Assembly: GCA_026418295.1 (NCBI GenBank)
Contig: JAOABP010000003.1
Location: 1 to 64,000, forward strand
DNA: 64,000 nucleotides
From: Caldifarciminota bacterium
GTDB taxonomy: Bacteria; Hydrothermota; Tepidihabitantia; Tepidihabitantales; Tepidihabitantaceae
Reading direction: 5' to 3'
Below are positions 1 to 64,000 of the stretch, one piece after another. The number at the start of each line of letters is the position of its first letter. Position 1 is the stretch's first letter. The notes under the pieces were generated by a model. That model was not told the origin of the DNA. It searched no databases and worked only from the letters and a program-made list of their open reading frames with translations. Position numbers and translations under genes: made by a program.

Positions 1-328
1 CCGGACTGGACAGCCGGTATGTGAACGAGGGGCAGGCAAACTCAGTTACCAGCGGGATGATTACCGACGGCACGCTCCAGCGTGCGGATGTTGCGTCCGG
101 TTTCAAGGCGCCCTATGCGGATACTGCGGACTATGCCCGTGTGGCGCCGGCGGTGGACAGTGCCCGGATTGCGGGCAACTCCCACCGGCTGCAGGGCCGG
201 GACACCACCTACTTTGCCCGGGCGGTTCATACCCATGCCTATGTGGACAGTGCGGGTGGTGCTGAGCGGATCGCAGGACTTGCCCTCACCGGACTGGACA
301 GCCGGTATGTGAACGAGGGGCAGGCAAA
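1..328 (+). repeat. Direct repeat of about 40 bp within the fibre gene, 288 bp apart
   Basis: Bases 1-40 recur essentially unchanged at 289-328. The 288-bp offset is exactly 96 codons, so one whole protein module is duplicated in frame. More copies may lie upstream of the window. Confidence 0.85.
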
Positions 329-2285
329 TGCGATTACCAGTGGAATGATAACTGACGGCCAGGTTGCAAATGCGGACCTTGCAAACGATGCGGTCAACAG
401 CGCCAAGATTCAGGATGGCACAATTGTTAATGCCGACATTTCGGCAACTGCGGGTATCAGCGATTCCAAAATCGCTGGCACCGGCACAGTTGTTACCAAC
501 TTCAATGCCGACCTGCTGGACGGTTACCACGCCTCGGCTTTTCTGACTGCCGCCAGCGACTACGGCAGATACGGAGTTGCGACCGACCTGTATGAAGGGA
601 CCTCAACGCTGAGCGCCAGATATATCAATGAGGGGCAGACCGCTGGCGGTGATCTAACCGGAACCTATCCCAGCCCGACGATTGCCAATAATGCCGTCAC
701 CTCGGCGAAGATTCAGGATGGCACAGTTACCTCTGCCGATATTGCCGATGGCACAATTTGGGGAGAAGACCTGAGTCAGATGGGCGCTTCCACCGGCCAG
801 GTACTGAAATGGACCGGTTCCAGCTGGGCACCGGGAAACGACAGTATCGGCGGTGACAATGCCTGGGTCCGGGGCACGCCCGACTCGGTGCTCTATACTG
901 TTCGACCGCTGGGTATCGCCCGGGGTGGTGCTTATAATATGCTTTACGGCAGTAACCGCCGTACCCATACCAACCTGGGTTATGCCTGCACAACCGGTGT
1001 CAGCGGACAGGCTTACTCCTATTGCACGGTTGGGGGCGGGTATGGCAACCGGACGAGCAATGACTATGCAACAGTTGCCGGTGGTACATTGAATATAGCA
1101 AGCGGGCAATCATCTGCTGTCGGCGGGGGCAACTCCAATACCGCAAGCAACCTCTGCACCGCGGTTGCCGGTGGCCAGTCCAATAATGCCAGCGGACCCT
1201 GGTCAACGGTCGCCGGCGGGCATTCAAACACTGCCAGCGGCGGCTGTGCCACGGTTAGCGGCGGGACAGATAATACAGCAAACCAGTCCTTCACCACTAT
1301 TGGAGGAGGTTCAGCCAACTTTGCCGGCGGTCAGTATGCCACTGTTGGTGGCGGCAATGCCGATTCGGCAACCGGCTACATTGCTACGATCAGCGGTGGT
1401 TACGGGAACTCGGCTGCGGGCAGCGGTTCCACGGTCGGCGGCGGTTACTGCAATATTGCGAGCCACGATGGTGCCACAGTCGGTGGAGGCTACTTTAACA
1501 CAGCCGGCAGCGAAAATACCACAATTGCCGGCGGGTTGCGTAATATGGCAACCGGCTACACCGCCACGATCGCAGGCGGTAATATGAACATGGCGAGCGG
1601 TTATGCGGCAACGATCCCGGGTGGTTATGCGGATACCGCTGCCGGTAATTACAGCTTTGCCACCAACAATAATTCGTTTGTCCCGGCTTCATACTCCAAT
1701 TCGGCCGCATTCAACGGCGAGGTCGCCACTGCTTCAAACCAGACCCGGGTCGGTATCCTTTCCAAGGCGTCAGGTTCATTCACCATCGACCATCCCCTTG
1801 ACCCTTACGGCAAGATCCTCAATCACTACTTCGTTGAGGGACCGGAGATGCTCAATATCTATCGGGGCAGTGTTGTGCTCGACACCTCAGGTAAAGCTGA
1901 AGTCCGATTACCCGACTACTTCTCCGCGCTCAACCGCAACCCTCACATCCAGCTGACCGGCGTGGGCACAAGCGATGTGTATGTTGCGGAGGAAGTCCGG
2001 GGCAATACCTTTGTCATCGGCGGCAGGCCCGGTACCAAGGTCTTCTGGCAGGTGACGGGTGAACGGCAGGATATCTCCGCAGAAGTAACGAGACGGCTGA
2101 TGCCGGTGGAGCAGAAAAAGACCGGTGCGCTTGCCGGCAGGATGCTGGATGATGACTTTCTTGCCGGCTGTATGGAGCAGCTGGAACGGGAAGGCAAGGC
2201 GGACGGCATCAACTTCCGCACCGCTGCGGGCAGAGCCCGGTATGAGCAGATGAAGAACCCGCCGCGGATCAAACCGGTGCGGTAA
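3..2285 (+). CDS. Giant surface/fibre protein with YadA-head-like repeats (5' end missing)
   Basis: The reading frame is already open at base 3, so the gene begins upstream of the window. The part seen has three regions. Up to about base 800 there are tail-fibre-like modules (LDSRYVNEGQ, NADLLDGYHASAF). From about 1018 to 1660 there are roughly 15 units of 14-16 residues built on a GGGxxNxASG pattern, like the left-handed beta-roll of YadA-type adhesin heads. From about 1745 a conserved end module (SFTIDHPLDP, FVEGPEMLNIYRG, FWQVTG) follows, as seen at the C-terminus of many large bacterial surface proteins. A role as an extracellular fibre or adhesin is inferred; no membrane anchor is visible. 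It converges on msrAB, 15 bases away. Confidence 0.75.
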   Translation, partial: GLDSRYVNEGQANSVTSGMITDGTLQRADVASGFKAPYADTADYARVAPAVDSARIAGNSHRLQGRDTTYFARAVHTHAYVDSAGGAERIAGLALTGLDSRYVNEGQANAITSGMITDGQVANADLANDAVNSAKIQDGTIVNADISATAGISDSKIAGTGTVVTNFNADLLDGYHASAFLTAASDYGRYGVATDLYEGTSTLSARYINEGQTAGGDLTGTYPSPTIANNAVTSAKIQDGTVTSADIADGTIWGEDLSQMGASTGQVLKWTGSSWAPGNDSIGGDNAWVRGTPDSVLYTVRPLGIARGGAYNMLYGSNRRTHTNLGYACTTGVSGQAYSYCTVGGGYGNRTSNDYATVAGGTLNIASGQSSAVGGGNSNTASNLCTAVAGGQSNNASGPWSTVAGGHSNTASGGCATVSGGTDNTANQSFTTIGGGSANFAGGQYATVGGGNADSATGYIATISGGYGNSAAGSGSTVGGGYCNIASHDGATVGGGYFNTAGSENTTIAGGLRNMATGYTATIAGGNMNMASGYAATIPGGYADTAAGNYSFATNNNSFVPASYSNSAAFNGEVATASNQTRVGILSKASGSFTIDHPLDPYGKILNHYFVEGPEMLNIYRGSVVLDTSGKAEVRLPDYFSALNRNPHIQLTGVGTSDVYVAEEVRGNTFVIGGRPGTKVFWQVTGERQDISAEVTRRLMPVEQKKTGALAGRMLDDDFLAGCMEQLEREGKADGINFRTAAGRARYEQMKNPPRIKPVR
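1018..1660 (+). repeat. Short tandem coding repeats (about 45-48 bp period)
   Basis: Roughly 15 imperfect units each encode a T(V/I)xGGxxNxAxG turn. The DNA copies have diverged, so selection seems to act on the protein fold and not on recent expansion. Confidence 0.75.
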
Positions 2286-2300
2286 ACAGACGGAAAATGG

Positions 2301-3311
2301 CTACTGATCCGGGGCTCTACGGGACTGGAACGCAGAGTAACCGAGCGCCACCAGCTGCTCCTCAGGAATGAAGCGCAGGGCAGCAGAGTTCAGACAGTAG
2401 CGCCTGCCGGTCGGAGGCGGACCGTCATCAAAAAGGTGGCCGAGGTGGGATTCAGCATAACGGGACCGGACTTCAATCCTCAGCATATTATTCGTCCGGT
2501 CTTCACGGGTTAATATGTTTTCCGCCACCAGCGGCTGATAGAAGCTGGGCCAGCCGGTGCCGGAGTCAAACTTGTGCTCTGAGGAGAAAAGCGGTTCGCC
2601 GGAAACCACATCCACATAGATGCCGGACCGCTTCTCATTCCAGTATTCATTTTTGAACGGCGGTTCGGTTCCCTGCTCCTGCGTCACCCGGAACTGCAGC
2701 GGAGTGAGAATCTCTTTCAGTGTCTCAGGTGCCGGTTTGCGGTAACCAAGCCAGTAACCGGAACGCTCCGGGAAGAGCCGGAAATAGGGATGCTTCTCCC
2801 AGACTCTGTCCACATAAACTGTTCTGCCTGAACTCTGATGATAGGAGTGAAACCGCGCCGGACATTTGCGGTAAAAGTCCTGATGATACTCCTCAGCCGG
2901 GAAGAATTCCCCTGCCTGCTGAATCCGGGTGACAATCCGCTGCCGGAAGATCTTCGCCGCCTCCAGGCGCCTGATCCCCTCCGCTGCGAGCTGACGCTGG
3001 AGTGAATCTCGATAGAAAATGGCGGTCCGGTACTGGTGACCGCGGTCCGCAAACTGTCCGCCATCATCGGTCGGGTCAATGTTTTTAAAAAACACCTCAA
3101 GCAAACGCTCATAGCCAATCTGCTCAGGATCATATTCAATCTGCACCGCCTCATAATGTCCGGTTCTGCCGGAGCATACCTGATCATAACTGGGATTGCG
3201 GATTGAACCGCCGGTATAACCCGATGTCACCTGAATCACCCCGGGCAGTGATTCAAACACATACTCCAGACACCAGAAACAGCCACCCGCAAACATCGCA
3301 ATGCCACTCAT
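2301..3311 (-). CDS. msrAB: Fused peptide methionine sulfoxide reductase MsrA/MsrB
   Basis: Repairs both S- and R-methionine sulfoxide in proteins. The MsrA half comes first, with the catalytic GCFWC at residues 10-14. The MsrB half (about residues 200-325) has GTGWPSF and the catalytic Cys in [11 protein letters not shown]. The two CxxC pairs that bind zinc in many MsrB proteins are not seen, as in the zinc-free subtype. No signal peptide, so probably cytoplasmic. It diverges from a glutaredoxin-like gene, a possible reductant partner. ATG 3311 has no Shine-Dalgarno site but has TCTAAT six bases upstream; M6 (3296) is an alternative start. Confidence 0.95.
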
Positions 3312-3364
3312 TATTCTATTAGACCGGCAGCCTAATTCCTGCGGTTCCCAAAATCAATTTTATC

Positions 3365-3392
3365 TTGACTTGGGTCGCCTCGTGGTTAATTT
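3365..3392 (+). promoter_or_regulatory. Promoter for the glutaredoxin-like gene
   Basis: TTGACT (3365-3370), 16-bp spacer, TAATTT (3387-3392). Start is expected near 3400, giving a leader of about 26 nt that carries AAAGGAGG (about 3414-3421). This is a leadered example in a genome with many apparently leaderless genes. Confidence 0.6.
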
Positions 3393-3425
3393 TTGAACAA
3401 AATATCCTGAGCCAAAGGAGGTAAA

Positions 3426-3719
3426 ATGGAGTTCCACATCTTTGCCCGCGAAGGATGCAAACTGTGCAGTAAGGCACAGCAGGTCCTTGCCCGGCTCGGA
3501 CTGCCCTATCAGGTGCGCTATGTGGACGGACCGAACGCCACCCCCGAAAATCTCGCCGACTTTGCCTATTACGACTGGACCGACAGCCCGCCGCTGGTGG
3601 TGGCAGTAGAGGGGAATCGAGTTCTTGCCCGCTGGGATGGCGAGGCAATCGGCGATGAAACAAAGTCCTGGCATTTGACGCTGGAACGCTGGCTCGCCGA
3701 GCAGCGCTCCGCAGCTTAA
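3426..3719 (+). CDS. Glutaredoxin-like thiol-disulfide protein
   Basis: A 97-residue thioredoxin-fold protein with the redox motif CKLC near the N-terminus (EFHIFAREGCKLC) and the cis-proline region as SPPLVV, typical of the small glutaredoxin-like DUF836 group. A role in thiol-disulfide exchange is inferred from the fold. AAAGGAGG lies five bases before the ATG. It is divergent from msrAB, which needs a thiol reductant, so a functional link is plausible but unproven. Confidence 0.8.
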   Translation: MEFHIFAREGCKLCSKAQQVLARLGLPYQVRYVDGPNATPENLADFAYYDWTDSPPLVVAVEGNRVLARWDGEAIGDETKSWHLTLERWLAEQRSAA

Positions 3720-3744
3720 ACACAGCTCAGACTTATTACCCGCC

Positions 3745-4137
3745 CTAATCCCAGAAGTTTTCCATCAGACTGGGCAGACTGATCACGCCCAGAATTGCCA
3801 GCAGACCAAGCACCATCAGCGCCAGTGCTACCACCGCCAGCGAGATGATCATCATGACGCCGTTGATGATGAAGTAGAGTTTCAGTTTGCCGGTAAACTC
3901 CTCCAGCGCCTGCTCATCACCCTTTTCGACATACTCACCCGCCTTGTTCGCTGCGCCGTTAAGAATAATTCCCAGCCAGATGGGCAGCCATGCCCAGAAG
4001 ATGCCAAAAAGCGTCAATGCCTGCAGAATTCCGGCAACAATCTGCACTATTCCCAGGAGCTTGAGCCAGCCTTTCATCCCCTGGATATTGGATTTGATCC
4101 GGTCGGCACCGGCAATCGCGCTCACACTCGCTTCCAT
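3745..4137 (-). CDS. Small membrane protein, DUF5362-like
   Basis: 130 residues with about three hydrophobic helices (around 25-60 and 88-122) separated by a short charged loop (EYVEKGDEQALEEF). The layout fits the DUF5362 family, whose function is unknown. A strong AAAGGAGG precedes the ATG, and TTGACA with TATATG (15-bp spacer, 4156-4182) lies upstream. Nothing nearby suggests a pathway. Confidence 0.7.
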   Translation of the reverse strand: MEASVSAIAGADRIKSNIQGMKGWLKLLGIVQIVAGILQALTLFGIFWAWLPIWLGIILNGAANKAGEYVEKGDEQALEEFTGKLKLYFIINGVMMIISLAVVALALMVLGLLAILGVISLPSLMENFWD

Positions 4138-4189
4138 TTACCTCCTTTTTACCAGCATATAGAATTTCGCCCGCACTGTCAAACTCGGG

Positions 4190-4222
4190 ATTAAAATAAA
4201 ACGGGGCTCCGAAGAGCCCCGC
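4190..4222 (-). terminator. Rho-independent terminator of the OmpA-family gene
   Basis: Perfect 8-bp stem CGGGGCTC/GAGCCCCG (4202-4209 with 4214-4221) closed by a UUCG-type tetraloop on the minus strand and followed by TTTTATTTTAA. It sits 15 bases past the OmpA stop. Confidence 0.9.
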
Positions 4223-4236
4223 AGTCTGATTTTGTG

Positions 4237-6186
4237 CTATTTGCCTATCTCACCAATGACCACAAACTCCACCCGGCGGTTGAGCGCTCTGCCTTCGGGT
4301 GTGTCGTTTGGCGCCTTGGGCATACTCTCACCATAACCCTTCGCAATCAACCGGGCCGGATCCACTCCCATTTGCTGGACGAGATAATTGACCACCGCCC
4401 AGGCGCGCTGTTCAGAAAGCCGCTGGTTGTATTCATCCGAACCGACATTGTCGGTATGCCCCTGAATCTCCACCCTGATCGTCGGATTTTCCTTCAGGAT
4501 GTTGTAGGCAGCCTGGAGCGCCTCCTGCGATTCGGGAAATCTGATCGTTGCCTTGTTGAAATCAAAGTAGATTCCCTTGAGCGTGACCGTTGTCCCGACC
4601 TTGACGAGTGCAAAGTTGTGGGTCGCCGGTTTCCCCTCCTGGAGCACAACTGCCGCCGATTGATCAATGTAGCCATCAGCGTGGACAGTAACTGAATAGG
4701 TGCCGACCGGCGCTTCAATCACATAAACGCCGGTAACCGGCTCATTACTTACCTCGGTAATCGTATTACCAGTTGCCGCATCCCGGAGCGTAACCTTGGC
4801 TGCCAGCGGCTTCTCGGTGCCCCGGTCGGTAACTGTACCGGTCAGGACCGACTTGACCGTCAGCGGATTCAGAGTAAATGTCTGGCTGGTAATCTGATTT
4901 TCCCGGATCTGGATTGTGACCGTAGACGGGAAATAGCCTTCCGCACTGGCGGTGATTGTATAGGTGCCCACCGGAATGTTGTCCTTGCGGAATGCACCGG
5001 TATTCGGATTACTGCTCACCGGTTCAATACCACCTTCAGCAAATGCGATTGTTGCTGCCAGCGGTTTCCCGGTCTTGGCATCAGTAACCGCACCGGCAAG
5101 TGTGCCGTAGGTGACAAGCGGATACAGTTCAAACAGCACCGGCTCCTTCGGCTTGGCATCAACATTGACAAAGGTCTCAAGCTGCCGGTAGCCTTCAGCG
5201 GTCACCCGCACCTTGAGCACGCCGGTCGGCAGTTTCCTCAGCAGAAACAGCCCGCTCGCATCAACCGCCAGCGGCTTCAGCTTCGGATTGTCCGGAAACT
5301 CCACCAGCGCCGCGAGCGGGGCACGGCTCGACGCATCAATCACCTTGCCCGAGAACTCGCCGTAAACCACCGGCGCCCTGCGGAAGAACGGCGTGGCAAC
5401 ATTCAGTCCGAAAATCACCTCATTCGGCACCTGCTCACTCAGACTGAAGGTATAACCGAGTGAAAGCGCCAGCCCCCGGCGGCTGCCAAAGGTAATTCCC
5501 GGAGTCAACCGCACCAGTCCGTTCCCGGTATCAAAAATACCGCTCGAATTCGGTCCCTGCCGGGAGGTCAGTTCGGCAAAGAGCGCCAGCCCTTCAGCTG
5601 CCAGTTCCAGCCCGGCGCCATAATCGGTCCAGGAACCGGACTTCCCGTAGTTCAGATGTAGATTGGGCAGGGATGATGCCAGATCCTGAAAACGGAAAGT
5701 AATCAGACCCGCCCAGCTCAGGGTATCTGCGGTAAATGCGGACTGGTCAATCCAGCTCCGGTTCAGATCCCGGAAGAGAAATGTGTACTTTGCCAGCCCG
5801 CCCAGTTTTACCACCGGCAGATAGGGAAAAGACAGCTTGGCACCCGCCTTCAAATCATGCAACCCCATATCATAGGGACGGTCGCCGCTCAGTTCGGGTG
5901 CATACTGAAATATCCCCCCCCAGTTGGCAAAAATTTCAGCACCGAAAAACCGGGTAGAAACCGGTGTGTAGTGCAATGCCGGTGCCGGCAGATCGCCAAT
6001 GTAACCCTTAAAGCTGTTGTTATAGAGCGGATTTCTGCCCACAAGGTGTAGGGCCACATTCAATCCCGCCTCCTCGGTCTGGGCATCCTGAACCCGGAAA
6101 AGACCTCTGCCACCGCCAAATCCGGTATAGGCAAAGGCAGGAACCGCTGCTACAATGACAACTAAAATTACCGATAAAAAACGCAT
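4237..6186 (-). CDS. OmpA-family outer membrane protein with three carboxypeptidase-regulatory-like domains
   Basis: A signal peptide (residues 1-19, ending AFA) is followed by about 250 residues of beta-rich sequence that may form a barrel. Three Ig-like carboxypeptidase-regulatory repeats follow (about 275-530, each with a pattern like LAGAVTDAKTGKPLAA). The C-terminal OmpA domain (about 533-649) has the peptidoglycan-binding pattern (IQGHTDNVGSDEYN, LSEQRA, NRRVEF). It likely tethers the outer membrane to the cell wall. An AAGGAGG site precedes the ATG, and a strong terminator follows. Confidence 0.9.
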   Translation of the reverse strand: MRFLSVILVVIVAAVPAFAYTGFGGGRGLFRVQDAQTEEAGLNVALHLVGRNPLYNNSFKGYIGDLPAPALHYTPVSTRFFGAEIFANWGGIFQYAPELSGDRPYDMGLHDLKAGAKLSFPYLPVVKLGGLAKYTFLFRDLNRSWIDQSAFTADTLSWAGLITFRFQDLASSLPNLHLNYGKSGSWTDYGAGLELAAEGLALFAELTSRQGPNSSGIFDTGNGLVRLTPGITFGSRRGLALSLGYTFSLSEQVPNEVIFGLNVATPFFRRAPVVYGEFSGKVIDASSRAPLAALVEFPDNPKLKPLAVDASGLFLLRKLPTGVLKVRVTAEGYRQLETFVNVDAKPKEPVLFELYPLVTYGTLAGAVTDAKTGKPLAATIAFAEGGIEPVSSNPNTGAFRKDNIPVGTYTITASAEGYFPSTVTIQIRENQITSQTFTLNPLTVKSVLTGTVTDRGTEKPLAAKVTLRDAATGNTITEVSNEPVTGVYVIEAPVGTYSVTVHADGYIDQSAAVVLQEGKPATHNFALVKVGTTVTLKGIYFDFNKATIRFPESQEALQAAYNILKENPTIRVEIQGHTDNVGSDEYNQRLSEQRAWAVVNYLVQQMGVDPARLIAKGYGESMPKAPNDTPEGRALNRRVEFVVIGEIGK

Positions 6187-6239
6187 CCAACCTCCTTTTT
6201 TGGTTTATAAATGACTGCTGCGGTTAAAATCTTTTGCTA

Positions 6240-6812
6240 CTACTGTCCGATTCGGGTCGGATCGTCGTAGAAGTCCGAGACCGAAACCTCCATCTTGTTT
6301 GTCGCCTCTATAGGCTTGCCACTGGCATCGTCATAACCGGAGAATTTGAGCGTTGCCTCCAGAACCAGATAATCATATCCTGAAAGATATTCCTCCTTAT
6401 ACCAGGCGGAGAAAAGCTCAAAGGCACCGCTGACAATCTTCTTGCCCGTCGGATCCGACTGCACCACCACCTTGCACGGCACGGTAATGTTGGGCAGGGG
6501 CTGATAGAGCTCATCACCACCAAGCCGCTTGAAGGATATGGTGACCTTCTCCACATGTGCCTGATAAGGGGTCCAGGTCGGCAGCCCCGGTCCGATTTCC
6601 ACATACTGGAATTGCACTCCCACAACATCGACCGGCGTAACTTCAATTTCGGTGATATTGCCCTCCTCATCCCGCTCCTGTCCGTAATCTACCAGATCGG
6701 CATAATATGGCGATTCCACGGAAACAACCCGCAATGCATTTTCCCGCTGACAGGCTGGCAGCAGCAGGAGCGCCAGCAGACCGAGCGCAGAAACAAAAAT
6801 GATTCGACGCAA
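6240..6812 (-). CDS. Predicted lipoprotein of unknown function
   Basis: The best start is TTG at 6812: AGGAGG lies six bases before it, and translation from there gives a compact lipoprotein signal (LLALLLLPAC, Cys at residue 21). The in-frame ATG at 6830 overlaps that binding site and is less likely. The mature protein (about 170 residues) is beta-rich and resembles no family I recognise. Its promoter region overlaps the end of osmC. Confidence 0.75.
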   Translation of the reverse strand: MRRIIFVSALGLLALLLLPACQRENALRVVSVESPYYADLVDYGQERDEEGNITEIEVTPVDVVGVQFQYVEIGPGLPTWTPYQAHVEKVTISFKRLGGDELYQPLPNITVPCKVVVQSDPTGKKIVSGAFELFSAWYKEEYLSGYDYLVLEATLKFSGYDDASGKPIEATNKMEVSVSDFYDDPTRIGQ

Positions 6813-6861
6813 GGCAGTCCTCCTTTTCATTTTAATTATTTTAGACTCTTGTAAACTGTTG

Positions 6862-7296
6862 TCAAGCATTGGAACCCCCGGTATTTTCCAAAATCGTTAT
6901 CCGGAAGCTGACCGGACAGTCCGGACGGAGCATCGCCCGGACCGAGCAGTATTTCTCCTGCGAGAGTTCAACCGCCCGCTGGACTGCTGCCCGGTCAATA
7001 CCGGTGCCCAAAACAACATATTCCAGTTCGATACCTGTGAATACCCGGGGGTGCTCATCCCGCCTCTCTGCTCTTACATTTATCTCCAGACCACTAAAGT
7101 TCACCCGCATCTTCTTCAGCAGTGATACCACATCCATTCCGGTGCATCCGGCAAGAGCAATCAGCAGCAGTTCCATCGGTGTTGCTGCCGTATCCTTCCC
7201 GCCATGATCCGGTCCGGTATCCATTACCAGCGCATGACTGGAACCGGAGATGCCTACAAACTGCATCGCTTCAGTCCAGCGCACCTTCGCTTCCAT
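6862..7296 (-). CDS. OsmC/Ohr-family protein
   Basis: OsmC-fold protein of 144 residues. The conserved pattern is visible: TPMELLLIALAGCTGMDV with one family Cys, and a second Cys in SQEKYCSVRAML. Family members are thiol-dependent hydroperoxide reductases. This one looks like the YhfA-type branch, whose substrate is unclear. GGGAG lies five bases before ATG 7296. It continues the redox theme of msrAB and the glutaredoxin-like gene. Confidence 0.88.
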   Translation of the reverse strand: MEAKVRWTEAMQFVGISGSSHALVMDTGPDHGGKDTAATPMELLLIALAGCTGMDVVSLLKKMRVNFSGLEINVRAERRDEHPRVFTGIELEYVVLGTGIDRAAVQRAVELSQEKYCSVRAMLRPDCPVSFRITILENTGGSNA

Positions 7297-7306
7297 CAAT
7301 ACTCCC

Positions 7307-7747
7307 TTAATTGTTTTTTGCTCCCTGAAGAATCCACTGCCGGATCACCTCAAGCTTTTCCGGCGCCGGTTTTCTCCCGAATGGATGCCCCTTCTGAAGA
7401 TACAGAAAGAGGAGACTTGAGTCCGGCTTGCCCGGCACTACATTCGGGACCGAATCGGTGCCCCCTGCCATTACCGCCTCGTAGGAGTCCAGCGCATAAT
7501 TACCTGCCATATCCTCTTTTGTATGACAATCGCCGGCCAGTTCCCTGAGAATCGGAAGCACATCCCGCTGGAAGGAAACAGCCGGTGCGGGAGAAGGAGA
7601 TTCATTGACAGTTTCAGGGACCGTGACCGGGATCATCGGTGCCGGACTCTCGGCTGGCACAGTTTCCCGCAGCTGATTTTTGTTCTTTGCCGGGCAGAAG
7701 AGAAGAAAGGCGGTGCACGGAAGTAAAACCCGGTAAAGAAACTTCAT
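7307..7747 (-). CDS. Small exported cytochrome c-like protein with an AxxCH motif
   Basis: An N-terminal hydrophobic export signal is followed by a linker and one domain of the planctomycete-type cytochrome C (PSCyt1) shape: FQRDVLPIL, then AGDCH, then VVPGKPDSSLL, then IRQWILQGAKNN. The haem motif should read CxxCH, but the first Cys codon is GCC (Ala). The usual distal MPPG is HPFG. It may bind haem by one thioether with His/His ligands, or not bind haem. The promoter places transcription start about two bases before the ATG. Confidence 0.7.
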   Translation of the reverse strand: MKFLYRVLLPCTAFLLFCPAKNKNQLRETVPAESPAPMIPVTVPETVNESPSPAPAVSFQRDVLPILRELAGDCHTKEDMAGNYALDSYEAVMAGGTDSVPNVVPGKPDSSLLFLYLQKGHPFGRKPAPEKLEVIRQWILQGAKNN

Positions 7748-7756
7748 CAGTGTAAA

Positions 7757-7785
7757 AATTTACCCGTTTTCAGCCCGGGTGTCAA
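7757..7785 (-). promoter_or_regulatory. Promoter of the cytochrome-like gene (near-leaderless)
   Basis: Minus strand: TTGACA (7785-7780), 17-bp spacer, TAAATT (7762-7757), then nine bases to the ATG at 7747. No ribosome binding site fits in the gap. Confidence 0.65.
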
Positions 7786-7794
7786 GCAAAACAC

Positions 7795-9258
7795 TCAGCG
7801 ACAGAGTACCAGCGGCTTCCGGAATCCGCCCGGTCCGGTAAGCAGATAAACACCTGCCGGTAATGAACGGGCAAACCGGAGCCGGTAAACGCTGTATCCG
7901 ACAGATGTTATCTCCACCAGTCCACTTGCAACCTTTCCGCCGCTTTGGTCGAATACCGCAATTTCCCCATTACCCGCGGGCAGATACAGATAGCACCACC
8001 CCTTGACTGGATTGGGATTAACCCCCTGCTGCAGCACTGCCTGTCGGGCTTCGGCAACGCCAATCCCTCCCCACCAGGCATCAACACTGTAGGGCACCCC
8101 GTTCAGCACCTCCAGCCTGCCGGAATAAACCGGAAAACTGTCGTTAATGCAGTTTACGGTTGTAGCACATTCAACCCCAATATACCACCTGCCTCCGGCA
8201 GGATACCGGACCGTCATCAATTTACGAGCTCCGGGCGCAGTATCCGCAAAATCACAGCTGGAGCGGAAGGCAAATCCATTCCATTTCAGGTAAAGGTTGA
8301 GCTGAAACGAATCCGCCCCCTGAACCAGCACGCAGAGCGATTCCGCCCCTGGCGGCACATCAATCGCAAAATGATGATACTGCCGGTCACCGATCCGGGC
8401 AAACTCAGGCGCCTCCATGCCCCGGTCCATGATGCGCAGAACGCCCGGGAGAAGAATCGCCTTCAAGCGCGGTAACCCGACCCCATCAAGTGCATATCTG
8501 AGTACCGCCATCATCAGATGGAGTTGTTCACCCTGAGCAAAACCTTCAGGATGGGTCCCGACCACCACCACCCGTCCGCTGGTGTCAGCCCCCTTCCAGG
8601 CCCAGCCCGCACACCGGTTGTGCGCCGGATGGCCGAGGGTATCATAACGCAAAAGCACCTCGGTTCCCGCCGGCCAGTCCAGCGACTCATTGGCATAGGG
8701 TCCGCCGTTGAGGTACAGCCCGGTGATATAAAAATCGCCACCGAATGAGTCGTAAGCCAGCAGCGGCGACCCCGGTGGAATAAAATTTCCCACCCAGGCA
8801 CCACCGATACCGGTGTTTCTGGTCCTGCCGGGCCAGAGGTGATAGAAATAGGGTGACACTCCGGAATCCAGATTGGACAGCGAAGCCAGATAGGCACCCG
8901 CACAGGCACCGGTGTAACTGCCTCCCGCAGCAAAAAACTGCCGGATACACTGCCGGCCCGATTCACCCAGTGCCCGACTGTGACTTACCACATCCCCGCC
9001 GTTGGTGAAAATTGCCCGGAACCGGGGTGCACCATCCGGATAGAGCAGATAGCCGTTTTCGTCCAGTGAACAGCCGGCGATCACCCGCCGCAGCAGCAGC
9101 GAATCCTGCGCCGAAACAAATTCCAGACTCAAACCCAGACTTTCCGCCGCATAAAGCCGGGTACGATGGGTGAGACCGGTGCCCCCGTCCATGAAAACAT
9201 CCTTGTAAAACCCCTCAGCGCTGGTGAACAGCAGAAGACACGTCAGCATCCAGTGCAT
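7795..9258 (-). CDS. Secreted BPL_N/glutamine-amidotransferase-fold protein with C-terminal sorting domain
   Basis: A signal peptide (1-16) is followed by a class I amidotransferase-like domain of the BPL_N type: IFTNGGDVVS, then the nucleophile elbow SYTGACAGAY with Cys. The middle (about 290-390) resembles a bacterial pre-peptidase C-terminal beta domain. The end (about 405-487) has the NPNPVKG start and LPAGVYLLTG finish of Por-type sorting domains. It is likely exported; the substrate is unknown. Its start codon sits seven bases past a -10 box. Confidence 0.75.
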   Translation of the reverse strand: MHWMLTCLLLFTSAEGFYKDVFMDGGTGLTHRTRLYAAESLGLSLEFVSAQDSLLLRRVIAGCSLDENGYLLYPDGAPRFRAIFTNGGDVVSHSRALGESGRQCIRQFFAAGGSYTGACAGAYLASLSNLDSGVSPYFYHLWPGRTRNTGIGGAWVGNFIPPGSPLLAYDSFGGDFYITGLYLNGGPYANESLDWPAGTEVLLRYDTLGHPAHNRCAGWAWKGADTSGRVVVVGTHPEGFAQGEQLHLMMAVLRYALDGVGLPRLKAILLPGVLRIMDRGMEAPEFARIGDRQYHHFAIDVPPGAESLCVLVQGADSFQLNLYLKWNGFAFRSSCDFADTAPGARKLMTVRYPAGGRWYIGVECATTVNCINDSFPVYSGRLEVLNGVPYSVDAWWGGIGVAEARQAVLQQGVNPNPVKGWCYLYLPAGNGEIAVFDQSGGKVASGLVEITSVGYSVYRLRFARSLPAGVYLLTGPGGFRKPLVLCR

Positions 9259-9265
9259 CAGGACT

Positions 9266-9294
9266 AAATTAACTGCTGATCATGCTGGTGTCAA
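9266..9294 (-). promoter_or_regulatory. Leaderless-type promoter of the BPL_N-like gene
   Basis: Minus strand: TTGACA (9294-9289), 17-bp spacer, TAATTT (9271-9266), seven bases, then ATG 9258. The expected start is the A of the ATG. Confidence 0.7.
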
Positions 9295-9304
9295 GCGTTC
9301 AGAC

Positions 9305-9332
9305 TTGCAATCAGCCGGTAATCAATTATTAT
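9305..9332 (+). promoter_or_regulatory. Leaderless-type promoter of mgtE
   Basis: TTGCAA (9305-9310), 16-bp spacer, TATTAT (9327-9332), seven bases, then ATG 9340. Back to back with the minus-strand promoter at 9266-9294; the two -35 boxes are ten bases apart. Confidence 0.7.
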
Positions 9333-9339
9333 TGCAGTT

Positions 9340-10731
9340 ATGCCGGAAAGAAAGCGCATCAACATCCTCCGCCAGCTCCTCGAACCGGAAATCATTGAAC
9401 TCATAAGGCAGAAGAACTGGCATGCGCTTAAGGATGTTCTATCCTTCTGGCCCGCACCGGACATCGCCGACCTGATCTCCTCGCTCAAAGAACCGGATGT
9501 CGTCATCCTCTTCCGGCTGCTGCCCAGGCATCTCCAGTCCGAGGTATTTGCGGAATTTGACCCTGATACCCAGCTCACTCTGATCCGCAACCTCACCGAC
9601 GAACAGGTCAAGGCGCTGATGGCAGAACTGGCGCCGGATGATCGCACCGAGCTGTTTGAGGACCTGCCGCCGGAACTGATTCAGCGCGCCCTCAACCTGC
9701 TCTCACCGGAAGACCGGCGCGAGACGCTCATGAGCCTCGGTTTCCCGGAAAACAGCGTCGGCCGGCTTCTGACCCCGGACTATGTGTCTGTCCGCTCCCA
9801 CTGGACCGTCCGGCAGGCACTGGAACATATCCGCAAAAACGGTGTGGATGCGGAGACCATCAATACCGTCTATGTCGTCGACGAGCAGAACCGGCTGCTC
9901 GATGACATCCCATTGCGCAAACTCATCCTGGCCAGTCCGGAGGAAAAGATCGAGGCGCTGATGGACACCCAGGTGATCTCTGCTGAGGCAACGGTCGACC
10001 AGGAGGAAGCGGCGAGGATTATGCAGCGCTATGACCTGCTCGCCCTGCCTGTGGTTAACAGCGAAGGTATACTGCTGGGCATTGTTACAATTGACGACAT
10101 CCTTGACATCGTCCGGGAGGAACAGACCGAAGATATCACCAAAATCTCCGGTATTCATCCGGGTAGAATTGATCTGACCTTCATCACCAAACTGCGGGAG
10201 GTCCCGTTACGGCTCCTCTATCGCAGCCGGGTAGTATGGCTCCTTGCCCTGCTGTTCATGGACCTGATTACCGGCGGTATCATTCAGGGATTTTCTGAAC
10301 TGCTGGCAAGGTATGTGGTGCTCGTCACATTTCTGCCGGTGCTCGTGGACACCGCCGGCAATGCCGGCTCCCAGTCCGCAACCCTGGTGATCCGGGCGCT
10401 GGCGGTCGGTACCGTCCGGATGCGTGACTGGATTTATCTGCTGGGCAAAGAAATCCTGCTTGCCGCCGCGCTCGGACTGACCATGGGCTTGGGTATATCC
10501 GTTATGGGGGTCATTCGCGGTGGTATCAGAATTGCACCGGTAGTCGTCCTCGCGATGGTAATCAATGTGATTGTCGGAAGTGCGGTGGGCATCAGCCTCC
10601 CGTTCATATTTACAAAACTGAAAAGGGACCCGGCAACTGCCAGCACACCCCTGATTACGACTATCGCCGACATCTTCGGCACCGCAATCTATCTTGCAAT
10701 CGCCTGGCTCCTTTTGGGCAAACCGGCTTAA
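9340..10731 (+). CDS. mgtE: Magnesium transporter MgtE
   Basis: Full-length MgtE (463 residues). An N-terminal alpha-helical superhelix domain (about 1-125) is followed by paired CBS domains (about 130-265) that sense Mg2+, and five transmembrane helices (about 295-463). The family signature TAGNAGSQSAT in the first cytoplasmic loop is intact. It forms an inner-membrane dimeric Mg2+ channel. The -10 box ends seven bases before the ATG, leaving no room for an M-box riboswitch. It converges on trmFO with a two-base gap. Confidence 0.95.
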   Translation: MPERKRINILRQLLEPEIIELIRQKNWHALKDVLSFWPAPDIADLISSLKEPDVVILFRLLPRHLQSEVFAEFDPDTQLTLIRNLTDEQVKALMAELAPDDRTELFEDLPPELIQRALNLLSPEDRRETLMSLGFPENSVGRLLTPDYVSVRSHWTVRQALEHIRKNGVDAETINTVYVVDEQNRLLDDIPLRKLILASPEEKIEALMDTQVISAEATVDQEEAARIMQRYDLLALPVVNSEGILLGIVTIDDILDIVREEQTEDITKISGIHPGRIDLTFITKLREVPLRLLYRSRVVWLLALLFMDLITGGIIQGFSELLARYVVLVTFLPVLVDTAGNAGSQSATLVIRALAVGTVRMRDWIYLLGKEILLAAALGLTMGLGISVMGVIRGGIRIAPVVVLAMVINVIVGSAVGISLPFIFTKLKRDPATASTPLITTIADIFGTAIYLAIAWLLLGKPA

Positions 10732-10733
10732 CC

Positions 10734-12035
10734 CTATATCTTATCCTGGGCAAATTCTGCCCTTATCCCCTCCAAAGCCTCCAGTGCCCGAACTGCCATA
10801 AGGTGCCGTCTCCTGGCCGTTACGGCTCTTATGTTCCCCACCGGCAGCAGTCCAAAATTGGCGTTCATCGGCTGAAAATGGGGATTGGGGGTGGTAATAT
10901 ACTTCAGCAGTGCACCCAGCATTGTCATCTCCGGCACAGTAAGTGGGGCTTTCTCCTTAACCAGGCGGACAGCGTTGATGCCGGCAACCAGACCGGTGCC
11001 GATCGACTCCACATAACCCTCAACCCCGGCGAGCTGACCCGCAATAAAAAGGTCACGCCTGATTCTCGTCTGCAGTGTTGGCAGGAGGATTTCCGGGCTG
11101 TTGAGAAAGGTGTTGCGGTGAATGCTGCCGTAACGCAGAAACTCCGCCCGTTCCAGCCCGGGAATCATGCGGAAGACCCGCTCCTGCTCCGGCCGTCTCA
11201 GCCGGGTTTGAAACCCGACCAGATTGTACATCGTGCCGGCACGATTCTCCGGCCGCAGCTGCACGACCGCAAAAGGCATTCTGCCGGTGCGGGGATCAAC
11301 CAGACCGACCGGCTTCATCGGTCCGAACGCCAGTGCCAGCCGGTCACGCCGCGCCAGCTCCTCTACCGGCAGACAGCCCTCAAAAAACTGGATCTGCTCA
11401 AACTCGTGCGCCGGATAAACTTCAGCCGCCGCCAGTTCCTGCACAAACCGGTCGTACTCCTCTTCGCTTAACGGACAGTTCAGATAATCATCACCCTTGC
11501 CGTACCGGGAGGCGGTAAAAATCTTCTGCATATCAAGAGAGTCAGCAGCGACAATCGGTGCAATCGCATCATAGAAGTAAAGCCGGCGGTCGCCGAAGAT
11601 GTTTATCAGGGATTGCGTCATTCCTTCGGAGGTTAGCGGACCGGTGGCGATGATCGTCACCCCTTCCGGAATTCGTGTAATCTCCTCCCGGATCAGCTCC
11701 ACACCCAGATTTTGCAGCTCCCTTGCCACCTCCCGGGAGAAAATTTTCCGATCCACCACCAGCGCCTTACCGCCCGGCACCCGGGCGCGCTCAGCACACT
11801 CCAGGAGGACCGAGCCTAAAATTTTCAGCTCCGCCTTCAGCAGTCCGTGGGCGTTGGTCGGCTCCTCCGATTTCAGTGAGTTGGAACAGACCAGTTCGGC
11901 GACATCTCCGGTCTGATGAGCCGGGGTCATCTTGACCGGTCTCATCTCATACAGCCGGACCCGGACTCCGCGGCGCGCACATTGCAGTGCCGCCTCACAG
12001 CCGGCAAGCCCGGCACCGATGATGGTTACCACCAT
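10734..12035 (-). CDS. trmFO: Methylenetetrahydrofolate-tRNA (uracil-54-C5)-methyltransferase TrmFO
   Basis: FAD- and folate-dependent enzyme that makes m5U54 in tRNA. The N-terminal dinucleotide-binding motif GAGLAGCEAA is followed by TPAHQTGDVAELVCSNS, a TrmFO/GidA-family signature, and the length (433) is normal. The start overlaps the stop of the DUF4139 gene as TGATG, so the two are probably translationally coupled. mnmA, another tRNA modification gene, lies just upstream on the same strand. Confidence 0.96.
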   Translation of the reverse strand: MVVTIIGAGLAGCEAALQCARRGVRVRLYEMRPVKMTPAHQTGDVAELVCSNSLKSEEPTNAHGLLKAELKILGSVLLECAERARVPGGKALVVDRKIFSREVARELQNLGVELIREEITRIPEGVTIIATGPLTSEGMTQSLINIFGDRRLYFYDAIAPIVAADSLDMQKIFTASRYGKGDDYLNCPLSEEEYDRFVQELAAAEVYPAHEFEQIQFFEGCLPVEELARRDRLALAFGPMKPVGLVDPRTGRMPFAVVQLRPENRAGTMYNLVGFQTRLRRPEQERVFRMIPGLERAEFLRYGSIHRNTFLNSPEILLPTLQTRIRRDLFIAGQLAGVEGYVESIGTGLVAGINAVRLVKEKAPLTVPEMTMLGALLKYITTPNPHFQPMNANFGLLPVGNIRAVTARRRHLMAVRALEALEGIRAEFAQDKI

Positions 12036-13606
12036 CAGAACAGCCCGCTTACCCGCCGTCCTGCCGGATATTCAACCTGATATTCAAGGTTGATCTCAAA
12101 CCGTTCTCCGCTCCTGATCTCCGGCTCAAAGATATAAAGACCCCGGGCATCATCCTGCTCGGAATACCGGGGCTCAATTTTCGTCACGGTGACCTTTATT
12201 TCCCGCTGCTGGGAGACCGGCACCTGCTCAATAATACGGATTTTCACCGGTTTGGGATGATAGTTCTCTACAACTGTCCGGTAGACAAACTGCACCCGCT
12301 CCGCTTTACCGCCCAGGCCGACCCGGGACTTGAATGTCTTTACCAGCTCCCGCCGGACCTTCACCCGCTCATCAACGCCGAAACCCAGCACCACCGACTC
12401 CTGTGGCGCCACCGCCGGCAGCTGGATTGAACCGGTAAATTCATCACCAACATAGGTGTTCCCCTCACCGGCAAGCAGGACAAAATCAGTCGAGTTCAGC
12501 ACCTTTCCGGTAAGAAATACCTGCTCTCTTATCCGCGGCAGGGTGTAGTATTCAAACTCTGCGGGCAGTGAAATCTGAGCCAGGCTCAACTTTCTTGCCT
12601 CCTCACCCGATTTCAGACTTACCTTTCCCGGAATCACATACCGCAGTGAAATTCCGGTTTCAACCGGTGTAACTTCAGCCGGTGCCCCTGCTCTCAATTC
12701 AGTCTCAGCATCATAATATGCTGCCGCTTCTGCCTGAGCACCTGGTGCCGGCAGCGCCTTTGCCCTGAATGTCTCCTCAATCAGATAAAGATTCCAGGGT
12801 TCGGGCTCGGGCGGAGTAATCGCCGCCGATGGTGCAGCAGTGGAAAGTATCACCCGGACATCCTCCCAGTCCTCACCGGTGCGCTGACTGAGCCGGGCGT
12901 AATAACTCATACTAACCACACCCTTGCCCGGGTCGGCGCGAAGTTCGTAATACGGGCGCCATTCTGCCGCCCGGGGCAGGACATAGGAGAAGGCTATCCG
13001 GTAAGAACCCGGTTCACCTTCGACCGTAAATCGCAGCTCCTTGCGGTTCTCCACCAGCGCCCGCGCCGAATTCAGCTCCTGTCTTGCCGCCTCCAGCCGC
13101 TTTTTCAACTCCTCCTGTTCCCGCTGCAGTCTCAGCTGCCGGGTTTTGATCCGGGTCAGTTCATCAGCCAGAAAACCCAGCGCCCCGCGCCAGGATTCCG
13201 GCGCCACCCGCCCCTGCTGGAGCTCCTTGGAGATTATTTCCGGTGCACCCAGCTTAACCGAATTCAGAAACTCCTCCTTTGCCTTGAGCACCGCACCTTC
13301 ATCCTCCATCATCTTCAAACTGTCCTCCAGTAACCGAACCTTCTGCTCCAGACGGCGAACATCGGGTGTCGGCTCTGCCAGATACCCCTTTCTAATCTGA
13401 ACCTCACCGATCCGCAAACCCGGTGCCCGCACCCGGACTGAATTGTCCAGCAGACCGCCTGGCAGACCGGAAAATATTAGCTCCTCACTGCCGGTAATTT
13501 CAACCCGGGCACTCCGAATGACAGTTACCTGATTCGGATAAACTATCACGGTATCAATCCGGGATGTAACAGACATTCCCAAAAGCAGGGAAATCAAAAG
13601 TGTCAT
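12035..13606 (-). CDS. DUF4140/DUF4139 domain protein
   Basis: An N-terminal signal-like stretch is followed by a DUF4140-like region (about 15-75), a long coiled coil (about 80-190) and a DUF4139 beta-rich domain (about 200-523; RIAFSYVLPRAAEWRPYYELRA cut by family turns). Members are sometimes called mucoidy inhibitor MuiA; the biochemical role is unknown. AGGAGG precedes the ATG. It lies between mnmA and trmFO with 12-base and one-base junctions, so it is co-transcribed with tRNA modification genes, though no mechanistic link is evident. Confidence 0.85.
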   Translation of the reverse strand: MTLLISLLLGMSVTSRIDTVIVYPNQVTVIRSARVEITGSEELIFSGLPGGLLDNSVRVRAPGLRIGEVQIRKGYLAEPTPDVRRLEQKVRLLEDSLKMMEDEGAVLKAKEEFLNSVKLGAPEIISKELQQGRVAPESWRGALGFLADELTRIKTRQLRLQREQEELKKRLEAARQELNSARALVENRKELRFTVEGEPGSYRIAFSYVLPRAAEWRPYYELRADPGKGVVSMSYYARLSQRTGEDWEDVRVILSTAAPSAAITPPEPEPWNLYLIEETFRAKALPAPGAQAEAAAYYDAETELRAGAPAEVTPVETGISLRYVIPGKVSLKSGEEARKLSLAQISLPAEFEYYTLPRIREQVFLTGKVLNSTDFVLLAGEGNTYVGDEFTGSIQLPAVAPQESVVLGFGVDERVKVRRELVKTFKSRVGLGGKAERVQFVYRTVVENYHPKPVKIRIIEQVPVSQQREIKVTVTKIEPRYSEQDDARGLYIFEPEIRSGERFEINLEYQVEYPAGRRVSGLF

Positions 13607-13618
13607 AAAACCTCCTGA

Positions 13619-14674
13619 TCAGGGCTTGCTCTGCTCAATCGTGCCGCCACCCAGCACCTCATCATCCTGCCAGAACACCACCGCCTGACCTGGTGTCGGT
13701 GCCCATTGCGGCTGGTCAAATTTTACATAAACCCGGCCTTCGGGTAAAGGCTCAACCAGAGCAGGACCTCCGGCACCCTGATACCGCACCTTCGCCCAGA
13801 CCCGGACCGTTCCGGCTGGTGCCCTGCCAGAAATCCAGTTAATATTCTCTGCCCAGACCTGGGTCTGGTAAACCTCTGCCTCGCTACCGAGATAGATTGC
13901 ATGCTGCCGGGCATCAATTTTCACCACATACCGGCGGTCGCCAAACGCCATTCTCAACCCCTTACGCTGACCGATGGTGAAATTAACAATCCCTTTGTGC
14001 TCGCCCAGCAGCCTGCCCGCAGTATCATAGACCGGACCCGGCTGAAAAAGTTCCGGGCGCCTTTTTTTCAGAAAGCCCGCATAATCGTTGTCCGGGATGA
14101 AACAGATTTCCTGACTCTCCTCCCGTTCCGCATTGGGCAGACCCAGCTCCCACGCCCGCTGTCGCACCTGCTTTTTTTCATAATCACCCAGCGGCAGGAG
14201 CAGACCTGCCAGCTGTTCCTGATTTAAAGTATAAAGGAAATAGGACTGATCCTTGCGCGGGTCAACTCCTTTCAGCAGATGAAAAACACCGGCTTCATCC
14301 CGCACAACCCGGCTGTAATGACCCGTGGCAATCAAACCGGCACCAAGCTGGGCAGCCCGGTGGCGCAGAATCTCAAACTTGATCCGCCGGTTACACTCAA
14401 TACAGGGATTGGGCGTTCTGCCGCTGCTGTATTCGGCGATAAACGGCTCAACCACCATCCGCCGGAATTCAGTTTTCAGATTCAGCACATAGAAGGGAAT
14501 ACCCAGCGCTGCCGCCACCCGCTGGGCATTGAGCGCACCGGCACTGCCACAGCAGAGAGAATCACACTCCGCCAGCAGCAGGTGAACCCCGATCACCTCA
14601 TACCCCTGCGCCTTCAACAGTGCCGCGGCAACTGCTGAATCAACACCACCCGAAAGAGCCACTACCACCCGCAT
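13619..14674 (-). CDS. mnmA: tRNA 2-thiouridylase MnmA
   Basis: Thiolates U34 of Lys, Glu and Gln tRNAs using ATP and relayed sulfur. Seen: the PP-loop [15 protein letters not shown], the first catalytic Cys in [10 protein letters not shown], the second in [10 protein letters not shown], and a C-terminal barrel (to residue 351). Length is normal. No clear ribosome binding site precedes ATG 14674, which follows the anti-sigma gene by 16 bases. Confidence 0.97.
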
Positions 14675-14690
14675 TGATAAGCCGGCCCGG

Positions 14691-14984
14691 TTACCGTGAT
14701 TTTTTCTGTTTAGTGGATTTCAGAACCTCCTGCAGGCGCTGCCACAGCTGACGGTGAGCGGTCTCAGGAACTTCCGGACCGGTCTCAAGATGACAATAAT
14801 GCACAGTCCGCTTCAAACTCCTCACCAGTCGGGCACACCGATAGCAGGTCTGGATGTGAATCAGCAGCCGCTGACGCTGCTCATCTTCAAGCTCACCGTC
14901 AACGAACTGGACCGCCAGTGTCTCAAGTTCGGTGCAATCACAACCCTCTTCAATTTTGGTTTTGTCTCGCTTTCTTCTTCCCAT
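14691..14984 (-). CDS. Putative zinc-finger anti-sigma factor
   Basis: A 97-residue soluble protein with the anti-sigma zinc-binding pattern [11 protein letters not shown] (His-x3-Cys-x2-Cys), as in the ZAS family. There is no membrane segment, so it would act in the cytoplasm like RsrA/ChrR-type factors. It directly follows the ECF sigma gene (29-base gap), the standard arrangement for a cognate pair. Basic, Lys-rich ends. GGGAG precedes the ATG. Confidence 0.78.
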
Positions 14985-15013
14985 AACACTCCCTTTCCCC
15001 GGCGCCCATGAGC

Positions 15014-15619
15014 TCAGATATATCCTGCCAGTTTCTCCCGGAGTGCCAGACGCGCCCGGTGCAACCTGGACTTCACTGCCGGCACCGAAAGTTTGAGAAT
15101 CCGGCTCACCTCCTCATTACTCAATCCCTGCAGGTCCCGCAGCACTACCACTTTACGGTATTCCTCGGGCAACTCCCGAACCGCCTGATCCAGTTTTTCG
15201 CGCAGCCGTTTCTGGGCAAACGCCTCCTCAGGCGTCTGGGCGGTATCGGGCAGGTCAAATTTCAGATCATCAGTGTCCGGCACCGGTGCGTCCAGTGATA
15301 CCACCTCCACATTTCCCCGCCGGCGCAACCGGGTCAGACTCACATTGGTCGCAATCCGGTAAAGCCAGGTGTAAAATGAGGACTTGAACTGAAACTTGGG
15401 GAGAAACCGGTAGGCACGCAGAAAGGTGTCCTGCAGCGCCTCGGTGGCATCCTGCTCATTGCCGAGCAGCCGATAGGTGATATTGTAAACCTTGCGCTCA
15501 TAGCGCCGCACCAGCTCCTCAAACGCCTCCATATTACCCTGCTGGACCCGCCGTACCAGTTCCTCGTCAGAAACCGGTAACCCCGGAACCGCAACCTGAA
15601 GCCCCTTGGTCTCGGACAT
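15014..15619 (-). CDS. ECF-type RNA polymerase sigma factor
   Basis: Sigma-70 family, group IV (201 residues). Region 2 runs about residues 27-95 (ATEALQDTFLRAYRF, SSFYTWLYRIATN). Region 4 is a helix-turn-helix at about 140-190 (LSNEEVSRILKLSVPAVKSR). It probably works with the downstream zinc-finger anti-sigma protein and perhaps RseC, encoded 0.9 kb upstream. Its own promoter looks housekeeping-type and places transcription start at the ATG. Confidence 0.92.
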   Translation of the reverse strand: MSETKGLQVAVPGLPVSDEELVRRVQQGNMEAFEELVRRYERKVYNITYRLLGNEQDATEALQDTFLRAYRFLPKFQFKSSFYTWLYRIATNVSLTRLRRRGNVEVVSLDAPVPDTDDLKFDLPDTAQTPEEAFAQKRLREKLDQAVRELPEEYRKVVVLRDLQGLSNEEVSRILKLSVPAVKSRLHRARLALREKLAGYI

Positions 15620-15626
15620 GCCTATA

Positions 15627-15654
15627 AGGATATTGGCATCACCAAAACTGTCAA
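15627..15654 (-). promoter_or_regulatory. Leaderless-type promoter of the ECF sigma gene
   Basis: Minus strand: TTGACA (15654-15649), 16-bp spacer, TATCCT (15632-15627), seven bases, ATG 15619. The -10 box is weaker than the -35. Confidence 0.55.
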
Positions 15655-15670
15655 CCGCTAAACTGCTTCC

Positions 15671-16591
15671 TCAATTGTCCTTTGGCGGCACAATCCGCTG
15701 TCCGCGCCACCTGCCGGGCGAATTGTCAAACACCTGCACAATGTGATAGATGACACCGATCGATTTTCGCGGCGATTCACCGTGAAAGTAGTCGTGGATC
15801 AGATTGATATACTCCACCACCTGCCTCTCGTATTCACTCAGCTTTGGGTCATCCGGATGCAGCATCTGGGCGATTGCCCGCAGTTCATAGGACTTCGGCA
15901 GATCCAGAAAAACAATCGCCACCCCGGGATCGCTCATCTGGTTAAGGAAGGTATGGGTTTCAAAATTGGGCTGGGAATAAAGTTCGAGTGAGGTCTGTTT
16001 CGTCAGATCAAAAATCTCCTGCCCGTGCTGATAAAGACTTTCCAGTACCGCCAGCTTCCGTTCAGTGGAATCGTTCCAGGTTTTCTTCAGCAACTGAATC
16101 AGCTCCGCCAGCTTCTCCGGTCTGGGCAGCCAGCCCATTCCCTTGACCGCATTATTGATCGTAAAATACGAATCCTGCCGTTTTGCTCCGTGGCTGGCAA
16201 CAATACCGTTGTGTGGTCCCGCAATCTCGGGCATATTCATACTCCGGTTCTTCATCATCTCCCGGATCTCGGCGAGCTGGGCGAGCCGGCGCTCAAAATT
16301 CCACTTGAGAAAATCGGTCGGGAGCTCAACCACCCGGAACTCCTGCCAGCGACCCTCAACCTTCGCCCGGATGAGCCCCTGGTTCAGTTTTGAAACATCA
16401 ATATTGTCCTGATGAAACCATCCTTTCCAGACCCCCTTTTTCCCGGTGGAGTCTGCCGGATCGGGGACAAACCGGACATCCTGCCAGAAGTTTGCGGCCC
16501 CGTGCTCCGGATTCCTGAACTCCGGCTTATTATGATCTGCACTCATGGTCATTCCCGTTATTGTTATTAATAACAGCATTACTCTCATCAT
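15671..16591 (-). CDS. Exported protein of unknown function
   Basis: 306 residues. The first ATG is chosen because GGAGG lies five to seven bases upstream; it gives a short signal peptide (LLLITITGMTMSA). The mature part is hydrophilic and helix-rich with no family I recognise. Recurrent Trp-rich segments (NFWQDVRF, GVWKGWFH, GRWRGQRI) may mark a fold. The start lies inside rseC, a 62-base overlap, so the two are probably co-expressed. Confidence 0.7.
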   Translation of the reverse strand: MMRVMLLLITITGMTMSADHNKPEFRNPEHGAANFWQDVRFVPDPADSTGKKGVWKGWFHQDNIDVSKLNQGLIRAKVEGRWQEFRVVELPTDFLKWNFERRLAQLAEIREMMKNRSMNMPEIAGPHNGIVASHGAKRQDSYFTINNAVKGMGWLPRPEKLAELIQLLKKTWNDSTERKLAVLESLYQHGQEIFDLTKQTSLELYSQPNFETHTFLNQMSDPGVAIVFLDLPKSYELRAIAQMLHPDDPKLSEYERQVVEYINLIHDYFHGESPRKSIGVIYHIVQVFDNSPGRWRGQRIVPPKDN

Positions 16592-17012
16592 CCTGTCCTC
16601 CTTCTTTTATTTCGTTCACTCTGCTGACAATCACCGGCAGCTCCGCTCGCCGGTGCCGGTCAAGCAGGCGTAAAACCAGTCCACCTGCCAGCAATCCGGC
16701 ACCGGCGAATACTACTGCCAGCCAGTCGCTTCTGAGTAAAGACCCAAGTACGACTCCGGTGACCATCAGAATCGCAGGCAGTCCGAAGATCAGAAGCGCA
16801 GCCTTTAAGCTCTCCTGCTGCCTGCGCCTGAGCACCACCACTTCACCAATGCGGGCACCAATCTGATTCCGGGCAAGAACCACCCGTTCCTGTTTCCCGG
16901 TCCAGTTGCAGATTCCGGCAGCACCACAATGCTCACACCCGCCACTCGGCACTACCACCACCTCTGCCCGGCCGGCTTCAACCTTGATTACCCTGCCCTG
17001 CTCCTCAATCAC
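16530..17012 (-). CDS. rseC: RseC/MucC-type positive regulator of sigma-E
   Basis: 160 residues in the RseC layout: a Cys-rich cytoplasmic N-terminus (GGCEHCGAAGIC), then two transmembrane helices (about 72-92 and 97-117) and a short tail. In E. coli RseC modulates sigma-E and the SoxR-reducing complex. Here it lies 0.9 kb upstream of an ECF sigma gene on the same strand, which supports a regulatory role. GTG start overlaps the previous gene by eight bases. Confidence 0.82.
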   Translation of the reverse strand: MIEEQGRVIKVEAGRAEVVVVPSGGCEHCGAAGICNWTGKQERVVLARNQIGARIGEVVVLRRRQQESLKAALLIFGLPAILMVTGVVLGSLLRSDWLAVVFAGAGLLAGGLVLRLLDRHRRAELPVIVSRVNEIKEGGQDDESNAVINNNNGNDHECRS

Positions 17013-17580
17013 CCTTTCCCCGCTTCTCTCTGTGTCTTCCGGTCCGCAGCAGCTGAACTAAAAACCCCAGGACCCCCAGTCCGAGCCACAGAATCGCTAT
17101 CAGCGGCATCTCCGCACCGTCTGCCAGCCGGAGCCGGGTCCTGCCGAACAGGGAGAAAAATCCGGCAACCACCCACCAGGAACCGACAAATGCGGTCAGA
17201 AACGAAAGCACGGGGCGCTGAATCAGAACCGCCAGCACACCGCCGATGAGCGCACCCGCTATTATCACAAGCAGATGCTGCCAGCCGCTACCCCAGGAAA
17301 ATATCGCGGTCAGCAGCGCACCGGCAATTGCCCCCAGCAGAAATACGCTCAGCCGGAAAAGCCACACGGTCAGCAGGGCACCGCCAATTCCCAAAACAAT
17401 GCCCGCAACCGCCACCAACCAGCCGGCCGCTCCGGTTTTTGTGCCCAGAAACCAGCCCAGATAAGCACCCAGACCAAAACCGGAAATTATCAGGGTGAAT
17501 TTCAGCAGCCGGTAGCCAAAAAAGGTTATTATGAGCCCGAGCAGAACGATTAAAAGACCGGGAATCCACTGGATGTTCAT
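17005..17580 (-). CDS. Multi-pass membrane protein, DUF4203-like
   Basis: 191 residues with about seven closely packed hydrophobic helices and Gly-rich pairs (GFGLGAYLGWFLG, GIGGALL), matching the TM7S3/TM198-like DUF4203 family of unknown function. It heads an operon with rseC. No ribosome binding site; the promoter sits directly on the start codon. Confidence 0.75.
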   Translation of the reverse strand: MNIQWIPGLLIVLLGLIITFFGYRLLKFTLIISGFGLGAYLGWFLGTKTGAAGWLVAVAGIVLGIGGALLTVWLFRLSVFLLGAIAGALLTAIFSWGSGWQHLLVIIAGALIGGVLAVLIQRPVLSFLTAFVGSWWVVAGFFSLFGRTRLRLADGAEMPLIAILWLGLGVLGFLVQLLRTGRHREKRGKGD

Positions 17581-17585
17581 AATTC

Positions 17586-17613
17586 AGTATAACCCGGCTT
17601 CATCGCCGGTCAA
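17586..17613 (-). promoter_or_regulatory. Leaderless-type promoter of the DUF4203-like gene
   Basis: Minus strand: TTGACC (17613-17608), 16-bp spacer, TATACT (17591-17586), five bases, ATG 17580. Confidence 0.65.
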
Positions 17614-17619
17614 AAGGCT

Positions 17620-18249
17620 TCACGCGCGGTATCGGTCAAATTCCGCAATTGCCGCCTCAGATAACTGGTGATTCCCGAACGCCTGAATCACCGCCAGCGG
17701 CAGGGTCAGATGATGAGCACCGGCTAAATACGCCGCTCCTGCCTCATCGGATGTCTTGATACTTGCCGCCACAATCTCCACCGGTCGACCGCTTGCCCGC
17801 ACCACCTCAAGCATCTCCCGGACCAGCTTCAAACCATCACCCAGCAGTCTCGTTGCCCGGTTCACATACGGAATCACATAACTGCAGCCCGCCTCAATCG
17901 CCAAGAGTGTCTGATAGCCACTGAAAACCGCGGTGGCGGCACAGGGAATTTCCGGTGTCAGCTCGGTCACCAGCGCCATATTTTCGGTCGTCATGGGAAC
18001 CTTGAGCACAATCTTGTCCGGTGCAATCTGATAAAACTCCCGTGCCTCCTGCTCCCGTTCCTCCCTGGTTCTGCCGGTCAGCTGATAGAAAACCGGACCG
18101 GGCACCAGCCGGCAGATTTCCGCAATCACCGACTGCGGTTCCTGCCGGACCTTTGCCAGAAGCGCCGGATTGGTGGTGCAGCCCCGGACAAAACCCAGTG
18201 CAACCGCCTGCTTTACCTCATTGATATCTGCACTGTCAATAAAAATCAT
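17620..18249 (-). CDS. Transaldolase / fructose-6-phosphate aldolase-like enzyme
   Basis: A 209-residue TIM barrel of the short transaldolase (TalC/FSA) group. Seen: IFIDSADINEV at the N-terminus, GCTTNPALL, and the Schiff-base Lys in KIVLKVPMT. It acts in the non-oxidative pentose phosphate pathway or cleaves a related sugar phosphate; sequence alone does not separate transaldolase from FSA activity. ATGA overlap with the PfkB kinase gene suggests a two-gene sugar operon. Confidence 0.88.
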   Translation of the reverse strand: MIFIDSADINEVKQAVALGFVRGCTTNPALLAKVRQEPQSVIAEICRLVPGPVFYQLTGRTREEREQEAREFYQIAPDKIVLKVPMTTENMALVTELTPEIPCAATAVFSGYQTLLAIEAGCSYVIPYVNRATRLLGDGLKLVREMLEVVRASGRPVEIVAASIKTSDEAGAAYLAGAHHLTLPLAVIQAFGNHQLSEAAIAEFDRYRA

Positions 18250-19169
18250 GCTGCCTCCTGTTCCCTTAAAAAACGCTCCACCCGGTCCCGTCTGGGCATT
18301 GACGGCTCCGCACCCAGCACCGTGCAGGCAAGCGCTCCGCAGGCATTGGCAAACCGGACACTCTGGTCAATCCCCTTCCCTTCCGCCAGACTGACCGCCA
18401 GCCCGGCACGGAAGGCATCACCGGCACCGGTCGAATCCACCGGCTGAACCGGAAATGCCGGAAATTGACGCCGGCCCTGCTGATCAAACACCAGCGCACC
18501 CTCTGCGCCCAGCGAAATGACCACTCCGCTCCTGCCCGCTTTAACCTCTGCCTCTGCCCAGAGCTCAACCGGCTGACTCTGGGCAAGCGCCCTCGCCTCA
18601 ATCTCATTGGGCACAATAAAGTCCACCTCCTCACTGATCAGCACCCCGGCATTGTGAATCGGCGCCGGGTCAAGAAGCACAATTGCACCGGATGCCTTCG
18701 CAATCTGTGCTGCCCGCCGGGAGACCGGATAGGGAATCTCAAACTGCAGCATCAGCACATCTGCCGACTCAATCTCCTCCCGCGCCGCCTCCACCTGACT
18801 CAGGTCAATCCGCATATTCGCTCTGCCAATCCCGATGATCGCATTCTGACCCGAGTCATCAATAATCGGACAGGCAACCCCGGTTCCGACCTCATCATCC
18901 TGAAAAATGAAATCGGCTCTCATCCCCTCCTCAGCCAGCTTCTGAAGGAACAGCCCGGCAAAATAGTCTCTGCCCACCCTGCCCACCATCGTAACCTCCG
19001 CACCCAGACGGTGACAGGCGAGCGCCTGATTGAACCCCTTGCCACCCAGAAACAGCCCGAACTCCTTGCCGGGCATGGACTCACCGGGTTGGGGCAGCCG
19101 CTCCACCCGGAACACCAGATCGGTCATCAGCGAACCGACAACACAGATTTTCGGTTTTGCCGACTTCAT
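18246..19169 (-). CDS. PfkB-family carbohydrate kinase (ribokinase-like)
   Basis: 307 residues with both PfkB signatures: the N-terminal GGKGFNQALACHRLGA and the C-terminal DSTGAGDAFRAG, whose Asp is the catalytic base. Closest in style to ribokinase, but substrate cannot be assigned. Coupled by ATGA to a transaldolase-type enzyme. It has its own promoter in the 48-bp gap before it, with start expected about two bases before the ATG. Confidence 0.88.
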   Translation of the reverse strand: MKSAKPKICVVGSLMTDLVFRVERLPQPGESMPGKEFGLFLGGKGFNQALACHRLGAEVTMVGRVGRDYFAGLFLQKLAEEGMRADFIFQDDEVGTGVACPIIDDSGQNAIIGIGRANMRIDLSQVEAAREEIESADVLMLQFEIPYPVSRRAAQIAKASGAIVLLDPAPIHNAGVLISEEVDFIVPNEIEARALAQSQPVELWAEAEVKAGRSGVVISLGAEGALVFDQQGRRQFPAFPVQPVDSTGAGDAFRAGLAVSLAEGKGIDQSVRFANACGALACTVLGAEPSMPRRDRVERFLREQEAA

Positions 19170-19178
19170 GGAATTGAA

Positions 19179-19207
19179 ATTCTAACCGCCAAAGCCTCAA
19201 GCGTCAA
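19179..19207 (-). promoter_or_regulatory. Near-leaderless promoter of the PfkB-transaldolase operon
   Basis: Minus strand: TTGACG (19207-19202), 17-bp spacer, TAGAAT (19184-19179), nine bases, ATG 19169. No ribosome binding site. Confidence 0.7.
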
Positions 19208-19217
19208 AATCTGCCCG

Positions 19218-20213
19218 TCAGACTCCAAGATTCTGAAAATAGAATATAAAGAAAACCACCGCCCAGATGCAGACCCCGACCATCAGCAGCACCGCAATCA
19301 GACCCAAGAGGCCGACAACCGTCCGCATCACCCCGCCCGCACGGATATACATAATCCGGGAAAGCACCGGCTCCGGCTCCTCGGGAGCAAAACCCGCACC
19401 CTGCTTGACCGCAGTTACCACCTCATCCGCCCGGCCCAGGATGGTAATCGGCTCCTCAATCACCGGCTGCACCGCACCACACTTCGGGCATTCAGGAAAC
19501 CGCTCCCGGAACACACCCTCAAACGCCCAGCCGGAGATAAGCACCTTGCCCTCATCTATCACCTCAAGAAAAAACGGCTCGGGCAGCTCAATCCGGACCG
19601 GTGCCAGCTCCTCCCGGCACCGCACACACCGCCACTCCCGCCGGATTCGCACCTCAGCCTCCGCACCCTCCCGCACCTCCTCCGGCAGCACCGCCTCAGG
19701 GAAAAGGGCAACCAGCTGTCTTGCCCCGCTGCTGTCCGTGCCCAGCCCGACTGTCAGCCAGACCTGACCCAGCACCGGATCATCACTGCTGATCTGCCGG
19801 GTCCGGCGCCTTTTCTCCGCACCACTCAGAAGCTCCCTTCTGCGCCTGACCCGCCGTGCCACATCCTGCTCATATTTTCTCCTCGTCTCCTGATAAAGCC
19901 GGCGCTGATCCAGAATCTGCTTCAGCTCACCCTCCCTGTCCCGGTTTTTCGGCTCCAGCCAGTCCCAGAAAAGCCTGATGCTGTGCAACGCCCCCCGGTC
20001 AAAGAAAAGCACCACCGGCCAGGCAAAGAAGTAAAGCGGCACCCGGATCGCAGTAAAGGCTAAATCCAGAAGCAGCTCATCCGGATTGTGAAACTCACCC
20101 CAGACAAAATACAGACTGAGATGATACAACACGGTGATGAAAAAGCCGGTGACAAACCAGGCATACATAATCGGCAGGACAAACCGGACCAGCTGCACGG
20201 CAGCTTCATTCAT
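19218..20213 (-). CDS. Membrane protein with zinc-ribbon-like Cys pairs, unknown function
   Basis: Start chosen at ATG 20213, where GGGAG lies six bases upstream. About 331 residues: two N-terminal membrane helices with a re-entrant hydrophobic stretch (about 8-75), a basic soluble middle, and two C-terminal helices (about 288-325). The soluble part has two CxxC pairs (WRCVRCRE, PECPKCGA) about 45 residues apart, suggesting a zinc site. No family recognised. Confidence 0.7.
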   Translation of the reverse strand: MNEAAVQLVRFVLPIMYAWFVTGFFITVLYHLSLYFVWGEFHNPDELLLDLAFTAIRVPLYFFAWPVVLFFDRGALHSIRLFWDWLEPKNRDREGELKQILDQRRLYQETRRKYEQDVARRVRRRRELLSGAEKRRRTRQISSDDPVLGQVWLTVGLGTDSSGARQLVALFPEAVLPEEVREGAEAEVRIRREWRCVRCREELAPVRIELPEPFFLEVIDEGKVLISGWAFEGVFRERFPECPKCGAVQPVIEEPITILGRADEVVTAVKQGAGFAPEEPEPVLSRIMYIRAGGVMRTVVGLLGLIAVLLMVGVCIWAVVFFIFYFQNLGV

Positions 20214-20311
20214 CTCATTCTCCCTTCCGGACAAACCCGCGTCCGCTCCCCCATATTAATCCGGAATCGGAACAAGTCAAAACCCGGACAACCCGACCTT
20301 TTTTCACAGCG

Positions 20312-20569
20312 TTCACCACCCTCAACCCCACGGTCAGGGGAACTGCCCGGGGTATATGGTTTAATGGGGTGCAATTCCGCAGGTCTATGAAAATTTTAAA
20401 CTTATATTCCTGCTTTACCGGACCGGCATCACTGTTTGACATCACCGGCAGGAAGGTAATTGACCTGCGTCCCGGCGCCAACGATGTCCGCCAGCTGACA
20501 CCCGGAGTCTATTTTGTCCGGCAGGGATCGGATGCGAACCGGGTCGCTAAAATTATGATTACGAGATAA
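20312..20569 (+). pseudogene. Orphan remnant of a Por-type C-terminal sorting domain
   Basis: An open frame with no plausible gene in front reads NPTVRGTA, LFDITGRKVIDL, then LTPGVYFVRQ and a basic end (KIMITR) before TAA. These are the hallmarks of the end of secreted, sorted proteins such as those at 7795 and 33976. Between the NP motif and LFDITGR the sequence looks degraded. An in-frame ATG at 20387 could give about 60 residues, but there is no signal peptide or binding site. Best read as the surviving 3' end of a lost gene. Confidence 0.65.
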
Positions 20570-20579
20570 CTCAAACCAC

Positions 20580-21305
20580 TTACTGAAATACCCGCTCGAG
20601 CGCTGACCGCTCGATCCAGCCGCCGAGCCCGCCCGGAATCTGAATCAGCACCCATTCGGGCCGGTGCTCAATTATCTTTACCTCAAGCCCGTCATGGACC
20701 GCAGCAATCTCCCGGTATTCACTGCCCGGACCGGCACGGACAATCGCCTCCGGCACCACCACGACCGCCAGATTGCGGTCGGTCGCACCGCGCCAGTACC
20801 ATACCGACCCCAGACCGAATAGAAACAGCACCGTCAGCACCAGCCCGATAATAAGGAGTGCGGACCGGTGCCGGAGAAAATATCCGGCAAGGAAAAGTGC
20901 ACTCAGAAAGAAAATGAGCGCGGTAATAACTCTGGTAACCGGCGGGTTGAATACTGTAAAAATGGCGCGGACAAACCGTGACCATATCCCTTCCGGATTC
21001 GGATTTCTGTCCACCCGGAACTGCCGGGCAAAGTTGAGGTTGAAGTTTATATCCGGGTCGCGGGGTGCCAGCCGCCAGGCACGCAGGTAGTCCGCAATCG
21101 CCAGTCCGACCCGGTTTGCCCGGAAATGAGCATTGCCCCGGTTATAGTAAACCGTGGGCGACTGAGCGCCCAGCAGGGTTGAGTCGTAAAGCCGGACCGC
21201 CTCATCAAATCTGCCCGCCTCATAAGCTGCATTTGCCCGCTGGAAACAGTCTAAAGCATGATCCGGCTGGGCAAGGAAAATAAGGGCAAAAACGAACCAG
21301 CTCAT
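20580..21305 (-). CDS. batE: BatE-like TPR and SH3-domain membrane protein
   Basis: A signal/anchor (1-17) precedes TPR units (about 18-95), two transmembrane helices (about 120-165) and a C-terminal bacterial SH3-like domain (about 175-241; AIVRAGPGSEYREI). This is the BatE layout: a periplasmic TPR scaffold of the Bat complex. Last gene of the moxR-bat operon; ATGA-type overlap with batD. Confidence 0.85.
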   Translation of the reverse strand: MSWFVFALIFLAQPDHALDCFQRANAAYEAGRFDEAVRLYDSTLLGAQSPTVYYNRGNAHFRANRVGLAIADYLRAWRLAPRDPDINFNLNFARQFRVDRNPNPEGIWSRFVRAIFTVFNPPVTRVITALIFFLSALFLAGYFLRHRSALLIIGLVLTVLFLFGLGSVWYWRGATDRNLAVVVVPEAIVRAGPGSEYREIAAVHDGLEVKIIEHRPEWVLIQIPGGLGGWIERSALERVFQ

Positions 21306-23122
21306 CTGCCACCTGCTGTCTGAAATCTGCTCAGCAGCTGCTCCGCCTTAATCAGCAGTTGCGGCGGGTCACACGTAACCGCCCCGGGTGAAAACCGGGC
21401 GATTTCACAGAGGTTGAGCGTATCAAGCAGTTCGGTCACCAGGCCGGCGTCAACCCCGAACCGCCCCAGCTCGGTCTGCAGTTCCGCAGTGGTAAGCGCT
21501 CCGGCTTCGATGTTGAACCGGTCGCCAATGAAACCCAGCACCGCCTGCCGCACCAGCCCGTAGAACTCGTTCATCCTGTTTTCCCGCAGCGCCCGCTTTG
21601 CCATTTTCAATCGCTGGCGCGCCTGCCGGAACGCCCGGCTCCTGCGGGCATAACCGGTGTCCAGCTGGAGCCGGCGCTGGTGCCGGCCCAGAATCACTCC
21701 GGCAATCAGCAGCAGGAACCCCAGCGGGTAAAGGATAACCGCCAGTCCGGCCGCCTGTTCCCATCCTCTTGACCGGACCAGCCGGTCCCGGATGTGCCGG
21801 ATATCCGAACCGATGACCCGCAGACCGGGGCTGGCGGTCTCCACCGGTCCCGATTTCGCCGGCACATCTGAGGCAACAAACTCCAGTGCCGGTGTCTTTT
21901 TAACATAGTAACTGCCGGACTTCGGATCAAAGAAGCCCAGTTCAATCTCCGGAATCCGGTATCGGCCATCGGCTGTCGGTAAAACCGGATAAACAAACCT
22001 TCGGGAACCGGAAAGTCGGCCACCAGCATAACTGAAATTATCCTTCGTCTCCGGCGTCAAAATTTTCAAACCCGGCACCGAAGGCAATGCCGGTGCCGTG
22101 ATCAAACCGAGATTCCCAGTTCCATTGACCGTGATCGTCAGAGTTACCGGTTCACCGCCGGTTGAACGGTCACTGCTCAGACTGGCACTGACCTCAAATG
22201 AACCGACCCCGCCGGTAAATGAAGCGGGTTTGCCCGATTCCGGCAGCGGCTTGACGGTAATCTTCAACTGCTCGGATGCAACACTGAACGGTTTTGCCCG
22301 GCCAAAGAAAAAACCGCCGGTAACAATCTGACCTTCCAGTTTCATTGGACCGACCCTCAGTTCTCCGGACTGGGTGGGAAACAGTGCGGTCTTTCTCAGC
22401 ACTGCTGCATAATAGGCTCTGCCCCGGACCGTCCGCTGTTCATATCTCAACTCCTGTGCCTGATAGATGTCATCCGCCCAGAATCCGGTGAGGGCAGGCG
22501 TTTCCTTCAGGTTCAGGCGGGCGAGCTCCTGAGCAGTGTAGATAGTCCAGGTGACCGTTACCTGCTCACCCTGATAAACCGATGTCCGGTCAGCGGAAGC
22601 CGCAAGAAAAACATCGTCGGCACCTGCCGGCTCGGGCTCAGGCTCCTCGAAAAGGTCAAAAGGACCTGGTGGAAACCGGCTCTGAGGTTGGGTCCGGGGC
22701 TGAGAGCGGGTTTTTGACTTCACTACCGTAATCCTGATCGGCTCGGTAGTATATTCAGTATTATCATAGACCATCCGGCACGGTCCGATGGTCAGTTCGC
22801 CAAGTTTTCTGGGCACGAGCGTATAGACAAAGCTGATTGCGGTCTGCTGCTGGACCCGGCCATTGATGATGGAAATGCTGGTAGACTGAGACTGGGAAAC
22901 GCCCAGATTGTCAAATTCAGCCAGTTCCGGCAGTTGCGGTTTGGGCACGCGGCTGATATTCACTCCTGAAACCGTAACCGTCAGCTCAAACGGTTCCCCC
23001 AGCCCGACCGTTGTCCGGTCAACACTGGCAGTGAAATTTATTTCTCCCGCATAGACGAGATTAACCAGCAGGATTAATATAAGCAGGTCTGTCCGCCGGA
23101 GCTTAACCTCAAACCTTCTCAT
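21302..23122 (-). CDS. batD: BatD-like protein (oxygen-tolerance family)
   Basis: 606 residues: signal peptide (about 1-25), several Ig-like beta domains (to about 430; NFTASVDRTTVGLGEPFELTV), one transmembrane helix (about 465-490) and a cytoplasmic tail. This is the BatD family, thought to display a periplasmic scaffold for the VWA proteins. Two bases from batC and overlapping batE by four bases. The PPGPFDLFEEPEPEP linker is disordered. Confidence 0.9.
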   Translation of the reverse strand: MRRFEVKLRRTDLLILILLVNLVYAGEINFTASVDRTTVGLGEPFELTVTVSGVNISRVPKPQLPELAEFDNLGVSQSQSTSISIINGRVQQQTAISFVYTLVPRKLGELTIGPCRMVYDNTEYTTEPIRITVVKSKTRSQPRTQPQSRFPPGPFDLFEEPEPEPAGADDVFLAASADRTSVYQGEQVTVTWTIYTAQELARLNLKETPALTGFWADDIYQAQELRYEQRTVRGRAYYAAVLRKTALFPTQSGELRVGPMKLEGQIVTGGFFFGRAKPFSVASEQLKITVKPLPESGKPASFTGGVGSFEVSASLSSDRSTGGEPVTLTITVNGTGNLGLITAPALPSVPGLKILTPETKDNFSYAGGRLSGSRRFVYPVLPTADGRYRIPEIELGFFDPKSGSYYVKKTPALEFVASDVPAKSGPVETASPGLRVIGSDIRHIRDRLVRSRGWEQAAGLAVILYPLGFLLLIAGVILGRHQRRLQLDTGYARRSRAFRQARQRLKMAKRALRENRMNEFYGLVRQAVLGFIGDRFNIEAGALTTAELQTELGRFGVDAGLVTELLDTLNLCEIARFSPGAVTCDPPQLLIKAEQLLSRFQTAGGR

Positions 23123-23124
23123 TT

Positions 23125-23778
23125 CTACCAGTCCTTCTCCACCTGCCGGTGTGTTTTTGCCCGGCGCGCCTGTTTCTGCGCCTCCCGTTCCTTTTGCTGG
23201 ACCGCCTGCAGAACCCGCTCCGCCTGCTCACGGTCCATCTGACCGCCGGTCTGAGACCGGGGTTGGGACTGCTGCCGGTCCGGCTGATTCTGACCGGACT
23301 GCTGTTGCTGCTGACTTTGCCCGGACTGCTGTTGAGCAGTTGAATCTGACTGGTGACGCTGCTGCTGTCTCAGACAGAATTCAAAATTCTCCTTTGCCTG
23401 CCGATCCCGCGGATTGGCGAGCAGGGCAAGTCTGTAGGCGTTCAGCGCCTCATCGAGCCGTCCCAGCCGGTAAAGGGTGTTGCCCAGATTGTAAAATGCC
23501 TGCGCCCGTGCCCTGGGGTTTCTGCTGACCGTTGCCAGCGAAAGCTCGGAGACCGCCTCAGAATGCCGGTTAAGCCGGTAATAGGTATTGCCCAGATTGT
23601 AATGTATCCCCAGATTATCCGGCTCGAGCACCTCGGCCTGCTGGTAGAATGAGAGCGCCTCCTCGAACCTCTGCCGGTGATAGAAACTGTTACCCCTGCG
23701 CACCAGACTCCGGGCATCGGCAGCGGTCAGCACCGATACCGGGAATATCAACAGTAAAAGTCCGAGTCTCCGCTTCAT
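23125..23778 (-). CDS. batC: BatC-like TPR protein
   Basis: 217 residues: signal peptide, three to four TPR units (about 20-130; LGIHYNLGNTYYRLNRHSEA), then a Gln/Ser/Arg-rich disordered tail with long QQQ runs. The Q-rich tail after TPRs is common in BatC proteins. ATGA overlap with batB. Confidence 0.88.
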   Translation of the reverse strand: MKRRLGLLLLIFPVSVLTAADARSLVRRGNSFYHRQRFEEALSFYQQAEVLEPDNLGIHYNLGNTYYRLNRHSEAVSELSLATVSRNPRARAQAFYNLGNTLYRLGRLDEALNAYRLALLANPRDRQAKENFEFCLRQQQRHQSDSTAQQQSGQSQQQQQSGQNQPDRQQSQPRSQTGGQMDREQAERVLQAVQQKEREAQKQARRAKTHRQVEKDW

Positions 23779-24776
23779 AACCTTCTGAAATCAATTTTCC
23801 TTTCCGGCAGTACCAGGGCAAGAAAAAGCATAATCATACCCGCCAGCAGAAATCCCTGATACCGCTCAACATAACCGCTGAACTCGCCACCACCCAGCTC
23901 CTCCTTTTCCAGCCGGTCCAGCTCTGCCCGCAATCTTTCGGGTGAAAAACCCTCCAGCCGGAAGAACCGGCCGCCGGTTGCCTGAGCAATCAGAATCAGC
24001 TTCCGCTCATCCATCCGGGAGATCACCACATTCCCGCTCGCATCCTTCTTGTATGTCACCCCTCCTGCCTCTGATTCGGGAATCGGCGCCCCCTCGGGCG
24101 TGCTGATTGCCACAGGATAAATCCGGACCCCCTGCTCCTTTGCCGCCATAACCGCCTGCTCAGTGTTTCTCCCCAGGTCCTCGCCATCGGTAACCAGAAC
24201 CAGCGCCTTGGTCGCCGCACCGGGATTAAACAGTTCCCCGGCAACAGTGATCGCCCTGCCGAAATCGGTTCCCGGTACCGGCATCAGTTCCGGGCCGATG
24301 ATATCCAGAAACAGCTTCGCCGCGTCAAGGTCGGCAGTCAGGGGGCAAAGTGCATAGGCATCGCCGGCAAAGGCAACAATACCGACCGCATTGCCGGCAA
24401 GCTCATCAATCAGTGCCGAGAGCTCCGCCTTTGCCCGTGTCAGCCGGCTGGGCTTGACATCCTCAGCGAGCATTGACTTTGAGGCATCAAGTGCAATCAC
24501 GACCGCAATCCCTCTGCCTTTGAACATCTGCAGGCGCTCACCCCAGCGCGGCCGGGCAAGGGCAACCGCCAGCAGCACCAGCCCCAGCAGAAAAAGCACA
24601 TTACGTCCCACAACTGCCGGCAGAATACGCTCAGTGTGAAGCCGTTCAATCAGCACCGGCTCGACCGCCAGCCGGAACTGGCGCTGTTGCCGGAAACGGA
24701 CCAGAAGCCACAACAGCACTAAAACCGCCGGTGCTGACAGAAACCACAGATAACCTGGAAGTGCCCAGTTGATCAC
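23775..24776 (-). CDS. batB: BatB, membrane-anchored von Willebrand factor A protein
   Basis: The start is taken as GTG 24776, which overlaps the batA stop as GTGA and has GGAGG five bases upstream; the longer upstream frame lies inside batA. About 333 residues: N-terminal membrane helices, a VWA domain with the metal-binding DASKS and TDGED, and a C-terminal membrane helix (about 305-325). It probably pairs with BatA in a periplasm-facing complex served by the MoxR ATPase. Confidence 0.9.
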   Translation of the reverse strand: MINWALPGYLWFLSAPAVLVLLWLLVRFRQQRQFRLAVEPVLIERLHTERILPAVVGRNVLFLLGLVLLAVALARPRWGERLQMFKGRGIAVVIALDASKSMLAEDVKPSRLTRAKAELSALIDELAGNAVGIVAFAGDAYALCPLTADLDAAKLFLDIIGPELMPVPGTDFGRAITVAGELFNPGAATKALVLVTDGEDLGRNTEQAVMAAKEQGVRIYPVAISTPEGAPIPESEAGGVTYKKDASGNVVISRMDERKLILIAQATGGRFFRLEGFSPERLRAELDRLEKEELGGGEFSGYVERYQGFLLAGMIMLFLALVLPERKIDFRRL

Positions 24777-25753
24777 ACCAGCCTCCGCAAGATAAACATG
24801 CTGCTGAGCGAACCGGCAAGCAGACTGATCAGCGCCCATAACATCGGCATCTGCGCCCGCTCCTGATAAACGGTCCAGCGCCGGGTCTTGAAGGTACTTG
24901 GCTCGAGCCGGTCAATCTCATCATAAATCCGCTTGAGTGCCTGCGGATCGGTGGCAAGAAAGAACTTTCCCCCGGTAATATCAGCAATCCTCTGCAGGGT
25001 CTCAGTATCCAGATCCACCTCAACCTGTACATACCGGCGTCCGAAGATCGGGTCATCGATCGGAAACGGCACCGGACCCTTACTGCCGACGCCGATCGTA
25101 TAAACCTTGATTCCCAGTGCCGCTGCGGTCTGTGCTGCAGTCAGCGGATCAATGTCGCCGGTGTTGTTCACCCCGTCGGTCAGAAGAATTATTACCTTCT
25201 CCTTCGCCTTGGAGTCCTTGAGCCGGGCAACCGCGCTGGCGAGCCCCATGCCGATGGCGGTCCCATCTTCAAGGATACCGAACCGCAGCCGGTCAATGAT
25301 GTCGGTAACGATCTTATGATCAAGCGTGAGCGGACACTGAGTCAGGCTGGTCGCAGAAAATACCACCAGTCCGATCCGGTCACCCTTTCGCTTGCTGACA
25401 AACTCCTTTGCCCGCTCCTTGGCAACACTCAACCGGTCGCCAGGGGCAAAATCCAGCGCCTGCATCGAGCCGGAGATATCCAGACAGAGCACGATATCAA
25501 TACCGCGGGTTTCCAGCTCCTCAAACTGCCGGCCTTTCTGCGGCCGGGCAAGTGCCACAGTGATGAAAACGAGCGCCAGCGAATAGAGCACCAGCGGCAG
25601 CCGGCTGATAATCCGCTCGACGGGTGCCGGCTCAGGCAGAAGCCCGGTGTCGCTGTAGCGGAGCGCCGGCCGCTTTTTCTTCAGCTCCCACCACCACAGC
25701 AGCGGGACCAGAGCGAGCAGGGCGAAGTATCCCGGGCTGGCAAAGTGCATCAT
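24773..25753 (-). CDS. batA: BatA, membrane-anchored von Willebrand factor A protein
   Basis: 326 residues: N-terminal helices (LALVPLLWWW), VWA domain (about 88-290) with MIDAS residues DISGS, Thr in LTDGVN, and a C-terminal helix (about 305-322). BatA/BatB pairs are required for aerotolerance or envelope integrity in Bacteroides and Leptospira; the molecular role remains open. GGAGG precedes the ATG; ATGA overlap with the gene before. Confidence 0.92.
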   Translation of the reverse strand: MMHFASPGYFALLALVPLLWWWELKKKRPALRYSDTGLLPEPAPVERIISRLPLVLYSLALVFITVALARPQKGRQFEELETRGIDIVLCLDISGSMQALDFAPGDRLSVAKERAKEFVSKRKGDRIGLVVFSATSLTQCPLTLDHKIVTDIIDRLRFGILEDGTAIGMGLASAVARLKDSKAKEKVIILLTDGVNNTGDIDPLTAAQTAAALGIKVYTIGVGSKGPVPFPIDDPIFGRRYVQVEVDLDTETLQRIADITGGKFFLATDPQALKRIYDEIDRLEPSTFKTRRWTVYQERAQMPMLWALISLLAGSLSSMFILRRLV

Positions 25754-26700
25754 TTTATTGCCTCCACCGCCGGGCTCGCCGGTTCTGGTGCCGGCCTGGT
25801 CAGTTCCACCAGCTCCCGGGCCCGATTGACCACTGAAGCAGGCTCGGCGGGCAGATACTTGGCATACTTCACGAGATCTGCGTCCAGAAAGAAGGTGGCG
25901 AATCGCTCGCTGACCGCTACCTTCCGGCTCTTCAGTTCCCGCACAATCTCGGTACTCGTCTGGTCAACTGCCGGAAATTCAAACCGGCGGGTAAGATAAC
26001 GCTTGACAATTTCCGAAACGGTATAATACAGCCTTTTGACCTGACCGGCACTCAGCCACTCCTCGACCGGCAGCTTTGACAGTGCCTGCAGTGCCTCGTC
26101 CCAGGGAGGTAGTTCCGGCTCCAATTCCTCCTGCCGTCGCCGGTACCGCTGCCAGAACCGCCAGCCGGAATAACCCGCAAGACCGGCGCCAATCAGTCCC
26201 AATGCAATCCAGAGCGGCAGCAGATTGGGAAAGGTGACCTGCGGCTTCAGATCATTAATATCCTGCATCCGCTCAGAAATCAGGCTCTGGACCCGGAGCG
26301 GAACGGAGTCTGAAGCCGCCAGATACATCCGGTTCTGCTGCTGATAACTGACCAGAAACGGTGCCAGCTTCCTTTCTCCGATCACAAAAACAGCCAGTGT
26401 CAGGTCATAGACATCAACCGCGGTGTCGCCACGATACTGAATATGATGTTTCTGATCCAGCACCACCACCTCATTCGGAACCGCGGGCAGCGGTGGCGAT
26501 ACCGTAAGCTCACGGGGATGATACACCCGCAACCGCAGCCGGATATGATCACCCACATTCAGCACCCTGGGTTTTTTTATCAGCTGCCACTCCACCCGCA
26601 CCGGACCGTTTTCGATTAGTTGCGGTCCTGTTGATGCTGAATCTGCCGGCAGCGAATCTGACGAAATCTGCGCCAGAATCAGAAGCAGCGCCAGCACCAT
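25750..26700 (-). CDS. DUF4381-like single-pass membrane protein of the Bat operon
   Basis: Start at ATG 26700, one base past the DUF58 stop, with AGGAGG ten bases upstream. About 316 residues: signal peptide, a periplasmic beta domain (about 35-155), one transmembrane helix (about 165-185), and a helical cytoplasmic region (LPPWDEALQALSKL, EIVKRYLTRRFEFPA). The latter pattern is characteristic of DUF4381/BatD-related proteins that sit between DUF58 and BatA genes. Likely bridges MoxR/DUF58 in the cytoplasm to the periplasmic Bat parts. Confidence 0.78.
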   Translation of the reverse strand: MVLALLLILAQISSDSLPADSASTGPQLIENGPVRVEWQLIKKPRVLNVGDHIRLRLRVYHPRELTVSPPLPAVPNEVVVLDQKHHIQYRGDTAVDVYDLTLAVFVIGERKLAPFLVSYQQQNRMYLAASDSVPLRVQSLISERMQDINDLKPQVTFPNLLPLWIALGLIGAGLAGYSGWRFWQRYRRRQEELEPELPPWDEALQALSKLPVEEWLSAGQVKRLYYTVSEIVKRYLTRRFEFPAVDQTSTEIVRELKSRKVAVSERFATFFLDADLVKYAKYLPAEPASVVNRARELVELTRPAPEPASPAVEAIK

Positions 26701-26701
26701 C

Positions 26702-27604
26702 TCAGCGATACCTCCTGGCCCGCTCGACAAAGAACCGGTGCAGCACCGGCGTAAACTCCTCCCCGGTCTGCAGCTGAACCCAGTCCACGCCGAACCGCTG
26801 AAACAGCTTCCCCATTGCCTCTCGTCTGCTGTTCATTTGCTCGCTGACATACCGCCGGGTCCGCACACTTGCAGTATTTACCAGTATCTGTCTGCCACTC
26901 TCCGCATCCTCAAACTCCAGCACTCCAAGATTAGGCAGATTCCTTTCTGCCAGGTCATTGATGCTGATCACAATCAGATCATGCTTACGGCTTACTATTC
27001 CGAGTGATTTCTCGATCCGCTCCGGGTTGAACCCCGGTCCGAGCAGATCCGAAATCAGAAACACAATCGCCCGGCGCTTGAGAATATGCATGACAAAGTT
27101 GAGCGCGGTTACCGGTTCAGTTCCCAGTCCTGCCGGCTCGAAATACAGGATGTCCCGGACAAGCCGCAGGACATGAAACCTGCCCTTTGCCGGCGGCACA
27201 TAGCGCTCGATCCGGTCAGTAAAAAATACGAGCCCGACCTTGTCGTTGTTCCGGATGGCGGAAAATGCAAGGGTGGCACCAACAAGTGCCGCCTGCTCCA
27301 GCTTGAACTGCCCTCTGGTCCCGAACCGGTTTGATCCCGAGGCATCCACCAGCAGCATCACCAGCAGTTCCCGCTCCTCAGCAAACTGCTTGACAAACGG
27401 CTTGCCAAACCTGGCGGTCAGGCTCCAGTCAATCGTCCGGACATCATCTCCGGGCAGATACTCCCGGACATCCGCAAACTCCACCCCTCTTCCCTTGAAA
27501 CTGGAACGGTAATCGCCGGCAAAGATCGTATTGACCAGCCTCTTGGTCCTGATCTCAACCTGCCGGATTCTGCTCAGCTCAACCCGCGCAGCCGTCCGGT
27601 TCAT
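26702..27604 (-). CDS. DUF58 protein (VWA-like)
   Basis: 300 residues. The DUF58 signature GRGVEFADVREYLPGDDVRTIDW is split by a short turn and near complete; a degenerate VWA fold follows (VDASGS, FLISDLLGPGF). DUF58 proteins are encoded next to moxR and the Bat genes across bacteria and are presumed cytoplasmic partners of the MoxR AAA+ ATPase. Confidence 0.92.
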   Translation of the reverse strand: MNRTAARVELSRIRQVEIRTKRLVNTIFAGDYRSSFKGRGVEFADVREYLPGDDVRTIDWSLTARFGKPFVKQFAEERELLVMLLVDASGSNRFGTRGQFKLEQAALVGATLAFSAIRNNDKVGLVFFTDRIERYVPPAKGRFHVLRLVRDILYFEPAGLGTEPVTALNFVMHILKRRAIVFLISDLLGPGFNPERIEKSLGIVSRKHDLIVISINDLAERNLPNLGVLEFEDAESGRQILVNTASVRTRRYVSEQMNSRREAMGKLFQRFGVDWVQLQTGEEFTPVLHRFFVERARRYR

Positions 27605-27636
27605 CGCCCGCAGCCCTCAAATCTTGATTTTCCGGT

Positions 27637-28635
27637 TTATGGCACCTCCACCCCTTCCAGCACCCGCCGGATGATGTCATCAGTGGTCAGCTCCTCCGCC
27701 TCCGCCTCATAGGTCAGGATGATCCGGTGGCGCAGGACATCGTAAGCCAGCTCCTTGATGTCCTCAGGGATGACAAACCCCCGCCGTTTGAGAAATGCCA
27801 GCGCCCGTGCCGAACTCAGCAGATAGATTGACGCCCGTGGTGATGCACCGTAGCGGACGAGCGGTGCCAGATCGGCAAGGTTGTGCTCCTTCGGAAAACG
27901 GGTGGCAAAGACCAGATTCAGGATGTAATCCTTGAGCTTCTCATCCACATAAATCTTTGTGCACAGCTCCCGGGCGCGGAGAATGGTCGGGATGTCAACC
28001 ACCGGTTCGGTCTTCGGCTCCGCCCCCTTTGTCATCCGCTCAACAATCTGCTTCTCCTCCTCCTTGGTCGGATAACCAACCTTCAGCTTCAGGAGAAACC
28101 GGTCCGCCTGTGCCTCAGGCAGGGGATAGGTTCCCTCCTGCTCAATCGGGTTCTGGGTTGCCAGCACCAGGAACGGCTCATCCAGCCTGAAGGTCTGCTC
28201 GCCGATTGTTACCTGCCGTTCCTGCATCGCCTCCAGCAGTGCGCTCTGCACCTTCGGCGGTGCCCGGTTGATCTCATCTGCGAGCACAAAATTGGCAAAC
28301 ACCGGACCCTTGCGCGCAGTAAACTCACCGGTGCGCTGATTGTAAATCTGGGTGCCGATGATATCGGCCGGCAGCAGGTCGGGTGTAAACTGAATCCGCT
28401 GGAACCGGGCGCTGATTGCGCCCGCCAGACTCTTGACCGCATAGGTCTTGGCAAGACCCGGCACACCCTCAATCAGAATATGCCCGTTTGCCAAGAGCCC
28501 GACCAGCAGCCTTTCTACGAGATACTTCTGACCGACGATAACTTTACCAATCTCCGCTGTCAGCGCCTGGACAAACAGGCTCTCCCGCTCTATCTCCTCG
28601 TGAATTCGTCTGATATCATCCTTCAATTCAGCCAT
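27637..28635 (-). CDS. moxR: MoxR-type AAA+ ATPase
   Basis: 332 residues: Walker A-type loop GVPGLAKTYAVKSLA, Walker B VLADEINRAPPKVQ, sensor 1 ATQNPIEQEGTYPLPEAQ and an arginine-finger-containing lid. The Walker A reads GVPGLAKT. It is a chaperone-like ATPase that acts on VWA proteins. First gene of an eight-gene operon (moxR, DUF58, DUF4381-like, batA, batB, batC, batD, batE) with overlaps at most junctions. AAAGGAG precedes the ATG. Confidence 0.95.
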   Translation of the reverse strand: MAELKDDIRRIHEEIERESLFVQALTAEIGKVIVGQKYLVERLLVGLLANGHILIEGVPGLAKTYAVKSLAGAISARFQRIQFTPDLLPADIIGTQIYNQRTGEFTARKGPVFANFVLADEINRAPPKVQSALLEAMQERQVTIGEQTFRLDEPFLVLATQNPIEQEGTYPLPEAQADRFLLKLKVGYPTKEEEKQIVERMTKGAEPKTEPVVDIPTILRARELCTKIYVDEKLKDYILNLVFATRFPKEHNLADLAPLVRYGASPRASIYLLSSARALAFLKRRGFVIPEDIKELAYDVLRHRIILTYEAEAEELTTDDIIRRVLEGVEVP

Positions 28636-28687
28636 AGTCTGCTCCTTTTATAGATATGATAAACCCTGAAAGATACCTTAGATTTAT

Positions 28688-28716
28688 AGACTAATCTTAT
28701 TTGCCTAAGGTTGCAA
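28688..28716 (-). promoter_or_regulatory. Possible moxR promoter overlapping a GCAACCTT motif
   Basis: Minus strand: TTGCAA (28716-28711), 17-bp spacer, TAGTCT (28693-28688), giving a leader of about 45 nt with a good ribosome binding site. The -35 is part of TTGCAACCTT, shared with the nuclease promoter at 29.8 kb. A TATAAA just downstream is an alternative -10. Confidence 0.4.
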
Positions 28717-28738
28717 GGAAAAACAACCTCAATGTCTA

Positions 28739-29737
28739 TTATATTGAAAACGCTTTCTGCAGTTCTCCTGTCTGGACGGATTTCTTTACTTTTACTTTAT
28801 AGCCTACACTCTTATTTTCGAAGTATCTTAATATTATATCTACATCTTTGCCGGATAAGCCGGACTTCTTTATATACCTGTATATATCCTCCCATGTAAT
28901 TCGAACAAAACATCTCCGCGGCTTCTGGTGCGAGCATATAATATGTTTTCCAAAATCTTTTTCGATATCATTTTCCTTTCCATCTCGCACAAGATTCACA
29001 AGATAAAAATCAAGGTTATTCTTATTCGCCACCCAAGTTCCTAACAACCAGAACCTCATCAGTTCATATTTCTGATCATGCATTATGGTCTCGAAGTCTG
29101 AATGGAAAACCTGCGTGAACCATCTACCACCTCCATTGGTGTATTTCGCTTTTGTTCTGTCAATTTTTTTGGGAATTTCTTTTTTTCCGGAAGGTGTTTT
29201 ATTCGGACTCGTCAATTTGGCCTCTATGATAATCAGGGTATTATCGTACTTAACGATAATATCAGGCTCAGAACCTCCCCTTGATTCAAACTCCCTTCTT
29301 GCGGCTTTGAGCTCCTGCCAAGTGTTGTCCTGTTCCTGGGAATATGACCAATAAATTATTTCGGGCTTTTTTCTCGTTGCCTCTAAATTGGGTATCTTAT
29401 CTTGCAAGCATGGGACAATCAGATTGTGCCTCTCCAGAAACCGGAAAACATTCCAGGTTACCGCGTCTTCACTTGTGTCCCTGCCGAGCATTATTTGCAC
29501 CCGCTTCACATTCTTTATTCTCTCAAGTAAATCATTATCCTCGGACCAGAGGAAATTATCCTTTGGATTTTCGTATTCAAAGGTTGTTGGGGAAATGTAT
29601 ATTTTATGTTCCGGGCATTTAAATTCTGGCTTCTTGGCAAAATTTACCCTCTGCCTTTCTACTTTTTGATTGCACCCCTTGACCGGGCATTCCACCTCCT
29701 TTGAGGTTATTTTTTTCTGCCTCTTCAGATCAGCCAT
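28739..29737 (-). CDS. PD-(D/E)xK-type nuclease, probable restriction endonuclease
   Basis: About 332 residues, A+T-rich. The nuclease core is visible at about 165-190: SEPDII, then a strand, then IIIEAKL (Asp...Glu-x-Lys). The N-terminus has a possible zinc site (VECPVKGC... KCPEH). Start at ATG 29737 or 29746; the GTAGG ahead fits neither perfectly. Last gene of a four-gene unit headed by a DNA methyltransferase, which supports a restriction role. Recognition sequence cannot be inferred. Confidence 0.7.
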   Translation of the reverse strand: MADLKRQKKITSKEVECPVKGCNQKVERQRVNFAKKPEFKCPEHKIYISPTTFEYENPKDNFLWSEDNDLLERIKNVKRVQIMLGRDTSEDAVTWNVFRFLERHNLIVPCLQDKIPNLEATRKKPEIIYWSYSQEQDNTWQELKAARREFESRGGSEPDIIVKYDNTLIIIEAKLTSPNKTPSGKKEIPKKIDRTKAKYTNGGGRWFTQVFHSDFETIMHDQKYELMRFWLLGTWVANKNNLDFYLVNLVRDGKENDIEKDFGKHIICSHQKPRRCFVRITWEDIYRYIKKSGLSGKDVDIILRYFENKSVGYKVKVKKSVQTGELQKAFSI

Positions 29738-29785
29738 TCCATACATTGCCTACTTCTTTTAATTAAAAACCCTGCGAAACGCAAT

Positions 29786-29813
29786 ATGATATATTAAAAT
29801 CCAAAGGTTGCAA
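29786..29813 (-). promoter_or_regulatory. Promoter of the nuclease gene containing a GCAACCTT motif
   Basis: Minus strand: TTGCAA (29813-29808), 16-bp spacer, TATCAT (29791-29786), leader of about 40 nt. It lets the nuclease be transcribed apart from the methyltransferase. Confidence 0.55.
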
Positions 29814-29827
29814 AAACAGCGTTTTAT

Positions 29828-29957
29828 TCACAATTGAACTAACTTCTGCTCGTAATCTAAGACAACAAATTTCCTGCCCTTTTGCACCACCTTATGCCCC
29901 TCCTTTTCCAAGAGTCTCTTTTGCGCCTCTGTTCCGCCCGGATATTTCTCGTTAATC
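29828..29957 (-). pseudogene. Frame-displaced C-terminus of the MGMT-like protein
   Basis: Just past the MGMT-like stop, another minus-strand frame reads VINEKYPGGTEAQKRLLE, then KEGHKVVQKGRKFVVLDYE and TGA at 29828. From recall, this matches the normal C-terminus of the small MGMT-family proteins, so the gene is broken by a frameshift at a run of six G. Confidence 0.8.
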
Positions 29958-30308
29958 ACCCCCCTGTTTTAGTGTCCGCCAGTAAGGAGTAAAATTCCGC
30001 TTGCCTTCCCTTATCATTTCCCCTGCGGCGCAGGCAGCAATAGCGGCAAAGATACCGGTGGTAATCGGACAACCGATGGTTGCCTTATGCCTCTTTGCCA
30101 GAATTTCCCGAATATAATTGATGGTGATGAGTTTCCCTTTTGGCACCATCCTCATAATCTCATCAACCTCAATCGGCGCTGGAATCACCACCGTGTCACC
30201 AACTTTTGTCCCCCATTTACCTGCCATCTTCGGCGTAATTTCAACCACCTTGGGCATACCCCTGCTATCCCTCAGTTCCTCCTGCCAGGACCTCCGCATA
30301 TTCAGCAT
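29952..30308 (-). CDS. Small MGMT-family (alkyltransferase-like) protein, frameshifted near its end
   Basis: 118 residues before a premature stop. It resembles the short MGMT-family proteins of archaea and bacteria (RSWQEELRDSRG, VPKGKLITINYIREILA, TIGCPITTGIF, TPYWRTLK). The PCHR active-site motif of true alkyltransferases is absent, so a base-flipping or DNA-binding role is more likely than repair. The reading frame breaks at six consecutive G (about 29957); the missing 42 residues continue in another frame. The ATG abuts the TAA of the upstream gene (TAAATG). Confidence 0.72.
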   Translation of the reverse strand: MLNMRRSWQEELRDSRGMPKVVEITPKMAGKWGTKVGDTVVIPAPIEVDEIMRMVPKGKLITINYIREILAKRHKATIGCPITTGIFAAIAACAAGEMIREGKRNFTPYWRTLKQGGD

Positions 30309-30893
30309 TTACCCCAGTCGTGGAGCTACATCGATATTAGCTTTAAGCAATGCCTCAACCGGATGAGTTCCGTTCATAATATCACAGAGCAAGGCAATCG
30401 CCAAGTGACTACCTTTTCTGCTGGGAAGAAGAGTAATTCCCTGCTTATTGCAAATGTTATTTAACTCCTCCTGTTTTCTTCCCGGGCGCCCGTTGAAATT
30501 CAAGTCCTCCTGCTCTAAAATCCAGTTTAGTGCGTGGAGGATATATTCAAGGGGATATCCAGGCAAACCGGAACACTCATGCTGATATTCAGCGACCACC
30601 TGTCTTACATCGTTGCCGGACCAGACTTTAATTATTGCCTCAAGGAGCTTTTTTGCCCGGTCGTGACTGGCGCAAATTTTGCCATATAAGTCAATTGCAA
30701 AGTGAGCATGTTTGGGAGTCATCGACCTTGAAGGATGAACCTGAAAAATTACCTTAACCTTGAAATCCCGCTTTGATTTTGAATTATCAGTCTTAATCAG
30801 ATACCAGCCGTTTGAAAGAGTAATTACTTCTCTAATCCTTTTTCGAAAACGGCCTCTGCCCCAGAATTCACCGACCTTTGGTTCATGTACCAT
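30309..30893 (-). CDS. Unknown protein between methyltransferase and MGMT-like gene
   Basis: 194 residues, soluble, no family recognised. The N-terminal third is beta-like and basic (GEFWGRGRFRKRIREV, KRDFKVKVIFQVHPS); the middle is helical (DRAKKLLEAIIKVWSG); a GRPGRKQEELNNICN segment follows. Its position directly after the methyltransferase (21-base gap) and before the MGMT-like gene suggests a subunit or accessory role in the same system. Confidence 0.65.
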   Translation of the reverse strand: MVHEPKVGEFWGRGRFRKRIREVITLSNGWYLIKTDNSKSKRDFKVKVIFQVHPSRSMTPKHAHFAIDLYGKICASHDRAKKLLEAIIKVWSGNDVRQVVAEYQHECSGLPGYPLEYILHALNWILEQEDLNFNGRPGRKQEELNNICNKQGITLLPSRKGSHLAIALLCDIMNGTHPVEALLKANIDVAPRLG

Positions 30894-30914
30894 TTATCTC
30901 CCCTTTTTCTATTT

Positions 30915-32537
30915 TTATTTTTTTACATCATAAATCAGCAGGTATTGGTGCACAATTTTAAGCTCTTCGCCATCGGGTTTTGGACTTATATCGCCTTGAT
31001 TATCACCGACAACAATAACAATCTCCTTTAACCACAACCGCTGATTTTTCTCAAGCAGGCTGATGATGTTTTTTGCCATCGGTTCGATGTAACCCGCAAC
31101 CCTGACATCTTTCACCTGAATAACCAGATGACCGCCAGATGCTATATGTGGTAATTGCTGTTTAATACCAGTTTCAACTACCTTTATATACCGTTCAACC
31201 TCTGCTTGAGATTTAGGTTGCTGAAGTGAATTTGCCTTAATAAACAGTAAACCAAGCTTACCCTTGATCTTCAATACTGAACCTAAGGAGTAACTGGTTT
31301 CAGGATTAATATAGACAATAAGTCGGTCTTTTGCTTCGCCATACCGTCTGAATACATTCTCATTCACTCGCTCTTCAAGTTCATCCTGCCGGAAGGACCA
31401 TACTGTGCTTGTCTCAAGTTCATTAACTTTCTTAGGGCGAAACTTTTTAAACACCCATTCGGTTGAGGTAGTAACAGAACCGACTTCGTACACTACTGTC
31501 GGTAAAGACGTTAAAACCATCGGGACCTTCTCGAAAATCGGTAAGTATTCATGCGCAAGAAGCAGAAAGTTATACTGTACACTTTTATCATACCAGAAAC
31601 CGGTAGTTTTACAGTTGTACTGACGCTTGATCACCAGCTCCTTCAACCTGAATCCGGCCCTCAGGAAAACATCAATTGTCTGAAACCCCAATGGCAGAAT
31701 GTGTTTTTTTCTTCTCGTATCACCGATTAGAATTGCACATTTGCCACCAAGTTTAAGCACCCGGAAACTTTCCTGAGCAACTTTCTCGATTTCTAAAAGA
31801 AACTCAGCGATCCCTAGGTTTGATAGGTCGCCCTCGATCTTTGAACCGTACTTTATAATCCCAGCATAAGGAGGATGAGCACAAATAAGGTCCACACTTC
31901 CATCAGGAATCCACCCTAAGTTTCTGGCATCACCAATCCGGACTTCTGGCTCAAAAGCTGACATTTTGCCAGAAAATAAATTTGAGGGCAGGTTGAAATC
32001 AAGATGTTGTTTAGTAAGCGAAACACATGCCGGATTGATATCCAGCGCAATACATCTTCTACCAAGAAGTTTAGCTTCCACTGCGGTCGTTCCGCTCCCA
32101 GCAAAATAGTCCAGCACCAAATCACCTGGCTTTGAGTATTTCAGAATCACATTTCTAGGTATATAAGGCGACCAGTTGCCTCGGTATTTGCCATTATGAG
32201 TTGCCCAATTTCCTCGCTGCTTAAAACTCCAGACTGTTGTTGTTTCCTCCCTGAAATCTTTTGGCTCCCAGCACTTTATTGATTTTTTCGATAGCACTAA
32301 TCCAGAAATATTCAGCCCATAGGATTCGATAATAATTTTTTCCAGCTGACGCAGGTTAATTCCGAAGCGCTGACCCAGTTCAGCATCCGAAACTCCATCT
32401 GTCTTTGCCTGTATAATCAACCTTTTTAACGCCTCATATCCGTGCCTACTAATTATATGCTTACCCAGACCATCGTGGACCGTATTTTGACAAATAGAAC
32501 ATTTCTGCGCTGGCTGTTTATTTTCCCGGTATGCCAT
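30915..32537 (-). CDS. Site-specific DNA methyltransferase with zinc finger and second degenerate half
   Basis: 540 residues. N-terminal zinc-finger-like CSICQ...HIISRH (about 13-35) and helix-turn-helix (about 48-70). The methyltransferase core has GNWSPYIPRN, SAM motif DYFAGSGTT (about 145) and catalytic HPPYAGIIKYG (about 225), giving N4-cytosine or N6-adenine methylation. After residue 350 a second WSFRQ segment and a domain ending LKIVHQYLLIYDV repeat the shape of the first half but lack both motifs. No ribosome binding site; the promoter leaves a leader of only about five bases. Head of the A+T-rich island. Confidence 0.85.
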   Translation of the reverse strand: MAYRENKQPAQKCSICQNTVHDGLGKHIISRHGYEALKRLIIQAKTDGVSDAELGQRFGINLRQLEKIIIESYGLNISGLVLSKKSIKCWEPKDFREETTTVWSFKQRGNWATHNGKYRGNWSPYIPRNVILKYSKPGDLVLDYFAGSGTTAVEAKLLGRRCIALDINPACVSLTKQHLDFNLPSNLFSGKMSAFEPEVRIGDARNLGWIPDGSVDLICAHPPYAGIIKYGSKIEGDLSNLGIAEFLLEIEKVAQESFRVLKLGGKCAILIGDTRRKKHILPLGFQTIDVFLRAGFRLKELVIKRQYNCKTTGFWYDKSVQYNFLLLAHEYLPIFEKVPMVLTSLPTVVYEVGSVTTSTEWVFKKFRPKKVNELETSTVWSFRQDELEERVNENVFRRYGEAKDRLIVYINPETSYSLGSVLKIKGKLGLLFIKANSLQQPKSQAEVERYIKVVETGIKQQLPHIASGGHLVIQVKDVRVAGYIEPMAKNIISLLEKNQRLWLKEIVIVVGDNQGDISPKPDGEELKIVHQYLLIYDVKK

Positions 32538-32549
32538 AAAGATAGAAAA

Positions 32550-32578
32550 ATACTAATGCATTCCAAGGTTGCTGTCAA
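32550..32578 (-). promoter_or_regulatory. Promoter of the methyltransferase operon
   Basis: Minus strand: TTGACA (32578-32573), 17-bp spacer, TAGTAT (32555-32550), 12 bases to the ATG. GCAACCTT starts directly after the -35, so a factor bound there would compete with polymerase. Confidence 0.7.
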
Positions 32579-32590
32579 TCACATATGATT

Positions 32591-33283
32591 TCAATCTGCT
32601 GGTTCCATGACAGCGCGCCGCGCGATGATGTGCGCCTGGCGGAGCGGTTCGGATAGCCGGTATCTGCTTACACAGCGCAGGACGATTCTGCCCGCCATCG
32701 CCACGCTGACTCTGTGTCCGGGTGAAACAAAGACCGGCCGGGTGTTAGCCTTTGTCCGCAGAACCAGCCCGACCGCATCGCCGAAGCGGTCCCGGATGAA
32801 ACTGAACGCCCCTTTCTCTTTTCCCGGCTCCTCATAGGAGCCGAAAAGATGGGATTTGGCACAGCCGATCGCCGGCCTGTCAAGGAGGACACCAAGATGG
32901 CTCGCAATTCCCAGCCGCCGCGGATGGGCGATCCCCTGACCGTCAAAGAGAAAAACATCCGGTTCGGTTTTGAGTTTCCTGATCGCCGCCAGCAGGACCG
33001 GACCCTCACGGAAGGAGAGAAATCCGGGAACATAGGGAAATTTCACCCTGCCCGCACAAACCACCTGCTCCACAACCGTAAACGATTTCAGGTCAAAAAC
33101 CACGACCGCAGCCACCAGCCTCTGCCCGTCTTTCTCATACGCCACATCACCACCGGCAACCAGCCTGATCTCGTCCTCATCCTTAAACTTGTCCTCCAGT
33201 ATCAGCTGCTGTGCCAGCCGGTACTGGATCAGTTCTGCTGACTGGATATCCTTCGGCAGTTCAAACCGTTTCAGAAAAGCCAT
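32591..33283 (-). CDS. nfi: Endonuclease V
   Basis: About 230 residues. Nicks DNA (and RNA) next to deaminated bases, chiefly inosine. Seen: the metal-binding Asp in GGDVAYE, the PYIP-type wedge as FPYVPGFLSFRE with its Glu, and LFDGQGIAHPRRLG(I)ASH with Asp and His. The TTG one codon upstream is not needed; ATG 33283 is chosen. Next to the A+T-rich island but with the G+C-rich codon use of the main chromosome. Confidence 0.95.
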   Translation of the reverse strand: MAFLKRFELPKDIQSAELIQYRLAQQLILEDKFKDEDEIRLVAGGDVAYEKDGQRLVAAVVVFDLKSFTVVEQVVCAGRVKFPYVPGFLSFREGPVLLAAIRKLKTEPDVFLFDGQGIAHPRRLGIASHLGVLLDRPAIGCAKSHLFGSYEEPGKEKGAFSFIRDRFGDAVGLVLRTKANTRPVFVSPGHRVSVAMAGRIVLRCVSRYRLSEPLRQAHIIARRAVMEPAD

Positions 33284-33359
33284 CAACCGTTAACCCGATA
33301 CCGCACAACCAGAGGGTACTCCTTGCATTTCCAGTTTACCACGGTAGTCTAAATATACG

Positions 33360-33941
33360 ATGCTTTACACCCTGCTGCAGCTGATCATCCTCTTTTTTGT
33401 CATCTTTGACCCGCTTCTGAGCTTTGTTGTCTTTTTCGGCGCCACCGCGGATATGAGCCCGCAGGAAAAGCGCAAAACCGCAGTTCTGGCGGTCAGCGTT
33501 GCGCTTGGCATCTCGCTCCTCTGTCTGATCTTTGGCGCGGGCCTGCTGAAGCTTTTCAATACCAACATCAACGACTTCAAGATTGCCGGCGGTATCATCC
33601 TCGGCATCCTGGGCATTCAGATGTCACTGGGCCAGGCCGGCTCCGAGCGGGTGATGGGCACGAAGAAATCGGCAAAGGCAATCGCCTCGCTCATCGCCAC
33701 CCCGCTTCTGACCGGTCCGGCATCAATCACCGCCATCATTATCAGCGTCCACGACTATGGAAGGCTGCTCACCGCCATCGCCATCCTGATTGTCCTTCTG
33801 ATCACGCTGACAATCTTTCTGCAGGCACCACGCATCACCCGCTTCACCGGCGAGACCGCGCTCCAGGTAGTCTCCACCCTGATGGGACTGATCACCCTCT
33901 CCTGGGGCATAATGTTCGTCAAGGAAGGGCTGGGCGTCTGA
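33360..33941 (+). CDS. MarC-family integral membrane protein
   Basis: 193 residues with six membrane helices and the family loops (FFVIFDPL, GGIILGILGIQM, TPLLTGPASIT). MarC (UPF0056) proteins have no agreed function despite the name. No ribosome binding site precedes the ATG (TAAATATACG), so the mRNA may be leaderless; TTGCAT at 33323 could be its -35. Confidence 0.9.
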   Translation: MLYTLLQLIILFFVIFDPLLSFVVFFGATADMSPQEKRKTAVLAVSVALGISLLCLIFGAGLLKLFNTNINDFKIAGGIILGILGIQMSLGQAGSERVMGTKKSAKAIASLIATPLLTGPASITAIIISVHDYGRLLTAIAILIVLLITLTIFLQAPRITRFTGETALQVVSTLMGLITLSWGIMFVKEGLGV

Positions 33942-33975
33942 AACCCCCTACCCTGCGCCAGGTTTCTTACGGCGT

Positions 33976-36720
33976 TTACCTCAACAGCGTAAACCGCTGC
34001 CTTAACTTTATCCCGGAACCGCTCAGTTTCAGAAAATAGACACCGGTATTCAGGTCCCGGAGATCAAAACTCATCCTTGCCGTGCCAGCACTCAGCTCTC
34101 CTGTCTGCAGCAGGCGCACCTGTCTGCCTGCCGCATCCAGCAGTTCCAGCCGGAACCGTCCGGTCTGAGGCAATTTCACCTCCAGCTCCAGCCGACTCCG
34201 CACCGGATTGCCGAGCAGACGCAGTTCAGTCCGGGCGGACCTGCCCTCCAGTCTTTCAGCAACTCCAACCGGGTTCCAGAAGGCACCGAGCGCCTTGTCA
34301 GTGAAGTAATCCGGCAGATAACCGTCAAATGTAATCAGCACCTGGTCCGAGCCGGTGGTAATACCGGAAAGGTAGCGATCATAAGGCTGGTTGATCAGCT
34401 CAATCCCCTGCGGATCCAGAACCTGACCGTTCGTATTCACCCGGGCACCGTAGATGTCCTGGTCCTCCTGATTCCGGTAATCCTCCCAGGCAACCAGCCA
34501 GAAGGGACTCTGCCACTCCACTCTGAGAGAGTACTGTTCATAATCGGCGGTGGAAATTGCAATCCCCTCCGGATCCAGCACCTCGCCATCAGTGCTCACC
34601 CGGGCTGCGTAAACATCATAACCACCGCCCCGGCTGTCAGTCCACGCGACAAAGTAGCCACCATTGCCGGAAACCACATCCGGAAATAACTGATAATCTT
34701 CCGCAGTGCAGACTGGAATGCCATCCGGGTCCAGCACTTCACCCGAAGGCGTCACCCGGGCAGCGTAGATGTCCGCATAACCAATACTGTCCCGTACATC
34801 CTGCCAGACAACCAGCAGTGTATCACTGCCGCTGCTCACCGCCGGATAAGTTTGCCAGCCGGTGAAACCGGCAATGGTCAGAGTTCCCAGCACATTGCCG
34901 TCCGGTGTCACCCGCACCCCATAGATGTCATGCTTATCTTCAACCCAGTCGTGAAGCTCATAGACTACCAGATAATTTTCCCCGTTGAAACCCGGCTGTG
35001 GATAATTCTTGTCATACTCATCAACTACAACCGGTATCCCATCCGGATCCAGCACTTCACCCGAAGGTGTCACCCGGGCACCATAAATGTCTTGGTAGCC
35101 GTTCCGCACATCAACCCAGGTTACAAAGTAATTTGTGCCGTCAAAGGCAACCGCAGGCGTATACTGATAGGACCAGCCGGTGGCGATCGGGATGCCGTCC
35201 GGATCAAGAACCTGCCCCTGAGGTGTCACCCGCGCGCCGTAAATATCCCCATCATATCCATTCCGGTAATCCTGCCAGACCACCAGATAATTGTTGCCGT
35301 CAAAGGCAGCCACCGGTGCATACTGGGTCGGGCTGATAATTCCCCAGGAAACCAGAATACCATCCGGTTCAAGCACCTGTCCACTTGTGGTGACCCGCGC
35401 GCCGTAGATGTCCGGTGCCTGCTCATTCCGGTAATCAGACCAGACCGCAAGATATCTGCCACCGCCGAAAACCACCGCCGGCAGCACCTGGTCGTATTCG
35501 GGCTCTGCCGAAACCGGAATACCGGCGCTGTCCAGCACCACACCACCAGTGCTCACCCGGGTACCATAGATATCCGCCTGCCAGCCGGAACGGTAGTCCA
35601 GCCAGACCACAAAATAGTTCGTGCCGTCAAAAGCCGGTGCCGGATAACTGCTCAGATTATCACTCATCCTGATTCCCTGAGGATCCAGCACAGTTCCGCC
35701 CGGTGTCACCCGCGCACCATAAACCCGGTAATCCTCAAGCGCCTCCCGGTCATCAAACCAGACCACAAAATAGTTCGTGCCGTCGAATGACACTCGGGGC
35801 AGAGCCTGATCATTATCTTCCGCCGAAATGACAAAACCGAGGCTGTCCAGCACCACACCGCTTGGGCTCATCCGGGCACCATAAACATCATAATAGTAAT
35901 CACCATCCCGGTCATCACAAAAGACGAACAGATAATTGGTGCCGTCAAATGCGAGCCCGCGATAGATGATCTGGTCATAGGGCTGAATATTAACCGGAAT
36001 ACCATCCGGGTCCAGCACCTGACCATCAGTGGTCACCCGTGCCGCATAAATGTCCGACTCCCAGTTCCCGTTGCGCAGGTCATTCCAGGCAACCAGATAG
36101 TTCGTGCCGTCAAAGATAACCGAAGGAATCGACTGAATTTCCGGTGCCGTCGAGATGGGGATTCCGTCCGGATCCAGCACCTCTCCTGCCGGCGTCACCC
36201 GCGCGCCGTAAATATCCGCATCCCCGTTCCGCCAGTCCACCCAGATCACCAGATAGTTGGTGCCGTCAAATGTCACTGCCGGGTACTCTCCTCCCCAGGA
36301 ACCGTAAGATATCTGGATCGGCATCGTGTCAATTATCACCCCGTCGGACCGGATGCGGACACCGGAAATCTCGCCCTGGTCATAATCCATCCAGACAACA
36401 AAAAAGTTATTGCCGTCAGAGGCGACATCGGCAAAATCCTCCTCGCCTGGTCTCGGACCCAGAACCAGAGTAGTATCAAAAGGAAACTCCTGAAGCTCAA
36501 ATCCCGTTTTCCGGTTCGGACCCGATCTTTTTACTGCTGATTGTGGTGCTCTTTTAAGAAACCCTTTTTCCTTCCAGAACCGGGCAAAACTTCTGACCGC
36601 CTTTCGCCTTTGTACTCCCTGAAAACCAACATGCGGGACAACCCGGTTCTGAAACGGCGCCACAACTGCGCCCCAGCCCAGACTCATGCTGATCAGCAGG
36701 GTAAAAAGGATTCGCTTCAT
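33976..36720 (-). CDS. Large secreted repeat protein with Por-type sorting domain
   Basis: 914 residues: signal peptide (1-18), then 13 tandem repeats of about 52 residues (roughly 100-790). Each repeat reads FDGTNYxVVWxDxRNG, then DIYGARVTPxGxVLDPDGIPI, as a multi-bladed beta structure. The C-terminal sorting domain (about 835-914) has LLGNPVRSRLELEV, LLDAAGRQVRLL and NTGVYFLKL. Exported and probably cell-surface attached or released; ligand unknown. GGAGGTGA precedes the ATG and a strong promoter lies upstream. Confidence 0.85.
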   Translation of the reverse strand: MKRILFTLLISMSLGWGAVVAPFQNRVVPHVGFQGVQRRKAVRSFARFWKEKGFLKRAPQSAVKRSGPNRKTGFELQEFPFDTTLVLGPRPGEEDFADVASDGNNFFVVWMDYDQGEISGVRIRSDGVIIDTMPIQISYGSWGGEYPAVTFDGTNYLVIWVDWRNGDADIYGARVTPAGEVLDPDGIPISTAPEIQSIPSVIFDGTNYLVAWNDLRNGNWESDIYAARVTTDGQVLDPDGIPVNIQPYDQIIYRGLAFDGTNYLFVFCDDRDGDYYYDVYGARMSPSGVVLDSLGFVISAEDNDQALPRVSFDGTNYFVVWFDDREALEDYRVYGARVTPGGTVLDPQGIRMSDNLSSYPAPAFDGTNYFVVWLDYRSGWQADIYGTRVSTGGVVLDSAGIPVSAEPEYDQVLPAVVFGGGRYLAVWSDYRNEQAPDIYGARVTTSGQVLEPDGILVSWGIISPTQYAPVAAFDGNNYLVVWQDYRNGYDGDIYGARVTPQGQVLDPDGIPIATGWSYQYTPAVAFDGTNYFVTWVDVRNGYQDIYGARVTPSGEVLDPDGIPVVVDEYDKNYPQPGFNGENYLVVYELHDWVEDKHDIYGVRVTPDGNVLGTLTIAGFTGWQTYPAVSSGSDTLLVVWQDVRDSIGYADIYAARVTPSGEVLDPDGIPVCTAEDYQLFPDVVSGNGGYFVAWTDSRGGGYDVYAARVSTDGEVLDPEGIAISTADYEQYSLRVEWQSPFWLVAWEDYRNQEDQDIYGARVNTNGQVLDPQGIELINQPYDRYLSGITTGSDQVLITFDGYLPDYFTDKALGAFWNPVGVAERLEGRSARTELRLLGNPVRSRLELEVKLPQTGRFRLELLDAAGRQVRLLQTGELSAGTARMSFDLRDLNTGVYFLKLSGSGIKLRQRFTLLR
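34320..36420 (-). repeat. Thirteen tandem 150-160 bp coding repeats
   Basis: The DNA shows recurring blocks such as CATCCGGATCCAGCAC and GTGCCGTCAAA at intervals of about 155 bp, matching the protein repeats. Units are diverged, not identical. Confidence 0.85.
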
Positions 36721-36738
36721 TAGTCACCTCCGGTACTC

Positions 36739-36766
36739 AATATACCCCGACTGCCACTTCTGTCAA
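36739..36766 (-). promoter_or_regulatory. Promoter of the 13-repeat protein gene
   Basis: Minus strand: TTGACA (36766-36761), 16-bp spacer, TATATT (36744-36739). Leader of about 12 nt containing GGAGG; a leadered contrast to the leaderless genes. Confidence 0.75.
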
Positions 36767-36878
36767 TGCTGAATTTCGCTAAAAATTTAATTAATTTTTC
36801 AGCCTTCAACTTATTAGTTGAAAATCTACATCGCTCCGAACACTGATTAACAAAATCCCGGTTTCCATCGGTATCGGC

Positions 36879-36907
36879 TTGACTTGGGTTCGGGTTTGAC
36901 CTATGCT
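36879..36907 (+). promoter_or_regulatory. Leaderless-type promoter for the 229-residue gene
   Basis: TTGACT (36879-36884), 17-bp spacer, TATGCT (36902-36907), six bases, ATG 36914. Confidence 0.7.
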
Positions 36908-36913
36908 CATCTG

Positions 36914-37603
36914 ATGAAGTTGCTGCTGATCACTCTTAGTCTTGCAGTCCCGGCTGGTGCCATCCTTTACCACATTGACAGTCCGGTGCCGATATCTCTA
37001 ACTCACGGCGAATACTATGCCGGACTGCGCCTCTGGGGCGAGGGCGGCGTTCTCGCCCGGTTCGGAGTCGGTCTGTTTGACCGGCTGACCATGGGCATGT
37101 CCTACAGCGCCAACCACATCATCGGTGGCAGTACGCCGGAGTTATCAAGGCCAAGACCGGAACTCTTCGCCCGGGTGGCAATTTTCCGGGAGGCAGGCTA
37201 TGTGCCGGACCTGACACTCGGGTTTGAAAGCCAGGGCTACGACTACTGTCACAATGAGGAATTCACCGTCCGCGAGAAAGGGGCATATCTGGCGGTCGGT
37301 AAGACTGTTGAAATCAGTCGGACATATGCCGAACTGGGCATCAACTGGTGGCGCGGATTTAACGGCTTTCTGGTCCTGAACCAGCTGCTGCCCGGTAATG
37401 TTGAGCTCATTGCTGAATATGACCCGGCGCTGAACACCCTGGAACCGGACCGCCCCTGGCGTGGTGGCTGGCTCAATTTCGGCATCGCCTGGACCTTTCA
37501 GGAACGGGTTCGTTTGGGGCTGGCACTGCGGGACCTGCTCGGAAACAATGACGCTACCCGGCGTAACCGGGTATTTGACCTCTCCATCAACGAGCATTTC
37601 TAA
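36914..37603 (+). CDS. Exported protein, possible outer-membrane beta-barrel, unknown
   Basis: ATG 36914 begins a clean signal peptide (MKLLLITLSLAVPAGA); the longer frame from 36884 starts at TTG inside the promoter. The mature part (about 210 residues) alternates polar and aromatic residues with many short strands (LTLGFESQGYDY, TYAELGINWW) and ends VFDLSINEHF, as in barrel proteins with a terminal Phe. No named family recognised. The next gene follows after nine bases. Confidence 0.7.
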   Translation: MKLLLITLSLAVPAGAILYHIDSPVPISLTHGEYYAGLRLWGEGGVLARFGVGLFDRLTMGMSYSANHIIGGSTPELSRPRPELFARVAIFREAGYVPDLTLGFESQGYDYCHNEEFTVREKGAYLAVGKTVEISRTYAELGINWWRGFNGFLVLNQLLPGNVELIAEYDPALNTLEPDRPWRGGWLNFGIAWTFQERVRLGLALRDLLGNNDATRRNRVFDLSINEHF

Positions 37604-37612
37604 GGAGGAAAA

Positions 37613-38089
37613 ATGGACACCAAGGAGTTTCTGAAAACGATTGAAGGTTTTGAACGGTTGGAAGACAGCGAACTGGAACGGTTTGCCCGGCTCGGCAAGC
37701 TGAAATCGGTCCGTGCCGGCGAACCGGTTGATGTTCAGGGTCAGCCGGCAGACCGGTTTTACATTCTTGTCTCCGGAAGGCTGGCGGTCATTCTCACCCT
37801 TGACTTCGGTGTTGCCCAGCAGACCTATCAGATTATGACGCTGGGACCGGGACAGATGTTTGCCTGGTCCGGACTGGTTGGCAACCAGCACTACACCGCC
37901 GGCTCCCGGGCACTGACCGACTGCACCTTTCTGGAATTTGAGGTCGCGGAACTGGAAAGACTTTTTGATCAGGACCCTCGGCTCGGGTATGTGCTCATGC
38001 GGCTCGTTGCCCGGACGATTGCTTCGCGCCTGCGCCACATCCAGCTGCAGCTTGCCCAGCAGTTTGCCCTCCGGGAATCAACCGAGTGA
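37613..38089 (+). CDS. Cyclic-nucleotide-binding-domain protein without DNA-binding domain
   Basis: 158 residues covering a CRP-like cNMP-binding fold (about 12-125; FYILVSGRLAVIL, GPGQMFAWSGLV) and a C-terminal helix, but no helix-turn-helix. The phosphate-binding cassette residues are not standard, so ligand is uncertain. AAGGAGG precedes the ATG. It heads the cmk-plsC-ispH-rpsA row with GTGA overlap to cmk. Confidence 0.85.
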   Translation: MDTKEFLKTIEGFERLEDSELERFARLGKLKSVRAGEPVDVQGQPADRFYILVSGRLAVILTLDFGVAQQTYQIMTLGPGQMFAWSGLVGNQHYTAGSRALTDCTFLEFEVAELERLFDQDPRLGYVLMRLVARTIASRLRHIQLQLAQQFALRESTE

Positions 38090-38769
38090 AAAAAAACTCT
38101 GCCGGCTTCATTATTGCCATTGACGGTCCTGCAGGTTCCGGCAAGTCTACCACCGCCCGGCTCGTTGCCCAGCGGCTGGGTTTCTTCCATCTTGATACCG
38201 GTGCGATGTACCGGGCAATCACACTGAAAATCATCGAGGCAGGAATCCGGCTCACCAACCGCCGCCAGCTCCAGCAACTGCTGGACAGCACCCAGCTGAA
38301 CCTGAAATGGGAAAATGACCGGCTGCGGGTCCTGCTGGATAAACGGGATGTTACTGAAGCTATCCGCCAGCCAGCGGTGAGTGCACTCGTCTCACCGGTG
38401 TCCGCGATCCGCTCTGTGCGGGAAAAACTGGTTGCCGAACAGCGCCGGCTGGCAGCAGGCAGAAATGTCGTCTGCGAAGGCCGGGACATCGGGAGTGTGG
38501 TCTTCCCGCATGCCCAGCTCAAGATCTATCTTGACTGTGATCTGAAAGAGCGGGCGCGGCGCCGGCTGGCAGAACTGAAGGGAAAGGCAAATCTGGAACA
38601 GGTACGGAAAAATCTCGCCGAGCGCGACCGGATTGACTCCCACCGGCGGCACAGTCCGCTGCGCCGGGCCCGGGATGCAATTCTCATTGACACCACCCAC
38701 CTCACAATTGAAGAACAGGTGGCGCTCGTCTGCGCCCTTGCCCGGCGCCGGCTGGCAGACCCGGACTGA
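38086..38769 (+). CDS. cmk: Cytidylate kinase
   Basis: 227 residues. Phosphorylates CMP and dCMP. Seen: P-loop IDGPAGSGKST, LDTGAMYRA, and CEGRDIGSVVFP, all Cmk signatures. GTG start overlapping the previous stop (GTGA). The cmk-plsC-ispH-rpsA order is conserved in several bacterial phyla. Confidence 0.96.
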   Translation: MKKNSAGFIIAIDGPAGSGKSTTARLVAQRLGFFHLDTGAMYRAITLKIIEAGIRLTNRRQLQQLLDSTQLNLKWENDRLRVLLDKRDVTEAIRQPAVSALVSPVSAIRSVREKLVAEQRRLAAGRNVVCEGRDIGSVVFPHAQLKIYLDCDLKERARRRLAELKGKANLEQVRKNLAERDRIDSHRRHSPLRRARDAILIDTTHLTIEEQVALVCALARRRLADPD

Positions 38770-38770
38770 A

Positions 38771-39415
38771 ATGAAACTCCGCTGGCGGCTCGCCTGGAGT
38801 CTCACCTACCCGCTTGCCCGGCTGCTGCTGCGTCTCCGGGTTTCAGGCCGGGAACACCTCCGCGCGGTAAAGGATCGCGGTGTAATAATTGCCGCTAATC
38901 ACACCTCCAACTTCGATCCGCTCATACTCGGCTGGGCTGCCGCCCGGGAGATCTTCTTTCTCGCCAAGGAGGAACTCTTCCGTTACCGCCCTTTTGCCTG
39001 GCTCATCCAAAGCTGGAATGCCATTCCGGTCCGGCGGGGCGGAATGGACCTTACCGCACTCCGGCGCTGCTCGCAACTCCTCCGGCACCGCCAGACCCTG
39101 GTGCTGTTTCCTGAAGGTACCCGCAGTCGCAGTGGCAAACTGGGCAGTTTCAGACCCGGAGTGGCAATGCTGGCGGTCCGGAACTCGGTGCCGGTTATCC
39201 CCTGTTACATTGCTGGAGTTGACAAGTCCTTCATTTCCTGGTGCGTGGACCGGGACTTTGTCCGGCAGGGACTGCGCCCCTGTCCTCAGCAGTGTGTACC
39301 GATCACGGTGCGGTTCGGTCCACCCGTAATGCCCGAAGGATTTGCCAACAACCGGACCGGTTATGAACAGCTCACCCGGGAAATCCAGTCCCGGGTCGAA
39401 ACTCTGGCAGGCTGA
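38771..39415 (+). CDS. plsC: 1-acyl-sn-glycerol-3-phosphate acyltransferase (PlsC-like)
   Basis: 214 residues from ATG 38771, two bases past the cmk stop. Makes phosphatidic acid in the inner membrane. The four acyltransferase motifs are present: NHTSNFDP (catalytic His and Asp), IPVRRGG, FPEGTRSRSG, and VPVIPCYIAG. One N-terminal hydrophobic stretch may associate with the membrane. Confidence 0.93.
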   Translation: MKLRWRLAWSLTYPLARLLLRLRVSGREHLRAVKDRGVIIAANHTSNFDPLILGWAAAREIFFLAKEELFRYRPFAWLIQSWNAIPVRRGGMDLTALRRCSQLLRHRQTLVLFPEGTRSRSGKLGSFRPGVAMLAVRNSVPVIPCYIAGVDKSFISWCVDRDFVRQGLRPCPQQCVPITVRFGPPVMPEGFANNRTGYEQLTREIQSRVETLAG

Positions 39416-39416
39416 A

Positions 39417-40262
39417 ATGCCCCGCATCCTGATCGCCCGGCCGACCGGTTTCTGCTTCGGTGTCGAGCGGGCACTGCGGCTGGCAAGAAATGCATTAAGA
39501 AAATATCCCAGAGTCTGGACCTATGGCGAACTGGTTCATAACCCTGATGTCCTGCGCGAACTCCAGAACGAGGGCATAAGAATCGCTGCCCGCATCAGTG
39601 CGGTCCGGGATGGTGCCATCATCATCCGCGCCCATGGCTGTCCGCCGGAAGTGCTGACGCAATGCCGGGCTCGGGGACTGGAAATCATCGACGCCACCTG
39701 CCCCTATGTGCGCCGGGTTCAGCAGGTAGCGCGCCGGCTGGCAGCGGAAGGCTATCAGGTGGTGGTCGTGGGAGAACGCAACCATCCCGAGGTCCGGGCG
39801 ATCCTTGCCGCTGCCGCTCCGCGGGCACTCGTCTATTCACCTGCCCGCCGGTTCCGGAAAACTGAGAAGATCGGTGTTGTTGCCCAGACGACCATTGGCC
39901 GGGACCGGCTCAAGGCAGCAGTTGCCAACCTGCTTGATTTTGGTTATACTGAAATCCGGGTCTTCAACACCATCTGTGCTGAAGTGACCGCCCGGCAGGC
40001 GGCAGCGGTCCGGCTTGCCAAGCGGGTCGAGGCGGTAATAGTGGTTGGCGGCAGAAACAGCGCCAATACCACCCGCCTGGCGGAGATTATCCAGCCGCAC
40101 TGCCGCCGGGTTGTGCATATCACCGGCCCGGCAGAAATCGATCCTGCTGAGTGGCAGGGGTTCTGCCGGATCGGGATTGCTGCGGGTGCGTCAACTCCGG
40201 CAAAGGTGGTGGCAGAAGTTGCCCGAATTTTAAGAATGTCAGGAGGACGAAAAGATGAATAA
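39417..40262 (+). CDS. ispH: 4-hydroxy-3-methylbut-2-enyl diphosphate reductase IspH
   Basis: 281 residues from ATG 39417. Last enzyme of the MEP isoprenoid pathway, with an Fe-S cluster held by three Cys: GFCFGV, DATCPYV and NTICAEV. The NTIC motif is followed by AEVTARQ where DATQxRQ is common. The neighbouring motif RAHGCPPEV has Cys in place of the usual Val. Overlaps rpsA by eight bases. Confidence 0.95.
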   Translation: MPRILIARPTGFCFGVERALRLARNALRKYPRVWTYGELVHNPDVLRELQNEGIRIAARISAVRDGAIIIRAHGCPPEVLTQCRARGLEIIDATCPYVRRVQQVARRLAAEGYQVVVVGERNHPEVRAILAAAAPRALVYSPARRFRKTEKIGVVAQTTIGRDRLKAAVANLLDFGYTEIRVFNTICAEVTARQAAAVRLAKRVEAVIVVGGRNSANTTRLAEIIQPHCRRVVHITGPAEIDPAEWQGFCRIGIAAGASTPAKVVAEVARILRMSGGRKDE

Positions 40263-41937
40263 TTACCAGTCAAACCCGGCTCCGGATACCGGAGAAACCA
40301 ACTCGCTTTACGACACCTCTTTCCCCAGTTATCGTGAGGGAGAAATTGTCACCGGCACGATCATCAAGCGGGTGCAGAATGCGGTGCTGGTGGACATCGG
40401 TCTGAAGGCGGAGGGAATTCTGCCGCTCGAGGAGTTCCGCAATCCCGATGAGGCGGTTGAAGGCAGAAAGATTCAGGTCTACATTGACGCTTTGGAAAAC
40501 AAGGACGGATTCCCGGTCCTTTCCAAGAAAAAGGCCGACTTCCAGCTCGCCTGGGAGATCATCAAACAGAAGTCCGAAAGCGGTGAACCGGTGAAGGCGG
40601 TTGTGCTGCGCCGGGTCAAGGGCGGTCTCGCAGTGGATGTGTTCGGGCTCGACGCCTTTCTGCCCGGCTCGCAGGTTGACCTCCGGCCCGTTCCCAATCT
40701 CGACGCCCTGGTTAACCAGGAACTGGAGGTCAAAATTCTCTCCGTGAACTGGCACAAGAAGAATATCGTCGTTTCCCGCCGGGCACTGCTGGAGGAACGG
40801 CAGGAGGCGCTGCGCCGGGAACTCCTGCAGCGGATCCAGGTTGGCGACATCATTGAAGGAACGGTCAAGACCGTAACTGAGTTCGGTGCCTTCATTGACA
40901 TCGGCGGTGTTGACGCCCTGCTTCACATCTCCGATCTTGCCTGGGTCAAGGTGGTTCATCCCAGTGAGGTGGTGCAGCCGGGCGAAAAACTGAAGGTCAA
41001 GGTCCTTTCCGCGGACACCAATACCGGCCGGATTACCGTCGGCCTGAAGCAGCTGACCCCGCACCCCTGGGAAAAGGTGGAGGAGAAGTATCCGATCGGC
41101 TCCCGCGTCCGGGGCCGGGTCACCACGCTTGCCGAATACGGTGCATTTGTGGAACTGGAGAAGGGAATCGAGGGACTGATTCATATCTCGGAAATGTCCT
41201 GGACCAAATCCATCCACCACCCGGCACAGCTGCTCTCGGTTGACCAGGAGGTGGAAGCGGTGGTGCTGAATATCGACAAGGAGAACCGCCGCATCTCTCT
41301 GGGGTTGAAGCAGACTCAGCCTGACCCCTGGTCGCTGATTGATGAACGCTACAAGGTCGGACAGCGGGTCACCGGCAAGGTCAAGTCGCTCAAGGATTTC
41401 GGGGCATTTGTCGAACTGGAGGAGGGAATTGAGGGGCTGATTCATAATCAGGACATCTCCTGGACCAAGCGCATCAAACACCCGCGCGAGGAGCTGCGCA
41501 AGGGCCAGGTCGTGGAAACAATCATTCTGGAAATTGACAAGGAAAACCGGAAGATCTCCCTGGGATTAAAGCAGACTCAGGAGGACCCGTTCTACAAACT
41601 CAGCCAGGAGCTGAAGGAGGGGGACATTGTCCGGGCGCGGATTGTGGACATCCCGAAACCCGGACTGGTGGTCGCCCTGAACTATGGAATCGAAGGGTTT
41701 GTGCCCTTGAGTCAGCTCGCCCGGGGTGGCGGGAAGAAGGTCCGGGAAAACTACCAGATCGGCGAGGAGCTGGAACTTAAGGTACTGAGAATTGACCTCA
41801 ACAACCGGCGCGTCGCTCTGAGCGAGAAGGCGCTCCAGCCCAAGCCGGAAGAAAAAGAGGAAGAGGAACTGCCGCCGGAACGGCCCTCAGACCGGTTTAC
41901 ACTTGAAGACCACCTCCGGGACTTCAAGGACTTTTAA
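40255..41937 (+). CDS. rpsA: 30S ribosomal protein S1
   Basis: 560 residues with six S1 OB-fold domains. Each has a pattern like GxVxGxVxxxxxFGAFVELxxGxEGLIH; the fourth and fifth are closest to the consensus. Binds mRNA on the small subunit. AGGAGG lies eight bases before ATG 40255, inside the end of ispH. S1's usual role in leadered mRNA binding is relevant given the many apparently leaderless genes here. Confidence 0.96.
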   Translation: MNNYQSNPAPDTGETNSLYDTSFPSYREGEIVTGTIIKRVQNAVLVDIGLKAEGILPLEEFRNPDEAVEGRKIQVYIDALENKDGFPVLSKKKADFQLAWEIIKQKSESGEPVKAVVLRRVKGGLAVDVFGLDAFLPGSQVDLRPVPNLDALVNQELEVKILSVNWHKKNIVVSRRALLEERQEALRRELLQRIQVGDIIEGTVKTVTEFGAFIDIGGVDALLHISDLAWVKVVHPSEVVQPGEKLKVKVLSADTNTGRITVGLKQLTPHPWEKVEEKYPIGSRVRGRVTTLAEYGAFVELEKGIEGLIHISEMSWTKSIHHPAQLLSVDQEVEAVVLNIDKENRRISLGLKQTQPDPWSLIDERYKVGQRVTGKVKSLKDFGAFVELEEGIEGLIHNQDISWTKRIKHPREELRKGQVVETIILEIDKENRKISLGLKQTQEDPFYKLSQELKEGDIVRARIVDIPKPGLVVALNYGIEGFVPLSQLARGGGKKVRENYQIGEELELKVLRIDLNNRRVALSEKALQPKPEEKEEEELPPERPSDRFTLEDHLRDFKDF

Positions 41938-41943
41938 CCACCC

Positions 41944-43185
41944 GTGACCGCTGTGCCCTTTGCCACTGAACCGGGGCGCACCGCCTGTATCGCCACGGTC
42001 GGCTGCCGGCTCAATCAGGCGGAAAGCGACCTGCTGCGCGGCTGGCTGCAGACTCAGGGCTTCCGGCTCGTCAATGACCCCGGAGCGATTCCCGATCTCT
42101 GCTTTGTCAATACCTGCGCGGTAACCGCCAATGCGGAGAGAAGCTCGCTGGCGCTCATCCGTTCGGTCTGCAGTCTCAACCCGAAACCCCGGGTGATTGT
42201 GTTCGGCTGTCTGCCGGCACGGGCACCCGAACTCCTGAAAAACATTCCCGGAGTTGACGAAATCTGGACCGCGGAGGAGAAAAAAAGCCGGCTGAAAGAC
42301 ATTCTGCCGGCACCGGTCCGGAGCCGTGCCCTGCTCAAGGTTCAGGACGGTTGCGACCGGACCTGCTCCTTCTGCGTGGTCCGCCAGCTGCGCGGCACTC
42401 CGGCAGCCGTGTCTCCGGAAAAGGTACTCAGCCAGTTTCAGCATCTGCGCCAGTCCGGGTATCAGGAGATTGTCCTCACCGGACTGAACCTCGGCCGGTA
42501 TGAAAGCGGAGACTGGAACCTTGCCCGGCTGCTCCGGCTGCTCCTGGCTCAACCGGGCCGGTTCCGGCTCCGGCTCGCCTCAATTGAACCGGACCTGTTC
42601 ACCGATGAGCTGCTGACGGTGATCGCCGATCCCCGCATCTGCAGCCACTTTCACATCCCGCTTCAGAGCGGTGATGACCGGCTGCTCGGGAAAATGGACC
42701 GGCGTTACCGGACCGCCGATTATGCCCGGCTCATTAATAAAATCCTTCAGGTGAAACCCGATGCCTGCATCGGAGCGGATGTGATCGTCGGGTATCCGGG
42801 TGAGGACGAACCTTCGTTTACGCGCACGATGAACTTCCTGGCCGCCATTCCGCTCCATTACCTGCATGTCTTTCCCTATTCACCCCGGCCCGGAACTCCG
42901 GCATTTGAACTCGGCGATCCGGTCCCGAAACCGGTGAAACAGCACCGGGTGCAGCTCCTCCGTCAGTGGTCACACAACCGGCGTCAGGCATATGCCCGCC
43001 GGTTTATCAGCACGGTCCGGGAGGCGGTGCTCGAACCCGACGGCCGGGCGCTCACGGACAATTATCTCCGGCTTACCTGTGAGCCGCTCCCGGCTGGAAT
43101 ACCTGCAGGCAGACTGGTCCGGCTCGTGCTGAAACCGGCTGAAGACCGGCTGGCAGGAACAGTAATTGATGCCGGTTCCAGCTAA
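41944..43185 (+). CDS. mtaB: tRNA t6A37 methylthiotransferase MtaB
   Basis: 413 residues, radical-SAM. Adds a methylthio group to t6A37. The N-terminal MTTase domain has CIATVGCRLNQAESD and NTCAV; the radical-SAM cluster motif is CDRTCSFCVV, and a TRAM domain ends the protein. The NQAES form and overall length favour MtaB over MiaB or RimO. GTG start, six bases after rpsA. Confidence 0.9.
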   Translation: MTAVPFATEPGRTACIATVGCRLNQAESDLLRGWLQTQGFRLVNDPGAIPDLCFVNTCAVTANAERSSLALIRSVCSLNPKPRVIVFGCLPARAPELLKNIPGVDEIWTAEEKKSRLKDILPAPVRSRALLKVQDGCDRTCSFCVVRQLRGTPAAVSPEKVLSQFQHLRQSGYQEIVLTGLNLGRYESGDWNLARLLRLLLAQPGRFRLRLASIEPDLFTDELLTVIADPRICSHFHIPLQSGDDRLLGKMDRRYRTADYARLINKILQVKPDACIGADVIVGYPGEDEPSFTRTMNFLAAIPLHYLHVFPYSPRPGTPAFELGDPVPKPVKQHRVQLLRQWSHNRRQAYARRFISTVREAVLEPDGRALTDNYLRLTCEPLPAGIPAGRLVRLVLKPAEDRLAGTVIDAGSS

Positions 43186-43226
43186 CGACAGCAGAAGAAG
43201 TATGATTTAAACAGGGAGGAACGGCT

Positions 43227-44189
43227 ATGAACGCCAAGGGACTGATTCTGTTCCGGGCACTTCTGCTCCTGCTGGCACTCACCGCACTTGCCGGTGCCCG
43301 GGAGTACAAGATCGGCTACATTGACTCCGACCGGCTCCTTGCCCGCTATGAGGCGGCAAGCGAAGCAAAAAAACAGCTGAATGATGCCATTGCCAAATTT
43401 CAGGCCAAGGCAGAATCGCTGCGGACCGAATACGAGCAGGCAAGGGAGGAGTACGAATCCCAGCAGCTTACCCTTTCTGAAGAAGGCAAACGGGCAAAAC
43501 TGGCTGAAGTGGAATCAAGAAAAAAAAGGTATGACAGCTACCTGAATGAGATTTACGGTCCCGGGGGGAAAATAGAGCAGAAAAATCAGGAACTGCTGGC
43601 ACCGATCGTCACCCGAATCGACTCGGCGGTGCGCAAGGTCGCCCAGATTGAAGGGTTTGCCCTGGTTCTGGATGCCACCAAGGCGGGGATTGTCTACGGT
43701 GAAACCGGACTGGATCTGACTGAACTGGTCCTGGAGGAGCTCAACCGGGAGTATGCCCCGCTGCCTGCCACGATTGCGGGGAAGAAAATCTTTGTCATCG
43801 CTCCGATCTACGAAGCCAGTGACGAAGCCCAGCGGGAACGGCTCGGCACCCGCATCCGGCAGTTTGCCGGCGCCCTGCTCAAGGATAAAACGCAGGTGGA
43901 GATCATCCCGGACGCCAAGGTTGATCAGACGGTCCAGAACCGGGGTTATGCGGGCATGCAGATCACCCAGGACCAGGCGCTGGATGTTGCCCGGACGCTG
44001 AATGCCGACTACTGCATCTTCGGGGAATGTTCAAAACGGGAGCGGAAAATCCAGTTCAAACTCTCACTCCTTGAGGTGAGCACCGGCGCGCTTCTGCGCA
44101 CCCAGGAGAGCGAAGCCGACCGGATTGAGGCACTCCGGGAAAAGGTAAGTGGAGTCATCCAGATTCTTTATTCCGCTCTCACACCCTAA
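43227..44189 (+). CDS. OmpH/Skp-like chaperone fused to a TolB-N/CsgG-like domain
   Basis: 320 residues. A signal peptide (about 1-24) is followed by Skp/OmpH (about 27-170): IGYIDSDRLLARY, a long coiled coil, and FALVLDATKAGIVYG. The C-terminal part (about 185-320) has FVIAPIYEASDE, LNADYCIFGECSK and LLEVSTGALLRTQES, which resembles the alpha/beta domain of TolB-N/CsgG-like proteins. Skp alone is about 160 residues, so this is a fusion. It precedes lpxD as in many Gram-negative genomes. GGAGG upstream. Confidence 0.85.
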   Translation: MNAKGLILFRALLLLLALTALAGAREYKIGYIDSDRLLARYEAASEAKKQLNDAIAKFQAKAESLRTEYEQAREEYESQQLTLSEEGKRAKLAEVESRKKRYDSYLNEIYGPGGKIEQKNQELLAPIVTRIDSAVRKVAQIEGFALVLDATKAGIVYGETGLDLTELVLEELNREYAPLPATIAGKKIFVIAPIYEASDEAQRERLGTRIRQFAGALLKDKTQVEIIPDAKVDQTVQNRGYAGMQITQDQALDVARTLNADYCIFGECSKRERKIQFKLSLLEVSTGALLRTQESEADRIEALREKVSGVIQILYSALTP

Positions 44190-44837
44190 GTGCACCCTGA
44201 AGCGCACCCGCACTGCTGGATTGACCCGCAGGCAGAAGTTGACCCGAGTGCTGTCATCAGCCCTTTGGTTTACATTGACGCCGGAGTTGAGATCTGTGCC
44301 GGCTGTTTCATCGGTCCGAATGTCACCATCCTCGGCAGAACGGTGATCGGCAGAAATGTCCGGATCGGACCGGGCACGGTCATCGGCTGGCACGGGTTCG
44401 GGTATGAACAGCGCAACGGCAGATACCACCTTCTCGAGCATGAGGGTGAGGTGATCATTGAGGATGAGGTTGAGATCGGACCGCTGGTATCAATCGCCCG
44501 GGCAAAGACCGGCAGACAGACCCGGATCGGCAGGGGCACCAAAATTGATGCCCTGGTCCACATCGGCCACAATGTCCGGATCGGTAAAAACTGCATCATC
44601 ACCGCCCAGTGCGGTATCGCCGGCAGTGCCCGCCTGGAGGATGGGGTAATTATTGCCGGCCAGTCCGGAATCAGCGATCACATCACCATCGGCGCCCACA
44701 GCGTCATCTATGCCAAATCCGCGGTCTTCCGCTCTCTGCCGCCGGGCAGTCACTACTGGGGAATTCCGGCCCGGCCGCTTAGGCAGATGCAGCGCTTCTG
44801 GGCGCGGCTCTGGCGCCAGTTTGGAGAAAACCGGTGA
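44190..44837 (+). CDS. lpxD: LpxD-like UDP-3-O-acylglucosamine N-acyltransferase, short form
   Basis: 215 residues of left-handed beta-helix hexapeptide repeats with the catalytic His in VHIGHNVRIG. It adds the second acyl chain in lipid A synthesis. The N-terminal uridine-binding domain of E. coli LpxD (341 residues) is missing; the protein begins HPxxxxHCWIDPQAEVDP. Start is GTG immediately after the ompH stop; overlaps lpxC by four bases. Confidence 0.85.
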   Translation: MHPEAHPHCWIDPQAEVDPSAVISPLVYIDAGVEICAGCFIGPNVTILGRTVIGRNVRIGPGTVIGWHGFGYEQRNGRYHLLEHEGEVIIEDEVEIGPLVSIARAKTGRQTRIGRGTKIDALVHIGHNVRIGKNCIITAQCGIAGSARLEDGVIIAGQSGISDHITIGAHSVIYAKSAVFRSLPPGSHYWGIPARPLRQMQRFWARLWRQFGENR

Positions 44838-45595
44838 CGATCAGAAAAAAATTCACCATCTGCGGATGGACCCGTCCGGGTCTGCCGGTGCGGATGGAGT
44901 TCAGTCCTGCACCAGCCGGCACCGGCATTGTCCTTAATTCTGAACTCCGGGCAGACATCCGGCACGCCCGGGTGAAAAATCATACCACCGTTCTGATCCG
45001 CAACCGCTGCCGGGTCTCACTGGTTGAGCACCTCCTTGCCGCCTGCGCTGGAATGGGCATCACCGACCTCCAGCTTACCATTGACCGTGACGAACTGCCC
45101 TTTAATGACGGCAGCAGTCTGCTTTTTGCCCGGCAACTGAAGAATGCCGGCATTACCGGCAGAACCGAGCCCTTTTATCTTGCCACACCGGTTGCGGTTG
45201 CCGGCACAAGAAGCCTGATCATCGCCCTGCCCGCTCCGCACCTGAAGATCAGCTGTCTCATTGACTATCCCCAGACCGGTCCCCAGTTCTTCTCAACGGT
45301 CATCACTCCGGAACGGTTTCTCCGGGAGATCGCACCTGCCCGGACCTTCGGACCGGCGGACCCGGCACTGAAACCGCTCCTTGACCGCCTGCCCTTCCGG
45401 GTGAAGATGGTTGACGGCTGGCTCTTTCCGGCAGAACCCCGCTTCCGTGCCGAACCCTGCCGGCACAAGATTCTTGACCTGCTTGGTGATCTGGCGCTCT
45501 TCGGCAGACCACTGCGGGCAGAGCTCTTTGCCTACAACCCGGGTCACCGGCTCAACCTGAAACTGGTCCGGCAACTAAGAAAGGAGGCAGTTTGA
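44834..45595 (+). CDS. lpxC: UDP-3-O-acyl-N-acetylglucosamine deacetylase LpxC
   Basis: 253 residues, shorter than the usual about 300. First committed step of lipid A synthesis. Zinc ligands are visible: His in VSLVEHLLAA, and His with Asp in RHKILDLLGDLAL. The late catalytic His is in NPGHRLNLKL. Overlaps both neighbours by four bases, GTGA and TTGA. Confidence 0.92.
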   Translation: MTIRKKFTICGWTRPGLPVRMEFSPAPAGTGIVLNSELRADIRHARVKNHTTVLIRNRCRVSLVEHLLAACAGMGITDLQLTIDRDELPFNDGSSLLFARQLKNAGITGRTEPFYLATPVAVAGTRSLIIALPAPHLKISCLIDYPQTGPQFFSTVITPERFLREIAPARTFGPADPALKPLLDRLPFRVKMVDGWLFPAEPRFRAEPCRHKILDLLGDLALFGRPLRAELFAYNPGHRLNLKLVRQLRKEAV

Positions 45596-46014
45596 GCACA
45601 ACAGTTGATGTCAGACAGTACCTTCCCCATCGGGAGCCGTTTCTCTTTATTGACCGGGTGATCCGGTTTGACCGCGAGGAGATTGAATGCGCCCGGACCG
45701 TCCGGCAGGAGGAGTTCTACTTTCGGGGCCACTTTCCCGGCAATCCGGTTCTGCCCGGTGTCCTGATGGTGGAGGCGATCGCCCAGGCGGGCATCCTGCT
45801 CGTCCTGCTCCAGCAGCCTGAACTTAAAGGAAAAACCCCGCTCTTTGCCGGCATTGAGCAGGTGCGGTTTCGGCGCATCGTCCGGCCCGGTGAGGAACTG
45901 CGGATCATCGCCCGGCTCGTCTCGGCAAAGGCCGGGGTGTTCAAGTTTGAAGGCAGGGTTCTGGTCGGTGAAGAACTGGCATGCAGTGCCACGGTAACCG
46001 GTGCGGTCCGCTGA
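45592..46014 (+). CDS. fabZ: 3-hydroxyacyl-ACP dehydratase FabZ
   Basis: 140 residues, hot-dog fold. Dehydrates 3-hydroxyacyl-ACP in fatty acid synthesis. Seen: LPHREPFLFIDRV and the catalytic His in FRGHFPGNPVLPGVLMVEA with the following Glu. TTG start (TTGA overlap) with AAAGGAGG upstream. Its place between lpxC and lpxA is conserved. Confidence 0.95.
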   Translation: MSTTVDVRQYLPHREPFLFIDRVIRFDREEIECARTVRQEEFYFRGHFPGNPVLPGVLMVEAIAQAGILLVLLQQPELKGKTPLFAGIEQVRFRRIVRPGEELRIIARLVSAKAGVFKFEGRVLVGEELACSATVTGAVR

Positions 46015-46760
46015 TCCATCCGACCGCCATCATCAGCCCTCAGGCGCAGCTTGCGCCCGATTGTGAAATCGGACCCTTCTGCGTCCTTGAGGGCAGGGTG
46101 ACGGTCGGCGCCCGCACCCGGCTCAAAACCGGCGTCGTCATCGGTGCCGAACCGATGGACCGGAAGTATCAGGGCGAGCCGACCGCGGTCAATATTGGCA
46201 CCGACAACATCATCTTTGAATATGCAACCGTGCACCGGGCAACCGGTCCGGACAACGCCACCAGTATCGGCGACCGCAACTTCATCATGAGCTATGTCCA
46301 TATCGCCCACAACTGCCGGATCGGCTCCGACTGTGTCCTGACCAGCGGGGTCCTGCTCGGCGGCTATGTGGAAATTGAGGATGGTGCCAACATCGGCGGC
46401 AGGACCGGTGTCCACCAGTTCTGCCGGATCGGAAAACTGGCGATGGTCGGCGCCCACTCCTATGTCAACCAGGACATCCCGCCCTTTGCCCTTGCTGCCG
46501 GCAACCCCTGCCGGATACTGGACATCAACCGCACCGGTCTGGAGCGCGCCGGCTTCAGCCCGGAAAAGATCACCATCATCAGGGACGCCTTCCGGCTCAT
46601 CTTCCGCTCCGGTCTGCTTCCTGACACCGCCCTTGCCCGGATTGAGGTGGAACTTTTATCCGGACCCGCAGAGGCGGAAATCCGGCACCTGCTGGAATTC
46701 TGCCGGAATTCAAAACGGGGGATTCTGCTCAAAAGCTCACCTGAACAGGAGGGACAATGA
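45981..46760 (+). CDS. lpxA: UDP-N-acetylglucosamine acyltransferase LpxA
   Basis: 259 residues: hexapeptide beta-helix, then a helical end. First step of lipid A synthesis. Seen: HPTAIISPQAQLAPDCEIGP and the catalytic His in MSYVHIAHNCRIG. ATG 45981 overlaps fabZ by 34 bases; the family usually starts near the LIHPTA position (about 46011), so the first ten residues may be extra. Confidence 0.92.
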   Translation: MQCHGNRCGPLIHPTAIISPQAQLAPDCEIGPFCVLEGRVTVGARTRLKTGVVIGAEPMDRKYQGEPTAVNIGTDNIIFEYATVHRATGPDNATSIGDRNFIMSYVHIAHNCRIGSDCVLTSGVLLGGYVEIEDGANIGGRTGVHQFCRIGKLAMVGAHSYVNQDIPPFALAAGNPCRILDINRTGLERAGFSPEKITIIRDAFRLIFRSGLLPDTALARIEVELLSGPAEAEIRHLLEFCRNSKRGILLKSSPEQEGQ

Positions 46761-48058
46761 ATTACCAGCAGGCGCTTGAGTTTCTGGATGCACTCGTCAA
46801 CTACGAGCGCAAACCCCGACCGCGCGACCGGTTCAAGCTCGATGCGATCCGCAGACTGCTTGAGCTTGCCGGCAACCCGCAGGACCGGCTCAAGAATGTC
46901 ATTCTCATCGCCGGCACCAAAGGCAAGGGCTCGGTCGCCTATATGATTGAGGCGGGCCTGCGCGCCTGCGGACTCAAAACCGGGCTTTTTGTCTCCCCCC
47001 ATCTCCTCTCGGTCCGGGAACGGATTCAGCTCCAGGGCAGCTGGATTAACCGGGCGGAGTTTGCCCGGCTGATGACCAGATTCCGTCCGCTTGTGGCAAA
47101 ACAGCCGGTCTCCTACTTTGAACTGCTGACCGCAGCCGCCTTTGACCTCTTTGCCCGGCGCGGGCTGGACTATCCGGTGATTGAGGTCGGGCTTGGCGGC
47201 CGGCTGGACGCCACCAACCTCAGCCATCCCGAAATCTCGGTCATCACCCGCATCGGCTATGACCACCTCAAGGTCCTCGGCAACACGCTTACAAAGATCG
47301 CCCGGGAAAAGGCGGGCATCATGCGCCCGGACCGGCCGGTCATCGTCGCCCCGCAAATGCCCGAGGCAAAAAAAGAACTGCTGGCGCAGGCGGAAAAGAC
47401 CGGCGCCCGGACTGTGCCTGTGGAGGCGCATGCCCGCTACTGGGATGACACCGCTGACCTCAACGGCACCGCCTTCTCCGCCTTCACCGAACTGGGTGCG
47501 GGCAGAATCCGGCTCCGGCTCCTGGGCCGACACCAGATTGAAAACTGCCTGACCGCGCTCACCACCCTCGGTATCCTTGCCCGCAACGACCCGAGGATCA
47601 GATTTGAACCGGTCCTTCAGGGGCTGAGCGAACTGGTTATTCCCGGCAGGTGCCAGCTTGTGGAACAGAACCCGCCCCTGCTTGTTGACACCTGCCACAA
47701 CCCCGAATCCGGGCAGGCGCTTGCCCGGGTCCTTCACGACTGCTTCCGGGAAAAGGTGATTCTGGTCTACGGCTCGCTCCGCAACAAACTGGTCAAGAGG
47801 ACCCTGGAACCGCTTGCCCCCTATGTTGACTATGCGATTGCGGTTGCGCCCGAATCACCCCGCGCCCTTGCCCCTGCCCACCTCAAGGCGATCTTCACCC
47901 GGCTCAAGGTTCCTGCCGAGACCGCCCCTGACATTCCGACTGCCCTTGCCCGTGCCCGCGAGCTGGCGATCGGCAGAATGCCGATTGTCGTTGCCGGCTC
48001 CTTCTACCTCGCCGGCGCGGTGCTGGCACATCTGGAGCAGGTGAAACCCGAAAGCTGA
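46757..48058 (+). CDS. folC: Folylpolyglutamate synthase / dihydrofolate synthase
   Basis: 433 residues, Mur-ligase fold. Adds glutamates to folates. Seen: IAGTKGKGSVAYMIE (P-loop), SPHLLSVRERI, GLGGRLDATN and VDTCHNPESG. ATGA overlap with lpxA and GGAGG upstream. Folate supply fits trmFO, which uses methylene-tetrahydrofolate. Confidence 0.95.
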   Translation: MNYQQALEFLDALVNYERKPRPRDRFKLDAIRRLLELAGNPQDRLKNVILIAGTKGKGSVAYMIEAGLRACGLKTGLFVSPHLLSVRERIQLQGSWINRAEFARLMTRFRPLVAKQPVSYFELLTAAAFDLFARRGLDYPVIEVGLGGRLDATNLSHPEISVITRIGYDHLKVLGNTLTKIAREKAGIMRPDRPVIVAPQMPEAKKELLAQAEKTGARTVPVEAHARYWDDTADLNGTAFSAFTELGAGRIRLRLLGRHQIENCLTALTTLGILARNDPRIRFEPVLQGLSELVIPGRCQLVEQNPPLLVDTCHNPESGQALARVLHDCFREKVILVYGSLRNKLVKRTLEPLAPYVDYAIAVAPESPRALAPAHLKAIFTRLKVPAETAPDIPTALARARELAIGRMPIVVAGSFYLAGAVLAHLEQVKPES

Positions 48059-48074
48059 GAAGCCCGTCATTTCC

Positions 48075-48105
48075 TTGACAATCTGATTAATTAAGCCAGT
48101 CTTAT
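48075..48105 (+). promoter_or_regulatory. Possible promoter of the propeller-like protein gene
   Basis: Perfect TTGACA (48075-48080), but the best -10 (TCTTAT, 48100-48105) needs a 19-bp spacer. It ends four bases before ATG 48110, and there is no ribosome binding site. Confidence 0.35.
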
Positions 48106-48109
48106 ACCG

Positions 48110-49495
48110 ATGGTGCGGTGCGGAATTTGCATTTTTGCTGTCTGTATTCTTGCCCGGCCCGGTCCGGCAATTGAGTGGGACAGTCTGGTCCGGCTCACGA
48201 GCCATCCGGCGGTGCAGGTACCCGGACTGAGCTATCAGAGAAGTATTGCGGTTGACCCGCAGGGAAATATCTTTGTCTTCTGGCTGGACAGCCGTGCCGG
48301 TTTCCGGCAGATCTGGTACCGCGGTTATGAGGCAGGAAGCGGAATCTGGCTGCCCGAGTCCCAGCTCACCCGGATGGAGATCAACCTCAACCTGCCCACC
48401 GCCGGTGCCGACCCTGCGGGCAATATCCATCTCCTCTGGCACATTGACGCCCAGAGCTATCCCCAGCTCCGCGGAATCTGGTATCAGCGGTTTGACGCCG
48501 CCACCAGCCGGTGGCTTGCCGAGACCCTGCCCGTTTTTGCACCCCAGCCCTACAATCTCAAATATCCGGCGGTTGCGGTCCAGCCGGTTACCGGTGCGCT
48601 GCATATCGTCTATTACGGCAACCCGGATACCGGCGGTGTTCCACAGGTGTTTCACAAGGAGTATCAGCCCGGCACCGGCTGGCTGCCGGCAGAACAGATT
48701 ACCTCCTTTCCTGCGGATCACCGGGATGCGTCAGTAGCGGTGGACAGCGCGGGCAATCTGTGTGTGGTCTGGCTGGGAATGGATCTCGGCAGTTCCAGTA
48801 ATCAGGTGCTGTGCCGGCGCCGGATTGACGGGGTCTGGCAGGAGCCTGAGCAGGTGTCAGAGCTTGCCGGCGGTCTTGCCCAGTATTCACCCGCGGTTAC
48901 CGCCGGCGGTAACAACTGCTGGCATGTCGTCTGGCAGGGGAGTGATGCAAACTATCCCTATTATCTGATCTGCTACCGCTGCCGGAACCCGCAGGGCTGG
49001 AGTGAAATCACCGCTGTTAGCGGTTATGTCCAGTTTAATCAGGAATCACCATCAATCGCCCATCTCTTTAACAACCGGTGCGCTGCGGTCTGGTGTGGAA
49101 AAACCGCCGGCTCACCGGACCGCAAACAGCTGATCTTTGCCCTCCAGGAGTCTGCGGGTGTCTGGACCGGACCACAGCAGCTTACCGGTCTGACGACCCA
49201 CGAGGTAAAACAGCCGGCGCTCGTTACTCAGAACCGCATCCTGCACATTCTCTTCGCTGGGGACAGCGCCGGCAACACCGACCTGTTTTACCTTGGCGGC
49301 AGACTGCCCGCCACCGGTGTCAGCCAGCCCGACCGCCAGCCACCGGTCCGGATCGTTAACATCGGTGACTGCCCTGTCCTTACCGGTTTCACCCCTGCCG
49401 GCACCCGGGTCCGGATCAACCGCACCGGTGTCTATCTCATCCCGGACCATCGCTTTCGTTTTCAGAAACTGGTGGTTTTAAGTGGCGGTAACTGA
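48110..49495 (+). CDS. Secreted propeller-like protein, unknown function
   Basis: 461 residues with an N-terminal signal (about 1-20) and repeated blades of 50-60 residues with SIAVDPQGNIFVFWLDSR, GADPAGNIHLLWH, SVAVDSAGNLCVVWLG motifs, as in sialidase/BNR-type propellers. The end (GTRVRINRTGVYLI) looks like a short sorting domain. Similar in idea to the 13-repeat protein at 34 kb but with different repeats. Function unknown. Confidence 0.75.
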   Translation: MVRCGICIFAVCILARPGPAIEWDSLVRLTSHPAVQVPGLSYQRSIAVDPQGNIFVFWLDSRAGFRQIWYRGYEAGSGIWLPESQLTRMEINLNLPTAGADPAGNIHLLWHIDAQSYPQLRGIWYQRFDAATSRWLAETLPVFAPQPYNLKYPAVAVQPVTGALHIVYYGNPDTGGVPQVFHKEYQPGTGWLPAEQITSFPADHRDASVAVDSAGNLCVVWLGMDLGSSSNQVLCRRRIDGVWQEPEQVSELAGGLAQYSPAVTAGGNNCWHVVWQGSDANYPYYLICYRCRNPQGWSEITAVSGYVQFNQESPSIAHLFNNRCAAVWCGKTAGSPDRKQLIFALQESAGVWTGPQQLTGLTTHEVKQPALVTQNRILHILFAGDSAGNTDLFYLGGRLPATGVSQPDRQPPVRIVNIGDCPVLTGFTPAGTRVRINRTGVYLIPDHRFRFQKLVVLSGGN

Positions 49496-50876
49496 ATCCC
49501 GGGTCCGGGTTTTAACGCTGGTTGCCACGAGCATCAGCTCATTTGTCACCCCGTTTATGAGCTCATCAATCAACATCGCTCTGCCCGCCATCGGCAAGGA
49601 CCTCGGCCTGGATGCGATCACCCTGGGCTGGCTGCCCACCGCCGCACTTTTAAGCTCGGCAATTCTGCTCCTCCCCTTCGGCCGGCTTGCCGACATCTAT
49701 CACCGGCGGATGATCTTCAATCTCGGTCTGGGTACCTATACCCTCGCCTCGCTCGGTGCTGCGCTCGCCCCTTCGGGCACACTGCTGCTGATCTGCCGGC
49801 TCCTGCAGGGCATTGCGGGTGCAATGATATTCGCCACCGGTATTGCCATCCTCACCGCGGTCTATCCGCGGGAGAGGCGGGGCTGGGCGCTGGGCATCAA
49901 CACCGCAGTTACCTATCTCGGCCTTTCGCTCGGACCGTTTCTCGGCGGTATCATCACCCGTTATCTGGGCTGGCGCATGGTGTTCGGCATCAATCTGCCC
50001 TTCAGCCTTGCCGCCCTGCTGATGAGCCCGGCAATTCCCGGCTCCGCACCAACCCGGGTTCAAGCCTTTGATCTCACCGGTTCAATCATCTATGCCGCCG
50101 GTATCCTGGGACTGCTTTTCGGTCTGACCCGGATTCCGGACCGCACCGCCATTATTCTGACCATCGCCGGCATCATCTGCCTGCTGGCATTCCTTTTCTG
50201 GGAAAGGCGGACCACCAGCCCGCTCCTCAACCTTCAGCTGTTGCGCACCAGCCGGACCTTCACCTTCTCCAATCTTGCCGCACTCATCAATTATGCTGCA
50301 ACCGCTGCGGTCGGATTTCTGCTCAGCCTCTATCTCCAGTATCTCCGGCAGATTGATGTCCAGACCGCAGGGCTGATTCTGGTCTGCCAGCCGGTGGTCA
50401 TGGCGCTTTTTTCGCCCCTGACCGGCAGGCTTGCCGACCGGCACGAACCCCGGCTCCTCGCCTCTGTGGGTATGGGGCTGACCACGCTCGGACTCGGGCT
50501 TTTTGCCCTGCTCAGTCCGGACACACCGCTCTGGTTTATAATCTCCGCACTGCTCCTTCTCGGATTCGGCTTTGCCCTGTTCTCCGCACCCAACACCAGT
50601 GCGGTCATGGGTGCACTCGCTCCGGCTGATTACAGTATCGGCTCTGCCATTCTTGCCACCATGCGCCTGCTCGGTCAGAGCCTCTCTCTGGGTCTGGCGA
50701 TGATGCTTTTGGGTATCTTTGTCGGTCCGGTCCGACTCCAGCCCGGCAGTGCCCCGGGACTTCTGCCCGCGCTCCGGCTGGGTTTTGTCATCTTCAGTCT
50801 GCTCTGTTTTCTGGGAATTTTTGCCTCGCTCGCCCGGGGCAGGCAGGAAGACCGCAGAACTGCTAACGCCGCCTGA
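49482..50876 (+). CDS. MFS drug/organic-ion exporter, DHA2 type
   Basis: 464 residues with about 14 membrane helices, as in the EmrB/QacA (DHA2) group. Seen: GRLADIYHRR between helices 2 and 3 (MFS motif A) and the proton-antiporter motif C-like GLSLGPFLGG. Starts at GTG 49482, overlapping the previous gene by 14 bases. Substrate unknown. Its 3' end overlaps the convergent ABC permease gene by 14 bases. Confidence 0.9.
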   Translation: MAVTESRVRVLTLVATSISSFVTPFMSSSINIALPAIGKDLGLDAITLGWLPTAALLSSAILLLPFGRLADIYHRRMIFNLGLGTYTLASLGAALAPSGTLLLICRLLQGIAGAMIFATGIAILTAVYPRERRGWALGINTAVTYLGLSLGPFLGGIITRYLGWRMVFGINLPFSLAALLMSPAIPGSAPTRVQAFDLTGSIIYAAGILGLLFGLTRIPDRTAIILTIAGIICLLAFLFWERRTTSPLLNLQLLRTSRTFTFSNLAALINYAATAAVGFLLSLYLQYLRQIDVQTAGLILVCQPVVMALFSPLTGRLADRHEPRLLASVGMGLTTLGLGLFALLSPDTPLWFIISALLLLGFGFALFSAPNTSAVMGALAPADYSIGSAILATMRLLGQSLSLGLAMMLLGIFVGPVRLQPGSAPGLLPALRLGFVIFSLLCFLGIFASLARGRQEDRRTANAA

Positions 50877-52128
50877 ACCGCAGCCGGGCGGTCAGGACCC
50901 GCTCCCCCTGGAAAAACCAGGCGGCAAGGAGGACCAGAATCACCGCAAACAGCCCGGTATAAACGATACCGAAAATAATCAGCCGGTAGTTGCCGAAGAT
51001 GAGCGCCTGCGGAACAAGAAAGGGATAGGAAAAGGGAATCGCCAGAATCAGAATCTTTAACGGCAGGGACAGGGTATTGATGTCGAACATCAGCACAAAG
51101 AAATAGGGGATCAGGCAGAGCATCATCAGCGGGGTGATGTTTGCCTGCGCGCTCTTGGCATCCTCGGAGAAAACCGCCAGCAGGGTCGCCAGTGCGAGCG
51201 CCGCCATGATCGCCAGAAACAGGGTAATCCCGAGCAGGACCACCCCTTCAGTTGTCAGACTCAGCCCCAGCCCGCTGACCCCGGCTCCGGCTGACGGCAC
51301 CCCGGTCCTGCCTTCAGCAAAGCCGGTGGTGTAATACCCCATCGCCAGCATGAAGACCGCGGAAATGACCACAGCGGCAATCGCCGCCCCGAGCATCTTG
51401 CCCGCAACGATCAGCACCCGGCTCACCGGCACAGTCAGCAGCGTCTCCAGGGTCTTGTTCTCCTTCTCCTGCCCGATTGAGGCGGCAATCATCTGGCTCG
51501 CATAGATGATGACCAGCAGCAGAATGATCGGCACCAGAAAGGTCTGACCGAGCAGAAGCCCCTGCACCGCCTCCGGACTGCCCGGCGCCACCCTGCCCCT
51601 GAGCACCACATACTCCGCCTTCTGCAGGGGATGCTGGATTGCCTCCGGCGTCAGCCCGCCTGCCAGCCGTGCGATCTGCTGGCGGGCAAGCACCGAATCC
51701 AGCCGGGCAAGCGCGCTCTTCACCTTTGCCCCGCGCATCGTCTGCCCGAAGGAGAACCCGCGCAGGGGTGTGTAGACCTCAAGCTCAACCGGTTCAAACC
51801 GCTCCAGCCGGACATCTGCACTCTCCGGCACCCGGACAAGCGCCACCCAGTTCCCGCCGTTCTGCATCAGCGCTGAATCCAGCGGACCGGAAAACCGGTG
51901 TGCGGTCAACCCGCTCTGTCCGAGCAGCCGGACAATCAGATCGGACACCGGACCCGAATCAGCACTGACCACCAGCACCGGCTGGGGTGATTCCGCCCGC
52001 TTCCGCTCCCCGCGCAGCATCCTGCCGATAAAGAGAAACAGCACCAGCACCGCCAGAAACGGCACGAGCATCCGCACCGTCAGAAGCTCCCGCATCTCCT
52101 TCCAGACGAGCGTGCCCAGAAACCTCAT
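50863..52128 (-). CDS. ABC-2 type permease (NatB-like)
   Basis: 421 residues: one N-terminal helix (about 21-38), a large extracytoplasmic domain (about 45-200), then five to six helices (about 205-410). This matches Na+ exporter NatB and related ABC-2 permeases. ATG overlaps the stop of the ATPase gene (ATGA). Sequence does not give the substrate. Confidence 0.88.
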   Translation of the reverse strand: MRFLGTLVWKEMRELLTVRMLVPFLAVLVLFLFIGRMLRGERKRAESPQPVLVVSADSGPVSDLIVRLLGQSGLTAHRFSGPLDSALMQNGGNWVALVRVPESADVRLERFEPVELEVYTPLRGFSFGQTMRGAKVKSALARLDSVLARQQIARLAGGLTPEAIQHPLQKAEYVVLRGRVAPGSPEAVQGLLLGQTFLVPIILLLVIIYASQMIAASIGQEKENKTLETLLTVPVSRVLIVAGKMLGAAIAAVVISAVFMLAMGYYTTGFAEGRTGVPSAGAGVSGLGLSLTTEGVVLLGITLFLAIMAALALATLLAVFSEDAKSAQANITPLMMLCLIPYFFVLMFDINTLSLPLKILILAIPFSYPFLVPQALIFGNYRLIIFGIVYTGLFAVILVLLAAWFFQGERVLTARLRFRRR

Positions 52129-52847
52129 CCTGCCGCCCTGAGAAAAACCTGCTCCAGATTTTCCGCCCGGAACTCCGCCTTCAGTTCCGCGGGTGAGCCG
52201 GTGGCGATCAGTCTGCCCTGCCGGATGATACCCACCCGGTCGGAAAGAAACTCCACCTCCAGCATGTTGTGCGAGGAGAGGAGCACGGTCGTGCCGGAGC
52301 GGGCGAAATCCCGGATGATTTTCCGGACCTCGGTCGCATTCTCCACATCCAGACCTGAGGTCGGCTCATCCAGAATCGCCAGTTTCGGCGCGGTCATCAG
52401 CGCCCGGGCAAGAAGCAGTTTTCTCGCCATCCCCTTGGAATAGGTCCGCACCCGGTCTTTAATCCTTGTTCCCAGCCCGGCAATCTCCATCCCCCGCTCC
52501 ACAAGCCGGTCCCGCTCCACCGTGTCACCGGAATAGAAGGTTGCCATGAACCGCAGATACTCCAGCCCGGAGAGGTTTTTGTATGCCCCGGCATCCTCCG
52601 GCAGATAGGAGATCAGCCTCCGGACCGCACCCGCCTCCCGGATTACATCATGACCGAAAACCTCAACCGTCCCGGAGCTGGGCAGGAGCAGGGTAGCGAC
52701 GACCCGCAGGGTGGTGGTCTTGCCCGAGCCGTTCGGTCCGATCAGCCCGAAGATCTCGCCGGGCCGGACCGTGAAGGAAAGGTTGTCAACTGCGGTCAGC
52801 ACGCCGAACCGGCGCACCAGACTCCGCACTTCAACCGCCGACTCCAT
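52125..52847 (-). CDS. ABC transporter ATP-binding protein (NatA-like)
   Basis: 240 residues from ATG 52847. Walker A GPNGSGKTT, signature YSKGMARKLLLARAL, Walker B LAILDEPTSGLD, and H-loop SSHNM are all intact. It energises the permease encoded next. No ribosome binding site at a usable distance; a -10-like TAAACT ends five bases before the ATG. Confidence 0.93.
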   Translation of the reverse strand: MESAVEVRSLVRRFGVLTAVDNLSFTVRPGEIFGLIGPNGSGKTTTLRVVATLLLPSSGTVEVFGHDVIREAGAVRRLISYLPEDAGAYKNLSGLEYLRFMATFYSGDTVERDRLVERGMEIAGLGTRIKDRVRTYSKGMARKLLLARALMTAPKLAILDEPTSGLDVENATEVRKIIRDFARSGTTVLLSSHNMLEVEFLSDRVGIIRQGRLIATGSPAELKAEFRAENLEQVFLRAAG

Positions 52848-52852
52848 TCCCA

Positions 52853-52892
52853 AGTTTAACAATTAAAACCCGCACCGGCAAGTTGTGCCGGT
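52853..52892 (-). promoter_or_regulatory. NatA promoter with an inverted repeat over its -35
   Basis: Minus strand: TTGCCG (52881-52876), 17-bp spacer, TAAACT (52858-52853), five bases to the ATG. A 7-bp inverted repeat ACCGGCA-N5-TGCCGGT (52874-52892) covers the -35, as an operator would. Confidence 0.45.
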
Positions 52893-53001
52893 AAAACCCG
52901 AGCTCAATTTAACCGGTCAATATGACCTGCCGGTGTTCAGTATCCGGGCGCCCGTTTTCATTCCCTGCCGCGATTTCCCTCATTCCAATCCCTCTCTTTC
53001 C

Positions 53002-53044
53002 GTCATTCCTCGACCCCGCCCTGCAGTGCTGCGTTCGAAATGAC
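53002..53044. repeat. Imperfect inverted repeat
   Basis: GTCATTCCTCGA and TTCGAAATGAC are complementary apart from a two-base bulge, with a 20-bp G+C-rich loop. The arms resemble the ends of small dispersed intergenic palindromes, but no second copy is visible in this window. Confidence 0.5.
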
Positions 53045-53079
53045 CGGATAGAAAGGGCAACGGACCATTTCTCCGAAAA

Positions 53080-53107
53080 TTGACACAGACCTTTCTGAAA
53101 ATATGAT
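53080..53107 (+). promoter_or_regulatory. Strong promoter upstream of the TPR gene
   Basis: TTGACA (53080-53085), 16-bp spacer, TATGAT (53102-53107). Start expected near 53114, three bases before a GTG frame and about 130 bases before the TPR ATG. Confidence 0.75.
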
Positions 53108-53116
53108 ATTCCAGCT

Positions 53117-53215
53117 GTGAATTCTGATTTCCAGCCGCTGAGCAAGGGCATGGTCAGCGCGCTGGAGCGAGGTATTGACCGCACCGGCGAGGTGAGGCCG
53201 GGCAAAAAAGACTGA
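53117..53215 (+). CDS. Candidate leaderless small ORF (32 codons)
   Basis: GTG at 53117 lies about three bases past the expected start of a strong promoter and opens a frame ending in TGA at 53215 (NSDFQPLSKGMVSALERGID, then a basic tail). Unknown small protein, leader peptide or chance frame. It ends 30 bases before the TPR gene. Confidence 0.35.
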   Translation: MNSDFQPLSKGMVSALERGIDRTGEVRPGKKD

Positions 53216-53245
53216 GAACCGAAAATTTAATAAAGGGGTATCAAC

Positions 53246-54307
53246 ATGAAAAATATTAAGGAGAGCGTTGATGCGGTGATTGAAGGAGCAATGATTGAAA
53301 TTCTTGCCCGGACAATCCAGCACAATCCCGATAACGCCTATGCTTATGACATCCGCGGACTCGCCTATGCCCAAAAGTGTGAATTGGACAAGTCAATCCA
53401 GGACTTCTCAAAGGCAATCCACATTAATCCCGATTTCGCCGAAACCTATTTCTACCGCGGACTCACCTATGACAAAAAGGGCGAACTGGACAGAGCAATC
53501 CAGGACCTCTCAAAGGCAATCCAGCTCAAACCCGATTACGCTGAAGCCTGTTTCTACCGCGGGCTCGCCTATGCCAGAAAGGGTGAGCTGGAGAAGGCAA
53601 TCCAGGACTTCTCACAGGCAATCCAGCTCAAACCCGATTTCGCTGAAGCCTATTTCTATCGGGGATTCATCTATTTAATAACAGGGAAGCTGGGTGAGGC
53701 AATTGAGGATTACTCCCGGGTAATCCAGCTTAAACCCGATGACTTCGATACCTATTACCTCCGCGGAACCGCCTGTGCCAGAAAGGGCGAGCTGAACCAG
53801 GCGATCCGGGACTTCTCAGAGGCAATCCAGCTTAAACCCGATTTCGCCGAAACCTATTGCAAGCGGGGAGATGTCTATTTCACAAAAGGGGAGCTGGAGC
53901 TGGCAATTGCGGACTTCTCCCGGGCAATCCAGCTTGATCCCGGGTTCACCCAGCCATATTACAGCCGTGGAGATGTCTATGTCCAAAAGGGGGAGCTGGA
54001 GCTGGCAATCCTGGACTACTCAAAGGCAATCCAGCTTAAACCCGATTTCGCCGAAACCTATTGCAAGCGGGGAAGCGTCTATTTCACAAAAGGGGAGCTG
54101 GGGCAGGCGATTGCGGACTTCTCCCGGGCAATCCAGCTTGATCCCGATTCAGCAGAAGCCTATTACATCCGGGGACTCGCTTACGCCAGAAAGGGAGCTG
54201 ATGCCCAGGCAGTCCGGGACTGGCAGAAGGCTATGGAGCTTGAGCCGGAGCTGCTGCCCGAGGAGATAATCAGGAAGATTGAGCGGTTTCAGCGGTCAGG
54301 AGAATAA
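53246..54307 (+). CDS. Nine-TPR protein
   Basis: 353 residues made almost wholly of nine tetratricopeptide repeats of exactly 34 residues (xxYYxRGxxYxxKGELxxAIxDFSKAIQLKPDFAE), with a short cap at each end and no signal peptide. A soluble protein-protein scaffold is likely; partner unknown. Repeats are unusually uniform at DNA level. AAGGGG precedes the ATG. It converges with the 54.3-kb gene. Confidence 0.88.
   Translation: MKNIKESVDAVIEGAMIEILARTIQHNPDNAYAYDIRGLAYAQKCELDKSIQDFSKAIHINPDFAETYFYRGLTYDKKGELDRAIQDLSKAIQLKPDYAEACFYRGLAYARKGELEKAIQDFSQAIQLKPDFAEAYFYRGFIYLITGKLGEAIEDYSRVIQLKPDDFDTYYLRGTACARKGELNQAIRDFSEAIQLKPDFAETYCKRGDVYFTKGELELAIADFSRAIQLDPGFTQPYYSRGDVYVQKGELELAILDYSKAIQLKPDFAETYCKRGSVYFTKGELGQAIADFSRAIQLDPDSAEAYYIRGLAYARKGADAQAVRDWQKAMELEPELLPEEIIRKIERFQRSGE
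53340..54200 (+). repeat. Tandem 102-bp TPR-coding repeats with a recent duplication
   Basis: The period is 102 bp. About 110 bp starting near 53831 recurs near 54035 (offset 204 bp, two units) with only a handful of changes, showing a recent two-unit duplication or gene conversion. Confidence 0.8.
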
Positions 54308-54320
54308 AACCCGTCTGCCC

Positions 54321-54701
54321 TCACCCGATTTCCCGCCTGAGCGCCGCTGCCAGCCGGTCAAGCAGCTGCGGGTCCAGACCGCGCCGGGTCCATTTGTAGC
54401 GCCGGATCTCAATCTCGGTTGCGAGGTCCCGGTTCTGCCGGGTGCGATACAGCTTTTCCAGCTCCAGGGCAAAGGAGTAATACAGCCGGCGGACAGCCGG
54501 CGCCACCCCTGCCTTTCCGGCAAGCTCACAGACCAGCCGGTAAATCCGGTCCGCCTTCAGGGCATAAAGATAGTAGTTTGCCACCATCCCGGACCTCTGC
54601 CGGGCAAAATGCAGGGCGATATGGTCCGGGTCCTGCCGGCGCAGGTAGTTGAACACCTGCTGTTCAACCCGGCTGATACCGGGGGTGTTGTGCTTTTTCA
54701 T
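54321..54701 (-). CDS. Small helical protein of unknown function
   Basis: 126 residues, mostly helical, basic and Tyr/Arg-rich (VANYYLYALKADRIYRL, AVRRLYYSFALELEKLYR). No family recognised and no membrane segment. GGAGG lies close before ATG 54701. Convergent with the TPR gene, 13 bases apart. The 260 bases upstream, to the tRNA promoter, show no gene. Confidence 0.65.
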   Translation of the reverse strand: MKKHNTPGISRVEQQVFNYLRRQDPDHIALHFARQRSGMVANYYLYALKADRIYRLVCELAGKAGVAPAVRRLYYSFALELEKLYRTRQNRDLATEIEIRRYKWTRRGLDPQLLDRLAAALRREIG

Positions 54702-54926
54702 ACATTCCTCCTTTCACTCTCCATACAGTTAGAGCCTGAAACCTGCCCGGATTTCACACCAGACCACCACCGTTTATCCAAGTTATATTTTGTCATATAG
54801 TTACAGAATTGCACCCGTTAAACCCCTGCCCTGCCCGCAGTTCCCCCCACCGCCTGCAGGAGTCTTTGTGCTCCGGTTAACCCCTGCTGGAAGAGCCGTC
54901 CCGGCATAACTTTCCGGCTGACCTGT

Positions 54927-54955
54927 TTGACATTCCCCCTTTTCTCCGCTATGAT
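54927..54955 (+). promoter_or_regulatory. tRNA-Val promoter
   Basis: TTGACA (54927-54932), 17-bp spacer, TATGAT (54950-54955), start expected about 54962, just before the tRNA. A near-consensus box that calibrates promoter calls elsewhere in the window. Confidence 0.85.
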
Positions 54956-54963
54956 TTAGCCAA

Positions 54964-55037
54964 GGGCGATTAGCTCAGTTGGCGAGAGCGCCTCCCTTAC
55001 AAGGAGGAGGTCACCTGTTCAATTCAGGTATCGCCCA
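54964..55037 (+). tRNA. tRNA-Val (anticodon TAC)
   Basis: Cloverleaf of 74 bases: acceptor GGGCGAT pairs with ATCGCCC, D-arm TAGCTCAGTTGGCGAGAGC, anticodon loop CTTACAA (anticodon TAC), T-arm CCTGTTCAATTCAGG, discriminator A. The 3' CCA is not encoded (CATTT follows), so it is added after transcription. It reads GTA and probably other Val codons. Confidence 0.95.
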
Positions 55038-55125
55038 TTTTCTGTTTTTGGGCAGAAAACTGAAACCTTTTGAATTTCTCTGCTGTCTAATGAAAAGAGG
55101 GGGTCGGGATGGGAGTGCGAGGTGT

Positions 55126-55152
55126 TTGAAAAGGCATAATTTACAATATCAG
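55126..55152 (+). promoter_or_regulatory. Weak candidate groESL promoter
   Basis: TTGAAA (55126-55131), 15-bp spacer, TATCAG (55147-55152). No CIRCE operator (TTAGCACTC-N9-GAGTGCTAA) is present, so HrcA control is not supported; read-through from the tRNA is possible. Confidence 0.3.
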
Positions 55153-55174
55153 GTGCAAATTCTAAAAAGGAGGA

Positions 55175-55474
55175 GTGATGAAGATTAAACCGTTGCAGGA
55201 TCGAATCCTGGTTGAACGGGTTGAAGAGGAAGTAAAGAAGGGCGGGATTATCATCCCGGATACCGCCAAGGAGAAACCGCAGCAGGGTAAGGTGATTGCG
55301 GTCGGACCGGGCCGAATCGACGACAAGGGCAACCGGATTCCGATGGAGGTGAAGAAGGGTGACTACATCCTGTTCGGCAAGTATTCCGGGAACGAGATCC
55401 GGATTGGTGATGAGGAGTATCTGATCATGCGCGAGGACGATGTCCTGGCGATCATTGAAAAGGAAAACAAATAA
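55175..55474 (+). CDS. groES: Co-chaperonin GroES
   Basis: 99 residues, standard length. Starts [15 protein letters not shown], has the mobile-loop region [17 protein letters not shown] and ends near ILAIIE-type residues (VLAIIEKEN). Caps the GroEL ring. AAAGGAGG upstream; groEL follows after 12 bases. Confidence 0.98.
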
Positions 55475-55486
55475 GGAGGAGCGAAA

Positions 55487-57130
55487 ATGCCAGCAAAGCA
55501 GTTGAAATTTGAAGAGGATGCCCGAAGGGCGATTCTGCGCGGTGCGGAACAGCTTGCCCATGCGGTCAAGGTGACCCTTGGTCCGCGCGGCCACAATGTC
55601 CTGATTGACAAGAAGTGGGGTGCGCCGACCGTGACCAAGGACGGCGTTACCGTTGCCAAGGAGATTGAGCTTGAGGACAAGTTTGAAAACATGGGCGCCC
55701 AGATGATCAAGGAGGTGGCGTCCAAGACTTCAGACATTGCCGGCGACGGCACCACCACCGCCACGGTTCTTGCCGAGGCGATCTACCGCGAGGGTCTGAA
55801 GAATGTTACCGCCGGTGCCAATGCGATGGCGCTGAAGCGGGGCATTGACAAGGCGGTAGAGGCGGCGGTTGCCGAACTCAAGCGCATCTCCAAGAAGACC
55901 TCAGGCCGCGAGGAGATCGAGCAGGTTGCCACCATCTCCGCCAATAACGACAAGGAGATCGGCAAGCTGATTGCCGATGCGATGGAGAAGGTGGGCAAGG
56001 AGGGCGTGATCACGGTTGAGGAGGCGAAGTCGGTCGAAACCACGCTTGAGGTCGTCGAGGGTATGCAGTTTGACCGCGGCTACCTCTCGCCCTACTTTGC
56101 GCTTGAACCGGGCACCACCTCACCCCAGAACCAGAAGATGGAGGCGATCCTTGAGGATGCCTTTGTCCTGCTCTATGAGAAGAAGATCTCCTCAATGCGC
56201 GACCTCCTGCCGATCCTGGAGAAGGTTGCCCAGCGGGGCAAGCCGATCCTGGTGATTGCGGAAGAGGTTGAGGGTGAGGCGCTGGCGGGCCTGGTGGTCA
56301 ACCACATCAAGGGCACGCTCCGCTGCTGTGCGGTCAAGGCACCGGGCTACGGTGACCGGCGCCGGGCGATGATGGAGGATATCGCCATCCTCACCGGTGG
56401 CAGACTGATCTCCGAGGACCTGGGTATCAAGCTGGAGAATGTCCAGATTTCCGATCTCGGCATCGCCAAGCGGGTGGTGATCGACAAGGAGAACACGACG
56501 ATCGTTGAGGGTGCGGGCAAGAAGGCGGACATTCAGGCACGGATTGAGCAGATCCGCAAGCAGATTGAGGAGACCAAGTCCGACTATGACCGGGAGAAAC
56601 TGCAGGAACGGCTGGCGAAGCTCGCCGGCGGTGTGGCGGTGATCAATGTCGGTGCTGCCACTGAGGTGGAGATGAAGAACAAGAAGGCGCTGGTGGAGGA
56701 CGCACTGCACGCCACCCGGGCTGCGGTGGAAGAGGGTGTGGTCCCGGGCGGTGGCGTGGCACTGGTGCGCTGCATCCCGGCGCTGGAGAAACTGAAGGTT
56801 GAGGGCGATGAGCAGATTGGCGTCAACATCGTCAAGCGGGCGCTGGAGGAGCCGATCCGTCAGCTCGCCCAGAACGCCGGAGTTGACGGCTCGATCGTGT
56901 TCAACCGGGTCAAGGAGGAGAAGGGCAGTTTCGGCTTCAACTGCGAGACCCTGGAATACGGCGACATGTTCGAGATGGGCATCATCGACCCGACCAAGGT
57001 CACCCGGGTTGCGCTCCAGAATGCTGCAAGCGTTGCCGGACTGATGATCACCACCGAGTGCGCGATCACCGAACTGCCGGAAAAGGAAAAGACCCCGCCG
57101 ACTCCGGGCGGCTACGGCGGTGAGTATTAA
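55487..57130 (+). CDS. groEL: Chaperonin GroEL
   Basis: 547 residues. ATP-driven protein-folding ring. Signatures present: [39 protein letters not shown]. The usual flexible GGM tail is replaced by [19 protein letters not shown] upstream. A 13-bp hairpin follows the gene. Confidence 0.98.
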
Positions 57131-57141
57131 TCACACCTCCG

Positions 57142-57176
57142 GACCGGAGCGCCCCTTTGCGGGCGCTCCGGTCTTT
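57142..57176 (+). terminator. Hairpin after groEL
   Basis: Perfect 13-bp stem GACCGGAGCGCCC / GGGCGCTCCGGTC with a six-base loop, then only TTT. Probably a terminator or an attenuator, since fmdB starts 29 bases later with its own ribosome binding site. Confidence 0.7.
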
Positions 57177-57201
57177 AAGAGGGTGAAAGGAAGCGCCTGA
57201 T

Positions 57202-57462
57202 ATGCCAACCTACGAATATCACTGCAAGCGGTGCGGACACCGCTTCAGCCAGTTTCAGCGCATCACCGAACCGCCGGTGAAGAAATGCCCCAAGTGCGGG
57301 AAAAACGGCGGGGTGGAACGGCTGATCTCCGGCGGCTCGGGCCTGATCTTCAAGGGTTCAGGCTTTTACATCACCGATTACGCCCGCAAGTCCGAAACCG
57401 GGAAAAAGAGCGACAAATCCGGTCCCGAAACTTCAGGCAAAAAGGAAGAAAAAAAGGACTAA
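57202..57462 (+). CDS. FmdB-family zinc-ribbon protein
   Basis: 86 residues. One zinc ribbon ([10 protein letters not shown] and CPKCGK, four Cys) at residues 4-40, then the [14 protein letters not shown] stretch typical of FmdB/RPP-like regulators and a Lys-rich tail. Putative regulatory or ribosome-associated role; no function is settled. Confidence 0.85.
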
Positions 57463-57562
57463 CCGCCCTGTGTCTCTCTGCGGGAAAAAAATTTCTCGGA
57501 AAATACTATAAGTTAATGATTAATCTGGAGATAGAATATTAAAATTCTGCTTAAAATCCTGC

Positions 57563-57590
57563 TTGACAAAGGGTTTGAAGCCGTTATAAT
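57563..57590 (+). promoter_or_regulatory. 16S rRNA promoter
   Basis: Perfect TTGACA (57563-57568) and TATAAT (57585-57590) with a 16-bp spacer and an A+T-rich upstream stretch. Transcription start is expected near 57597. Confidence 0.92.
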
Positions 57591-57607
57591 ATAGTTACAG
57601 AGATATC

Positions 57608-57651
57608 GCTCTTTGATAATTCGGATGTAACCCAAGCGTGCTCGGGTTGTG
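57608..57651 (+). promoter_or_regulatory. rRNA leader: boxA-like element and 5' arm of processing stem
   Basis: GCTCTTTGATAA (about 57608-57619) resembles boxA of rRNA antitermination; a second, GATCTTTGAAAA, lies after the gene (about 59262-59273). Bases 57623-57651 pair with 59224-59255 in three blocks: GGATGTAAC/GTTACATCC, AAGCGTGC/GCACGCTT, CGGGTTGTG/CACAACCCG. This is the usual RNase III-type stalk flanking 16S. Confidence 0.75.
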
Positions 57652-57676
57652 CCAATCAATTCCTTACAAGCTTTTC

Positions 57677-59211
<1,535 letters not shown>

Positions 59212-59274
59212 CTACGAGTTTCGCACAACCCGGGCACGCTTATGATGTTACATCCGCTGCCGATCTTTGAAAAG

Positions 59275-59308
59275 TGAAGGCCGGGGGTGGGGCCTTCATC
59301 TTTTTTAT
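59275..59308 (+). terminator. Terminator of the 16S rRNA unit
   Basis: Stem TGAAGGCC/GGCCTTCA (59275-59282 with 59291-59298), loop GGGGGTGG, followed by TCTTTTTTATT. A strong Rho-independent signal about 64 bases after the 16S 3' end. Confidence 0.9.
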
Positions 59309-59326
59309 TGGGGGTTCTGAATTACC

Positions 59327-60007
59327 TTATGACGCTCGCACCAGGAACACCAGCTGCCGCTCAATCCCGGTAAAAGGCAGGCGCACCGTCTCAACCCGGT
59401 CCAGCTTCAGCCTCAGTCGCGCCAGGAGCCGGAAGTTCCTTTTCAGTTCCGCCTCCCAGCCCGCCGATTTGTAAAGAATCATAATTCCTCCGGGCTTGAG
59501 ATGGCGGATTGAATGACGCAGGGTCAGCTTCAGCTCTCCGGTCAGCCGGCTTAAAATCACATCGCAGTCCAGCGGTGGCAGGCTCTCAGCACGGGCACAG
59601 AGCAGCCGGATATTTTTGAGTTCCAGTCCGGCGGTCACCTGCGCCAGAAACCGGCACTTCTTCTGCACCGATTCGATCAGAAAAACGGTCAGGTCGGGCC
59701 GGACAACCGCCAGCGGAATCCCGGGCAGTCCGGCACCGGTGCCGATATCGGCGCAGACCCGAGCCCCGGAAATGAACCGGGAAACCGCCAGGGAGTCAAT
59801 GATGTGATAGCTGAAGATCCGGCTCGTGTCCTTGCGGGAAATCAGGTTGATCCTTTCATTTTCCGCTGTGAGTTCAGCCTGATACCGCACCAGCAGGCTG
59901 AACTGTTCTCCACTGAGATTCACCCCCAACTGCCGGCAGGCAGCGGCAAAGGTCTGATACTCAGGCGGCCGGAGAAGTGGTGATTCCGGCGATTGAGCGG
60001 ATGTCAC
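59327..60007 (-). CDS. rsmG: 16S rRNA m7G527 methyltransferase RsmG
   Basis: 226 residues. SAM-binding motif ADIGTGAGLPGIPLAV and the rest of the Rossmann fold are intact. It methylates G527 in the 530 loop of 16S rRNA, whose gene converges on it here. ATGA overlap with the HD/OB nuclease gene, with which it is co-transcribed. Confidence 0.95.
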   Translation of the reverse strand: MTSAQSPESPLLRPPEYQTFAAACRQLGVNLSGEQFSLLVRYQAELTAENERINLISRKDTSRIFSYHIIDSLAVSRFISGARVCADIGTGAGLPGIPLAVVRPDLTVFLIESVQKKCRFLAQVTAGLELKNIRLLCARAESLPPLDCDVILSRLTGELKLTLRHSIRHLKPGGIMILYKSAGWEAELKRNFRLLARLRLKLDRVETVRLPFTGIERQLVFLVRAS

Positions 60008-60963
60008 TGAACCTTGTCCGGCGGTTCGCCGATGTAAACATCAGTTTCCAGATAGTCGTTGAATTCAGTCCACCGCACCCCGGGATTTTTTTCAATTGCG
60101 GAGCGGAAGATCGCCAGCCGGGAATCCAGATAGTCCAGAAAGAAGACCAGAAAGGCTTCGGGAAACTTCGGAGTCTTGGGCGCGCCGAATTCATGCTCGC
60201 CATGATGGGCAAGTATGATATGCAGAACCTGCTTTTCCAGCTCGGACGGAAAGCCCGCAATCGTGCGGATTTTGTCTGCCACCAGCTGATATCCGAGCAC
60301 AATATGACCGAGGAGCTTGCCCTCGTCGGTATGTTCAATCGCCTGCCCGGCGGTGTATTCACGGACCTTCCCGATGTCGTGCAGGATACAGCCGGTGAGG
60401 ATCAAATCCCGGTCAATTTCCGGATAGACCCCGGGCAGATGGACCGCCAGCCGGCACATCATCACCGTATGTTCCAGGAGCCCGCCGAGCCAGGCATGGT
60501 GCACCCGGACCGCTGCCGGTGCCTGGGCAAACTGCTCCACAAAACGGGCATCATCAAAAAATGCCTTAAGCAGCTGCTGGAGCCAGGGGTTCTGAATCTG
60601 GGCGATATAACCCCTGAGTTCGCTCATCAGCTCAGCGGGATTGAACCTGGACACCGGAATGAAATCCGCCTTTGAGACCTGAACCGGCTCCACCGGATAG
60701 ACCGCACTGACCGTCAGTTGCAGTTTCCCCTGGTAGTCGCCGACCCGGCCCTGAACATGGCAGAAACTGCCCTCGGCGATGTAGGTAATTCCGTCCTCAA
60801 TCTTGTCCCACATGATCGCGGACATGGCACCGGTCCGGTCCCGGATTTCAAAGGTCAGAAACTGCCCGCCATCCCGGCGGTCCTTGATGTCGCGGCGCGA
60901 GCACCAGAACACATCGTTGACAAGCGTCCCCGGTTTCAGATCCTTGACAAACTGACGCTTCAT
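60004..60963 (-). CDS. HD-domain 3'-5' exoribonuclease, YhaM-like
   Basis: 319 residues. N-terminal OB fold (about 15-110; FLTFEIRDRTGAMSAIMW) then an HD phosphohydrolase domain (about 135-300) with the metal motif CILHDIGKVREY and HTDEGKLLGH. The OB-HD pairing defines YhaM/CBF1-type 3'-5' exonucleases acting on RNA or DNA. Seven bases after the PorV-like gene; no evident ribosome binding site. Confidence 0.88.
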   Translation of the reverse strand: MKRQFVKDLKPGTLVNDVFWCSRRDIKDRRDGGQFLTFEIRDRTGAMSAIMWDKIEDGITYIAEGSFCHVQGRVGDYQGKLQLTVSAVYPVEPVQVSKADFIPVSRFNPAELMSELRGYIAQIQNPWLQQLLKAFFDDARFVEQFAQAPAAVRVHHAWLGGLLEHTVMMCRLAVHLPGVYPEIDRDLILTGCILHDIGKVREYTAGQAIEHTDEGKLLGHIVLGYQLVADKIRTIAGFPSELEKQVLHIILAHHGEHEFGAPKTPKFPEAFLVFFLDYLDSRLAIFRSAIEKNPGVRWTEFNDYLETDVYIGEPPDKVQ

Positions 60964-60970
60964 CGGAAAG

Positions 60971-61873
60971 TTACAGACTGAACCCGAGGCTCAGCCGGTG
61001 CGAAAAACCGAGGACCCCCATCGGCAGGAATGAATAATCAACCTGATAGCGGTCATACCGGATTCCGAGTCCGGCAGCAAAGCCGGCAAGCAGTCCGCCC
61101 AGTGTGCCGTCATTCCAGTCGCTCCCGCGGGAATCATAGCCGGCACGGAGAATAATGTTACTGCCTGCCCAGCCTTCCACCCCGCAGCCGAAGCGGAAGC
61201 GGTCGGTGCTTGATTTGTGAACACCGACCCCGAGGCTGAGTGCCGGCACCGGCTGCCAGGCGGCACCGAGCGCAATATCAAACGGAAGCGGATCCCGGTA
61301 ATCACCGAAGGGCTTGATCTGCAGTCCGAGGTTCCTTACCCCGGCACCGATTGACAGATGGTAATCCGGCAGACGGTACACCGCCCCGGCATCACCCGCA
61401 ACCCCGACAGTGAAAAAGGTATCAATACTCCCGTAGAGCCCGTTCAGGGACAGACCGATATCAATTCGATCCGCAACGGTCTGCGCCCCGGCAATCTTCA
61501 GACTGGCAAACGAGACGCCGAATGTCCCCAGCTCCTCCCCCTGCTCATTGGTCCGCTTCATCGTCCCGGAGTTCAGATAGTAGAAACCGGCACCGAAACC
61601 GCGCCCCTGGGCAACGAGCTGGCGGTAGGCAGCCGAACCTGCATTCACCCCTGCCGGGTAGTTGATGTAGCTGAACTGCGCCTCCGGTGCGGTGCTGGCT
61701 AAGAGTTGCGCCGGGTTGTAATAAAATGCAAATGCACCGCTTCCCGCTGCCGGATGAAAACTGCCGACGACCGCTTCCCGGGCAGTCGGCGCAATGAGCA
61801 GAAAATCAAAGGTTGCCGTTCCCGTTGCCGGGGACGCACTGATCAACCCGAGCATAATGAGAATAACCATCAT
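60971..61873 (-). CDS. PorV/PorQ-family outer-membrane barrel protein
   Basis: 300 residues: signal peptide (about 1-22), LLIAPTAREAVVGS and NPAQLL typical of the PorV/PorQ family, then many amphipathic strands ending in Leu-Gly-Phe-Ser-Leu. In Bacteroidetes PorV shuttles type IX secretion cargo. Since several proteins here end in Por-type sorting domains, a like role is plausible. Two in-frame ATGs (61873 and 61870). TTGACA lies upstream with a weak -10, so start codon and transcription start may coincide. Confidence 0.82.
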   Translation of the reverse strand: MMVILIMLGLISASPATGTATFDFLLIAPTAREAVVGSFHPAAGSGAFAFYYNPAQLLASTAPEAQFSYINYPAGVNAGSAAYRQLVAQGRGFGAGFYYLNSGTMKRTNEQGEELGTFGVSFASLKIAGAQTVADRIDIGLSLNGLYGSIDTFFTVGVAGDAGAVYRLPDYHLSIGAGVRNLGLQIKPFGDYRDPLPFDIALGAAWQPVPALSLGVGVHKSSTDRFRFGCGVEGWAGSNIILRAGYDSRGSDWNDGTLGGLLAGFAAGLGIRYDRYQVDYSFLPMGVLGFSHRLSLGFSL

Positions 61874-61946
61874 TAAAGGTTAAACCGGATCACCGCTGAT
61901 GTCAAGTTAAGCCCGACCGCACGCCGGCAGGAAAAGCTTACTGTTA

Positions 61947-61974
61947 TTGACTCACCTTCATAGCGGATTATATT
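61947..61974 (+). promoter_or_regulatory. Near-leaderless promoter of the V-type ATPase operon
   Basis: TTGACT (61947-61952), 16-bp spacer, TATATT (61969-61974), nine bases to GTG 61984. With an 18-bp spacer the -10 would be TATTTA and the start codon would be exactly at the expected start. No ribosome binding site. Confidence 0.7.
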
Positions 61975-61983
61975 TATAATCTT

Positions 61984-63000
61984 GTGACTCTGTTTTCGGA
62001 TTCAATCACTCGTCGGTACCGGACCGGCACGCTCCGCTGGAGCGAGAACACTGCCTATTCATTCGGCATCGGCAGGATGAAGGCACGCGAGCCGCTCTTT
62101 TTTGACCGCAGTTTCTATAAACGGCTGATATCAGTTCCCACCGCACAGGATTTCCTCCGAGAACTTTCCGAAACCCGTTATGCCGAATTCATCGACCGGG
62201 ACGGGTTGAACAACCCGGCTCAGATCTTTTCCCGGGCAGAGGAGACCGCTCTGCATTTCACCCTCGAATATGTCCCGGAGGAGTGGCTGCGGACAGTTCT
62301 GGTCCTGCCGTCAGCGGTCATGCGGATGAAGGTGAGCCTGAAACGACAGCTGGGGGGAGACGAAACACACATTACCCCACCGGACTCATTTGTGCGGCTG
62401 GCGCTGCCGCGGTGGGTAGAAAGCTGGCTTGCGACCCACGGCCGCACCGCACTGGAGCAGGCAGAACGTAAGGGGAATCCGGGATTTGTTGACCTCTATC
62501 TTGACCAGCAAGAGATTGAACTGGCACTGAACTGCTGCCGGAACCGGGATTTTGCCTGGCATTATTACCGGCTGGCTGCGGATCTGCTGAATCTGAAGAT
62601 ACTGCTGCGGTTGCGGTTGATGCCGGAGGTGCCGGAAAAACCCTCCTCGCTGCTGGTGCAGGGAGGCGGTCTGCCATTGGCAGAACTGACGGCACTGGTC
62701 GGCGCGGGAGATGAGGTATGGAGTCAGCGGTTCCGGGGAACAGTTTTTGAGGAACTGGTCCAGCGGGGGCTGGAGGTAAAGATAAACCGAGGGTGGTTTG
62801 CCGTCGTGGAGCAAAGAGCCCGGCGTCTTCTGGTGGAATTTGCAAATCGAGCGCGCTATGTGGCACTCGGGTATGAACCGGTATTTCGTTTCTACCGGCT
62901 GTGGGAGAATGAAATTACGAATCTCCGGCTGATTTACGGTGCGAAGGTAACAGGATTACCCGCCACCGTGACTGAGGAGCTGGTTGTTCATGCCGAGTGA
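61984..63000 (+). CDS. atpC: V/A-type ATP synthase subunit C
   Basis: 338 residues in the AC39/subunit C style: YSFGIGRMKAREPLFF at the start, helical throughout, and RFYRLWENEITNLRLIYGAK at the end. It links the A/B head to the membrane ring via the central stalk. GTG start taken at 61984. First gene of the operon seen (C-F-A); subunits E, I and K are not upstream. Symbol follows archaeal/V-type naming. Confidence 0.85.
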   Translation: MTLFSDSITRRYRTGTLRWSENTAYSFGIGRMKAREPLFFDRSFYKRLISVPTAQDFLRELSETRYAEFIDRDGLNNPAQIFSRAEETALHFTLEYVPEEWLRTVLVLPSAVMRMKVSLKRQLGGDETHITPPDSFVRLALPRWVESWLATHGRTALEQAERKGNPGFVDLYLDQQEIELALNCCRNRDFAWHYYRLAADLLNLKILLRLRLMPEVPEKPSSLLVQGGGLPLAELTALVGAGDEVWSQRFRGTVFEELVQRGLEVKINRGWFAVVEQRARRLLVEFANRARYVALGYEPVFRFYRLWENEITNLRLIYGAKVTGLPATVTEELVVHAE

Positions 63001-63361
63001 GATTTCCCGGATCGCCGTCGTGGGCCCGGAGGATGTGGTGATGGGAATGGGAGCGGCGGGTGTGGATGTTTTTGCGGTGCAGGAGGGGGATGCGCGCAGC
63101 AGAGTGGAAGAGCTGGTCCGGGCCGGTTACCAGGTGATTTTCTACACCGATAACCTGGCAGGCGCACTGAAGGATGTGGTTAAAAGGTTTTCGCAGGATG
63201 CCCTGCCGTGCATAGTGGCACTGCCGTTCTCCGGATTGAAGGATGAATTCGATCCCCTGGTCAGAGCAGTTGCCCGGGCGGTGGGCGCCAACCTGCTCGG
63301 TCCGGACAAAGGACGGACCGGCGGCGCCGGGGAGGACATTCCGAAGGAGGAAAAGGTATGA
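62990..63361 (+). CDS. atpF: V/A-type ATP synthase subunit F
   Basis: About 123 residues from ATG 62990, which overlaps subunit C by 11 bases; GGAG lies ten bases upstream. Seen: IAVVGPEDVVMGMGAAGVDV and VIFYTDNLAG, the pattern of the central-stalk subunit F. It ends Gly/Lys-rich. ATGA overlap with subunit A. Confidence 0.88.
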   Translation: MPSEISRIAVVGPEDVVMGMGAAGVDVFAVQEGDARSRVEELVRAGYQVIFYTDNLAGALKDVVKRFSQDALPCIVALPFSGLKDEFDPLVRAVARAVGANLLGPDKGRTGGAGEDIPKEEKV

Positions 63362-64000
63362 GTGAAAACCAGGAAATCAAGGAAAAGCGGACGCAGTCGG
63401 AAGTCGGGATGATCGTCAAGGTATCAGGACCGCTGGTGGTCGCAAAGGGCATGGCGGGCTCGAAGATGTTTGACATGGTGCGGGTTTCGGAGCAGAGACT
63501 GCTGGGAGAAATAATCGGGCTCGCCGGTGATGAAGCGGCGATTCAGGTTTATGAAGAGACTGCGGGTATCGGACCGGGAGAACCGGTTTTCCCGAGCCAT
63601 GAACCGCTCTCAGTGGAACTGGGTCCGGGGCTGATCGAAAGTATTTATGACGGCGTGCAGCGCCCGCTGGATGTCGTGCGGAGCGTTGCCGGTGATTTTA
63701 TCAGCCGGGGTGTGGAAGTCCCGGGTCTGAACCGGGACCGAAAATGGTATTTCAAGCCGATCGTCAAAGCGGGGGATGAGGTTGAGCCGGGAGATGTGAT
63801 CGGCGAAGTTGAGGAAACCACGCTGATCAGGCATCGCATCATGGTGCCGCCGGGTGTGGGCGGAGAACTGGTGGAGATCCGGGAAGGGGAGTGGACAATT
63901 AACGATACAATTGCGGTCCTGCGGACACGGGACCGGACAGTGAATCTGACTATGATGCAGCGCTGGCCGGTACGGGTCCCCAGACCGGTAAAGGAACGGC
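63358..64000 (+). CDS. atpA: V/A-type ATP synthase catalytic subunit A (3' end missing)
   Basis: The first 214 residues. Seen: VSGPLVVAKGMAGSKMFDMV (beta-barrel start), GEIIGLAGDEAAIQVYEETAG and EPVFPSHEPLSVELGPGLIESIYDGVQRPL, the subunit A N-terminus with its extra insertion (NRDRKWYFKPIVKAGDEV). The Walker A motif lies beyond the window edge. AAGGAGG precedes the ATG. Confidence 0.95.
   Translation, partial: MSENQEIKEKRTQSEVGMIVKVSGPLVVAKGMAGSKMFDMVRVSEQRLLGEIIGLAGDEAAIQVYEETAGIGPGEPVFPSHEPLSVELGPGLIESIYDGVQRPLDVVRSVAGDFISRGVEVPGLNRDRKWYFKPIVKAGDEVEPGDVIGEVEETTLIRHRIMVPPGVGGELVEIREGEWTINDTIAVLRTRDRTVNLTMMQRWPVRVPRPVKER

Follow-up and report, generated by a model that had tools for sequence, protein, structure and literature searches.

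Cytochrome c folds with and without covalent haem

The protein examined here resembles members of the PSCyt1 family (PF07635, planctomycete cytochrome C domain) in its above-threshold profile match, in the span of its domain and in the osmC synteny that it shares with CxxCH members, and it differs from PSCyt1 haem proteins in that the first haem Cys is an Ala and the axial Met is a His. An AxxCH motif is described for the mitochondrial cytochrome c of euglenozoa, for which, as in our case, a known maturation system is undetected (accessible part of PMC8262978). On the other hand, the euglenozoan protein belongs to another cytochrome subfamily, whereas here the axial Met is replaced, no oxidase was detected and the product is a putative bacterial envelope lipoprotein.

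A cytochrome c fold that persists without its haem is also on record, as qNOR retains a NorC-like fold that lacks haem c and is fused to the NorB part (PMC6713497, in the portion of the text available). This domain is a precedent for a retained haem-less cytochrome c fold; in our protein the cytochrome c fold is a predicted one. Unlike the qNOR domain with its NorB fusion, the present gene is a stand-alone ORF of 146 aa, and the COX1 family (PF00115), which we take to include NorB, was found in 0 of the 28 genomes surveyed. A weak domain match to the LIC11213 family lipoprotein (NF047812; E 6.3e-5, 23.1 bits) lies far under the 100-bit cut-off of that family. No natural bacterial AxxCH cytochrome was found in the literature searched, which offers a partial view and is no proof of absence in print.

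The AxxCH gene and its orthologues

The window (the whole 64,000-nucleotide stretch of DNA that was analysed) carries a gene whose product has A71-G-D-C74-H75 where CxxCH is expected and HPFG as the distal motif at residues 121-124 (Table 1). The ORF, the AxxCH motif with its GCC Ala codon and HPFG are all present as an earlier note on this DNA had described them, and the PSCyt1-type surroundings that it had reported are borne out by PF07635, which matched the window protein with E 9.9e-8 and 32.9 bits (cut-off 22). In profile searches PF07635 also scored above its gathering score in all 6 AxxCH genomes, where PSCyt1 occurs once per genome and is this gene. The window domain is one PSCyt1-type cytochrome c domain, in which a single Cys and two invariant His are found. 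A lipid-anchored, envelope-facing product is most likely, the lipid anchor being predicted from the sequence by eye; in the other five AxxCH proteins, too, a hydrophobic segment is followed by a Cys. The downstream OsmC-like gene also matched NCBIfam PRK10738, below cut-off.

Table 1 Features of the AxxCH gene and its downstream neighbour (positions in the window)
Feature	Position	Strand	Remark
AxxCH PSCyt1-like putative lipoprotein gene	7307..7747	-	146 aa; open and conserved in six genomes
Probable lipoprotein signal peptide, lipobox Cys18, residues 1-18	7694..7747	-	by-eye reading
Pro/Ala/Glu-rich linker, residues 19-56	7580..7693	-	poorly conserved
Cytochrome c-like domain, residues 57-146	7310..7579	-	PF07635, AlphaFold2 model, VIA-align match to FoxE
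Ala71 codon GCC, at the place of the first haem Cys	7535..7537	-	
Cys74-His75, second Cys and proximal His retained	7523..7528	-	
His121 codon CAT, at the place of the axial Met	7385..7387	-	
OsmC-like gene, directly downstream of the AxxCH gene	6862..7299	-	PF02566 E 1.8e-20

AlphaFold2 predicted four helices for the window domain (pLDDT 86.0, pTM 0.80). Besides the window, its input held 38 of the 44 distant loci (L019, L041, L052, L053, L058 and L060 were dropped), and since all of these relatives carry two haem Cys, the model leans towards a cytochrome fold; the predicted structure carries no information on haem. FoxE, an iron-oxidising cytochrome (5mab) that itself has CxxCH and MP in the aligned stretches, was the best PDB profile match (E 6.7e-14, with a query alignment of mostly CxxCH relatives) and the best VIA-align match among the 16 chains compared (94 residues, 2.5 Å), with a Z of 10.4 that a chance arrangement of helical models can reach. 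Of the 10 PDB matches that Foldseek returned at E <= 10, not one reached E <= 0.001; the best was FoxE at a non-significant 0.052.

The gene was matched at E <= 0.01 in 15 of 100 relatives' genomes by protein search (a count ambiguous by one, depending on whether the own genome is included), and 15 of the 147 genomes of the phylum were matched by a profile built from the six AxxCH domains. Those 15 comprise six AxxCH and nine CxxCH genomes, the latter being seven members of the same family together with G082 and G120. CxxCH together with Met is present in all seven other gene-holding genomes of the family and in the two further genomes of the phylum, with M-Y in place of M-P in G082. More distant relatives were represented by 44 loci from named genomes, 43 of which cover the motif; two haem Cys were found in 43/43 (26 CxxCH and 17 CX4CH), and MP follows CH in 42/44, where one of the two exceptions is a truncated match. 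The CX4CH spacing occurs in L025, L029, L032, L034, L035, L038, L039, L041-L045, L047, L049, L051, L054 and L055, mostly in records labelled Bacteroidota. A match in G097 was set aside as weak (E 0.00265) and interrupted by two internal stops, and the 70 candidate stretches of the viral_contigs scan yielded no confirmed viral relative. In a tree with 31 of the 44 distant loci (13 were left out as near-copies, as partial or for containing X), the AxxCH rows form one branch with support 99/99, while their exact sister is left open at a fork with support 80/73.

The earlier note had said that close relatives all of the CxxCH type would point to a local mutation, and this is not what was found: six AxxCH genomes are spread across two genera (g1 and g2, three genomes each, the window genome included), and the comparison of homologs that it had proposed found Ala fixed in 6/6. 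The motif reads AGDCH or APDCH in all six genomes and the distal one HPFG or HPFN, again in 6/6, with the Ala encoded by GCC, GCA or GCT; the Cys-to-Ala replacement takes no fewer than 2 nucleotide substitutions and the Met-to-His replacement 3. The distance from His121 to the Trp of the last helix is 17 residues, and in the CxxCH domains of the family the Met stands at 17 in 5/9 and at 18 in 4/9. As the two spacings match, we read HPFG as a Met-to-His replacement at the ligand position, an equivalence that relies on the ungapped spacing and the shared Pro, MAFFT having put the window HPFG one gap block upstream.

Of the 15 genome pairs, 5 give a finite dS across the 90-residue domain, and their dN/dS (Nei-Gojobori) is 0.024-0.113; two of the five have a dS of about 2, near saturation. 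Synonymous sites are saturated in the other 10 pairs, with a dN of 0.12-0.20. Among the six AxxCH domains 57 of the 90 columns are invariant, and Asp73, Met80, Met93, Cys74, His75 and His121 are invariant in 6/6. Both substitutions are fixed under strong purifying selection.

Locus organisation and haem machinery in the family

A downstream osmC gene is found in 6/6 AxxCH loci, the window included, and in 7/7 CxxCH loci of the family, at a distance of < 25 bases in the six former and 0.1-2.7 kb in the seven latter. Between the cytochrome gene and osmC, several CxxCH loci hold a GTCxxCH protein and a DUF5777 beta-barrel (the latter assignment confirmed by Pfam for L070 only), whereas no gene lies between the AxxCH gene and osmC. 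Because the osmC neighbour is shared, we regard the AxxCH gene and the CxxCH gene of the sister genera as the same locus, and paralogy or transfer was disfavoured for the same reason, although the branching order in the tree leaves room at the fork mentioned above.

In G007 one ORF with a ResB stretch and Cytochrom_C_asm (L072:2477-3565, - strand) lies between the CxxCH gene and osmC, and the cytochrome and a CcsA-type synthase share one locus there. Full-length relatives of the GTCxxCH protein (E below 1e-80) occur, among the matches listed, in 5 of the 28 genomes, the query's own included; all five have CcsA and, again among the matches listed, none of them is an AxxCH genome. Many other genomes gave weak matches among those listed, mostly to the C-terminal part. 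One genome, G010 (84% complete), has CcsA and the GTCxxCH protein, with the PSCyt1 gene not detected. Downstream of osmC in G017, three consecutive cupredoxin-like ORFs were observed (L068:4838-6217, + strand), the middle one matching PF00127 with E 5.3e-11.

The 28 genomes surveyed for haem machinery belong to the family and order of the window, and the six AxxCH genomes are 90-98% complete. Attachment machinery was represented by PF01578 and PF05140 only, and haem b proteins by COX1 and cytochrome bd only; control genomes were matched in each haem-machinery search, and PSCyt1 matched 0 of 14 controls. Cytochrom_C_asm (PF01578, CcsA type) was detected in 8/28 genomes, namely the 7/7 CxxCH genomes of the family and G010, and in 0/6 AxxCH genomes. 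ResB (PF05140) gave matches in 4/28, one of them over cut-off, and in 0/6 AxxCH genomes, in a search that stayed mostly below cut-off even in CcsA carriers. The search for maturation genes suggested by the earlier note therefore ended with no CcsA or ResB match (0/6 each), which favours haem loss among its alternatives. As the AxxCH rows form one branch, the disappearance of CcsA together with the first Cys counts as one event on the tree and not as six independent ones.

Neither COX1 (PF00115) nor cytochrome bd (PF01654) was detected in any of the 28 genomes, and Cytochrome_CBB3 (PF13442) was matched in 4/28, all of them CxxCH genomes and all below cut-off, and in 0/6 AxxCH genomes. A second cytochrome c domain was undetected in the six AxxCH genomes with the PSCyt1 and Cytochrome_CBB3 profiles, which are imperfectly sensitive, as in the CxxCH genomes PF13442 detected 4/7 and PF07635 5/7. 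Ferrochelatase was found in 1/28 genomes (G007), thus in 0/6 AxxCH genomes, and HemB (ALAD) in 0/28. An argument from absent haem synthesis to a haem-free protein was dropped, because HemB and ferrochelatase went undetected in CxxCH relatives as well, HemB even in those with CcsA; failure to find haem synthesis is no proof that haem is absent. The CxxCH genomes presumably use haem and probably scavenge it. The family thus includes cytochrome c users with no detectable tetrapyrrole synthesis (HemB 0/28, CcsA 8/28).

Readings of the altered haem site

We consider it fairly probable that the AxxCH protein is an ex-cytochrome, which has retained the cytochrome c fold and has no covalently bound haem; that it binds no haem at all is an inference. 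The protein has probably been put to a new use in a lineage with no CcsA or ResB detected, because its sequence is tightly conserved despite the loss of two haem-holding residues. The ancestor of the two sister genera would have had a normal membrane-anchored PSCyt1 c-type cytochrome, with CxxCH and an axial Met, in a locus ending in osmC. The lineage would then have given up c-type cytochromes and the synthase CcsA and kept this gene, in which the first haem Cys may have become Ala and the axial Met His, with the domain held under strong purifying selection. An AxxCH protein in a lineage of System II ancestry would stay without attached haem even alongside CcsA, because among the first- and second-Cys variants of a 20-residue peptide that were offered to CcsBA, the one with homocysteine as first Cys was alone in receiving haem, and SXXCH received none (PMC8112865, as far as its available text goes).

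Some observations stand against the ex-cytochrome reading, among them the single event of loss on the tree and the imperfect sensitivity of the cytochrome c and ResB searches, both described above. The Met-to-His change yields a His/His pair, which is also suited to haem, Cys-His is retained in 6/6, and the stretch after CH still fits the PSCyt1 profile. That a His is conserved where the ligand should be argues for a cofactor of some kind; the loss of the first Cys and of the synthase argues against covalent haem. Among the three alternatives raised by the earlier note, haem loss with a kept fold is hence the favoured one, non-covalent haem stays as the main rival and a single-thioether haem finds poor support. 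Quite possibly, if short of probably, the old haem pocket has been rebuilt so that one Cys and two His make up a new site for a cofactor, either a bare metal or a scavenged haem between the two His.

Provided that the protein is haem-free, it is about one half likely that Cys74, His75 and His121 form a bare-metal site or act via the thiol, beside the OsmC-like protein. Three roles for these residues would fit the sequence: metal binding, a thiol with a buried pair, and non-covalent binding of scavenged haem. Taken by itself, the bare-metal proposal is the more daring part of the haem-free reading, with which it overlaps: a transition metal would sit at the old place of the haem iron, held by Cys74, His75 and His121 and perhaps by Asp73 or Met80, in a metal-binding or copper redox protein. 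It is consistent with a domain that holds a single Cys and just two invariant His, with the invariance of Asp73, Met80 and Met93, and with the cupredoxin-type genes that neighbour the CxxCH gene in one relative (L068; the PF00127 match of the middle one is given above). The proposal is nonetheless doubtful, as the candidate residues do not stand out in a domain so largely invariant, and for the same reason the invariance of the Cys and the two His is in itself weak evidence for a site.

Non-covalent haem, bound in b-type, bis-His fashion between His75 and His121 and scavenged from neighbours, we judge unlikely. In 6/6 the His stands precisely where the Met ligand would be, and the PSCyt1 consensus is retained in the pocket-forming stretch; the CxxCH relatives have CcsA and no detectable HemB, so that haem scavenging is plausible in the family. 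WOR-3 is among the phyla named with haem auxotrophs in the accessible part of PMC11139205, a name to which no tool tied the window's phylum, and the available text of PMC9599503 describes an engineered C14A Thermus cytochrome c552 whose apo-form was reconstituted with haem b. However, COX1, cytochrome bd, CcsA and a second cytochrome c domain all went undetected in the six genomes, the partner cytochrome is gone from the locus, and Cys74 is invariant although a purely b-type protein would not need it.

Very unlikely, in our view, is a single-thioether cytochrome c of the euglenozoan kind, with haem on Cys74 only and matured by some unrecognised enzyme. Its motif type, AAQCH in euglenozoa, is indeed AxxCH, and Cys74-His75 is invariant; euglenozoa do without the usual maturation systems and use the divergent synthase KCCS, according to the part of PMC8262978 at hand. 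But the euglenozoan AxxCH proteins serve a full respiratory chain, whereas the terminal oxidase families COX1 and bd were found in 0/28 genomes here, the axial Met is gone, CcsA was undetected in the six genomes, and the SXXCH peptides received no haem from CcsBA (PMC8112865, available text). The absence of CcsA, that of an oxidase and the CcsBA peptide data thus disfavour this analogue. A pseudogene, frameshift or sequencing error, whose decay could resemble the loss of two haem residues, has practically no chance of being correct and was rejected, together with a local mutation, as the ORF is open in six genomes with three different Ala codons, dN/dS is far below 1 and both substitutions are fixed in 6/6 under purifying selection.

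A cytochrome c fold without haem has a precedent in qNOR, and the ancestry of the present putative ex-cytochrome is ordinary; what is unusual is that the change is fixed, orthologous and tied to the loss of the synthase. Orthologues from before and after the change in one family let one ask what a haem-less cytochrome c does, and the order in which Cys, Met and the synthase were lost becomes addressable within one bacterial family. PSCyt1 matches above the Pfam cut-off would, on the ex-cytochrome reading, not always be cytochromes. If haem or metal is still bound, an old fold would carry its cofactor in a new arrangement, and if the cofactor site has been rebuilt, the gene would represent a natural, datable cofactor switch in a classic fold for electron transfer; the sister genera retain the CxxCH orthologue.

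Upstream of the AxxCH gene, window positions 7795-9258 (- strand) encode a secreted-looking protein of 487 aa with a BPL_N stretch, whose gene stands beside the AxxCH gene in L062 also and was not found in the stretches L063-L066. A few genes downstream, a fused methionine sulfoxide reductase A and B (PMSR plus SelR) is encoded at 2301-3311 (- strand), and its proximity to the OsmC-like gene makes an oxidative-stress setting possible.
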